Source: Mesonia sp. K7
GTDB taxonomy: Bacteria > Bacteroidota > Bacteroidia > Flavobacteriales > Flavobacteriaceae
NCBI RefSeq assembly: GCF_003233725.1
Contig: NZ_QKQV01000017.1
Location: forward strand, 1 to 42,205
Length of the DNA: 42,205 bases
Direction: 5' to 3'
Position numbers and translations under genes: made by a program. The notes below the pieces were generated by a model that did not search any database, was not told the DNA's origin, and was given only the letters and a program-made list of their open reading frames with translations. Of the stretch, positions 1 through 42,205 are shown piece by piece. Position 1 is the first letter of the stretch; each line of letters opens with the position of its first letter.

Positions 1-100
1 TTTCATCAAAAAACAATTACTATTTTTAATAATGAAATAAATGTTTAATAACGGTCAACTCTATTCAGGGAAGTTCATTGATTAATTATTTATATAAAAA

Positions 101-709
101 ATGAAAATCTTTGAGGATTTTATCGATCATACCAAAAACTGGCTTCCTAAAGACGGAACTGTCAATTATTACGGTAAGCTATTTAGCGAAAGCGAAGCCA
201 ACCGTATCTACCAAGTGCTTCTTCATACTATTGCTTGGGAACACGATAAGGCTATCATCTTTGGAAAAGAAATCACCACCAAACGAAAAGTCGCATGGTA
301 TGGTGACCAAGCTTTTACCTATACTTATTCGAAAGTGACTAAAAAGGCGTTGCCTTGGACAAAAGATTTACTTCACCTCAAAACCATGGTCGAAAAAGCA
401 ACCCACGAAAACTACAATTCTTGTTTACTAAATCTTTATCACAACGGAAGTGAAGGAATGGCTTGGCACAGTGATGCCGAAAAAGACCTAAAGAAAAACG
501 GTGCCATCGCCTCCTTAAGTTTTGGTGCCGAACGTAGATTTTCTTTTAAGCACAAGCAAACCAAAGAGAAAATAGATCTCCATTTAGAAAATGGCAGTTT
601 ATTGGTGATGAAAGGTACGACACAAACCCATTGGTTACACCGTTTACCACCGACCAAGAAAGTGCATTCACCAAGAATTAATCTGACGTTTCGAAAGATT
701 GTGGGGTAA
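101..709 (+). CDS. AlkB-like 2-oxoglutarate/Fe(II) dioxygenase (ALKBH2/3 type)
   Basis: A 202-residue protein of the AlkB family, which removes alkyl groups from bases in DNA or RNA by Fe(II)/2-oxoglutarate-dependent oxidation. The iron ligands are visible: HSD gives H123 and D125, and the second histidine is H180 in THWLHRLP. The 2-oxoglutarate-binding arginines are R192 and R198 in PRINLTFR. The block ASLSFGAERRF (about 137-147) is also typical. Spacing and the tail resemble the ALKBH2/3 branch more than E. coli AlkB. It is cytoplasmic, with no signal peptide. The ATG follows an A-rich leader. It stands alone, with about 220 bases to the next gene. The family call is firm; the substrate is unknown. 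Confidence 0.93.
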   Translation: MKIFEDFIDHTKNWLPKDGTVNYYGKLFSESEANRIYQVLLHTIAWEHDKAIIFGKEITTKRKVAWYGDQAFTYTYSKVTKKALPWTKDLLHLKTMVEKATHENYNSCLLNLYHNGSEGMAWHSDAEKDLKKNGAIASLSFGAERRFSFKHKQTKEKIDLHLENGSLLVMKGTTQTHWLHRLPPTKKVHSPRINLTFRKIVG

Positions 710-789
710 AGAGCACTGTTATTTTTAAATTTTTCTATCTATTCCAATAGATTTATTTAAATTAATAATATTTTTAAAAAATCAACTGA

Positions 790-882
790 CTGTACCCACA
801 TGACAATGGCATTCTTCAAGATTCAGTTTTAAAAGGATATTTCAATGAATTTAAAATAGTAATCGCAAACGCTTACAGGTAA
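790..882 (+). pseudogene. Possible relic of a coding sequence
   Basis: A 30-codon open stretch with protein-like composition (reads YPHDNGILQDSVLKGYF and continues to AYR and a stop) but no start codon. A stop codon lies directly upstream at 787-789. It could be the tail of a decayed gene, or chance. The rest of the 710-933 gap shows no recognisable feature. Confidence 0.2.
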
Positions 883-933
883 AAAATCGTCAATATGTTT
901 GCAATCAATTTTAAAAATAAATATCACTAAATT

Positions 934-1446
934 ATGAAAACAAAAATCACTTTTATTATAATTCTATTCATTTCGTTTTTCAATTTTAGTTGCTCATCAG
1001 AAGATTCCTCTATTCCTGAAGATGAATTATTAAAGAGTTTTACAGAACCTTTTTTAGTGTTTTGTATTTCAGAAGATGAATTACTCAGCAATCTACCCGA
1101 ACCCGATGAAGTAATAGGTCAAGCAGAAACCACATATACCTTCTATAGAACCCAGAATGGTGTTGAAGAAGTGAGGTATAATATCAAGAAAAATACGTAT
1201 GACGAGCAGTATTTTTACAGAAATAACAATGTAGAATTTTACCCTCACGAACAAAATTTTGAATTTATGATGAATTGGCTAAGCGATAAATATGGTGAGC
1301 CGAGTTTTATTCAAATTGAAAGTTATTTAGACACCTATTATTTTAATGAATCTGGTGAATACGATTACAATGTGGTTTTAAATGTAAGTAACAATAGCGC
1401 AGAATCTGAAGCTTTATTTTTAGCCTATTTTACCATTTGCGAGTAG
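934..1446 (+). CDS. Hypothetical lipoprotein
   Basis: A 170-residue predicted lipoprotein. The N-terminus has two lysines, a hydrophobic stretch of about 15 residues and a lipobox FNFSC, so Cys20 would be the lipidated residue after signal peptidase II cleavage. The mature part is acidic, starts with a Ser/Asp/Glu-rich linker, and has aromatic-rich segments (about 65-140) suggesting a small beta-rich domain. I do not recognise the family. It is preceded by about 220 bases of non-coding DNA and faces the minus-strand HU-like gene end to end. Location in the periplasm or outer membrane is inferred from the lipobox alone. Confidence 0.75.
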   Translation: MKTKITFIIILFISFFNFSCSSEDSSIPEDELLKSFTEPFLVFCISEDELLSNLPEPDEVIGQAETTYTFYRTQNGVEEVRYNIKKNTYDEQYFYRNNNVEFYPHEQNFEFMMNWLSDKYGEPSFIQIESYLDTYYFNESGEYDYNVVLNVSNNSAESEALFLAYFTICE

Positions 1447-1550
1447 TTTTTTAAACAAGTAGGCAGACAAAAAGTGCCCATCGACCTGTTCTACCTTATA
1501 GAAATAGTCCGATATATGTCTATTAACAATAACTATTTTATAACCTAACT

Positions 1551-1940
1551 TTAACGCTTTTCCCTCACCACTTCCAAGCCTTTTTTAAGCCACTTTTTTA
1601 GTTTAAGACTAGGTTGGTAATTTACATAAAACTTTTGGATGTTTTTGGGAGAGAGTGCTTCAGGGGTAGATTTGGCTTGGGCTTTAAAACCTATCTTAAA
1701 CCGACCTAAATTATCAAGGTGAAAGACTTTGCCCTCTTCTAAATGAAATTTTACTTTATCGCCTAAGGCGTGCAGTACCGCAATGACATCGGTAGGGCTT
1801 AAAGTACATTCGTGGCTAATCTCCTGGGCTAAACGCTCTAGGTTGACTTCGCCCGTATGTATCGCTTGCATCATAAAAGCTGTTTTGGGCGTGGCAGAAA
1901 TATTGTCTTTACGTTGGTTGATGCGGTAAGGTACTGGCAT
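1551..1940 (-). CDS. HU-family DNA-binding protein (HU-HIG type)
   Basis: A 129-residue member of the HU/IHF superfamily, in the longer Bacteroidota form. The N-terminal part up to about residue 65 matches the helical dimerisation half (LAQEISHECTLSPTDVIAVLHALG). The segment FHLDNLGRFKIGF (about 74-86) corresponds to the HU beta arm and its GRF turn. A basic tail follows the fold (KLKKWLKKGLEVVREKR). Such proteins bind and bend DNA and help organise the nucleoid. The start ATG is the only good one in frame. Three phased copies of a TTGTANA motif lie about 70-120 bases upstream and may be regulatory. Confidence 0.85.
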   Translation of the reverse strand: MPVPYRINQRKDNISATPKTAFMMQAIHTGEVNLERLAQEISHECTLSPTDVIAVLHALGDKVKFHLEEGKVFHLDNLGRFKIGFKAQAKSTPEALSPKNIQKFYVNYQPSLKLKKWLKKGLEVVREKR

Positions 1941-2008
1941 AGTTGCTGATCTTTTTATAAGTTGGTGCCTACCAAATTATAAAAACTCCCGCAAGTTATC
2001 AATAAAAG

Positions 2009-2059
2009 TTGTAGAAGATTAAAAAAAATATTGTACATCTTTTGAAGTAAAGTTGTACA
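2009..2059. repeat. Three phased TTGTANA repeats upstream of the HU-like gene
   Basis: TTGTAGA at 2009-2015, TTGTACA at 2031-2037 and TTGTACA at 2053-2059. The spacing is exactly 22 bases each time, about two helical turns, so all copies face the same side of the DNA. They lie upstream of the minus-strand HU-like gene and could be an operator array. No binding protein can be named. Confidence 0.4.
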
Positions 2060-2137
2060 ATAATGATGAAAAACTATGTTAGTTTTGGTTTTTTAAGCTT
2101 AGAGGCTAAAGTACGAAAAATTCTGAAAACCACCAGG

Positions 2138-2695
2138 TTACTTTCTCACTTCTTTTAGTGCTTCACCCCAGCTTATCACCTGTTTTACCACTTCGGTTAA
2201 TTTTTCTGCGTGATGATCTTTGGGCTTAAACTCGGTATAATCTTTAAAATCATCCATCAAAGAGATTAATAATTGTTCTCTAACCGTAGCAACTTTTACC
2301 TCGGCCATAATCAGACGTAAATGCTCTACTGCTCTTGCCCCATAAGCACTACCATAACTCACAAAACCCGCAGCTTTGTCATTCCACTCATAAAAAAGAA
2401 AATCGATCGCGTTTTTTAAAGCAGCAGAAGTCGAGTGGTTATACTCTGGGGTAACAATGATAAAAGCATCAAATGCTTTAATTTTTTTACTCCATTTTTT
2501 GGTGTGCTCTTTTTGGTAATCGTTTTGCATCGCTGGCATCGGCTCGTCTAAAAGTGGTAGATCATAATCTTTGATATCAACCAACTCAAACTTGGCGTTG
2601 TCATTTTTTTGTGCTTCTTGTAATACCCAGTCGGCTACTTGTTTGTTGACACGGTTAGGTCTAGTGCTCCCGGTAATAATGGCAATATTTAACAT
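2138..2695 (-). CDS. NADPH-dependent FMN reductase family protein
   Basis: A 185-residue flavodoxin-fold protein of the NADPH-dependent FMN reductase family (azoreductase / chromate reductase-like). The FMN phosphate loop is GSTRPNR near the N-terminus (residues 9-15). The second flavin-binding motif is TPEYNHSTSAALKNAIDF around 82-99. Family members reduce FMN, quinones or xenobiotics with NAD(P)H in the cytoplasm. It is monocistronic, with about 290 bases to the lipoprotein gene upstream. The stretch AACTTTTG, one mismatch from the -7 consensus, lies about 50 bases before the start. The family call is firm; the physiological substrate is not known. Confidence 0.92.
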   Translation of the reverse strand: MLNIAIITGSTRPNRVNKQVADWVLQEAQKNDNAKFELVDIKDYDLPLLDEPMPAMQNDYQKEHTKKWSKKIKAFDAFIIVTPEYNHSTSAALKNAIDFLFYEWNDKAAGFVSYGSAYGARAVEHLRLIMAEVKVATVREQLLISLMDDFKDYTEFKPKDHHAEKLTEVVKQVISWGEALKEVRK

Positions 2696-2779
2696 GGCTT
2701 ATCTGTTTTTATTAGATTGTTTTTCTTGAGACCTTAAGGTATCATTTTTCATACAAAAGTTCTCTTATCATTACGTTAA

Positions 2780-2926
2780 AAAACTAAGTTGGTATACACA
2801 AAGGCCCGTAAAAACTTGCAACACTACAGCGTTTTGTACCAGAAAGAGCCTGATGTCTTTATACTAAAAGCTTCTATAGCTAATATTTCTGTGGTAGAAC
2901 ATAGTCCTAAAGAAGCAACGATGTGA
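2780..2926 (+). pseudogene. Possible gene relic between two minus-strand genes
   Basis: An open stretch of 48 codons that translates into a protein-like sequence (contains KARKNLQHYSVLYQKEPDVF) but lacks an ATG; a TTG at 2789 is the only early start. A stop at 2777 blocks extension. It has no recognisable domain. It may be the 3' remnant of a lost gene or a very small unknown gene. Confidence 0.25.
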
Positions 2927-2934
2927 AAACAAAA

Positions 2935-2958
2935 AACCGAGGTAGAATTACCTCGGTT
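2935..2958 (-). terminator. Rho-independent terminator of the LVIVD lipoprotein gene
   Basis: A perfect 10-bp stem AACCGAGGTA / TACCTCGGTT with a 4-base loop, followed on the minus strand by a T-rich run. It lies about 25 bases after the stop codon of the lipoprotein gene. Confidence 0.85.
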
Positions 2959-2982
2959 AATTAAAATTAATTCTTAATTTTT

Positions 2983-4635
2983 TTATAGACTATTGAAAGT
3001 ATCGGTATAAGTCCCGGTAATGGTCACATTACCATTTTTAACCACATTACCGTAAACCGTTATGGAAGAATTATTCCCTAAAAATTCTAAGGTTGCCCCA
3101 TTATTTAAAATCATGTTTCCGTACACCACCAAACTTCCTTCAATCTGTAATACTGCATTGTTATTTACGTTTAACGAGTTATTGGGTTTACTTGTTGTTC
3201 CTTGTGCTAGGGTACCTTTTACGGTAAATGTACCTCCACTATTAACGTTTATACCTTTATTGACTGCTAAAGAGCCACAAAAAGTTAATGAAGAGTTGTT
3301 GTTAACATTAATCCCCATTAAAGTTGCCGAGCCACTATAGGCTTGGTTGTCATTAGAGTTTACATTTAGCCAGTAACCTCCCGTATAGGTAGGAAAAGTA
3401 TTGCATGCAATTTGTGAAGTGGTTACTTGTTGGATAATTTTTAATCCTCCTTTGCCGTCGGCCACAAAAATATAGTTGTTAGCACTCTTCACGTAATTGG
3501 CTGAACCTTCTAAATCTAGAGTACCAATAGTCGAAATATCACTTATCCCTGAACCTATAGTATGCACAGAGAGACCCGCAGCACCGTCGGCTACAAAAAT
3601 GTGGTTACTCTCTACAGAAACCGCATTGGCCACTACTTCGCTTAGGTCTATACCTTCGCTAGGATCTACTGTGGGTACAGCTATGGTGTTTTGTTTATTG
3701 CCGTTGTTTATGTTATATATCCCAACTCCTGCAGGTCCTTCTGCTACCAAAACATTGTTATTGTAAAAATCTATGGTACGCTTAGATGCTGCAACATCTT
3801 GACTGGTTGGAAAATCATTAGATGGGTTTAAGTTGTTTGAATTATAAATATGTATCCCATCCGTTCCGCTTAAAACTACAATTTTATTATTGTACTGCCC
3901 CAAAGCTCTTAAGTCATTTAATGGTGCGCTATCTTCTAACTGGTTGTTAGATAAGTTATATTTTGCTACTACCCCATTGTCTCCAGAAACAGCAAAGATA
4001 CCGTCTGAACTCACCATGATGTCTGTAGCTACATAGCCTGAGATATCCATTAAGTTGATATTTTGGGTAGGCACTCCGTTTGCGAGTTCCATTTCTATTA
4101 ATATAGCAGGGTTGGTGTCATTGTTATTTATTGTTGGGCTTGCTCCAGCTAAGTATAATGAATTCTGGTAATACTTGATGGCACTAATATCGGTATCGGG
4201 AAAAATGGCTTCCATGACAATAGAAGGGTTTAATGGGTTTGAAATATCTATCACATCGATAGCCCCTAAGTAGGTATTTCCCTCTACATTGTAAGACACA
4301 TAAGCAAAATTACCATTGACTTCCACATGCGTTGCTCGAAGCGTAGTACCTTGATATACGGGAGGATTTACCTCACCAATCTGAACCAAAGGCAAATCGT
4401 TTTGTCCATTAAGAGTTCCATTGACCACGTTGCCTGGCTTGCCTCCGGTGTTTTCTTGCGGAGCATCTTTTGTGGTCACGACCCCTAATTGATCATAATT
4501 TATCCTACCCTCTAAGTTACCTTCATTTAAAATTACAGTATCTCCTTGATGAACAATACCAGCATCGTCGTCTGATTGACAACCCACCAATAAAAGTAAA
4601 GATAAAGCAACTCCTAACTTTAAAATTTTATTCAC
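2983..4635 (-). CDS. LVIVD-repeat lipoprotein with a beta-solenoid-like C-terminus
   Basis: A lipoprotein of about 550 residues. I chose the GTG at 4635 because a TAnnTTTG promoter box lies at 4661-4668, inside the longest possible reading frame, and because the protein then starts VNKILKLGVALSLLLLVGC, a normal lipoprotein signal ending in a lipobox. The middle (about residues 100-420) has repeated segments of the LVIVD type, such as NHIFVADGAAGLSV and NYIFVADGKGGLKI, expected to form a beta-propeller. The last 130 residues switch to Asn/Gly-rich repeats (NVNNNSSLTFCGSLAV, LNNGATLEFLG) that look like a right-handed beta-helix. A surface or outer-membrane location is inferred. The ligand is unknown. 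Confidence 0.85.
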   Translation of the reverse strand: MNKILKLGVALSLLLLVGCQSDDDAGIVHQGDTVILNEGNLEGRINYDQLGVVTTKDAPQENTGGKPGNVVNGTLNGQNDLPLVQIGEVNPPVYQGTTLRATHVEVNGNFAYVSYNVEGNTYLGAIDVIDISNPLNPSIVMEAIFPDTDISAIKYYQNSLYLAGASPTINNNDTNPAILIEMELANGVPTQNINLMDISGYVATDIMVSSDGIFAVSGDNGVVAKYNLSNNQLEDSAPLNDLRALGQYNNKIVVLSGTDGIHIYNSNNLNPSNDFPTSQDVAASKRTIDFYNNNVLVAEGPAGVGIYNINNGNKQNTIAVPTVDPSEGIDLSEVVANAVSVESNHIFVADGAAGLSVHTIGSGISDISTIGTLDLEGSANYVKSANNYIFVADGKGGLKIIQQVTTSQIACNTFPTYTGGYWLNVNSNDNQAYSGSATLMGINVNNNSSLTFCGSLAVNKGINVNSGGTFTVKGTLAQGTTSKPNNSLNVNNNAVLQIEGSLVVYGNMILNNGATLEFLGNNSSITVYGNVVKNGNVTITGTYTDTFNSL

Positions 4636-4660
4636 TTTATGTATATTTAAATTAACACCA

Positions 4661-4668
4661 CAAAAATA
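4661..4668 (-). promoter_or_regulatory. -7 box for the LVIVD lipoprotein gene
   Basis: TATTTTTG on the minus strand, a full match to TAnnTTTG. It sits about 25 bases upstream of the GTG start and so decides that start. No clear -33 TTG is present at 17-23 bases. Confidence 0.55.
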
Positions 4669-4761
4669 ACAATATAATGTTTTTCCTCTATAATAAAAAG
4701 ACAAACTCCTCTTTTATGTCGATGAATGAACTTTATCTATCGATAAATGGTTTTTTATAAT

Positions 4762-6177
4762 TTATGTTTTCTTTTTACTACTTAAGCCCTCTCTACTCAT
4801 CTCCCCCCAAGTCTTCTTTTTACGTAAAAGATCTATATTACCTCTAATAGCAGCCCACATTACAAATGGATGATACAAAAAAGGCTCCAATAAGGCTACC
4901 CCTGCTAACTTCACTAAATCTTTAGGTTTTTTATATTGTTGAAAAGAATATTCTTCGAAGAAAAGAGAGGTTATTGAAAATAAAACAGAAAAACTGTATA
5001 CCACTGTAAAGAAGCTAATCGCATAAACCCAATTAATTAAGCCTAAGGCACAAAGGACAATAAAAAAAATAATCCCTAAAAACTCAATGATGGGTGCTAA
5101 CCATTCGAAAAAAAGCCAGTAAGGTGTACTTAGCATTCCTAGAACTTTATATTTTGGGTTAAAAAGCATGTCCCGGTGTAGCCATAAGGTCTCTGCAGTT
5201 CCTCTTGTCCATCGGTTACGTTGTCGGTAGAGTATTTTCCACTTTTGTGGAACTTCAGTCCAACATAAAGGGTCAGGTATAAAACCCACCGCATACTTTT
5301 GTTTTTTATGTCGCATCATTTTTCTCATTCGCACAAGTAACTCCATATCTTCCCCGACAGTTTTAGTATTGTAACCTCCTGCTTCAATGGCTACCTTTTT
5401 ATCAAACATGCCAAAAGCTCCTGAAATAAGCAATAGCCCATCTACTTTAGACCAGGCCATTCTTCCCATTAAAAAAGCTCTAAAATATTCTAAGATTTGT
5501 ACTTTGGCTAAAAAGGTGTCGGGTACTTTTACCTCTATGATTTTACCATCCTCTATGACACAAGAGTTGGCGATTCTAATTATCCCACCCGAAGCAATGA
5601 CTTTTTTCTTATTATTAAGAAATGGCTTGATCAGTTTGAGTAGCGCGTCTTGCTCTAAGACACAATCTACATCGATACAACATACAATATCATGTGCAGA
5701 AATATTAAGCCCTGCGTTTAAGGCATCGGCTTTCCCTCCATTTTCTTTATCGATTACCGTTAGATTATTAAAGGCCTGATGAATTGATTTATATATTTTT
5801 CTGATGGGTTTAGAGGGAATAGGTTTGTAATGTAGGGTATCGTCTTCTACTAAATGAAAATCTTCGATTAGTTTTTGTAAAGTATGGTCTTTACTTCCGT
5901 CATTGATAATGACGATTTGATATCCTGGGTAATTGACCGTGAGTAATGACCTAACGTTTTCTGAAATATTAGCCTCTTCATTATATGCGGGAGCTAAAAT
6001 GGATATTTTCGGTAAGTTGGAAGACTGTAATAAACTTATTTCATTCGTTAGGTTATAGCTTCGTTTATAGCTTCTTATTTCAAAGAAAGCAAAAACAGCC
6101 GAAAAGAGATAGCTTGCAGAGATTATTAATCCGTAGGCTAAAAACAACCAAGTAAAAATTTCGAATAAGGTACTCAT
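4762..6177 (-). CDS. Processive-type GT2 glycosyltransferase, membrane-bound
   Basis: A 471-residue family 2 glycosyltransferase of the PgaC/cellulose synthase-like kind, expected to build a polysaccharide from a nucleotide sugar and extrude it. One membrane segment precedes the GT-A domain. Substrate motifs are complete: APAYNEEANI and INDGSKD, NGGKADALNAG, the DxD at D169 and D171, the GED motif with D277, and QRNRW near residue 320. Several hydrophobic segments (about 345-410) follow. It is the last gene of a six-gene operon and overlaps the HEAT-repeat gene by 4 bases, so the upstream phosphorelay probably controls it. The product could be poly-N-acetylglucosamine or another beta-glycan; no deacetylase or export gene is next to it to decide. 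Confidence 0.9.
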   Translation of the reverse strand: MSTLFEIFTWLFLAYGLIISASYLFSAVFAFFEIRSYKRSYNLTNEISLLQSSNLPKISILAPAYNEEANISENVRSLLTVNYPGYQIVIINDGSKDHTLQKLIEDFHLVEDDTLHYKPIPSKPIRKIYKSIHQAFNNLTVIDKENGGKADALNAGLNISAHDIVCCIDVDCVLEQDALLKLIKPFLNNKKKVIASGGIIRIANSCVIEDGKIIEVKVPDTFLAKVQILEYFRAFLMGRMAWSKVDGLLLISGAFGMFDKKVAIEAGGYNTKTVGEDMELLVRMRKMMRHKKQKYAVGFIPDPLCWTEVPQKWKILYRQRNRWTRGTAETLWLHRDMLFNPKYKVLGMLSTPYWLFFEWLAPIIEFLGIIFFIVLCALGLINWVYAISFFTVVYSFSVLFSITSLFFEEYSFQQYKKPKDLVKLAGVALLEPFLYHPFVMWAAIRGNIDLLRKKKTWGEMSREGLSSKKKT

Positions 6178-7196
6178 GAGGCTTGTTTCATTTTTTTCTC
6201 TACTCGTGCATAGTCAACTTGTATTACTGGTGTACAAACTTGTACATAAGGCCTTAGCTTGTATAAGTCTAGAATCTCTCCCTGTGCTGCTATGGCTTTA
6301 ATAGTTTCTTTCTGCACCTCTTCTGCTTCCTTTCCAAACCTAGGAATGATGAGTGCAAGTAGGTTTTCATAGCTTAATTTTCTCAAGGAGATAATGGTAG
6401 ATTTTCTGATGTCCATATCTGGGTGCTCTAATAAAGGGGTGAGCTGGGGTATATTTGTAAATTGATTACAACGATATATCATACGAATGGCAAATAGCAC
6501 TACACTTTTTAAGGGGTGCTTTAACCATTGTGCAAAATCTGGAGTTTCTCCTTTATAAAAATAAAGCAAACTGTCTTCGATAAAAATTTGCTCCCATATG
6601 TTTAACTCTTCTTTCAAATCTTCTAAGAAAGCTAAAGGATTTTGCTTTGAGGTTCGGATAAAATAAAAAATGGCTTGTTCTCTTAGTTCTTCTCTATTAC
6701 TTTTTAAAAATGGTCTTATTAATTCATCGTTTTCTATCTTCAGTTCTGAAATGACATAAATAGCCATGGTTTTTTTATACCATTTTTCTTTTTTGATGAT
6801 ATGAAAAGCAAACTCATCTAATCCTAAGGCAAGAAATAACTCTTGTAAGCGCTTAAAAGTTTCACCTTTAAAATTTTCTGCAAAATTAAGAAATTGCTTT
6901 AAAGCAATTTTTTTAGCTAATGTTTTTGACAAGCTGCTACGCTTAAATTTTTGTATTTCTTCTAGGTTTATACTTTCATCAAAAACATTTTGGTTGATCA
7001 AGCTTCCTATTTGATTTTCTAATATTCGCTTTCTTCGGTTTCGGAGCGTTTTTTTTATTCGAAGAAAAATAATAACCGAAAAACAAAAAATGAAGAGTAA
7101 GGAAAATATAAGCGTAAACAGAAAGTTCATTTCAACAATAAAAGGAAGGTTCTGAACACGGCGAATGATATCTTCTAACCAATCTTCAAGCATCAT
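6174..7196 (-). CDS. HEAT-repeat membrane protein
   Basis: A 340-residue protein with one N-terminal membrane helix (about 23-45), a basic stretch, and then an all-helical region with HEAT-like repeats. A recognisable unit is LLEHPDMDIRKSTIISLRKLSYENL (given here only as the region 255-280), followed by another beginning EEVQKETIKAIAAQG. The repeats would form a cytoplasmic solenoid for protein contacts. It lies between the response regulator (1-base overlap) and the glycosyltransferase (4-base overlap). That position suggests a coupling subunit that passes the response-regulator signal to the synthase; this is inference. No enzyme motif is visible. Confidence 0.75.
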   Translation of the reverse strand: MMLEDWLEDIIRRVQNLPFIVEMNFLFTLIFSLLFIFCFSVIIFLRIKKTLRNRRKRILENQIGSLINQNVFDESINLEEIQKFKRSSLSKTLAKKIALKQFLNFAENFKGETFKRLQELFLALGLDEFAFHIIKKEKWYKKTMAIYVISELKIENDELIRPFLKSNREELREQAIFYFIRTSKQNPLAFLEDLKEELNIWEQIFIEDSLLYFYKGETPDFAQWLKHPLKSVVLFAIRMIYRCNQFTNIPQLTPLLEHPDMDIRKSTIISLRKLSYENLLALIIPRFGKEAEEVQKETIKAIAAQGEILDLYKLRPYVQVCTPVIQVDYARVEKKMKQAS

Positions 7197-7552
7197 TAAG
7201 AAATTATTCTTTTCACTCTTAGTAAAAGTTCATTAGGGCTAAAAGGTTTTGTAATAAAATCTTCTACCCCCAATTGAAAGGCATTCATGATTATTTCTTC
7301 CTGATTAGAAGTGCTCAATACGATGATAGGTAAATCATGATTTAGTTTTTTGATGTGTTCTATGAGTTCTGTTCCTGATATAAAAGGAAGCATTAAATCG
7401 GTAATGATTAAGTCAAATTGATCGGTTTCTATAATTCTTTTTGCTTCTCTACCATCAGATGCTGTAATGATACGATAGCCCATCTTACTTAATTTAAAAT
7501 CTAAAGCATTTGCCACCATGGGATTATCTTCTATGATTAAGATTTTTTTCAT
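7196..7552 (-). CDS. Single-domain response regulator (CheY-like)
   Basis: A 118-residue stand-alone receiver domain. The acidic pocket is E8-D9, the phosphorylation site is D52 in IITDLMLPF, followed by the Ser/Thr position in VLSTSN and the Lys in ITKPFSPNELL. No output domain is attached, so it must act by protein contact. Its start overlaps the end of the Hpt gene by 4 bases and its stop overlaps the HEAT-repeat gene start by 1 base. The likely path is kinase to Hpt to this receiver, then to the HEAT-repeat protein or glycosyltransferase. Confidence 0.93.
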   Translation of the reverse strand: MKKILIIEDNPMVANALDFKLSKMGYRIITASDGREAKRIIETDQFDLIITDLMLPFISGTELIEHIKKLNHDLPIIVLSTSNQEEIIMNAFQLGVEDFITKPFSPNELLLRVKRIIS

Positions 7553-8271
7553 ACTTCAGCTAAGTTCGAATGATTTTTTTTCAATAAACGTACAATTTTA
7601 GTATACTCTTCTTCTAAGCTTTGGGTAGCTATAAAAATTTGATCATCAGGCAACTGATGAAGTATAGAATGACATAAATTTTTTCCTTTATGGTTTTCGA
7701 GCATTTCAAAAGAGGGTTTGATGCTATGGGCTATCTCTTTAATTCTTTTATAGTTTTCTTCAGTCTTATGTTGAAGTAAATGGCACATTTCATCTATTTT
7801 CTCCCCTACTGAAGTAATAAAAGTAGATAACATTTTATCAATAAAATCTTCATTGTCACTTGATAAATCACGAAGGTAATTGAGCGAATATAAGTTTTCC
7901 TCTGTTGATTTTTCGGGAGGTGCATTGACTTCTTCGATGATAATTTTTTTCTCTTCTTCCCCTAGAGGCTTTGAAATCTGTATGATTTCATGATGCACTT
8001 CTTTTTCGGTTTCTGTTTCTAATACTTCAATAATTTTGACATCCAAATTCAAGTCTGCCAAGTAATTTTTAAGCTGAATCGCTTTTAAAGGCTGCGCAGA
8101 TTCGGGCATCACAACTACCCATGAGCCTTCGCTTTGCTTTTTTATTGTTTGAAGGGCTTCAAAACTATCCTGAAGCTGAATTACGTCCCAATCTTTTTCT
8201 TTAAAAAGATCCTTAAAGAACACTTCTTCTTTTGGGGGAACGGGAAGGTATATAATATTTCTAACTAACAT
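7549..8271 (-). CDS. Hpt phosphotransfer protein with a degenerate receiver-like N-terminus
   Basis: A 240-residue protein. The C-terminal half (about 135-235) is a histidine phosphotransfer domain. The phosphorylated residue is probably H182 in IAHSIKPSFEML, which fits the Hpt pattern HxxKxxxxxL. The N-terminal 110 residues have the alternating pattern of a receiver fold (WVVVMPES, VKIIEVLE) but no phospho-acceptor Asp, so it looks like a pseudo-receiver. A Glu-rich linker joins the two. It lies 17 bases after the hybrid kinase and would carry phosphate from the kinase receivers to the single-domain regulator that follows. Confidence 0.8.
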   Translation of the reverse strand: MLVRNIIYLPVPPKEEVFFKDLFKEKDWDVIQLQDSFEALQTIKKQSEGSWVVVMPESAQPLKAIQLKNYLADLNLDVKIIEVLETETEKEVHHEIIQISKPLGEEEKKIIIEEVNAPPEKSTEENLYSLNYLRDLSSDNEDFIDKMLSTFITSVGEKIDEMCHLLQHKTEENYKRIKEIAHSIKPSFEMLENHKGKNLCHSILHQLPDDQIFIATQSLEEEYTKIVRLLKKNHSNLAEV

Positions 8272-8288
8272 ATTTAGGATTTTATTTT

Positions 8289-11200
8289 TTAATGTCTTTT
8301 TTCTTCAAGGTATTTATGTGTGAGTGTCTCAAGTTCTTCATATCGGATAGGCTTTGTTAAATAATCATCCATCCCCGCTTTAAGACAAGTCTCTCTTTCC
8401 TCTTTAAAAACTCTTGCTGTCAAAGCTACAATAACAGTATGTTCATTTTCTTTTTCTAACTCTCTAATAATTTTAGTTGCTTCAATACCGCTAAGTTCTG
8501 GCATTTGAATATCCATGAAAATAAGGTCTATTTTATGTTTTTTGTAGGCTTCTACAGCTTCTTTACCATTGTTTGCTATGATAAGTTTTGCTTCGGGTAC
8601 AATTTTGCTTAACAATTCTTGAGCTAATAGTTGATTCACCGGGTTATCTTCAGCAATTAAAATATTAGTACTACGGTGTTTTGCCTCTTTTACTGAAACA
8701 TTTTTACCTGAATCATTTTCAAAATCAACTTCTATAGGCTCTTGTGGATCGATGACCTTTAGCAACTGTATTAAAGTAATTGGTTTGGTATGATGATGGT
8801 CTATTTTTAATTCTTCTACGGCCTTTCCTATCAATTGATCATCAGATGCACTATGAAGTAACATAATGCCTGTTTCTTTAGGAGTTAGGTTTAGGTTATT
8901 CCTCACATAAGCGATAAATTCTAACCCATCCATATAGGGCATATGGTAATCTACAATAAGCAAATCAAATTCTTGATTGTTTTTGAGAATTTCCATAGCT
9001 TCTATGGCGTTCTCTGCTAATTGACAAGAGCAATTGGCAATTTCCAGCATTCGTTTTAAAATCTTTCGGTTATTAGTGTTATCGTCGATTACCAAAATAT
9101 TGGAGTACTTCTTTGGCGCATTTAGTACCATTGCTGAATTTTGATAGCTATCAAAAGAAACTTTAAAAGAGAAGGTACTTCCAACGTTTAAGGTACTTGT
9201 TACTTCCAGCTTACTATCCATCAAGGCCAATAATTTGTTACTAATGGTTAAGCCTAATCCTGTTCCTCCATACTTTCTAGTGGTAGAGGCATCTTCTTGA
9301 TCAAAAGCACCAAATATTTTTTTAAGTTTGGTAGGAGCTATACCCACTCCTGTATCTCTCACTTTAAAAATAAAAGTTTCTTTATTCTTATTGGTATTTT
9401 CTTCTTTTTCTATACTTAATTCAATTTCTCCGTTGTCCGTAAATTTTACGGCATTACTCAGTAAGTTAGTCAGAATTTGCCTTAAGCGAATCGGATCTCC
9501 ATCGATGTATCTGTTAATGGTAGGATCTACATTTAGTAATAACTCTAAACCTTTTTCTTCTGCTTGGTGCTTGATGATATCGATCGTTTCTTTACACAAC
9601 TCAAACATATCTACTTTCTCTTTGTGAAGTTCTAATTTTCCTGCTTCAATTTTAGAAAAATCAAGAATATCATTGATAACGTCTAAAAGTAAATTGGCAG
9701 AATTGTTGACCGTCTTGAGGTATTCTGCTTGGCTTTTAGATAATGGTGTTTTGATCAATAAGTCTGTAAATCCTATAATCCCATTGAGAGGTGTTCTGAT
9801 TTCATGGCTCATATTTGCTAAGAACTCCGATTTAGATTTACTCGCAACTTCTGCTTGCTTCTTTGCTTTTAAAAGCGAAGTCTCATAGTTTTTCAGTCGT
9901 GTTATATCCTGAAAGATACCGTAAAGACGAGTACTTTTTTGCCCTACTTGCTCCGTACGACCAATGCTCCTTACCCATTTTTTTCTATTTTTGGCAGTAA
10001 TAATTTGTGCTTCTATATCAAAAGATTCGCCAGTTTCCAATGCTTTCTGTACATATTGGCTAATCAAAGGCCTGTCTTTCTTAACATAAAAATTGATGCC
10101 TTCTTCAAGGTTAGGTTCATAATCATCTTCTACGTCATGAATTTTTTTTGTAATTGGGCTCCAGTAAATCGACTGTTTTTCAATATCTAACTCCCAACTT
10201 CCAATCAGTGCAATCTCATTGGTCTGCTCGAGCATAGCTTGTAATCTTAAACGCTCCATCACACTTTCTTTAAACTGAGTGATATTAGCAGTATACATTA
10301 ATAAGCCCCCTATTTCGTTTTCATTTTTATACCAAGGCTTTACCTCCCATGTAATCCATTGTATAGAACCATCTTCGCGTTCGAACATGGCTTCATCACA
10401 AGAGTTAACGGCTCCTTGTAAGCATTCTTGATGAATTTTTTTCCAATCGTCGCCAATCTCAGGAAATACTTCATAATGCGATTTCCCAATTACATTTTTG
10501 GTAATGTGGTAATCTTCGAGCCACTTTTTAGAAGCGGCCATATAGACCATATTGGTATCAAACATAGCAATTGCAGAAGGAGCTTCGTCTATAAAAAGTT
10601 TGTTCTGATTGATGCTTTGCTGTAGTGTATTTTCAAATTCTTTTTGTGCGGTAATGTTCCAATTGGTGCCCAATACCCTTATGGCTTCTCCTGCTTCATT
10701 TTCTTGAACGAGCCCTTTTGCTCTTATATAATTTAAAGACCCATCGGGTAATATGATTCTAAAGTCTGTATCGTATTTTGTTTTATTTTTGATTACTTCT
10801 TTGAGTAAATCTTCTATACGCCCTACATCATCTTTATGAATTCGGCTTCGCCATGTTTGGTATAACTGCTCTTGGGGTTCTTCTTTTGAAATTTCATAGA
10901 GGTTATACATGGTATCGTCCCAAGTAAGTTTATTCTGTACGAAATCAAAATCCCATATTCCTACAATAGAAGCATCCAATGCAGCTTGTAGTTTATGTTT
11001 GGCAGCTTCAAAATTTGTTTCAGCATGTACTCTTCTAGAAATATCTCTAAAAGCAATTAGAATAACCAGCCCCTTATGGTTTTGAATAGAATTTAGAGTT
11101 ACTTCAATTGGAAATTCATCCCCATTTTTTCTTAAGCCTGTAATCTCTATACGTGAGGGAGACTGGACGTCTAGTTTGCTGTCTTTATGATTAGTAAGCT

Positions 11201-12260
11201 CAATATATTTTTTGAGGTGTTGCTGATGAATCGATAAGCTTTTCTGGTGAATGAGTTCATCTATATGTCGACCTTTAAGCTCTTGGGGGGTATAACCAAA
11301 AACTTTTTGGATTAACGAGTTAGAAAGCTCAATCTCTCTTTTTTCATTTAAAATGACTATAGGGTCAGGTGTTGCATTGAGGTAGGTACTGGTAACGGCT
11401 AATTGCTCTTGTACTAGCCACCGTTCGTGCTCTATCTTATTGATTGATTTTACTGTGATTGCCAAAGAAATTATAAAACACGTAATGATTAAAGCGCCTA
11501 AAAGGGCTAGTGCAAAATCTCCAGCGAAAATACCCTTTCGATAAGCTGACGTAATCAAATACAATAAAACAATTGTAAAAACTGAAAGCTGAAAGAATAA
11601 CCTTCTCATGATGATGTTCCCTATTTTATTTCCTATAAATAGATTGGTCACATAACATGAGGTGCTCTTAAGACAGATGGTGATACTAGCCACTAAAAAT
11701 GCTAATGCTGTGTGAATCGCCATCGAAGAAATAAACGTAATTTTATAAAAAGCAGGTATTTTTAAAAGAAAGCCAAGAATAGAAATGAAGGATGCAATAA
11801 ACACCACATTGGCAAAAAAAGCAGCCATAAGGTTGACTATTTTATTTCTATTACTGATGAACATAGATGAAATGCTTAGTAACCAAAAAGAAACCGCAGT
11901 TGCTCCAGCCATTCTCCCAGGATTAGGCTTACCTGCCTTTTGCCCTTCAATATCCTCTATGATTAGTTCATCTATTCCTGCATTATATTCAAAAATCTCT
12001 TGTGAAATGGTTACCCCAGAAATCAAAAATAAAAGAAGGGTTAAGAAAAAGGTAAGCGTTTGTGCTTTGTTTGCATTCTTTAAATAGAGAATCCCCCCTA
12101 ACAAAAGAAAGCAAATTGCTGTATTAAACTTCATGGTGGGAAGCCCAGGAACAATTTGTGTAAATAGTTTTAACTTTAGAATCCACCCTAATAGTGCAAT
12201 AGCAGCAATGACCATAATGACTATGGTCATCTTTTGTATTCCTTTTTTTAAATGAAGCAT
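8289..12260 (-). CDS. Hybrid sensor histidine kinase: membrane domain, 4 PAS, HisKA, HATPase, 2 receivers
   Basis: A 1323-residue hybrid kinase. Residues 1-275 hold about eight hydrophobic segments forming an integral membrane sensor. Four PAS regions follow at about 290-410, 420-540, 550-665 and 680-790. HisKA has the phosphorylated H819 in [12 protein letters not shown]. HATPase_c (about 920-1040) shows the N box with NLLSNAVKF, the G1 box with VRDTGVGI and the G2 box with GGTGLGL. Two receivers follow with D1104 (IVDYHMP) and D1250 (FMDIQMP). It is the second gene of the operon, 25 bases after the LytTR regulator, and with the Hpt gene it forms a four-step relay. The ligand is unknown. Confidence 0.95.
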
Positions 12261-12285
12261 GAGTATAAAATTTTTATGGTGTTGG

Positions 12286-12984
12286 CTATAAAAGGTTGAG
12301 TCTTTTCATCAATTCTGAGCGATGTGATCTACTAACGGGAACCACATCTTTCTCAATTAAAACACTATTATCTTCGATATCCACAATTTTTCTAATGTTA
12401 ATAATAAACGATCGGTGTACTTTTAAAAAAACTTCACTTGGCAGTTTCTCTTCTATTTTTTTTAAAGTAGAATGAACTGTATAATTATTTTTGGACGTTT
12501 TAATGAATATATAATCTCCTTTTGCTTCAATAAGAAAAATATCCGCTATTTCTATCTTAACAAGTCTTCTTTCTATACTTACATATAAGTATGAAGTAAC
12601 TCCTTGAGGTTTTGCTTTATCGAAAGCACCAAATTTGAAGTTTGATGCTTTATCAATAGCTTTTTCAAACCTTTCTTTGGCCACGGGTTTTACTAAATAA
12701 TCGATGATGCATTGGTGCTCGAAAGCTTCTATTGCACGATTTTTATCTGAAGTAGTTAAGATTACTTTCGGTAAATTCTTTAAGGATTTAATCAGATCAA
12801 AGCCTGTAAATTCAGGCATATGAATATCCAGAAAAATGAGTTCTATTGCATTTTCATTTAAATACTTAATCGCTTGAAGAGGATGATCAAATTGATTTTT
12901 GAGGTTGATCATTGAATTATTTTGAATTAATTCTTCTAGAATTTTTCTTGAGGCTTCATCATCGTCAATTATAATAGAATTCAT
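12286..12984 (-). CDS. LytTR-family response regulator
   Basis: A 232-residue transcription regulator. An N-terminal receiver has acidic residues D7-D9, the phospho-acceptor D53 in [10 protein letters not shown], and LVKP near residue 97. The C-terminal LytTR DNA-binding domain runs from about 130 to 230, with the typical [23 protein letters not shown] and VPVSRSHR blocks. It is the first gene of the six-gene operon, so it may regulate its own operon. It was placed next to mnmE before the mobile element inserted, judging from the att repeats. Confidence 0.95.
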
Positions 12985-13407
12985 ATGGTGTCTTTTTCAA
13001 TCTAAAATTACTAATTTTTATTGATTCACTTGATAAGACATCAACATTTTAAAATTTTCTCTAGCACTAAACGCTGAGCAATTGCTGTGTAATTACTTAA
13101 CACTGAATCGACTTAAATAAGTGTAAAGAATGAAAAAAAAATTTTAGTATGGTAATTGTAGGATATTATCAGGTACAACTTACTTCCCGATACAGAAATT
13201 ATTATATCGCATTTTCTACGTGCTTATTCATAAGTAGTAACATATTTAGTAAAAATCACGTGTTTTATGTATTGATTTCTAATTTTTATTTTTACACCAT
13301 TTTTACGGTAAAATTCTTAATTCTATAAACTTTCTAAACTTATTTCATTTCTGCTATTTCAATTAAAATATGGAATGTTTGTTTTAAGTGTTTTTTAAAG
13401 TTAGTTT
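12985..13407. other. Gene-free stretch containing the left end of the mobile element
   Basis: Positions 12985-13180 are the upstream region of the LytTR operon; no perfect TAnnTTTG box is visible there. Positions 13181-13201 are the left att repeat. Positions 13202-13407 are very AT-rich and hold no convincing gene, only the small inverted repeat TTTTACGGTAAAA. No strong terminator follows the defence operon. Confidence 0.5.
13181..13201 (-). repeat. Left attachment repeat (copy of the mnmE 3' end)
   Basis: This 21-base segment matches 23165-23185 at 20 of 21 positions; the shared core begins TACTTCCCGATACA. Read on the minus strand it ends the codons for NFCIGK and a TAA stop, the same protein tail as the intact mnmE. 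The codons differ synonymously (TTC for TTT, TAA for TAG). This is what is expected of an element that carries its own copy of the gene end. Confidence 0.85.
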
Positions 13408-15750
13408 CTATATAAAACCTTTCATTCTAAAGCTTTTACTATATAAGTTGAACTTACCATATTTATATCTGATAAATTTGGAATACCTATCTTCATGGGT
13501 AGATATAATTATTTGCTGTTCAGAAAAATTATATTTTAGTAACTCAACAAGTGAATGTGAATTAATTTCATCTAAAGTTTGCAATGGATCATCAATTAGT
13601 ATAGTCCCAAGTTTGGAATGATTAAATACTTTATTCAATACTAACATTAAAGATATAACAGTAGCAGTTAACTGGCCTGAACTTAATGTATAAGTAACTT
13701 CTTGATCTCTGTAGGTTGGTCTTATGTATATTTGGGAAGCTCCTCTTTTCATTTCAAAGTCGATTACTAAACCAGACCCTAAACTGTGATTTTGAAGTAT
13801 TTTCCCTGTATAGATATAAAAAGGAATACTAATTTTTTCGATTATACTTTTAGTATAATTTTTAATTTTTTCGTCTAAAGTATTTCTAATTTTTAAGTAC
13901 TCCGAATATAAATTATCTAATTTTTGTTTTCTCCCCTCCAAATTATTAATATCCACGCTTATAGCATTGAAATATTGATACTTAATATAATCTCGTTTTT
14001 GTTTAATTTCGTCAAACGATAATTTGTTTAACTTCTCTAAATCATTATCGAAATAAAGATTAAAGTTTGTTATAATTTCATCAAAGTTTAAATTGGTTTC
14101 AATTACAGGTTTTTCTTTATCGATTAACTCTATAATATTTTCTTTTATTAAATCCTTATTTTCAATGTTTCTATGATTAATTTCTGAAATTATCTGATTT
14201 TTTACATTCTCATTAAATAACGATAAAAAAGATTCAAAACGACTTTTATAATTGGGTAAAACTTCTTTTAAACGTGAGAAAAATTCTGAATCTACTAATT
14301 TCGATGATTCAGTCTGTATGGATTCATTTTCTTCAACAATAAATGATTTAAAAGTTTCTAAATACCTTTTGTTTAAATCTTCTTTTGCTTTTTCAAACTT
14401 GATATTATCTTCATTATACTGCTTGAATATCTTTATTTCTGTTTCTTCTATTTGTTTTATAAGGTTCTGATTGTCCTGCCAATCAAAACCACAAACAGGG
14501 CACTCTCCCTCTTTTAAATCAATAAAATCTTTATGACCTGTATTCAGACTAATCAAAGATTCTCTTTTATCTTTTAAGTCAGATAATACTTGATTTTGGA
14601 GTGATAAAGACTTTCTAAATGTTAAAAGTATTTTTAGGTTAACCTCAAATGTCTCTATCTCTTTTTTAATTTTGTCTTTTTCTGATAAAAACTGAATGTT
14701 ATCTTCATTAATGAGTTCAGAATAATCATTGTCAGTAAATAGTTTTATAAATTTATTATTGGTTTCAGTAACCTTCCTAAAGTTTGTTTTCCTATTATAT
14801 TCAGCTTCTAAAAAATCAAAATTTTGAATACTCCAATAATAGTTGATGAACAAATCTATAAAATTAGAATCATTATTAAATTTATTCATTTTATCCAACT
14901 GAATAACATTTTCAATGGATTGTCTATTACTAAAAAGGACTTCAATTTTATTTATTTCATTTAGATGCGAATTATGAATATCAATATTTGTATTTCCAAT
15001 GACTTCATTATCCCATACAAGTTCATTTTGACTATTCTCAATTAGTTTTTTATATACTATTTCATTGAACTCACTTTGCAATAAGTCTGAATTGTTTTGT
15101 TTTAATTCATTGATTGAATTTTGAATTTGTCCTGTTTGTGAGTATATTTTGGTTAAAAAACTATCAACTTTTTCTAAAGATAATCTTTCTTCGTCGCCAC
15201 CTAAAAGTGATACCAATGATTTGTATCTTTCTTTTGGGTCTTCTTTTAAAAAATAGGTGTTTTCGTCCTGCTCAACGTAATTTAGTACATTAAATAAATT
15301 GTGGACATTTGGATAATCTAATATTTCTTCCAAATTACTCTCTGAACTAACTTCTTCATCATTAATAAACAATTTAGAATTAGGATATATTTGACTTATG
15401 TTATTCTTTTGAGATTTCCCAATTATTGCAGGAGGAAATGTTCTTTTTATTTTTATTCGCTGATTATCTGCTGAAACAAAACTTGCCGAAATCTCTATTT
15501 CTTCTTCTCCAACCTTATGTATTGGACTATTTTCATAAGTATATCTTTTATCTAAATTGACGCCATATATCTTTCTTGGAATTTTAGTTAAAAGTATTTC
15601 AAGGGCTTCAAATGATGTTGTCTTTCCATATCCATTTGGTCCATCAAACACAACTAAATTGTCTCCGCCAAAGTCAAAGTTAATGTCAGTAAAACACTTA
15701 AAATTTTTAATATTTAGTTCGGATATTTTATATTTCACCGTTGGTGTCAT
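13408..15750 (-). CDS. Lamassu LmuB-like / ABC-3C ATPase, SMC/Rad50-type with zinc hook
   Basis: A 780-residue ABC ATPase of the SMC/Rad50/RecN kind. Walker A is GPNGYGKT (37-44). Two long Glu/Lys/Asn-rich helical arms flank a zinc-hook CPVC at 417-420, almost exactly mid-protein as in Rad50. The signature motif is LSSGQ (689-693), Walker B is ILIDDP with D720 and D721, a D-loop QTLDE follows, and the H-loop is H752 in STHEDR. IDDP instead of a DE pair is usual in this defence branch. It is the third gene of a coupled operon, overlapping the middle gene by 23 bases. The likely role is to sense foreign DNA ends or structures and release the nuclease subunit. Generic Rad50-like repair is less likely, given the partners. 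Confidence 0.85.
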   Translation of the reverse strand: MTPTVKYKISELNIKNFKCFTDINFDFGGDNLVVFDGPNGYGKTTSFEALEILLTKIPRKIYGVNLDKRYTYENSPIHKVGEEEIEISASFVSADNQRIKIKRTFPPAIIGKSQKNNISQIYPNSKLFINDEEVSSESNLEEILDYPNVHNLFNVLNYVEQDENTYFLKEDPKERYKSLVSLLGGDEERLSLEKVDSFLTKIYSQTGQIQNSINELKQNNSDLLQSEFNEIVYKKLIENSQNELVWDNEVIGNTNIDIHNSHLNEINKIEVLFSNRQSIENVIQLDKMNKFNNDSNFIDLFINYYWSIQNFDFLEAEYNRKTNFRKVTETNNKFIKLFTDNDYSELINEDNIQFLSEKDKIKKEIETFEVNLKILLTFRKSLSLQNQVLSDLKDKRESLISLNTGHKDFIDLKEGECPVCGFDWQDNQNLIKQIEETEIKIFKQYNEDNIKFEKAKEDLNKRYLETFKSFIVEENESIQTESSKLVDSEFFSRLKEVLPNYKSRFESFLSLFNENVKNQIISEINHRNIENKDLIKENIIELIDKEKPVIETNLNFDEIITNFNLYFDNDLEKLNKLSFDEIKQKRDYIKYQYFNAISVDINNLEGRKQKLDNLYSEYLKIRNTLDEKIKNYTKSIIEKISIPFYIYTGKILQNHSLGSGLVIDFEMKRGASQIYIRPTYRDQEVTYTLSSGQLTATVISLMLVLNKVFNHSKLGTILIDDPLQTLDEINSHSLVELLKYNFSEQQIIISTHEDRYSKFIRYKYGKFNLYSKSFRMKGFI

Positions 15751-16441
15751 TGGTTAAGTTTTGTTGATTGATATATTCTTCAATATTTTGAAAACTATTA
15801 AAATCGTTATCTTTTATTGCATCTAACAAGTATTTTTCTCTAATGGACAATGACTCTTCAACAGCTAATGATAAATTTTCTAATGACTGATTGTCCTCTG
15901 TCGATTGATAATTTAAAAACGGAGTCTTTATGAAAATCCCCATTAAGACCCTATACCAACTCTCATCAGGTTTATCGAGCAAATCACTATTTTCAATTGA
16001 TATCTTGTTTAACTGACTAACTATTTCATCGGTTCTGTTTATTTTTTGTAATAAAACCTCAACATCGTTTTTAAAGTAAGGCAACACATATTTTTTTGCA
16101 TTTAAACTATTTTCTTCAACCTTATTTAGTTCTTTTCGTAATTCATCATTTTCATTTTCTAATTCCAATAAAAGTACAAGTGATAAATTGTGGTCAAGAT
16201 TTCTTTGTTTAAATTCAGACAGATTATCATCTTTTTTTAATTCAACAATAATTGTGTTTATTGTGTATTCTAAATCGACAATTTCATTATTATTAAGTTC
16301 TACAATTTCATTTTGGTTATAATACAGAAATATGAAAAAGTCATCTTTTTCTTCATAATAAGTAAAGTCAACTTTTGAATCTAATGAGATTAACTTTAAA
16401 TTATTTTCTTCAATTATTTTATTAATTATTGTCTTCATCAT
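15728..16441 (-). CDS. Small middle subunit of the Lamassu-like system (LmuC-like)
   Basis: A 237-residue acidic protein, between the nuclease candidate and the ATPase. It overlaps the first by 20 bases and the second by 23, so translation is probably coupled. A predicted coiled coil covers about residues 85-120 (ELENENDELRKELNKVEEN). The rest is mainly helical, with no enzyme motif. The start could be either of two adjacent ATG codons (16441 or 16438). Identification rests on position, size and partners, since middle subunits of Lamassu and ABC-three-component systems diverge fast. It would bridge the ATPase and the effector. Confidence 0.65.
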   Translation of the reverse strand: MMKTIINKIIEENNLKLISLDSKVDFTYYEEKDDFFIFLYYNQNEIVELNNNEIVDLEYTINTIIVELKKDDNLSEFKQRNLDHNLSLVLLLELENENDELRKELNKVEENSLNAKKYVLPYFKNDVEVLLQKINRTDEIVSQLNKISIENSDLLDKPDESWYRVLMGIFIKTPFLNYQSTEDNQSLENLSLAVEESLSIREKYLLDAIKDNDFNSFQNIEEYINQQNLTNDTNGEI

Positions 16442-17708
16442 TTAGTTCGTTTATGGACGTATCAATCGTTTTAAAACCAAAATAGTTAAAATCCTCAGCT
16501 TCATTTCCTCCATCTGTAATTTCCAATAACCTTGACTTTACTTCTTCTTTTTCTTTAGATAGACCTTTAGTAATGAAATAATCAATATCTTTAGTATTAG
16601 GGTTATTATAAATCATTTCACAATGTTTTTGGAACGCTTTTTTACCTGCTGTATCATTATCAAACTCATTGTTATGAATTAATAACTGATAACGATTTAG
16701 GTTTTCTCCATTGGTTTTTACATATTGTAACCTTTTATATATAGGATTAACTTTAATCCTTTTTATTCCCTTTAAAATAACGCTTTTTACTGTTTCATTA
16801 TCAATAAAACTACCATAAGTATTTCTTAAATTGTTGTTCTCTAATTTCTTATGTGGAGATAAATACGATTTGAGAAGATTAACCATATCAACATTACTCA
16901 AATTTTCAAATTCACATAGACTTTTTTGTATTTTATTATAAATCTCTAATTCTTCGGCATTGGTTAAATCATAATCATCAACTCCGTCTGAAATAGAGTT
17001 TAAGAAAATTTTGGTGATTTCAAACCAACATATTTCTTCTGTAAAAGAAATCGTAGAATCATTAATCCATTTTTTTATTGTATTTAGCTTTATTGATTCT
17101 TTTACTTTAGTTGAATGCCTTTTTTTAACTATATCACAAATCTTTTTACTACAATAACTTACTTTATCTTCTAAATCAGAGTCTATTAAGTTTGGGTTAT
17201 TTAAATATGCTCTAATTGAATCTTTTAGTTTTTGATTAATATTTTCTAAAGTATAAACTCCATCTATTGTATTAAAATAATTTGTATTTATCTGAAATCT
17301 TTTATTAAAAGTTGATAAATTTTTAGGGTAGTCGGTTATATTTTTATGTGTAATTAAACTGCATTTTATGGGCTTCTTTCTAACTCTAAGAGAGTAAGTA
17401 ATGATCTTTTTTCTATTATCAGTAAGATTAATTTTAGCACACTTTGAGTAATAATATTTATTAATCAATTCTTCTATAACAGGTCTATATTTACTTATTT
17501 TGGCGGAATCGTTACTCAAATAGGCTTTTACCTGAAAGACTTCAAAACAATCTGTTTTTAACGAAAAATCTTCGTCTTCCTCCAATTTCAAACAATAATT
17601 ATCAGGAATATCATCGCCTAAAGACACAATGGTTTCAATAGCCTTACACAAAGCTACTTCTCCTTGAAATATGTAACCAGACCAACTTGGTGTAGCATCT
17701 GTACTCAT
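16422..17708 (-). CDS. Cap4-like nuclease effector candidate of the Lamassu-like system (LmuA-like)
   Basis: A 428-residue protein, first of the operon. The N-terminus has the block WSGYIFQGEVAL (9-20), typical of Cap4/DUF4297 and ABC-3C effectors. An acidic patch (EEDED, 43-47) is followed by VFQVK (57-61). Together E43/E44, D47, Q59 and K61 resemble a PD-(D/E)xK nuclease active site, with Gln in place of the second acid as in many such enzymes. The remaining 350 residues are Asn/Lys/Ile-rich with no recognised domain and probably mediate assembly. By analogy with Lamassu and Vibrio DdmABC it would cut DNA when the ATPase detects an invader. A -7 box lies 18-25 bases upstream. Alternative: a related ABC-3C effector outside Lamassu proper. 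Confidence 0.75.
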   Translation of the reverse strand: MSTDATPSWSGYIFQGEVALCKAIETIVSLGDDIPDNYCLKLEEDEDFSLKTDCFEVFQVKAYLSNDSAKISKYRPVIEELINKYYYSKCAKINLTDNRKKIITYSLRVRKKPIKCSLITHKNITDYPKNLSTFNKRFQINTNYFNTIDGVYTLENINQKLKDSIRAYLNNPNLIDSDLEDKVSYCSKKICDIVKKRHSTKVKESIKLNTIKKWINDSTISFTEEICWFEITKIFLNSISDGVDDYDLTNAEELEIYNKIQKSLCEFENLSNVDMVNLLKSYLSPHKKLENNNLRNTYGSFIDNETVKSVILKGIKRIKVNPIYKRLQYVKTNGENLNRYQLLIHNNEFDNDTAGKKAFQKHCEMIYNNPNTKDIDYFITKGLSKEKEEVKSRLLEITDGGNEAEDFNYFGFKTIDTSINELNDEDNN

Positions 17709-17725
17709 TTATTAAAAGATTTATA

Positions 17726-17733
17726 CAAAAGTA
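17726..17733 (-). promoter_or_regulatory. -7 box of the Lamassu-like operon
   Basis: TACTTTTG on the minus strand, a full TAnnTTTG match, ending 17 bases before the ATG. It sits directly after a terminator, so the operon appears to be transcribed on its own. No clear -33 TTG is present. Confidence 0.6.
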
Positions 17734-17734
17734 A

Positions 17735-17764
17735 CATAAAAAAATCCTCATATAAAATGAGGAT
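17735..17764 (-). terminator. Terminator separating the lipoprotein gene from the defence operon
   Basis: An 8-bp stem ATCCTCAT / ATGAGGAT with a 5-base loop, followed on the minus strand by seven T. It lies 157 bases after the lipoprotein stop codon and immediately before the promoter of the defence operon. Confidence 0.75.
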
Positions 17765-17920
17765 ACTATATGTTGTTAGAAGTTAAAAATTAATCAAAAA
17801 ACTAATTCAATTAAGTGATTTCTTTTGTAATAAACACTTTATTTTATAGAGTTTTTATCTCTTTTATTGTAATTGATTCAGTTTTATATTTACACTCTCT
17901 TAAATCAAAATTCTAAGATA

Positions 17921-18475
17921 TTAATTTTTAGAGTTTTTTGGATTGAACAATTTATCCCACTGTTCTGTAACATTTATTTCTAATTTATAAGATTTCTGTT
18001 TATTATCATTCATTAAATCTTCTGTATCAAAAGTATAAACTGCTATAACTTTATCAATAGGATATTCATTCATTGTTTCTGGGATAAAATCAGAGGTTAA
18101 TTCTTTTAAACCCATTAAACTATTTTCTTCTGGTATTTCTCTTTTTTCTTGAGGTTTCCAGCCTTTTAAATTACTACCAAAGCTTGCACCGAATATTCTG
18201 ACACTCAGGTAATCATCTTCAACAATTCTTTTACCATTTGTCATCAAAAATTCAATGTCTATAGAAACATGGACTTTCTCAAAAAATACTTCTGAATCAT
18301 TTATAGAAATTCCTTTAAAATAATACTTGAGATGTTTATCCGAAGTATATTCAAAATGACTTTTTATTGTGTCTGTAATTTTAAAAGGGATAGACTCCTT
18401 TTTATCGTTTTTATTAGAGTTTTCACAACTCAATAGACAAATAGCTACGCAAAAGATTAAAAGTTTAATTTTCAT
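17921..18475 (-). CDS. Hypothetical lipoprotein carried by the element
   Basis: A 184-residue protein with a clear lipoprotein signal (MKIKLLIFCVAICLLSC), Cys17 as the lipid site, and an Asn/Lys/Asp-rich linker. The mature part mixes predicted strands (HLKYYFKGISINDSEVFFEKVHV) with charged loops; I do not recognise it. It lies between the structured RNA candidate upstream and the defence operon downstream, separated from the latter by a terminator, so it is probably independent cargo. A role in surface defence or in entry exclusion is only speculation. Confidence 0.7.
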   Translation of the reverse strand: MKIKLLIFCVAICLLSCENSNKNDKKESIPFKITDTIKSHFEYTSDKHLKYYFKGISINDSEVFFEKVHVSIDIEFLMTNGKRIVEDDYLSVRIFGASFGSNLKGWKPQEKREIPEENSLMGLKELTSDFIPETMNEYPIDKVIAVYTFDTEDLMNDNKQKSYKLEINVTEQWDKLFNPKNSKN

Positions 18476-18499
18476 ATTTAAAATTTTTTAATAAAAAAA

Positions 18500-18645
18500 C
18501 AGGCTCGGAACGTACATCCTTACCTGCCTTTGAGGGAGTCGAAGCCCTGTAGTACAAAGTAAAGCAACGCCCAAGCCCTTTCCGCTTGAGCATTTTGCTA
18601 AACTTTTTCTGTACTACTTTAGAATTTTCGACTTTTCAAAGGCAG
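18500..18645 (-). ncRNA. Structured RNA or folded DNA candidate, long imperfect inverted repeat
   Basis: Four nested stems can be read: CTGCCTTTGA with TCAAAGGCAG (18524-18533 / 18636-18645), AGTCGAA with TTCGACT (18537-18543 / 18627-18633), GTAGTACA with TGTACTAC (18549-18556 / 18610-18617), and AGCAA plus CAAGC with GCTTG plus TTGCT (18563-18576 / 18584-18599), capped by CCTTTCC. On the minus strand a further small hairpin (18500-18526, CAGG...CCTG) is followed by seven T, which looks like a terminator. This suggests a minus-strand RNA of about 150 bases, or an untranslated leader attenuating the lipoprotein gene. A folded single-strand recombination site is the other reading. No known RNA family is recognised. 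The rest of the gap to 18877 is AT-rich and empty. Confidence 0.5.
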
Positions 18646-18877
18646 AAAATAAGTTTGCTAAAATGCAATCTTAAATATGTTATGTTATTCCTTTTACCTT
18701 ATAATTATATATTTATTTAATTACGAAAATACCTACTTTACACTTACTCTGCAAATAATTTGTTATTACTTGCTTTTAAGAAAAAATATATTTTAGAAAC
18801 TCCAAGTTAATCTTTCTGAACAATAGAATTTTTCAACATTTAAATAATTAATACTTTAAAGGACCACTTTAACCTCG

Positions 18878-19147
18878 CTAATTGTAGGACAAATATTTAA
18901 CGGTTTTCTCCATTATATTTTTGTTGGAAATACGATTATTACTCAAAAGATAATTTTCTAAATCTTCTACTTTAAAATATATACATTTTCCTTTTGGTTT
19001 GTAGGAGGGTAATTCTTTTTCTCTTGCTAATCTTCTTACATAATGAATACTTAAACTTAAATAAATGGATGCCTCAAATGTATTTGCAAAACCTCTTAAT
19101 TTTATAATGTTTATAGTTTCTTCTAATGACAAATTTTGTTTGTTCAT
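18878..19147 (-). CDS. Excisionase-like helix-turn-helix protein
   Basis: An 89-residue small DNA-binding protein of the MerR-like HTH_17 / excisionase family. The helix-turn-helix covers about residues 18-45 (ANTFEASIYLSLSIHYVRRL), followed by a wing with YKPKGKCIYFKVEDLENYL, the usual pattern in which a Lys/Arg-rich hairpin leads to a final helix. Such proteins bend DNA at att sites and set integrase direction. It lies 112 bases downstream of the integrase on the same strand, which supports a role as recombination directionality factor. Confidence 0.82.
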   Translation of the reverse strand: MNKQNLSLEETINIIKLRGFANTFEASIYLSLSIHYVRRLAREKELPSYKPKGKCIYFKVEDLENYLLSNNRISNKNIMEKTVKYLSYN

Positions 19148-19259
19148 AATTGCTAAATTTTAAAATGATAACCATTGAGTTCGATTCTACGATTTTACGA
19201 TTACATCTCATAATTCAACATAGTTATGAAATAAGACAATTCAACTATTCTAAAATTTT

Positions 19260-20399
19260 TTATAGACCCAAAATGGGCATATTAGCTACTGCATCTATCT
19301 TTTTCTTATCAATAACTTTTGCGTATATTTCGGTAGTTTTTAAATGACGATGTCCTAATAGTTTACTCACTGTATAAATGTCTGTATCCATTGTTAATTG
19401 TAGTGTAGCAAATGTATGTCTTGCACAATGAAATGTGATATACTTTTCAACTCCAGCGCTCTCAACCCATTTTCTTAATATTTTGTTATGATAGGCACTA
19501 TATATTAAGTTTTCAAAAGCAAGGTCTTCATCATCTTTTCGTTCTCCCAAAATCTTTACTGCTTGTTCACTTATAGGAAGATATTCTATTCCTTTTGTTT
19601 TTTGTTGTTTAAACTTCAACATATAACCATTTTTGGAGTCATATGAAATATTTTTCCACTTTAACGCCTTTATATCTGAAAACCTTAATCCTGTCATAGC
19701 ACTAAACAAAAAAGCATCTTTCATTATTGGATAATCACATTCTGTTTTTACTAATTTTCGGAGTTCTTCAATTGTTAAATACTTTCGATCTGTTTCTTTT
19801 TCTTTTATTCCTTTAACTCTATTTACAGGGTTTTCAGCTATCAATTTATTATGGTATGCTTCTCTTAATGCAGCTCTTACTTTATTAAAATAAGATAACG
19901 CAGAGTTTTGAGATAACTTCCCTCCGTGTGAGGATATTTTAGAAGTCAAAAGGTAAATTTTAAAATTCTCTAAAAACAAATCATCAACTTTTGAGATTTG
20001 TATATCTTTTCCGTTACAAAATTTATGTAAATGCTTATAAGTACTCAACCAATTTCCCCAAGTTCCGGCACTTTCACTTTTCTTGTCAACCAATCTTTTA
20101 AAATACTCTAAAAAACCAATTTTACCATTTACGGAACTTATAAAACCGTGCTTTTTACTTTGGAAATTTAAAACCCTTTGTGCTCTTATTGCTTCTGCTA
20201 ATAATTCGGTTTCTTTATTATGTTCTTTTTCTATGAAATTTTTTGGCTTATCATATAGATATAATTTCAAAAACTCATAATGTCTTTTCTTTGTGTCTTT
20301 ATCGTGGTAAGTAAGATAAAGGCTGTTCATTTGTGGTTTTCCTTTTTCCAAACTTTTTTTAGAAGTCTTTCCTTTTCTTGTCATTAGGTAGATTTTCAT
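19260..20399 (-). CDS. int: Tyrosine recombinase / integrase
   Basis: A 379-residue site-specific recombinase of the phage integrase family, in the form common in Bacteroidota. An N-terminal Arm-DNA-like region (about 1-90) is followed by a SAM-like core-binding domain (about 100-190) and the catalytic domain (about 200-375). Catalytic residues are visible: R239 in TGLRFSD, H324 and R327 in HCARH, the HRH box near 350, and the nucleophile Y359 in EIYAKV. It probably catalyses integration and excision at the mnmE att repeats. An A/G-rich ribosome site (AAGAAGAAG) precedes the ATG. The gene is intact. Confidence 0.95.
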   Translation of the reverse strand: MKIYLMTRKGKTSKKSLEKGKPQMNSLYLTYHDKDTKKRHYEFLKLYLYDKPKNFIEKEHNKETELLAEAIRAQRVLNFQSKKHGFISSVNGKIGFLEYFKRLVDKKSESAGTWGNWLSTYKHLHKFCNGKDIQISKVDDLFLENFKIYLLTSKISSHGGKLSQNSALSYFNKVRAALREAYHNKLIAENPVNRVKGIKEKETDRKYLTIEELRKLVKTECDYPIMKDAFLFSAMTGLRFSDIKALKWKNISYDSKNGYMLKFKQQKTKGIEYLPISEQAVKILGERKDDEDLAFENLIYSAYHNKILRKWVESAGVEKYITFHCARHTFATLQLTMDTDIYTVSKLLGHRHLKTTEIYAKVIDKKKIDAVANMPILGL

Positions 20400-20528
20400 T
20401 GCTTCTTCTTTTGGTTACTAATCATAGTGTAACATTCACCCTAATTATTAACACAAGACAACAGAAAGCCTTATGAGTAAACCTAATGTTACTTTTCTTA
20501 TTTCAAAAATTACATTCTGAAATAAAAT

Positions 20529-20630
20529 ATAACATCACTGAACACATAGCTTATGATATGATAAATCAATTATTTTGAGATAACCTATATTTAAAGAACA
20601 GAAACCGTTAATAACATCAGATGATGTTAT
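20529..20630. repeat. ATAACATCA sites upstream of the integrase gene
   Basis: One copy of ATAACATCA lies at 20529-20537. A second begins at 20611 and is followed after GA by its inverted copy TGATGTTAT (20622-20630), forming a 20-base palindrome. The 283-base gap between the Rep-like gene and int contains nothing else I recognise. The palindrome has no T-run, so it is more likely an operator or a recombinase arm site than a terminator. Confidence 0.4.
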
Positions 20631-20682
20631 CATTTAGTAATAGTGTAATACAATGATAATTTCAAAAAGATAATATGCAGTA

Positions 20683-21351
20683 TTATTCTTTACCTTTTTT
20701 CTCTATTGGTTTTCTATCAAATTTTTTAGTGATTACTACTCTTTTTTTAAACTTATAACCTGAGAAAAGTTCATTCTTCTCTAAAAACTGATTGTCATAT
20801 AGTAATGTAGTATAATTACTGATACTGCTGGGGCTAATACGTAATCTTTCAGTTATATATTTTCTACTTGCAAAATATACTCTTTCTCCTTTACTCAATG
20901 AATTATACTCTCCCCATAACAATTTAGCTCCGCTCGGTAAGTCGCTATGGAAAACTTCAAAAGGAATAATTATAGCTCTCTCATTTGAAGAATCAATTGC
21001 TTCAAGTACTTCTTCGCTCAAAATATATCCTTTGGTTTGCTTCTCTATAAATGTGAGATATAATAAACTCTTTAGCGTTTTTGATACTGTATTCTCACTC
21101 AAAGATAAATATTTAGCTATACGTTTGTTACTCATCGAAACTGCTCCACCTATATGGTTCAATTTATAAATCAGTCCTAATATGATTTTTTCATTGTTGG
21201 TGATTTCTAACTCCAATATTTGTGAGGGTATCTCAATCATAAAGAATTCTCCTCTTTGTGTAGTTTCCCAATATTGATTTTCTATATTTTCAACATCGTT
21301 TCCGTTTTGTTGTAAAAATTCTGTGAACTTCAGTTTATTTCGTTTTTTCAT
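20683..21351 (-). CDS. Tandem winged-helix protein, Rep-like (replication initiator or regulator)
   Basis: A 222-residue protein with two consecutive winged-helix regions. The first (about 48-105) has ITNNEKIILGLIYKL, SMSNKRIAKYLSLSENTVSK and a Thr/Lys-rich wing, like HTH_36 domains of plasmid replication proteins. The second (about 125-195) repeats the layout with LPSGAKLLWGEYNSL and ASRKYITERLRISPSSIS. Two WH domains in tandem are the architecture of iteron-binding initiators of the Rep_3 kind. A -7 box at 21381-21388 and four iteron-like repeats at 21395-21479 lie directly upstream. It may therefore initiate replication and repress itself. A plain transcription regulator of the element is the alternative. 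Confidence 0.7.
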   Translation of the reverse strand: MKKRNKLKFTEFLQQNGNDVENIENQYWETTQRGEFFMIEIPSQILELEITNNEKIILGLIYKLNHIGGAVSMSNKRIAKYLSLSENTVSKTLKSLLYLTFIEKQTKGYILSEEVLEAIDSSNERAIIIPFEVFHSDLPSGAKLLWGEYNSLSKGERVYFASRKYITERLRISPSSISNYTTLLYDNQFLEKNELFSGYKFKKRVVITKKFDRKPIEKKGKE

Positions 21352-21380
21352 TATAAAGTATAAATCAAAGGTGTGCTACA

Positions 21381-21388
21381 CAAAAATA
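21381..21388 (-). promoter_or_regulatory. -7 box of the Rep-like gene
   Basis: TATTTTTG on the minus strand, a full TAnnTTTG match, about 30 bases before the start codon. The iteron-like repeats begin seven bases upstream and cover the expected -33 region, so a protein bound there would block this promoter. Confidence 0.55.
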
Positions 21389-21394
21389 CAAAAA

Positions 21395-21479
21395 ACTAAA
21401 CTTCATTTATCTAAATTACTAAACTTTAAAATTGAAAATAACAAACTTCAATCTTACAATTTACTAAACTTCATTATCT
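21395..21479. repeat. Four iteron-like direct repeats
   Basis: The motif ACTAAACTT starts at 21395, 21418 and 21463. A variant ACAAACTT starts at 21441. Spacing is 23, 23 and 22 bases, about two helical turns. Units 1 and 4 continue alike (CATTTATCT and CATTATCT). The array sits just upstream of the Rep-like gene and next to an AT-rich tract. Confidence 0.7.
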
Positions 21480-21491
21480 CAAAAACGGTAC

Positions 21492-21540
21492 TTATAATTA
21501 ATTATATAATTAATTAATACAATTAATAACTTAAATATAA
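21492..21540. other. AT-rich tract next to the iterons, possible DNA unwinding element
   Basis: Almost pure A/T, built of repeated TTAATTA and ATTAATTA units, so it is internally palindromic and easily melted. Its place beside the iterons fits an origin of replication. The region from there to 22008 has no gene and is AT-rich throughout. Confidence 0.45.
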
Positions 21541-21630
21541 CTAAAGTACTATGTCCTTTTTTATAAAAAAAGAACTAAAAAATATATTAGGGAAAACTAC
21601 GTTTTCCTATTTTCTGTTTTTTAATTGTTT

Positions 21631-21675
21631 TATTCAAAAGAGAAGTCATAGAAGTGTATTATTTCCTTTTGAATA
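21631..21675. repeat. Inverted repeat in the long non-coding stretch
   Basis: TATTCAAAAG at 21631-21640 is matched by CTTTTGAATA at 21666-21675 with a 25-base loop. It lies in the 699-base gene-free stretch 21352-22050, beyond the iteron region. It could be a regulatory site or a hairpin in the presumed origin. Confidence 0.4.
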
Positions 21676-21985
21676 ACTTAACTTATAGTAATTTTTATTT
21701 TAAAACTCATAGTCAATCAAAAAAACATTTACTCAATAAAAACAAAATAAATGCCTCAGAACATCATTTTTACTTTGTTGTACACATTTTCTATATTCTA
21801 TCGATAAATTAATCATTTAATAAAAAATAATCTTTATAAACCCGTAATATGATTTTTTATATTTTTTTGAAGAAGATTAATATAACACACTACAAATTTT
21901 GAAGAAAATCAAATAATTCTATTTTTAATATAGTAAAACTTTTTTAAAAAACAAATTGACCATAAAAGATTGTAAGTCATCTTTC

Positions 21986-22016
21986 TTGAAATAAGAGCAG
22001 CTTAGTTTTATTTTTG
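21986..22016 (+). promoter_or_regulatory. Promoter of the 121-residue unknown gene
   Basis: TTG at 21986-21988 and TATTTTTG at 22009-22016, with a 20-base spacer: a complete match to the Bacteroidota promoter pattern. The start codon follows about 34 bases downstream. Confidence 0.65.
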
Positions 22017-22050
22017 TATTATTAAAAATAAATATCAATTTAAAAATTTA

Positions 22051-22416
22051 ATGATTATGAAAGAACATTTTGTGAACCTACTTTACCAACAATTACGTCA
22101 AGAATATCTATTAAGCAGAGTATATATAGATTTTAGATTTGAAGAAGATGAAGACAAAGTGGAGGAAATTTATGTAGATAATTTGGGGGTAATACTTGAT
22201 ATGATAGGATACCCAAAAGATGATGAAACAGAACTATCAAGAGATTGGTTCTACCAAGAATTTACAGAAACACCTGTTGTAAATTTAGAGAATTTAAATA
22301 AATACCTTCATTGGGTGTGTGAAGAAACAGCTAAATGCTGCAAAGAAAATAATTTAGCAATAAATGATTTTTTGAACTCCTTAATTAGAGAATACAGACA
22401 ACCTCAAACTCTTTAG
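22051..22416 (+). CDS. Unknown small acidic protein of the element
   Basis: A 121-residue protein, the only plus-strand gene in the element. It is rich in Asp and Glu (RFEEDEDKVEEIYVDN), mostly helical in appearance, with two Cys-containing segments near residue 90-97 (WVCEETAKCC) and no signal peptide or membrane segment. The start could also be the third codon (ATG at 22057). It has its own good promoter and a terminator, so it is a real, independently expressed gene. I do not recognise the family; such acidic proteins in mobile elements can be DNA mimics or regulators, but nothing here shows that. Confidence 0.7.
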   Translation: MIMKEHFVNLLYQQLRQEYLLSRVYIDFRFEEDEDKVEEIYVDNLGVILDMIGYPKDDETELSRDWFYQEFTETPVVNLENLNKYLHWVCEETAKCCKENNLAINDFLNSLIREYRQPQTL

Positions 22417-22515
22417 AACAAAAATATTTAAAGCTGATTTTATTTGCTGTCATGTATTGTAAAATATTATGTAGAAGATCGATATCTCACTTGAACATAT
22501 AAAGCAGTATTCCAG

Positions 22516-22552
22516 AACACCTCTTTTAAAGTTTAGTGAGGTGTTTTATTTT
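22516..22552 (+). terminator. Terminator of the 121-residue unknown gene
   Basis: Stem AACACCTC / GAGGTGTT (22516-22523 / 22538-22545) followed by a T-rich tail. It lies 100 bases after the stop codon, between two convergent genes. Confidence 0.7.
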
Positions 22553-22564
22553 TAATAAGTTTTC

Positions 22565-22897
22565 TCATAAAATTTTAATTAAATCAGACTTTAAAAACAA
22601 AAATCTTTTTTTTAGACAAATGTAATTAAGTCTATTTTCTTTGATTTTTCTTCTCAAAATATTTTCTGAAATTTCAAAGAAAATAACTGATTCTTTAACA
22701 GACAAATAGTGTTTATTTTGTAAATACTCTTTGGTAATAATTGGTTTTTCCTTTGTGAGAACAACTGAGTTTTGTTTTTGTTGTAGCCTCCATTTTTTCT
22801 TAAAACATTTTTTAGAACAATAGATTCCTTTACTACTTTTTGCAATAAAATCTTTGTTACATTCTGTACATTTTCGTTTGATTGTTAAATGGCTCAT
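22565..22897 (-). CDS. Zinc-ribbon plus excisionase-like HTH protein
   Basis: A 110-residue protein with two parts. Residues 8-40 hold a treble-clef or zinc-ribbon pattern: C10 and C13 in CTEC, then YCSKKC. Residues 60-110 resemble an HTH_17 / excisionase domain (YLSVKESVIFFEISENILRR) with the characteristic hairpin and final helix. It is the gene nearest the right end of the element. It could be a second directionality factor or a regulator of the element. The combination of the two domains in so small a protein is uncommon. The gene convergently faces the 121-residue gene. Confidence 0.65.
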   Translation of the reverse strand: MSHLTIKRKCTECNKDFIAKSSKGIYCSKKCFKKKWRLQQKQNSVVLTKEKPIITKEYLQNKHYLSVKESVIFFEISENILRRKIKENRLNYICLKKRFLFLKSDLIKIL

Positions 22898-23163
22898 TTT
22901 ACAAATTTTGTTTGTGTTACTCCTTTGAAAACCTTTACAGATACTGATAAAACGAAAAAGAAAGTAACTTTCTACTGTTTATAAGAGTTTCCGTATTAGA
23001 GTATCATAAAATTCATAAAAATTATCCGTTTTAAAAACTTAGTATCACAATTAGTAACATAAAAATGATAAATAAGGGTAAACAAAGTTCTCTATCAGCT
23101 CACCATAAATCCTTTGTAATCAGCGCGTTTTATGTAAGAATATAGTGTTTTGATAGCGTTAGT

Positions 23164-24561
23164 CTACTTCCCGATACAAAAATTAGCAAAGATGTTTCCT
23201 AGCAAATCATCAGAAGTGATTTCGCCTGTAATCTCACCAAAGTGATACAAAGCCTGACGGATATCTATCGCCAACAAATCGCCCGTCAAGCCCATATCGA
23301 TTCCTTCTTGTACTTTATTGATTTCGGCTTGTGCCTTGAGCAATGCATCGTAATGACGCGAATTGGTCACAATGGTGTCGTTGTTTTTTAAAGCACCCGT
23401 ATTGACAAAAGATAGCAACGTATTTTTCAAACTATCAACACCTATATTTTGTTTAGCAGAAATTGCTTCTAACTTAAAATATGGGGTTTCTATTTGTTTG
23501 AAAGACTCCAATTGTTGTTCTTCTAACAAATCAACTTTGTTGAGCACCACAATTAATGGTTTTTGTGGGTACTTATTTTTTATCTTTTCAATTTCAACTT
23601 GAAACTTTGAACTTGGAACTTTAAACTCTTTTGCATTGAGCAAAAGAATAACCACTTGTGCCTGCTCTATTTTTTCAAAGGTTTTTTTGATGCCCAAACC
23701 TTCTATCACATCTTGGGTTTCGCGAATTCCGGCAGTATCGATAAAACGGAAGCCTACCCCGCCAATCGAAATCTCATCTTCTATGGTATCTCTCGTTGTT
23801 CCAGCAATATCACTTACAATAGCTCTTTCTTCGTTAAGTAAAGCGTTCAGCAAAGTAGATTTTCCCACATTGGGCTCACCAACAATCGCCACTGGAATTC
23901 CGTTTTTAATCACATTTCCTACCGCAAACGAATCGATAAGGTTTTTAAGTAATTTACTGATTTTTATAATCAATGCCTGAAACTCTTCCCGATTGGCAAA
24001 CTCTACGTCTTCTTCGGCAAAATCAAGTTCGAGTTCGATGAGCGAAGCAAAATTTAGCAATTCCTCTCTTAACTTTTTGATTTCGGAAGCAAAACCGCCA
24101 CGCATTTGTTGCATCGCCAACTGATGACTTGCCGCATTATCACTGGCAATGAGGTCGGCTACCGCTTCTGCTTGACTTAAATCCATCTTTCCGTTCAGGA
24201 AAGCTCGAAGGGTAAATTCGCCTGGATTTGCAGCCCGACAACCTTGTTTCAACAACAAATTGATAATTTCCTGCTGTATATAAGCACTTCCGTGACAGGA
24301 AATTTCTACGGTATTTTCGCCTGTATAGGATTTCTTTCTTCTAAAAACAGATACCAAAGACTCATCGATAATTCTGTTGCCATCTTTTAGGTAACCCAAT
24401 TGTAACGTATGCGATTTTTGTTCGGTGAGTTTGATGTTTTGCCTTCCTTCAAAAACCGTAGAAGTAAAATTGATCGCATGGGGTCCAGAAACTCTTATCA
24501 CAGCTATCGCTCCGTTTCCGGGTGCTGTTGCCAAAGCTACAATGGTGTCGTCTAAAATCAT
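23164..24561 (-). CDS. mnmE: MnmE, tRNA modification GTPase
   Basis: A 465-residue GTPase (also TrmE) that with MnmG makes 5-carboxymethylaminomethyluridine at the wobble position of certain tRNAs. The N-terminal formyl-THF-binding domain starts with DTIVALATAPGNGAIAVIRVSG as its first conserved block. The G domain has GEPNVGKS (228-235), GTTRDT, DTAG and NKVD. The C-terminus ends FCIGK, the conserved catalytic-Cys tail with C462. The protein is full length. The mobile element starts within its last codons: the right att repeat covers NFCIGK. A -7 box ends 4 bases before the ATG, so the mRNA may be leaderless. Confidence 0.97.
   Translation of the reverse strand: MILDDTIVALATAPGNGAIAVIRVSGPHAINFTSTVFEGRQNIKLTEQKSHTLQLGYLKDGNRIIDESLVSVFRRKKSYTGENTVEISCHGSAYIQQEIINLLLKQGCRAANPGEFTLRAFLNGKMDLSQAEAVADLIASDNAASHQLAMQQMRGGFASEIKKLREELLNFASLIELELDFAEEDVEFANREEFQALIIKISKLLKNLIDSFAVGNVIKNGIPVAIVGEPNVGKSTLLNALLNEERAIVSDIAGTTRDTIEDEISIGGVGFRFIDTAGIRETQDVIEGLGIKKTFEKIEQAQVVILLLNAKEFKVPSSKFQVEIEKIKNKYPQKPLIVVLNKVDLLEEQQLESFKQIETPYFKLEAISAKQNIGVDSLKNTLLSFVNTGALKNNDTIVTNSRHYDALLKAQAEINKVQEGIDMGLTGDLLAIDIRQALYHFGEITGEITSDDLLGNIFANFCIGK
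23165..23185 (-). repeat. Right attachment repeat, within the end of mnmE
   Basis: Partner of 13181-13201 with 20 of 21 identical bases. It covers the last codons and most of the stop codon of mnmE. Recombination at this site leaves the gene's protein sequence unchanged. Confidence 0.85.
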
Positions 24562-24565
24562 ACTG

Positions 24566-24573
24566 CAAAGGTA
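24566..24573 (-). promoter_or_regulatory. -7 box of mnmE
   Basis: TACCTTTG on the minus strand, a full TAnnTTTG match. Only four bases separate it from the ATG, which implies a leaderless or nearly leaderless mRNA. No -33 TTG is clear. Confidence 0.5.
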
Positions 24574-24661
24574 TAAAACGCTTTTTTACTTTGGTTAAAA
24601 ATTATGTTTTGTAACAAAAATTGCCGTAATTCGTTAGATAAGTAAACCAACTTATTATTTT

Positions 24662-25015
24662 ATGGAAACGATACACACACCAAAAGAAGACCGACAATTA
24701 TTAGCCATCTTACATTTTAGCCAACTCCTTAATTTTATTTCTGGAGTGGGTGGTTTTGTGGCACCTCTAATCATTTGGTTATTAAAAAAAGACGAAATCG
24801 CCCACATGGACGAACAAGGAAAGCAAGTGCTCAATTTTCAGATTTCATTTTTTATCTATGCGATTATTGGAGCGATTTTATCTTTGATCCTTGTAGGTTT
24901 TCTTCTCTTGGGAATTATCGCCTTATTGAACCTGATTTTCCCGATTATCAATGGTATCAAAGCGAGTAATGGTGAACCCACCCATTATCCGCTTACGATT
25001 AATTTTATAAAGTAA
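24662..25015 (+). CDS. DUF4870-family membrane protein
   Basis: A 117-residue membrane protein with a short polar N-terminus and three hydrophobic segments (about 20-42, 58-85 and 85-100). The sequence FVAPLIIWLLKKDEIAHMDEQGKQVLNFQ is the signature of the DUF4870 / Tic20-like small membrane family (region about 32-60), with the invariant GK.VLNFQ block. The function is not known. It is divergent from mnmE and is followed after 6 bases by a lipoprotein gene, which suggests co-transcription. Confidence 0.88.
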   Translation: METIHTPKEDRQLLAILHFSQLLNFISGVGGFVAPLIIWLLKKDEIAHMDEQGKQVLNFQISFFIYAIIGAILSLILVGFLLLGIIALLNLIFPIINGIKASNGEPTHYPLTINFIK

Positions 25016-25021
25016 ATTTCG

Positions 25022-25516
25022 ATGAAAAATTTCGCTTTAAGCTTAATGACGATGCTTATGCTAAGCTGTAATTTTTCTGATAAAAAACAAGAAGAAAGTT
25101 TACCTAGAAAAGATACTTTAAAAGTCAACACTTCTGTCGAACACCCACAAGAAATCACTGAGGAAAATAAAATTGTGCTTGAAGTGATCGAAGATTGGCG
25201 AAACTACATGGAAGGTTGCTCTTGCTATTTTGGCACCACAAAAGAGAATTTTAAAAGTCAAAAATGGGTTTATTTAGACAATTATGATGATACCGCTTAT
25301 ATAAAAATAGACGGGAAAGTTGAAAAATTACCTGTTGTCGAAGACAATAAAAAATTCACCTATAAAAAATTTGAAAACGAAGCGTACGAAATCACGCTCA
25401 AAACCGAGCAAACCAATCAGATAGACGAAGTTTGGGATTTTGAAGGGATTTTAATTGTCAAAACAAAAGACGGCTCTATCACTAAACAAGCCATAAATGG
25501 AGCTTGCGGGTGTTAA
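25022..25516 (+). CDS. Hypothetical lipoprotein
   Basis: A 164-residue lipoprotein with signal and lipobox MLSC (Cys16). The mature part is acidic, includes a C-x-C pair (EGCSCYFG, near residue 60) and ends with a matching ACGC, so disulfides are possible after export. I do not recognise the domain. It follows the DUF4870 gene by 6 bases. Its last four bases overlap the end of msrA on the other strand. Confidence 0.75.
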   Translation: MKNFALSLMTMLMLSCNFSDKKQEESLPRKDTLKVNTSVEHPQEITEENKIVLEVIEDWRNYMEGCSCYFGTTKENFKSQKWVYLDNYDDTAYIKIDGKVEKLPVVEDNKKFTYKKFENEAYEITLKTEQTNQIDEVWDFEGILIVKTKDGSITKQAINGACGC

Positions 25517-26169
25517 TCTTTCTTTTTCATTAACTCCGGATGTTCTTTTTTTACCTTTTCTAACCTTGGGTTAGAAACGTTTTTAATATAAGCATTATTT
25601 GGGTTTCGTTTTTTGTAATCTTGGTGATAATCTTCGGCCACCCAAAACTTATCAAAGGCTTTTACTTCTATCGCTATGGGTTCTGCATAGAGCAAATCCA
25701 ATCGATCCAGCTTAAATTCAGCAATTTGTTTTTCTTCTGGAGTTTGGTAAAAGATAATCGAACGGTATTGTGAGCCAATGTCTGGACCTTGTCCGTTTTT
25801 TTGGGTCACATCTATCGAACTCAGAAACACATCAACCAAAGTAGCATAATCTATTTCGGTTGGGTCGTAAATGACTTCTATCGCTTCGGCGTGACCGGTT
25901 TTGCCTGTATTGGTTTGTTCGTAAGTCGGATTTTTAGTGTGACCGCCAGCATACCCCGAAATACTCTCTTTGATACCAGTTACGCTTTCGTAAATGGCTT
26001 CGGTACACCAAAAGCATCCGCCTGCAAAATAAGCTCGTTTGTAGTTTTGGTTCGTTACTATTTCTGCCTTGTCGGCATTTAAAACCATTGCCTTTTCGCC
26101 TTGAGCGGTTTTATCATCTTGACATCCAAATGAAAAAACTAAAGTGATGAGTGCAAAAAAAAGTTTCAT
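25513..26169 (-). CDS. msrA: Peptide-methionine (S)-S-oxide reductase, lipoprotein form
   Basis: A 218-residue MsrA, which reduces methionine-S-sulfoxide in damaged proteins. The catalytic motif is GGCFWC with C52 as nucleophile, followed by ESVTGIKESISGYAGG, GHAEAIEVIYDP and DIGSQYRSI, all typical of the family. Unlike cytosolic MsrA it starts with a lipoprotein signal ending FGC (Cys16), so it is probably anchored facing the periplasm and repairs exported proteins. The next gene upstream encodes another lipoprotein, ending 4 bases before the msrA start region on the same strand. Confidence 0.95.
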   Translation of the reverse strand: MKLFFALITLVFSFGCQDDKTAQGEKAMVLNADKAEIVTNQNYKRAYFAGGCFWCTEAIYESVTGIKESISGYAGGHTKNPTYEQTNTGKTGHAEAIEVIYDPTEIDYATLVDVFLSSIDVTQKNGQGPDIGSQYRSIIFYQTPEEKQIAEFKLDRLDLLYAEPIAIEVKAFDKFWVAEDYHQDYKKRNPNNAYIKNVSNPRLEKVKKEHPELMKKKD

Positions 26170-26173
26170 GTTT

Positions 26174-26779
26174 CTATTTTAAAACATAAACATCTGCAAC
26201 ATTCTTGCCTAAGTCATCATAATCTTTAGCTATTTCTCCATTTAGGGTAAAACCTATCCAATCTACTTTTAGCTGTTTTCCCAACGAATGTACTGTTGCA
26301 ATGGGTTTACCCGTATCAAATTTATCCCAAGGAATTGGTTTTAAGGCATCCATATTTCCAACTGCTTTTACAAAATACATCGCAGCTTTGTGTTCTTCTG
26401 TCTTTTTGTAAGTCACCGTAATATAAAGGTTGTTCTCCTTGTCTAAACAAACTCTCTCTGTTGTATTGAGCTGTATCATCAAACAGTTACATTCACAGTC
26501 AGAATAAGCATCATCTGCTTTCTGAAACATCCCTTCAAAACCTAAAATGGGTATATTTTCTTCTGAAGTATTTTCGTCTGTTTCCATTTCGTTAGTATCA
26601 GAAGTGTCTTCAGAATTATCTTCGGTATTAAAAATAGAATTTCCATCATCGTCGCTGCTTTCCATGTCTATTTCATAATTGCTATTGGTGTCGTCAACGT
26701 TAAGTTCATTAGTGGTTTTGTCACTTTTACAAGCGACAAGAACCAAGGTACATAGAAGTAGTAGTAATATTTTTTTCAT
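26174..26779 (-). CDS. Hypothetical lipoprotein with long acidic linker
   Basis: A 201-residue lipoprotein (signal ending LVAC, Cys17). Residues about 25-72 are a low-complexity linker of Asp, Glu, Ser, Thr and Asn. The C-terminal domain (about 80-201) contains CECNCLMIQLN and a mix of strands; it is not recognised. The long acidic linker suggests that the domain is held away from the membrane. It lies just upstream of msrA with a 4-base gap, so the two are probably co-transcribed and may share a role in oxidative damage; that is inference. Confidence 0.72.
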   Translation of the reverse strand: MKKILLLLLCTLVLVACKSDKTTNELNVDDTNSNYEIDMESSDDDGNSIFNTEDNSEDTSDTNEMETDENTSEENIPILGFEGMFQKADDAYSDCECNCLMIQLNTTERVCLDKENNLYITVTYKKTEEHKAAMYFVKAVGNMDALKPIPWDKFDTGKPIATVHSLGKQLKVDWIGFTLNGEIAKDYDDLGKNVADVYVLK

Positions 26780-26843
26780 GGTATGATATTTTAAAGAAAG
26801 TTACCAATTTCTATTGGCTTAAATTCTAAAATTATGTTAATAA

Positions 26844-26875
26844 AAAAACCCTTTCCAAATTTAGAAAGGGTTTTT
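26844..26875 (-). terminator. Terminator after the coiled-coil protein gene
   Basis: A 12-bp stem AAAAACCCTTTC / GAAAGGGTTTTT with an 8-base loop. It has T-runs on both strands, so it can end transcripts from either side. It lies 20 bases after the stop codon of the minus-strand gene at 26895. Confidence 0.85.
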
Positions 26876-26894
26876 AATCGTTTTATTAGAAGGA

Positions 26895-27674
26895 TTACAA
26901 CTTCGAAAAAAGTTTATCCATCGCTTCTTTTTGCTCTTGTGCCAACTCTTGGTCTACCAATATTCTACCACTGTGTTCGTCGGTAATAATTTTCTTTCTA
27001 CTTGCAATTTCCATTTGTACTTGTGGTGGAATCGTAAAGAAAGAACCACCTGAAGCTCCTCTTTCTATTGGTACAACTGCCAAACCATTTTTTACACTTC
27101 CTCTAATTCTGGTATAGGCATTTACCAAACGGTCTTCAATCTCTTTTTTGTATTCTTCAGATTTTTTTATTAAAGCTTGCTCTTCTTTTTCCGTTTCACT
27201 TAAAATTTCATCTAGCTCTCCTTTTTTGTGAGCCAAATGTCCTTTTCTTTCTTCTAATTTTTCTTCGGTACTTGCAATTACTTCTTTTTTATGCTCGATT
27301 TGAGCTTTAAACTCTTTGATGTGCTTTTCAGCTAACTCAATCTCAAGCTCTTGAAACTCTATCTCTTTGGTAATCGCATTGAATTCTCTATTGTTACGAA
27401 CATTTTTTTGTTGTTCGTTGTATTTTTTCATTAAAGCCTTAGCGTCCTCAATCTTTATTTGCTTTTCTTTGATATGCTGATCTATCGCTTCTAAATCAGC
27501 GTTAAACTTTTCTAATCTGTTGGTCAACCCTTCTACTTCATCTTCAAGATCTTCTACTTCTAAAGGCAATTCTCCTCTAACGTTTCTAATCTCATCAATG
27601 CGAGAATCGATAAGCTGTAAATTAAATAACGCTCTTAATTTGTCTTCTACGGTTACCTCGGTTTTTTTTGCCAT
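26895..27674 (-). CDS. Zinc-ribbon family coiled-coil protein that has lost its cysteines
   Basis: A 259-residue protein whose middle (about 35-190) is a long antiparallel coiled coil. It matches the family of C4 zinc-ribbon proteins with the N-terminal block LFNLQLIDSRIDEI. In the usual family the end reads GGC...CPNCGRIL; here the matching positions are GGSFFTIPP and DEHSGRIL, so no zinc ligand is left. I chose the ATG at 27674 rather than the TTG at 27680, because it follows the upstream stop codon by two bases. The upstream gene is nif3, a linkage common in bacteria. The function is unknown. Confidence 0.85.
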   Translation of the reverse strand: MAKKTEVTVEDKLRALFNLQLIDSRIDEIRNVRGELPLEVEDLEDEVEGLTNRLEKFNADLEAIDQHIKEKQIKIEDAKALMKKYNEQQKNVRNNREFNAITKEIEFQELEIELAEKHIKEFKAQIEHKKEVIASTEEKLEERKGHLAHKKGELDEILSETEKEEQALIKKSEEYKKEIEDRLVNAYTRIRGSVKNGLAVVPIERGASGGSFFTIPPQVQMEIASRKKIITDEHSGRILVDQELAQEQKEAMDKLFSKL

Positions 27675-27676
27675 AA

Positions 27677-28771
27677 TCAACTGTATTGAATCGGATTGGT
27701 ATTTTTTTGTGATAAAATGATTGCAAAACTACTAAATTTTTTCGTAAGAAACTCATGTAAAAGATTTTTTGTGTACTGCTCACTTTCATAGTGACCAATA
27801 TCTGCCAAAACAATCTTATCTTCTGCTTTATAGAAGTCGTGGTATTTCAGGTCGGATGTGAGGTAAATATCAGCGCTTTCGCGGATGGCTTGATTGATGG
27901 CAAAGGCTCCGCTCCCACCCAAAACGGCTACTTTTTTCACTTTTTCCTTCACTAAAGCGGAATGCCGAATCACTCCGCATTTAAACGTCTTTTTTACTTG
28001 CTGTAAAAAAGTGTGGGTATCAATAGCTTCTGTTAATTCGCCAATCATTCCGATACCAATTTTTTGATTGTAATTATCGAGTGAAGTGATTTCGTATGCC
28101 ACTTCTTCGTAGGGATGCGCTTCAAACAAAGCTTTTACGATTTTTGGTTCTAAATGCTTTGCAAATGTGATGTTAAGTTGTATTTCTTTTTCTTCTTGTA
28201 GTTTTCCTTTTTCACCGATAACAGGATTAGACGCTTCGTTTCCTTTAAAACTTCCAATACCTTCAACGGTAAAACTACAATTTTCGTAATTCCCGATACT
28301 TCCAGCTCCAGCTTCAAAAAGGGCTTGTTTCACAAGCGTGCTATTTTCGATAGGCACATAAGTGGTCAACTTTTTGATAGTTGACTTTTGCGGCAAGAGT
28401 ACTTTTCTATGCTGCAAACCTAATTTTTCACAGATCTGATGATTCACCCCTCTAAAGTAATTGTCGAGTGCTGTATGAATGGAATAAATAGCAATATTAT
28501 TCTGAATAGCTTTCAGTACTACTCGCTCTACATACGTTTTGCCTGTTATCTTTTTTAAGCCACTAAAAACAATAGGATGAAAAGCAATGATTAGATTACA
28601 ATTGTTTTCGATAGCTTCGTCTATGGTAACTTCGAGAGTGTCTAAAGTGACTAAAACACCTGTAATCTCAGCATTTTTATCCCCTACCAACAAACCCACG
28701 TTATCAAAATCTTCCGCATAAGCGAGCGGTGCCATTTCTTCTAAAGTATCGATTACCTCTTTTATCTGCAT
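27677..28771 (-). CDS. Nif3-like dinuclear metal centre protein
   Basis: A 364-residue member of the Nif3/YbgI/DUF34 family. Metal-binding blocks are visible: N-terminal NVGLLVGD, then AFHPIVFSGLKKI, IYSIHTALDN, and C-terminal DLKYHDFYKAED and DIGHYESEQ. Between them (about 125-235) is the PII/CutA-like insertion that marks the long form, as in Bacillus YqfO. Members form hexamers with two metals per subunit; the substrate is debated. It is followed by the coiled-coil protein with almost no gap, indicating an operon. Confidence 0.93.
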   Translation of the reverse strand: MQIKEVIDTLEEMAPLAYAEDFDNVGLLVGDKNAEITGVLVTLDTLEVTIDEAIENNCNLIIAFHPIVFSGLKKITGKTYVERVVLKAIQNNIAIYSIHTALDNYFRGVNHQICEKLGLQHRKVLLPQKSTIKKLTTYVPIENSTLVKQALFEAGAGSIGNYENCSFTVEGIGSFKGNEASNPVIGEKGKLQEEKEIQLNITFAKHLEPKIVKALFEAHPYEEVAYEITSLDNYNQKIGIGMIGELTEAIDTHTFLQQVKKTFKCGVIRHSALVKEKVKKVAVLGGSGAFAINQAIRESADIYLTSDLKYHDFYKAEDKIVLADIGHYESEQYTKNLLHEFLTKKFSSFAIILSQKNTNPIQYS

Positions 28772-28830
28772 AGTTTTGTTTTTAAAATAATGTTACTTGC
28801 TATGATGTAAATTTGTCAAATCGATTGGTT

Positions 28831-28936
28831 TTTCTGAATTTTTCAGAAAAATTGTATCGAGATTTAAAAAATTTTAACACTAAAACCTTGTTCTCGATAC
28901 TTTTTCCTATGGAAAAACCTGCCTGCCGCAGGCAAG
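28831..28936. repeat. REP-like composite of small hairpins upstream of lpxK
   Basis: Several short palindromes follow each other: TTTCTGA / TCAGAAA (28831-28849), GTATCGAG paired with CTCGATAC (28854-28861 / 28893-28900), TTTTTCC / GGAAAAA (28901-28917) and GCCTGCCGCAGGC (28921-28933). The last one is GC-rich in contrast to the surroundings. Together they resemble the repeated intergenic elements scattered in flavobacterial genomes. Only one copy is seen in this window. Confidence 0.5.
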
Positions 28937-29019
28937 GCTCGAACTGACGGCTTAAAGTAAGCATATAAAACCTGTAATTGGTTTTTAGAAGTTAAAGATA
29001 AAAATTATACCTTCGTTTT

Positions 29020-30015
29020 ATGCAAATTTTACGAAAATTACTGTTTCCGCTTTCGCTCATTTATGGCATCGTCACAGCGATAAGGAACTTTTTATACGAT
29101 CAAAATATTTTAAAATCTTACTCGTACGATTTGCCCGTCATCACTATTGGGAACCTTTCTACCGGCGGAACAGGAAAATCACCTATAGTCGAATTTTTAG
29201 TAGATTTTCTAAAAAAAGGACGACAAATCGCTACTTTAAGTCGCGGTTATGGAAGAAAAACAAAAGGCTATCGAATCGTAAATCCTAACGATTTAGCCAA
29301 AAATGTTGGCGACGAACCTTTACAGTTTAAAACCAAGTTTCCTGAAATTACGGTAGCCGTTTGTGAAAAACGAAAAATTGGTATCGAAAACCTACAAAAA
29401 GAATTTCCCAATCTTGAGCTTATTATTTTAGACGATGCTTTCCAGCACCGACAGGTAACGGCTGGTTTTCAAATTTTGCTTACGGCTTATGACAGTTTGT
29501 ACTGTGATGATTTTTTATTACCTACGGGAAATTTACGCGAACCAAAATCTGGTGCCAAAAGAGCCGACGTTATTGTAGTGACCAAAGTTCCTGATGCTTT
29601 AAACGAAGGTGAGAAGAACAACATCAAAAACAAACTGAAATTAGAAGCAAACCAAGAGTTGTTTTTTTCTCAAATCGCTTACGCGGATTTTTTTAAGAAC
29701 ACAACGCAGCAGCTAGACTTTGCTTCGCTACATAAATTTACTTTAGTCACTGGAATTGCCAACCCAAAACCTTTAGTGAAGTTTTTGGAACAACAAAATT
29801 TTACCTTTGAACATATGGCTTTTTCGGACCACCACCATTTTTCTGAGAAAGAAATTCAGGGTTTAAAAAAACACAATAAAATAGTCACTACCGAAAAAGA
29901 TTTTATGCGATTACAAAATCATTTTTCAGAAGATCAGCTTTATTATTTACCCATCACTACAAAAATTAATCGAGAAGAAGACTTCCAACAAATTATTCTT
30001 GATTACCTGAATTAG
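29020..30015 (+). CDS. lpxK: Tetraacyldisaccharide 4'-kinase
   Basis: A 331-residue LpxK, which adds the 4' phosphate to the lipid A precursor at the inner membrane. The N-terminal hydrophobic helix (about 5-25) anchors it. The P-loop is TGGTGKS (48-54), followed by LSRGYGRKTKGY, GDEPLQF and the DDAFQHR motif (about 145-151). Length is normal. Its last 23 bases overlap the end of a convergent kinase gene. The hairpin cluster upstream is not obviously part of its promoter. Confidence 0.96.
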   Translation: MQILRKLLFPLSLIYGIVTAIRNFLYDQNILKSYSYDLPVITIGNLSTGGTGKSPIVEFLVDFLKKGRQIATLSRGYGRKTKGYRIVNPNDLAKNVGDEPLQFKTKFPEITVAVCEKRKIGIENLQKEFPNLELIILDDAFQHRQVTAGFQILLTAYDSLYCDDFLLPTGNLREPKSGAKRADVIVVTKVPDALNEGEKNNIKNKLKLEANQELFFSQIAYADFFKNTTQQLDFASLHKFTLVTGIANPKPLVKFLEQQNFTFEHMAFSDHHHFSEKEIQGLKKHNKIVTTEKDFMRLQNHFSEDQLYYLPITTKINREEDFQQIILDYLN

Positions 30016-31510
30016 CAATAATATCAGTTATCTTTTTGTAGAAGAAATCGGTGTTGTAAGGTTTTGAAATCACAGCATCAAAACCAATGTCGTAATATTC
30101 TTCGTCTTTGTGTTCTAAAGTTACTGCCGTTAAGGCAATGATTGGTGTTTGTCTATTGAATTCTCTAATTTCTTGTGTCGCCTCTATTCCGTTTTTTACA
30201 GGCATATGGATGTCCATCAAAATCAGATCGAAACGTTGTTCTTTCATAATGTCAACTGCTTGTTGCCCATTTTCGACAATTTTTACCAAGGCTTCTTTGC
30301 GCTCTAAGATTTTTTGAGTAATTCGCTGGTTGAGTTTATTATCTTCAACCACAAGCACATTTTTATCTTTTAAAATCTTATCAGAATATGGAGCGGTTTT
30401 TTTCTGAGGTACAACTTCTTCTTCTGTATTTTCAACAGTTTTAAGGTTAATGGTGAAATAGAAACGAGACCCCTCAAATAACTCACTTTCAAAATAAATT
30501 TCGCTACCTAATATTTCTAAAAGTCTTTTGACAATGGCCAAACCTAAACCAGTTCCGCCGTACTTTTGGTTATATTCGTTTTCGCCTTGGTAAAAGTCCT
30601 GAAAAACTTTTTCGAAATTACTTTTCTCTATTCCAATTCCTGTATCTCTTACTTCAAAATAAACATCTACTTCAGCTTCTTTTGCAGCGACTAATTTTGC
30701 AGTAAGCCAAACCGATTGGTCATCAGAGTATTTAATGGCATTAGAGATCAAATTCATTAAAACCTGGGATATTTTAAGGATATCGCCCTTAAGTCTTTCA
30801 GGTATATTTTCGTCTAACTCTAAATGTAAACTAACGTTATTGGACTTTGCCATTTCCTTAAAAGAGTTGAAAAGGCTATGGATTCTTTTATGAAAATTGA
30901 ATTCGCGCTCAACAATAACAATTTCGTTTGCTGCAATTTTATTGATGTCTAATATGTTGTTGATAAGTGAAAGCAAGTGTTCTCCAGAGTAATTTAGAGC
31001 ATTCAAATGCTCCTTTTGATCCTCTCTTGGTTTTTCCTTAAGCAATAAATAGGTTGACCCCGTAATGGCATAAATGGGTGTACGAAGCTCATGGGTAATG
31101 GTATTGAAAAAATTTTCTTTGATTTTACTGGCTTCCTGCATTTTTTCTTGTGCCGAAATGAGTTCTTTATTTTTCTGAAGTAATAAAGCGTTGGCACTCT
31201 TTCGCATACGGTTATTTTTATAAAGCGTCACCGTAAAAAGTGCTAAAATGATGACCACAATTAAACTTAAGACTAAAGCAAATTGACTAGCATTTTTCTT
31301 TTTCTCGACTGAAGCAATTTCATCTTCTTTTGCTTGAATCTCTGTAGTTTCAGCTTCATTTTCACCCCCAAAAGATTCTGCTTTAGTTATTACAACTAAA
31401 GTTGAATGATAAAAAACTTTAGCTTGTAGACTGCTATTTAAAAGAGAAAAAAAGAGAAAAAAAACAATCCAAAGGGAAGTAAAAGACAAAGAAGTGTTAC
31501 TAAATTTCAA
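29993..31510 (-). CDS. Hybrid sensor histidine kinase with one receiver
   Basis: A 505-residue kinase. It starts with a signal-like segment, then a short periplasmic part (about 30-72), a membrane helix (about 77-97) and a coiled coil. HisKA has H140 in ITHELRTPIYA. HATPase_c has NLISNAIKYS, VRDTGIGI and GGTGLGLAIV. The C-terminal receiver has the phospho-acceptor D433 in LMDIHMP. The start codon is probably TTG, 17 bases after gap: there is no ATG until after the membrane helix. No output or DNA-binding partner is adjacent. It ends the operon that begins with the 65-residue membrane protein or with lipA. Confidence 0.92.
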   Translation of the reverse strand: MKFSNTSLSFTSLWIVFFLFFSLLNSSLQAKVFYHSTLVVITKAESFGGENEAETTEIQAKEDEIASVEKKKNASQFALVLSLIVVIILALFTVTLYKNNRMRKSANALLLQKNKELISAQEKMQEASKIKENFFNTITHELRTPIYAITGSTYLLLKEKPREDQKEHLNALNYSGEHLLSLINNILDINKIAANEIVIVEREFNFHKRIHSLFNSFKEMAKSNNVSLHLELDENIPERLKGDILKISQVLMNLISNAIKYSDDQSVWLTAKLVAAKEAEVDVYFEVRDTGIGIEKSNFEKVFQDFYQGENEYNQKYGGTGLGLAIVKRLLEILGSEIYFESELFEGSRFYFTINLKTVENTEEEVVPQKKTAPYSDKILKDKNVLVVEDNKLNQRITQKILERKEALVKIVENGQQAVDIMKEQRFDLILMDIHMPVKNGIEATQEIREFNRQTPIIALTAVTLEHKDEEYYDIGFDAVISKPYNTDFFYKKITDIIANSGNQE

Positions 31511-31527
31511 TTGAGGTATTTTAAAAG

Positions 31528-32535
31528 TTAGCCTAATTTAATCAATTTTATTAAATCTACAATCCTATTGCTGTAACCATATTCGTTATCGTACCAACCA
31601 ATGAGCTTCACCAAATGCCCATCGATAACCGAAGTCATTTGTGCATCGAACGTACACGAATAAGGACTTCCCAAAATATCTACCGAGACGATAGGGTCTT
31701 CGGTGTAATTGATAATTCCTTGATAGGTTTCTTGCGAAGCGGTTTTAAAAAGCAAATTAATTTCCTCGATACTGGTTTTCTTTTTGACATTCAAGGTCAT
31801 ATCGGTCAACGAACCATTAGGCACCGGAACACGAATACCGCAACCTCCTATCACATCTTCTAAATCGGGAAAGATTTTGGTCAATGCTTTTGCAGCTCCT
31901 GTTGTTGTAGGAATAATCGATTGTGCCGCTGCTCTCGCTCTTCGTAAATCACGATGCGGTTGATCGTGCAAGCTTTGGTCTGAAGTATACGAGTGAATTG
32001 TAGTAATGTAAGCTTGTTCTACTTCAAAATTTTCGTGTACCAATTGGAGCATAGGTGCCGCATTATTGGTGGTACAACTGGCGTTGGAAATGATCACGTC
32101 ATCATCACTCAGTATATGTTCATTGACACCCATTACAAGCATTTTTATAGCATCGTCTGCCGAAGGAACTGAAAGAATAACTTTCTGTACGCCCTCTTTT
32201 AGATGTTTTTCCAGCAATGCTTTGGTTTTGTGTTTTCCTGTACATTCGACCACGATATCGACTTTGGTTTGCCAATTGATAGCCTCGATATTTTTTTCGT
32301 TAGCAACAAAATATTTTTTTCCGTTGACGTATAAAAATTCGTCTTGAGCGAAAATATCCTGTGGCAAAACACCGTGAACACTGTCGTATTTAAGCAAATG
32401 TGCCAAAGTTTTTACATCGGCAAGATCGTTGATCGCAACCACTTCTATTTCGGGATTTCCGAGCAAAATACGGAACAAAGCTCGACCAATACGGCCAAAA
32501 CCGTTGATCGCAATTTTTTTGGTGGGAGTTTTCAT
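31528..32535 (-). CDS. gap: Glyceraldehyde-3-phosphate dehydrogenase, type I
   Basis: A 335-residue GAPDH of glycolysis and gluconeogenesis. The NAD-binding motif is INGFGRIGRALFR near the N-terminus. The catalytic cysteine is C154 in SNASCTTN. The substrate-binding histidine and loop lie in TTIHSYTSDQ. The C-terminal WYDNEYGYSNR is also canonical. It follows lipA by 6 bases and precedes the hybrid kinase by 17, so all three are probably transcribed together. Flavobacteria often have two GAPDH genes; which role this one has cannot be told from sequence alone. Confidence 0.97.
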   Translation of the reverse strand: MKTPTKKIAINGFGRIGRALFRILLGNPEIEVVAINDLADVKTLAHLLKYDSVHGVLPQDIFAQDEFLYVNGKKYFVANEKNIEAINWQTKVDIVVECTGKHKTKALLEKHLKEGVQKVILSVPSADDAIKMLVMGVNEHILSDDDVIISNASCTTNNAAPMLQLVHENFEVEQAYITTIHSYTSDQSLHDQPHRDLRRARAAAQSIIPTTTGAAKALTKIFPDLEDVIGGCGIRVPVPNGSLTDMTLNVKKKTSIEEINLLFKTASQETYQGIINYTEDPIVSVDILGSPYSCTFDAQMTSVIDGHLVKLIGWYDNEYGYSNRIVDLIKLIKLG

Positions 32536-32541
32536 TAAGTG

Positions 32542-33411
32542 TTAATGAATATGCTTTTGAGCTTTGTATGACGAACGCACCAACGCACCACTTTCTACGT
32601 GTCTAAAACCAAGATCCTTACCTATTTCTTCGTACTTTTTAAACTGATCTGGTGTGATGAATTGTTTTACCGGTAAGTGTTTTTTACTGGGTTGTAAATA
32701 TTGCCCAATAGTAACCACATCTAAATTTACTTTTCGTAAATCTTCTAAAGTTTCGATTACTTCTGCTTCGGTCTCGCCCAAGCCAAGCATAATACCCGAT
32801 TTGGTCCTTGAAGCTCCGTTTTCTTTTAGGTATTTTAAAACACCTAGACTTCTTTCGTATTTCGCTTGAATACGTACTTCACGAGTAAGTCGTTTTACGG
32901 TTTCCATATTGTGGGAAATCACCTCTGGATGTACTTCAAGAATTCTATCGATATGCTTTTCAATACCTTGAAAATCGGGAATAAGTGTTTCTAAAGTCGT
33001 ATTGGGGTTCATCCTACGAATGGCTTTTACGGTTTCAGCCCAAATAATAGACCCCATATCTTTTAGATCATCTCTATCTACACTGGTAATGACCGCGTGT
33101 TTGATGTCCATAATTTTGATAGAACGAGCTACTTTCTCAGGTTCATCCCATTCTACCGTTTCTGGTCTTCCGGTTTTTACACCACAAAAACCACAACTAC
33201 GGGTACAGACGTTACCTAAAATCATAAACGTAGCTGTACCTTCACCCCAACACTCACCCATATTTGGGCAACTACCCGAAGTACAAATAGTGTTGAGCTT
33301 ATATTTATCTACCAATCCTCTAAGGTTGGTATATTTTTTTCCGGTTGGTAATTTTACACGAAGCCATTTAGGTTTTTGAACCCTTTCTGGAGTTAGTGTT
33401 GTGGTACTCAT
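32542..33411 (-). CDS. lipA: Lipoyl synthase
   Basis: A 289-residue radical-SAM enzyme that inserts two sulfurs into octanoyl groups on 2-oxoacid dehydrogenases and the glycine cleavage H protein. The auxiliary cluster cysteines are C43, C48 and C54 ([12 protein letters not shown]), and the radical-SAM cluster is C69, C73 and C76 (CTRSCGFC). The conserved C-terminal RSSY is present. A -7 box at 33430-33437 gives it its own start of transcription, with gap and the kinase downstream. Confidence 0.97.
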
Positions 33412-33429
33412 AGAAAAATTTTAGTCTGA

Positions 33430-33437
33430 CAAAGATA
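33430..33437 (-). promoter_or_regulatory. -7 box of lipA
   Basis: TATCTTTG on the minus strand, a full TAnnTTTG match, 18 bases before the ATG. It shows that the lipA-gap-kinase group can be transcribed apart from the sigma factor gene upstream. No clear -33 TTG. Confidence 0.5.
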
Positions 33438-33483
33438 CAGATTTCTTAAGGATAAAACACAGCTTTTTACGATTTGTCACTTC

Positions 33484-34038
33484 TTACAATTCTGAACTAC
33501 TTTTTATACTTTCTGCCAGAAGCTTTTTTGCCCTTAACAGTTTTACTTTTACATTATTGAGGGGCTCGTCTAATTGTTCTGCAATTTCTTTATACGACAT
33601 TTCTTTAAAAAAACGCAAGCGAATAACTTCCTCATAAGATGGTTTCAAACGTTTTAGATGCTGCAACAAGCTTTGTAAATTCTGCTCTAAAATCAATTGG
33701 TTTTCTGCATCTAAGCTCTCGTCTGCAATTGCTTTTGTCGTCATTTTATGAACGCTTGTTGTGTCTAAGGTTTTTACTCTTGTGGTGTCTATATGAATGT
33801 TTTTGGAAATCGTAATAAGCCATGTTTTAAACTTATACTCGCTGTTGTAAGTGTGTAATTTATCAAAAGCTTTACTAAACGTCTGAATGGTAATTTCTTC
33901 GGCTTCAAACTCATTTTGAAGGCGTTTGAGTTGAAAAGCATACACATCATTCCAGAAATACTCCAAGAGTGCGTTATAAGCGACTTGGTTTCCGCTTTTA
34001 GCGGATTTTATTAATTTTTCTAACTCGTTTTCATTCAT
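33484..34038 (-). CDS. RNA polymerase sigma factor, sigma-70 (ECF type)
   Basis: A 184-residue ECF-type sigma factor. Region 2 covers about 15-85 (AEEITIQTFSKAFDKL and the aromatic TWLITISKNIHID). Region 4 covers about 125-180, with SYEEVIRLRFFKEMSYKEIAEQLDEP as its helix-turn-helix segment (residues about 136-161). No anti-sigma factor gene is next to it, which is unusual for membrane-linked ECF groups. It follows the GT2-like gene by 10 bases. Target genes are unknown. Confidence 0.93.
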   Translation of the reverse strand: MNENELEKLIKSAKSGNQVAYNALLEYFWNDVYAFQLKRLQNEFEAEEITIQTFSKAFDKLHTYNSEYKFKTWLITISKNIHIDTTRVKTLDTTSVHKMTTKAIADESLDAENQLILEQNLQSLLQHLKRLKPSYEEVIRLRFFKEMSYKEIAEQLDEPLNNVKVKLLRAKKLLAESIKSSSEL

Positions 34039-34048
34039 TTTTTCAACC

Positions 34049-35140
34049 TTAATGCCTGCTTCTAAGATAGTTAAAAAAAGTATGAAGGTAAAACAAGTTG
34101 GTAAATTGGTTGAGAACAGGAAAAAGCCATATAAGATAAGGCTCCTGCAGTTTTAAAGTCGTTTTTCTGTAAAAAAAGAATTGGACGACAAACCGAACAA
34201 CAATCGCTATTGCTGCCATCTGAAAGAAAAATAAATTGACAAACGCCAACACCACAAATAAAGGCAGTAACAAAAATTCTGTGACAGGAAAAACACGAAT
34301 TCCCATTTTCTGACTAGAACTAATCAGTTTTTTATTTTTTAAAGATTGTTTGTGATTTTCGTACCATGCTTTCCAAGAGAACGGAGTATTCTCTACGACA
34401 AAGTTATCTGCATCGAAATTGATAAAAGTGTTTTCTTTGTTGGCAATTTCTTGAATAAAAAGATTGTTTTCTGCCTCTGGAATTTTCATAAAATTCATAA
34501 ATCCCGAATGCTCATAATACAAACTTGCTTTATAGCTTTTGTTATAGAAATTGGCGTAATAAGGCAAACCAGATGTTAAATTGGCAAAGCTTAAAACCAT
34601 TTCTTTCATATGATAAAATCTAGCAAAAACATTACCTAAACTTTTGTTTGCTTGGTATTTGTAATAGCCTAATTCTACTTGTTTATCTTTTGCTTGTAGT
34701 GAAATACTTTTTAGCCAGTTTTTATTCGTTGGCTTAAACTGAGGCGATACAAAAACCAGGTTTTGTGAACTCGCTCTTTTGATACCTAAAGTAAGGGCGT
34801 ATTTTTTATTCCCCCAAAAATGCTCATTGCTTTTTACGTCTACCAGTTTTATTTGCGGATGTTGCTTTTCTAACTCTTCCAGTTCAAAAATAGAATCGTC
34901 TATCGAAGAATCGTTTACAATAATAAGTTCGTAGTTTTTATAGTCTTGCTCTAAGATAAGACCAATACTTTCATGCAAATTCTCTTGGTTATTTTTAAGG
35001 TATAGAATAACTGAAAGTGGAGCTTCCTGCAAACTCGCAAAAGCTTTTTGCTTTTTTGAAATAAAATTAAGGTAGAAAAGGTAATAAATAAGATTGATGA
35101 CAAAAACCAACCCAAAAGCAGCGAGTAAAATTATATCCAT
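34049..35140 (-). CDS. GT2-like membrane protein with degenerate catalytic motifs
   Basis: A 363-residue protein with an N-terminal membrane helix, a GT-A-like domain (about 40-235) and C-terminal hydrophobic segments (about 285-350). The start of the fold is kept (PLSVILYLKNNQENL and IIVNDSSIDDS). The place of the DxD motif reads VFVSPQFKP, with no acid, and the C-terminal QxxRW is replaced by WYENHKQ. It therefore may not transfer sugar, or may have another role. It lies between the 65-residue membrane protein and the sigma factor gene with gaps of 6 and 10 bases. Confidence 0.8.
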   Translation of the reverse strand: MDIILLAAFGLVFVINLIYYLFYLNFISKKQKAFASLQEAPLSVILYLKNNQENLHESIGLILEQDYKNYELIIVNDSSIDDSIFELEELEKQHPQIKLVDVKSNEHFWGNKKYALTLGIKRASSQNLVFVSPQFKPTNKNWLKSISLQAKDKQVELGYYKYQANKSLGNVFARFYHMKEMVLSFANLTSGLPYYANFYNKSYKASLYYEHSGFMNFMKIPEAENNLFIQEIANKENTFINFDADNFVVENTPFSWKAWYENHKQSLKNKKLISSSQKMGIRVFPVTEFLLLPLFVVLAFVNLFFFQMAAIAIVVRFVVQFFFYRKTTLKLQEPYLIWLFPVLNQFTNLFYLHTFFNYLRSRH

Positions 35141-35146
35141 ATAAAA

Positions 35147-35344
35147 TTATACCGAGTCTTTTTTACAATCTGCTTCTTCGGGTAATTTTCCGCAAAAACC
35201 ACAAGCTTCACCTTCTTTGTTAAGAAAAGGATTTTGGCTTGCACAAGTTCCTGCAAACTTACCATCTTTTTTTGCCCATATTTTGATGGCAATTCCTGCG
35301 AAAGCAACTGCCAATAACGCTACCGATATCAATAATAATTTCAT
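35147..35344 (-). CDS. Small membrane protein with conserved cysteines
   Basis: A 65-residue protein with one hydrophobic helix (residues 2-22) and a short polar tail with four cysteines (GTCASQNPFLNKEG, then ACGFCGK and ADCKK). The tail could bind a metal or form disulfides outside the cytoplasm. The family appears conserved in flavobacteria, but I know no function. It is the first gene of a likely operon with the GT2-like and sigma factor genes. A -7 box lies 4 bases before the ATG. Confidence 0.75.
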   Translation of the reverse strand: MKLLLISVALLAVAFAGIAIKIWAKKDGKFAGTCASQNPFLNKEGEACGFCGKLPEEADCKKDSV

Positions 35345-35348
35345 ACCA

Positions 35349-35356
35349 CAAAAATA
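35349..35356 (-). promoter_or_regulatory. -7 box of the small membrane protein operon
   Basis: TATTTTTG on the minus strand, a full TAnnTTTG match. A TTG lies 24 bases upstream of it, slightly beyond the usual spacing. The box ends 4 bases before the ATG, which suggests a leaderless mRNA. Confidence 0.5.
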
Positions 35357-35495
35357 CGATAATCTAGCATTCTAGAAAAACAATGTTCTATTTTAATAAT
35401 ATTTAATTCTTTTTAACTAAACTTTATCAATTCAATTAAAATGCTGGACAAAATATCAAGTATATTAGCTGAATAATTATAAAATTCTAAACTAA

Positions 35496-36113
35496 ATGAA
35501 ATTAACTAAATTATTTATTCTAGGAGCCTTTTCAACCTTAATGTTTACAGCATGTAAAGATGACAAAAAAGCCGAAGAAACAGAGATTGAAGTAACCGAT
35601 GAAACCAACATCGACACAGATAACAATACAACTGATGAGGTTGACACCAAGAGAAATCGTGAAGATATGAATTTAGCTGAGGTTACTCGTGCTAACACCA
35701 ACTTATCGAGCGTATCTGAAGCACTTGAAAGAGCAGGTCTCGTAGCAAAATTAGAAGCTGACACACCAGTTACTATTTTTGCTCCTACCGACGCCGCTTT
35801 CGATAAAATACCTCAAGAAACGAGAGATAGCTGGATGAAGCCAGAAAATAAAGAAAAACTTACAGGGCTTTTAAGCTATCATATTTTTCCAGGAGAATTA
35901 ACTGCTGAAAAATTGGTAGATTTAATCAATAATGCTGAAAACAACAAATATACTTTTGTAACAGCCAACAATGGTGAAGTAAGTGCAACTATCGAAAACG
36001 GAAGTGTTGTTTTATGGGATAACAAAGGAACTAAAACAACCATCGAAACAGCAAATATTAGTGCATCAAATGGTTACATCCACACGATAGATAACGTAAT
36101 GATGCGTGAATAA
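35496..36113 (+). CDS. Fasciclin-domain lipoprotein
   Basis: A 205-residue lipoprotein. The signal ends with MFTAC (Cys20), followed by an acidic Thr/Asp-rich linker (about 21-60) and one fasciclin (FAS1) domain (about 60-205). FAS1 motifs are TPVTIFAPTDAAFDKI, LLSYHIFPGELTAEKL and NGYIHTIDNVMM. FAS1 domains mediate adhesion or binding of small ligands at the cell surface. It stands alone on the plus strand and has a strong terminator. The function here is inferred only from the domain. Confidence 0.93.
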   Translation: MKLTKLFILGAFSTLMFTACKDDKKAEETEIEVTDETNIDTDNNTTDEVDTKRNREDMNLAEVTRANTNLSSVSEALERAGLVAKLEADTPVTIFAPTDAAFDKIPQETRDSWMKPENKEKLTGLLSYHIFPGELTAEKLVDLINNAENNKYTFVTANNGEVSATIENGSVVLWDNKGTKTTIETANISASNGYIHTIDNVMMRE

Positions 36114-36143
36114 TAATTGTAGTTTTAGATTGACCATTTAAGG

Positions 36144-36175
36144 AAAGCTGCTTTGCAAAAAGCAGCTTTTTTTTT
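36144..36175 (+). terminator. Terminator of the fasciclin gene
   Basis: An 11-bp stem AAAGCTGCTTT / AAAGCAGCTTT with loop GCAA and a run of T. It runs into the last codon of the convergent murB gene, so it probably serves both. Confidence 0.85.
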
Positions 36176-37190
36176 ATGGAATAATATTGACTTCCATTTC
36201 TAAGGTAATCCCAAAAGTATCTTTTACCTTCTGTTGGATTTCTTGGGCCAATTGGTAGACTTCTTTGCCAGAAGCATTTCCGTAATTCACCAGCACCAAA
36301 GCTTGGTTTTTATGCACACCTGCATCACCATTGCGATAACCTTTATAGCCTAAGGTATCGATAAGCCAACCCGCAGGCACTTTTACAAACTCCTCAGAAA
36401 TCGGGTAACTTGGTATATTTTCATAAGTTTTTTGAAGTTCTACGAAATGATTTTTATCAACTATTGGGTTTTTAAAGAAACTTCCGCTATTTCCTAATTC
36501 TTTTGGATTGGGGAGTTTAGCAGTTCTAATGGCGATTACCGCATCAGAAACATCTTTTACTGTCGGTTGTTGTATATTTTTTGCTTCCAACTCTTGCTGA
36601 ATGGCTCCGTAACTGGTTTTTATACGGTGATTTTTTTTCGAAAGCTTCAATAAAACACTGGTGATGATATATTTTCCTTTAGCTTCGTTTTTAAAAATAG
36701 AATCACGATAGCCAAATTGGCAATCCTGATGTGTAAAAGATTTATGTTCTAAGGATTGCATATGAATCGCCTCACAACTCACAAAAACATCTTTGAGTTC
36801 GACCCCATAAGCACCAATATTTTGGATAGGACTCGTACCTACATTTCCAGGAATGAGTGATAAATTTTCAATACCTCCAAAATCTTGGTTGATGCACCAG
36901 AGCACAAAACGATGCCAGTTTTCACCGGCATTGGCTCTTACATACACAAAACCATCATCTTCGCTTTCTATTTTTTTTCCGAGAAGGTTGATGTAAAATA
37001 CCGTTTTAGGAACATCATCGGTCAACAAAATATTGCTTCCGCCACCGAGCACAAAAATTTCTGAGGCATACACTTGTTGCAAAGCCTTTTCTAATTCGCT
37101 CACCGATTGTATTGTTACAAAAGCATTGGCTTTTACATCAATTCCAAAAGTGTTATGGTTTTTTAAAGAAAAGTCTTTCTGAATATCCAT
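36174..37190 (-). CDS. murB: UDP-N-acetylenolpyruvoylglucosamine reductase
   Basis: A 338-residue MurB, the FAD enzyme that forms UDP-N-acetylmuramate for peptidoglycan. The FAD-binding block is LGGGSNILL (about 48-56), GNVGTSPIQNIGAYG lies mid-protein, and the catalytic serine is in NSGSFFKNP (about 230). The length and layout match the type I form of E. coli. Its start codon directly follows the stop codon of the aminotransferase gene with no gap, so the two form an operon. Confidence 0.96.
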   Translation of the reverse strand: MDIQKDFSLKNHNTFGIDVKANAFVTIQSVSELEKALQQVYASEIFVLGGGSNILLTDDVPKTVFYINLLGKKIESEDDGFVYVRANAGENWHRFVLWCINQDFGGIENLSLIPGNVGTSPIQNIGAYGVELKDVFVSCEAIHMQSLEHKSFTHQDCQFGYRDSIFKNEAKGKYIITSVLLKLSKKNHRIKTSYGAIQQELEAKNIQQPTVKDVSDAVIAIRTAKLPNPKELGNSGSFFKNPIVDKNHFVELQKTYENIPSYPISEEFVKVPAGWLIDTLGYKGYRNGDAGVHKNQALVLVNYGNASGKEVYQLAQEIQQKVKDTFGITLEMEVNIIP

Positions 37191-38381
37191 CTATTCTTGG
37201 TAAGCTTGCAAGGCATCTTTCAAAATTTCCACAGCAGTGATCAAATGCTCTTTTTCTAAAACATAGGCAATTCGCACTTCGTTTAAACCTGTGTTAGGTG
37301 TAGAGTAAAAACCTGCAGCCGGAGCAATCATAATGGTTTTTCCGTCTTTATTGAAGCTTTCTAACAACCATTGCGCAAAATTATCGGCATTTTTTACCGG
37401 TAATTGTACGATGCAATAAAAAGCACCGTTAGGTTGAGCAACTTTTACACCTTCTATTTTCTCTAAACCCTCAATCAAGATATTTCTTCGCTCAACATAT
37501 TCTTCTATCACTTCGTCAAAATAGCTTTGCGGCGTTTCGAGAGCAGCTTCACTTGCAATTTGTGCAAGTGTGGGCGGACTTAATCTCGCTTGCGCGAATT
37601 TCATTGCCGTAGCAATTACTTCTTTATTTTTGGAAACAATACAACCTATTCTTGCTCCACACATACTGTAACGCTTAGAAACCGAATCGATCATAATGGC
37701 ATTATTGGCGATTTCTTTTTGGCTCATTACCGAAAAATGTTGATTGCCATCGTAAGCAAACTCACGGTAAACTTCATCGGCCAGCAAGAACAAATCGTGT
37801 TTTTTTGCCAATTGTGCCAATTGCTCAATCTCTTCTTGAGTATATAAATAACCTGTCGGGTTTCCTGGGTTACATATGATAATTGCCTTGGTTTTAGCAG
37901 TAATCAATTTTTCAAACTCACTAATCGGAGGAAGCGCAAAATTATCTTCGAACTTTGCTTGTACTGGAACCACTTTTACACCAGAAGAAGTGGCAAAACC
38001 ATTATAATTGGCATAAAATGGCTCAGGAATAATTACTTCGTCTCCAGGATCAGTAACGGTTCCCATCGCAAAAAGCAAAGCTTCAGAACCTCCTGTGGTC
38101 ACAATGATATCTTGCGGTTGAACATCTAGACCTACATTTTGATAATACCTTGCCAGTTTCTCACGATAAGAAGCAAATCCAGCCGAATGACTGTACGCCA
38201 AAATATCAAAAGTTGCATTTTTTACCGCATCGATTGCTACTTGTGGTGTTTTGATGTCTGGTTGACCAATATTCAAATAAAAAATCTCTTTTCCTTGTTG
38301 GGTTGCTGCTTCTGCATACGGAACTAATTTTCTTATCGGTGATTCGGGCATTGCCAAACCTTTGGCAGATATTTTCGGCAT
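37191..38381 (-). CDS. Aspartate-type aminotransferase (class I/II)
   Basis: A 396-residue PLP-dependent aminotransferase of fold type I. I took the ATG at 38381, because the longer frame from 38453 runs through the terminator of the upstream gene and adds 24 residues not usual in the family; a box CAACTTTG, one mismatch from TAnnTTTG, lies 15 bases upstream. The protein then starts MPKISAKGLAMPESPIRKL. PLP is held by K236 in SVSKRYSM, with NPGNPTG and ADEVYREF also seen. Aspartate is the likely amino donor. It is co-transcribed with murB. Confidence 0.93.
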   Translation of the reverse strand: MPKISAKGLAMPESPIRKLVPYAEAATQQGKEIFYLNIGQPDIKTPQVAIDAVKNATFDILAYSHSAGFASYREKLARYYQNVGLDVQPQDIIVTTGGSEALLFAMGTVTDPGDEVIIPEPFYANYNGFATSSGVKVVPVQAKFEDNFALPPISEFEKLITAKTKAIIICNPGNPTGYLYTQEEIEQLAQLAKKHDLFLLADEVYREFAYDGNQHFSVMSQKEIANNAIMIDSVSKRYSMCGARIGCIVSKNKEVIATAMKFAQARLSPPTLAQIASEAALETPQSYFDEVIEEYVERRNILIEGLEKIEGVKVAQPNGAFYCIVQLPVKNADNFAQWLLESFNKDGKTIMIAPAAGFYSTPNTGLNEVRIAYVLEKEHLITAVEILKDALQAYQE

Positions 38382-38438
38382 AATTTTATTTTTTGGCAAA
38401 GTTGCAAAAAAATCTAAAAACAATTTGATTTTAGTCCA

Positions 38439-38468
38439 TAAAAAAAGCCCCATAAAAATGGAGCTTTT
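38439..38468 (-). terminator. Terminator of the DUF1573 gene
   Basis: Minus-strand stem AAAAGCTCC / GGGGCTTTT (38460-38468 / 38443-38451) with one G-U pair, followed by T. It lies 18 bases after the stop codon and overlaps the rejected extension of the aminotransferase frame. Confidence 0.8.
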
Positions 38469-38485
38469 ATCATTTCGCTTTAAGC

Positions 38486-38878
38486 TTATTTCTCTAATTC
38501 GCTCTTGGTATCTTGAGCTTGAACATTTCCTTTGATCTTTAACGGAAATGGTGAGTTTTCTGTATTGGCATATACCGTAATGGTTTTTCTAATTAAACCA
38601 ACCTTTGTGGTATTATACTTCACCTTAATTTCTGCTGATTCTCCTGGAGCAATCGGATTTTTTGGTTTTTCCGGCACAGTACATCCACAAGTAGATTTTA
38701 CGTCAGAAATAATTAACGGTTCGTTACCTATGTTGGTTACCACAAAAGTCCTTACGCCGTCAGCATTGTACTCCACATTACCGTAATCGATCACTTCTTG
38801 ATCGAATTTCATATTGGCTTGTGCTGTGGCAGCAAAACCAACAAATAATAGTAATGTAAATGCAATTAAATTTTTCAT
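38486..38878 (-). CDS. DUF1573-domain secreted protein
   Basis: A 130-residue exported protein. The signal peptide ends around AATAQA (residue 21). The mature domain is a single Ig-like DUF1573 unit with ISDVKSTCGCTVPEKPKNPI, the hallmark CGCT block, and APGESAEIKVKYNTT. Such proteins are common in Bacteroidota and are thought to be periplasmic; the role is unknown. It is divergently arranged with valS. Confidence 0.92.
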   Translation of the reverse strand: MKNLIAFTLLLFVGFAATAQANMKFDQEVIDYGNVEYNADGVRTFVVTNIGNEPLIISDVKSTCGCTVPEKPKNPIAPGESAEIKVKYNTTKVGLIRKTITVYANTENSPFPLKIKGNVQAQDTKSELEK

Positions 38879-38976
38879 AATGTTATAATTTTTAGACTAA
38901 ATTAAAGGTTATTTCTTTTTAAACAAAATTATTGTAATATCATTTTATAATTCTTTTAAAAAACCCTTAATATAAG

Positions 38977-38984
38977 TACTTTTG
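38977..38984 (+). promoter_or_regulatory. -7 box of valS
   Basis: TACTTTTG, a full TAnnTTTG match, 28 bases before the ATG. No -33 TTG lies at the right distance. Confidence 0.5.
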
Positions 38985-39012
38985 TAGTCCTTAATTCAAA
39001 AATTAGACCAAA

Positions 39013-41640
39013 ATGGCAATTGCAGCATCTTATAATGCAAAACAAATGGAAGAAAAGTGGTATAACTACTGGATGGAAAATGATTATTTTCATTCGGAAG
39101 TCAACGATAAAAAGCCATATACCATTGTGATTCCGCCTCCAAACGTAACAGGCGTTTTGCATATGGGGCATATGCTCAACAATACTATACAAGATGTTTT
39201 GATAAGAAGAGCAAGACTTTTGGGCTATAATGCTTGTTGGGTTCCAGGAACCGATCACGCTTCGATTGCTACCGAAGCTAAAGTCGTTGCCAAGCTTAAA
39301 GCAGAAGGAATCGATAAAAATACCATCTCACGGGAAGATTTTATGAAACACGCTTGGGATTGGACTGATAATTATGGCGGTGTAATTCTATCGCAATTAA
39401 AGAAGCTTGGTGCTTCTTGTGACTGGGAAAGAACAAAATTTACTTTAGATGAACAGTTATCAAGTTCGGTCATCAAATCTTTTGTAGATCTCTACAACAA
39501 AGGTTTGATTTATCGCGGTTACCGTATGGTCAATTGGGATCCTGAAGCAAAAACCACCCTTTCTGACGAAGAAGTGATTTACGAAGAAAGACAAGGTTTA
39601 CTTTATTATATAGCTTACCCTATCGAAAATTCAGACGAAAAAGTAGTGATTGCCACTACCCGACCAGAAACTATTTTTGGTGACACTGCCGTTTGCATCA
39701 ACCCAAATGACGAACGTTTTACGCATTTAAAGGGAAAGAAAATTATCATTCCTGTGGTAAATCGCGTCATACCAATTATCGAAGACGAATATGTAGATAT
39801 GGAATTTGGTACAGGTTGTCTAAAAGTAACGCCAGCACACGACGAAAATGATAAAGTGCTTGGAGAAAAACACCAACTCGAAGTCATTGATATTTTTAAC
39901 GACGATGCGAGTTTAAATAGTTATGGTTTACACTATGAAGGAAAAGATCGTTTTGAAGCGAGAAAACTTTTTGTAAAAGAATTGGAAGAAAAAGGGTTTC
40001 TAGTAAAAACTGAAAATCACACCAATAAAATTGGAACTTCAGAAAGAACAAAAGCCGTCATCGAACCCAAAATGTCTGACCAATGGTTTTTAAAAATGGA
40101 GCAATTGGCAAAACCAGCCATTGAAGCGGTTTTGGAAACCGAAGACATCAAACTTTTTCCTGAGAAATTTAAAAATACTTACAGCCACTGGATGAATAAT
40201 ATCCGTGATTGGAACATTTCGCGTCAGCTTTGGTGGGGACATCGGATTCCAGCCTATTATTACGCGGAAGGCAAAAACGACTTTGTAGTTGCCGAAACTA
40301 TTAAAGAAGCATTAAAGTTAGCGCAAGAGAAGACAAACAATTCCGCTTTAAGCGAAAAAGACCTTAGACAAGACGAAGATGCTTTAGACACTTGGTTTTC
40401 TTCTTGGCTTTGGCCGATGAGTGTTTTCGACGGCATCAATAATCCTGATAACGAAGAGTTTAACTACTACTATCCTACCAACGATTTGGTTACCGGACCT
40501 GATATTTTGTTTTTCTGGGTCGCGAGAATGATTATGGCAGGTTATGAATATACAGGAGAAAGACCGTTTAAAAACGTGTACCTTACTGGTTTAGTGCGTG
40601 ATAAACAAAGACGCAAAATGTCTAAATCGCTCGGAAATTCGCCCGATGCTTTAAAATTAATTGATGATTACAGTGCCGATGGTGTTCGTGTAGGCTTGTT
40701 GTTGAGCAGTGCTGCTGGTAACGATTTGATGTTTGACGAAGCACTTTGCCAACAAGGTAAAAATTTCGGTAACAAAATCTGGAATGCCTTCAGACTAGTA
40801 AATTCTTGGGATATTAGCGAAGATAAAGCTCAAGGCGAAAATGAAAAAATTGCTATTGAATGGTATCGAAATAAACTTCAAGAAACACTGGTAGAAATTG
40901 AAGACCATTTCTCAAAATATCGAATTTCAGATGCATTAATGGCGACATATAAACTTATTTGGGATGATTTCTGCTCGTGGTTATTAGAGGCTGCAAAACC
41001 AAATTTCAACGAAAGTATTGCTAGAAAAACCTATGAGGAAATCATCAATCTTTTTGAAGAAAACTTAAAGATTTTACATCCATTTATGCCGTTTTTAACG
41101 GAAGAGATTTGGCAAAATATTTCCGAAAGAACTTCAAATGAAGCTTTAATCATAGCATCGTGGCCGGAAACAAAGACTATTGACAAAAAACTGCTTTCTG
41201 ATTTTGAAGAAACCAAAGAGATTGTTTCGGCGGTGAGAAAAATCCGTAAAGAGAAAAACATCTCCTTTAAAGAAGAATTAGAACTTTTTGTATTGAATAA
41301 TGATGTAAAACAAGCTGCTATCATTCAAAAATTAGGAAATATTACTACGATTGAAAAAATTGACACTGCTAAAGAAAACAGTCTTACCTTTAGGGTAAAT
41401 GCAGTAGAATATTACATTCCTTTCAGCGAAAGCATAGATGTGGATGCCGAAATTACGAAGCTTACAGAAGAACTAAAATACCAAGAAGGTTTCTTAAAAT
41501 CGGTACAGAAAAAACTATCTAACGAACGCTTTGTAAATAATGCTCCAGACCAAGTGGTTGCCATAGAAAAGCAGAAAGAAGCAGACGCTCAAGCTAAGAT
41601 AGAAGCGATAGAAAAGAGTTTAGCAAATCTTAAAAATTAA
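39013..41640 (+). CDS. valS: Valyl-tRNA synthetase
   Basis: An 875-residue class I aminoacyl-tRNA synthetase that charges tRNA-Val. The HIGH motif is HMGH (50-53), preceded by PPPNVTGVL. The KMSKS motif is at 535-539 in RKMSKSLGNSPD. The editing domain (about 190-330) includes the GTGCLKVTPAHDEND block. The anticodon-binding domain and a C-terminal coiled coil (about 815-875) complete the usual layout. Full length, with no partner genes on the same strand. Confidence 0.98.
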   Translation: MAIAASYNAKQMEEKWYNYWMENDYFHSEVNDKKPYTIVIPPPNVTGVLHMGHMLNNTIQDVLIRRARLLGYNACWVPGTDHASIATEAKVVAKLKAEGIDKNTISREDFMKHAWDWTDNYGGVILSQLKKLGASCDWERTKFTLDEQLSSSVIKSFVDLYNKGLIYRGYRMVNWDPEAKTTLSDEEVIYEERQGLLYYIAYPIENSDEKVVIATTRPETIFGDTAVCINPNDERFTHLKGKKIIIPVVNRVIPIIEDEYVDMEFGTGCLKVTPAHDENDKVLGEKHQLEVIDIFNDDASLNSYGLHYEGKDRFEARKLFVKELEEKGFLVKTENHTNKIGTSERTKAVIEPKMSDQWFLKMEQLAKPAIEAVLETEDIKLFPEKFKNTYSHWMNNIRDWNISRQLWWGHRIPAYYYAEGKNDFVVAETIKEALKLAQEKTNNSALSEKDLRQDEDALDTWFSSWLWPMSVFDGINNPDNEEFNYYYPTNDLVTGPDILFFWVARMIMAGYEYTGERPFKNVYLTGLVRDKQRRKMSKSLGNSPDALKLIDDYSADGVRVGLLLSSAAGNDLMFDEALCQQGKNFGNKIWNAFRLVNSWDISEDKAQGENEKIAIEWYRNKLQETLVEIEDHFSKYRISDALMATYKLIWDDFCSWLLEAAKPNFNESIARKTYEEIINLFEENLKILHPFMPFLTEEIWQNISERTSNEALIIASWPETKTIDKKLLSDFEETKEIVSAVRKIRKEKNISFKEELELFVLNNDVKQAAIIQKLGNITTIEKIDTAKENSLTFRVNAVEYYIPFSESIDVDAEITKLTEELKYQEGFLKSVQKKLSNERFVNNAPDQVVAIEKQKEADAQAKIEAIEKSLANLKN

Positions 41641-41730
41641 CAAAACTCTTATAATTATCTTAAAATATTTTGTAATCCTAGAGTTTCGCATACATTTACA
41701 CTAACAAATGATTATAAAATTAATTTTATT

Positions 41731-42051
41731 ATGAAAAACCTATCAAAATTATTAAGCATTCTTTTTATTGCTAGTATTGCATTAGTTAGCTGTAGAGATG
41801 AAGAGAAAAAAGACGGTGAAACTGCTGAAGAGACAACTGTAATCGAAGGTATTGAAGTTGACAAAGACGCAAAAGTTGAAGTTAACCAAGACGGAGACAA
41901 AGTAGAAATCACTGAAGACAACAGAGAGATTGAAATTCAGAAAGAAAGTGATGGTTCTATCGAAAAGATAAAAATTGATGAGCCAGGTAAAGAGACTAAA
42001 ATCAAAATGGAAGACGGTCAGGTAGAAAAGGAAAAAGTTGAAGTGAAGTAA
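41731..42051 (+). CDS. Small acidic lipoprotein
   Basis: A 106-residue lipoprotein with signal ending LVSC (Cys21). The mature part is extremely rich in Glu, Lys and Asp and has short alternating patterns (VEVNQDGDKVEITEDN, IEIQKESDGSIEKIKI) that suggest a small beta-sheet of repeated strands. Not recognised as a known domain. It stands alone and has a strong terminator 29 bases after the stop. Confidence 0.75.
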   Translation: MKNLSKLLSILFIASIALVSCRDEEKKDGETAEETTVIEGIEVDKDAKVEVNQDGDKVEITEDNREIEIQKESDGSIEKIKIDEPGKETKIKMEDGQVEKEKVEVK

Positions 42052-42079
42052 TTCTTAGTTCGCTTTCGCTAAAAAATAT

Positions 42080-42107
42080 AACCCGATGAGTTTTCATCGG
42101 GTTTTTT
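42080..42107 (+). terminator. Terminator of the acidic lipoprotein gene
   Basis: A perfect 10-bp stem AACCCGATGA / TCATCGGGTT with loop GTTT and a T-run. Confidence 0.88.
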
Positions 42108-42137
42108 GTTTGGTATTGTTTCTATAGGAGTCCATAA

Positions 42138-42170
42138 AAACAAAAAGCCCCCATCAAAAGATGAGGGCTT
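42138..42170 (-). terminator. Terminator of the rRNA operon
   Basis: Minus-strand stem AAGCCCTCATC / GATGGGGGCTT (42160-42170 / 42145-42155) with one G-U pair, followed by T. It lies just after the 5S rRNA end. Confidence 0.85.
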
Positions 42171-42175
42171 AAAAA

Positions 42176-42205
42176 AGGCGGTGACCTACTCTCCCACAAT
42201 AAGCA
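42176..42205 (-). rRNA. rrf: 5S ribosomal RNA, 3' end (partial)
   Basis: Read on the minus strand, the last 30 bases end GTGGGAGAGTAGGTCACCGCC in part; the segment matches the conserved 3' end of bacterial 5S rRNA. The gene continues beyond the window, so an rRNA operon is located to the right and is transcribed toward this window. Confidence 0.88.

Follow-up and report, generated by a model that had tools for sequence, protein, structure and literature searches.

A probable integrative element of 9,984 bp in the 3' end of mnmE in Mesonia sp. K7, carrying an ABC-3C/Lamassu-like operon

The window analysed here, a stretch of 42,205 nucleotides from Mesonia sp. K7, contains at the 3' end of mnmE a run of genes bounded by two 21-base repeats that are identical at 20 of 21 positions and whose starts lie 9,984 bp apart (Table 1). 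Read on the minus strand, both repeats encode NFCIGK followed by a stop, with two synonymous differences (TTT/TTC and TAG/TAA). A preliminary description of the sequence had reported this repeat pair and its reading, as well as the AT-rich composition and the integrase, excisionase-like and accessory genes of the segment in between, and all of these points were confirmed when the repeats were recomputed and re-read and the segment was examined in GC windows and with family profiles. The GC content is 0.23-0.29 at positions 13001-23000 as against 0.306-0.388 in the remaining 1-kb windows. Only two places in the 2.55-Mb genome of the strain match the 21-base pattern with up to three mismatches, and a reversed control of the pattern gave no match in the same genome; the 18-base mnmE tail, when sought on the other strand of the 23-kb stretch, has no match with fewer than six mismatches. 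The genome has a single mnmE, the repeat copy at 23165 being the true end of a complete MnmE that is 71% identical to the MnmE of Flavobacterium taihuense. The TAG stop on the mnmE side is probably derived from the element, because a Campbell-type reaction puts the 3'-core difference of the element on that side, and the far copy, with its TAA at 13180, would then represent the displaced old end of the host mnmE. A similar argument on repeat origin appears, in the portion of the source used here, for the repeats of SGI1 (PMC2297512).

Table 1. Genes and sequence features at the mnmE locus (positions in the window)
Feature	Position	Strand	Evidence
Far repeat copy, element boundary	13181..13201	-	Own-genome pattern search
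SMC/Rad50-like ATPase, LmuB-like, 780 aa	13408..15750	-	PADLOC LmuB 1.5e-56; AAA_23
Middle-component-like protein, 237 aa	15728..16441	-	PF20289 (MComp1) 25.2 bits, just below cut-off 27.3
ABC-3C protein with C-terminal domain CTD1, 428 aa	16422..17708	-	PF20276 46.4 bits (cut-off 25)
Putative lipoprotein, 184 aa	17921..18475	-	Signal judged by eye; no significant family match
Strong non-coding hairpin between xis and cargo	18490..18690	-	Fold z-score -5.3 for 18480-18700
Excisionase-family (Xis-like) protein, 89 aa	18878..19147	-	HTH_17; TIGR01764 above cut-off
Tyrosine integrase, 379 aa	19260..20399	-	Pfam Arm-DNA-bind_5, Phage_int_SAM_5, Phage_integrase
Rep-like protein, 222 aa	20683..21351	-	HTH_36 and RepL above Pfam cut-offs; replication-initiation PHROGs
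Four iteron-like 15-mers	21390..21472	-	5' ends 21472, 21449, 21427, 21404; spacing 22-23 bp
Protein without family match, 121 aa; 40% identical relative in L024	22051..22416	+	Pfam, NCBIfam, PHROGs
Zinc-finger/Xis-like HTH protein (ZnF-HTH), 110 aa, first gene behind mnmE	22565..22897	-	Cysteines, weak Foldseek matches
mnmE-side repeat copy, end of mnmE	23165..23185	-	Own-genome pattern search
mnmE, complete host gene, 465 aa	23164..24561	-	TIGR00450 407.5 bits (cut-off 252.6)

The reading frames of the integrase, Xis and Rep genes are complete. The integrase carries R239, K267, H324, R327, H350 and Y359, which we take to be its catalytic residues, and its Phage_int_SAM_5 and Arm-DNA-bind_5 domains are typical of Bacteroidota integrases. 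Searches of the nine larger element ORFs with Pfam and NCBIfam returned no conjugation, mobilisation, relaxase, capsid or packaging family, and the six element ORFs scanned with PHROGs returned no conjugation, mobilisation, capsid, packaging or other phage structural family. The Rep-like protein found no match on plasmids and its structure model was poor (mean pLDDT 36). The hairpin between xis and the cargo matched no Rfam family at E 1 and no plasmid; its matches in three of 198 other family genomes span 27-49 bases in unlike folds, and neither L023 nor L024, two related loci described below, has a hairpin of equal strength. It could be an origin, a transfer structure or a regulatory structure.

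At the distal side of the element, the three overlapping genes of positions 13408-17708 form an ABC-3C/Lamassu-like operon, in which an LmuB-like ATPase and a CTD1 protein occur together as in Lamassu and ABC-3C systems, alongside a candidate middle component (MComp1-like, just below the profile cut-off). It departs from Lamassu proper in that the LmuA and LmuC profiles found no match at E 0.1, and ABC-3C is thus the safer name. The 428-aa CTD1 protein is the presumed effector of an operon that most likely serves, to judge from its protein families, in defence against phages or plasmids. Relatives of this protein occur in two of 249 family genomes, that of Mesonia sp. K7 included, the other one being 34% identical (1e-8); it matched nothing on plasmids or viral contigs and no solved structure.

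The same backbone recurs with other cargo. In L023, from F. taihuense, the gene order is the same, with identities of 70% for ZnF-HTH, 76% for Rep, 76% for the integrase and 60% for Xis, and mnmE-end sequences lie at 7398 and 15622. L024 encodes relatives of ZnF-HTH (68%), Rep (38%), integrase (77%) and Xis (61%) and has one mnmE-end sequence near its far end. This locus is a contig of a metagenome-assembled genome labelled Sericytochromatia that carries a Flavobacterium-like element, and the contig has probably been misbinned. L023 carries a DUF4365 protein as cargo, L024 an Eco57I-type methylase together with an HATPase protein; of these three, only the methylase was matched by PADLOC. The best explanation of these differences is that the cargo between xis and the far repeat can be exchanged.

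The 15-mers upstream of rep, which resemble GAAGTTTAGTAATTT, are shared with L023 as well. With up to four mismatches allowed, the 208-bp upstream region holds five matches, a number reached by none of 5000 mononucleotide shuffles; since the motif was picked from the tested region itself, stronger evidence comes from L023, where four 15-mers in the equivalent place (8881-8962) are spaced 22, 22 and 23 bp apart. No such array is present in L024, where Rep, at about 40% identity, is encoded in the opposite orientation. An iteron origin of replication in front of rep is the natural reading of this arrangement, and the excised circle would probably replicate from the four iterons, to which the Rep-like protein of the element would bind.

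In the F. taihuense genome (G016), mnmE occupies positions 60463-61848 of contig C56, and the mnmE-tail pattern is found on one strand of that contig at 61834 (mnmE itself), 190449, 250009 and 258233, with a fifth match on the reverse strand of contig C24. Within about 0.55 kb of each of the four C56 tails a ZnF-HTH gene begins, and behind three of the four lies an integrase of the family, none being seen behind the tail at 190449 in the approximately 3.5 kb read. The element in the window has its relative in the interval 250009-258233, which is preceded by intervals of 129 kb and 60 kb. C56 thus displays four mnmE ends in series over some 196 kb (L023, L074-L077).

The preliminary description had proposed searching other genomes for the integrase next to mnmE. 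Members of its family lie there in five of 15 congeners and, among 395 genomes sampled from the phylum, in at least 23. In the five congeners (G004, G005, G012, G014 and G015), a ZnF-HTH gene and an integrase 48-50% identical to that of the window follow mnmE, with 580-596 bp separating the mnmE end from the start of the integrase gene, and the loci continue as larger stretches, with DUF6617 among their genes, that we presume to be ICE-like. No second repeat was found within the 19.3-19.7 kb or so read in these five. In a sixth congener, G001, there is a ZnF-HTH gene along with an integrase fragment, and a second mnmE end follows 2.8 kb further on. The 2.8-kb stretch between the two mnmE ends of G001 (L049) encodes a Fic-family protein besides the integrase fragment; TTAAGCTT comes after its far end, just as it does in the congener elements, a hint of a second element. 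Elsewhere in the genome of Mesonia sp. K7, at positions 273594-274682 of contig C22 (G000; L019, L078), lies a second integrase of the family, 46-47% identical. The genes of the larger stretch that holds it are similar to those found in the congener mnmE elements; no mnmE-type ZnF-HTH gene adjoins it, the 10 kb read contain no mnmE end, and G003 and G010 have near copies.

The phylum sample was even and comprised 395 genomes, 52 of which encode an integrase matching the family profile at a cut-off of 1e-70. Among the 34 of these integrases that were placed (the remaining 18 stand outside the count), 22 lie within 2.8 kb behind mnmE (for G265 and G256, the placement was made solely from the tail sequence of mnmE) and 12 elsewhere. 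The figure of at least 23 occupied sites includes the window and G580, whose fragmentary integrase falls below the cut-off. Behind mnmE in G469, G541, G279 and G306 there is no more than a ZnF-HTH gene or fragment, and the integrase of G576 carries two stops. On a tree of 53 integrases (33 from mnmE sites and 20 others, after exclusion of three truncated rows), the mnmE label changes eight times as against 16.3 times for shuffled labels, none of 500 shuffles being as low, and it is found on both sides of the midpoint root. As far as the tree indicates, mnmE targeting is clustered and has switched several times, with long branches making the details unsure.

The company kept by these integrases varies. 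An iteron-type Rep accompanies the integrase behind mnmE in the window and, within the array, in L023; Phage_CRI (G2P-type) proteins do so in G486 and, weakly, in G419, in G526 the integrase is found with Toprim and DUF5906/VapE-like proteins, and in the congeners it is part of the larger stretches described above. Some 6-10.5 kb behind mnmE, G419 (L117) encodes a DRT2-like reverse transcriptase, ThsB-like TIR proteins and a caspase, a defence-like cluster that we infer to be part of its mnmE element.

The ZnF-HTH protein has four cysteines that are invariant in 12 aligned rows and an AlphaFold model with a pLDDT of 85 and a pTM of 0.50. Its best Foldseek match by E-value was the transcription factor PF0095 (E 0.013), followed by Tn916 Xis, BldC, RacA and Pukovnik Xis (probability 0.97-0.99, E 0.04-0.2), with no match below E 0.001; among PHROGs, an HNH-endonuclease profile matches the region around the cysteines (1.6e-5). 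We hypothesise that the protein may play an accessory role in recombination. The gene is present, between mnmE and the integrase, in 16 of the 23 occupied mnmE sites and missing from seven (G419, G486, G533, G526, G485, G265 and G256), and eight integrases adjoin a ZnF-HTH gene with no mnmE end in the stretch read (L195-L202 and L208, from G143, G411, G545, G526, G553 and G469). ZnF-HTH was accordingly rejected as a strict mark of mnmE targeting, for which it is neither necessary nor exclusive.

An empty site in a relative, the check that the preliminary description had proposed, came to light for a different member of the family, in another genus. In G486, mnmE and a far copy of its end with three mismatches enclose an element of 5.84 kb, and the genes past this element match, in order, those directly behind mnmE in the congeneric G365 (identities of 67, 85, 87, 77, 79 and 88%, with one 255-aa gene lacking a match); the junction is not base-perfect because the intergenic DNA has diverged. 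Comparison of six flanks (those of the window, G001, G419, G486, G526 and F. taihuense) with 28 genomes, nine of them congeners, yielded no element-free partner for five of the six, the window included, whose flank gave only partial kinase matches of 27-40% identity. The more specific expectation that the LytTR operon would directly follow mnmE in relatives free of the element was not borne out: LytTR homologues are present in seven of 15 congeners and in none of them behind mnmE, in stretches of 3-19.7 kb read per genome that were cut short by contig ends in G003 and G001. At 1e-40, a LytTR homologue was found in 27 of 60 genomes, that of Mesonia sp. K7 included. A second repeat with at most two mismatches occurs at three of 40 loci read behind mnmE (the window, G001 and G526) and one with exactly three mismatches at another four (G013, G419, G486 and G545), the best matches of an opposite-strand control having 4-8 mismatches. 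The second repeats of G013 and G545 are probably due to chance, and gene order backs only that of G486.

Taken together, these observations make it very probable that the 9,984 bp between the repeats are a site-specific element whose integrase would join a circle to the last codons of mnmE and which carries swappable cargo, here an ABC-3C/Lamassu-like operon. The proposal that an integrative element occupies the 3' end of mnmE thereby gains support from relatives that share the backbone, from integrases behind mnmE in other genomes and from the G486/G365 pair, and we favour it because the repeat is unique, integrase, Xis and Rep families are present, the iterons recur in L023, relatives carry other cargo, LmuB and ABC-3C profiles match, and the G486/G365 comparison, the F. 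taihuense series and the integrase tree all point the same way. Counting against it are the absence of LytTR behind mnmE in every congener read, the five of six flanks with no element-free partner, the lack of a second repeat in the stretches read of the five congeners, the lack of LmuA and LmuC matches, and an iteron motif that was picked from its own region and is missing from L024. While the anatomy of the locus and its relatives are observed, we infer the recombination reaction, movement, replication and defence. The tyrosine integrase would recombine the circular form with the last codons of mnmE, the displaced host end then marking the far boundary, and MnmE would stay intact because the element brings a synonymous copy of the end codons. 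The Xis-like protein, perhaps together with ZnF-HTH, would drive excision. Given that no relaxase or conjugation gene was recognised, transfer might depend on a helper, either another element or a phage, or else on the uptake of DNA.

That the repeats reflect coincidence or a local rearrangement with no element involved is very improbable: an empty site for the window locus was indeed not found, yet the 21-base pattern matches only two places in 2.55 Mb, and the composition, the integrase and the family behind mnmE in other genomes contradict such an origin. We think it unlikely, if a good deal less so, that the locus is a decayed and immobile remnant, a former integrative element now fixed as a defence locus and unable to excise. 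The two bases at which the repeats differ, the lack of recognised transfer genes and degraded relatives such as the integrase fragment of G001 and the integrase of G576 with its two stops would fit this scenario, against which stand the complete integrase, Xis and Rep frames with the expected residues and the synonymous nature of the repeat differences. Somewhat less likely still is that the locus is not plasmid-like at all and represents a phage satellite, or what is left of a prophage, dependent on a helper phage for its movement. The size of the element, its gene order and its defence cargo are, we assume, similar to those of phage satellites, the Rep-like protein matches replication-initiation PHROGs, and G526 has Toprim and DUF5906/VapE-like genes at the same site; what speaks against a satellite is the absence of packaging, capsid and structural families from the nine ORFs searched with Pfam and NCBIfam and the six scanned with PHROGs, and the iterons in front of a RepL-like gene, which are more plasmid-like. 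As for the imperfect repeats invoked for a remnant, those of SGI1 differ too, according to the part of that report drawn upon here (PMC2297512).

An element of this kind at this site has precedents in Gammaproteobacteria, where SGI1 and MGIVchHai6 use the same target; the kind is therefore already known. In the portions of the literature consulted, SGI1/MGIVchHai6-like islands have a tyrosine integrase and Xis and integrate at the last 18 bp of trmE/thdF with restoration of the gene end (PMC2297512, PMC7449626), SGI1 forms tandem arrays (PMC2297512) and MGIVchHai6-like islands carry phage-resistance cargo (PMC7449626). The element of Mesonia sp. K7 and its relatives resemble them in the trmE (= mnmE) target, the integrase and Xis pair, tandem integration and putative phage-resistance cargo. 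The gammaproteobacterial islands differ in being, by the same partial accounts, mobilised by IncC plasmids, functions of which none was recognised in the nine ORFs searched here. The integrase of the window has the Bacteroidota-type domains Phage_int_SAM_5 and Arm-DNA-bind_5, and its established link to SGI1 is the shared target. Closer by phylum are the Bacteroidetes integrative mobilisable elements (IMEs) Tn4399, Tn4555, NBU1 and NBU2, likewise small integrated elements in need of a helper, which encode their own relaxases, of the MobP type in the excerpt used (PMC5704250), where none was recognised in the element of the window; the trmE entries in the same excerpt of this IME survey are from Salmonella and Vibrio. 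The 10K genomic island of Riemerella anatipestifer shares the size of 10 kb, the tyrosine integrase and the direct repeats and differs in its Arg-tRNA gene site and 53-bp repeat, as given in the part of the report available (PMC6764341). Among the papers listed by searches of the open-licence literature, we recognised no description of a Bacteroidota mnmE island, nor of the lineage, its modularity or its ZnF-HTH partner.

We tentatively put forward, as a conjecture that is more likely wrong than right, that Bacteroidota have their own mnmE-targeting module, an integrase often paired with ZnF-HTH, which has been adopted by very different elements (iteron replicons, G2P-type elements, elements with primase/DUF5906 genes and larger ones) that stack serially at one core gene with varied defence cargo. 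Read-through from mnmE could then drive the partner gene and tie excision to mnmE expression. The F. taihuense series offers a natural array for studying such accretion, and in ZnF-HTH it is possible to name a specific candidate recombination factor. In this phylum, the final 18 bases of one core gene constitute a searchable hotspot, as trmE does for SGI1-type islands in Gammaproteobacteria, and reading behind mnmE may give quick access to defence-like cargo such as the ABC-3C operon of Mesonia sp. K7 and the G419 cluster.
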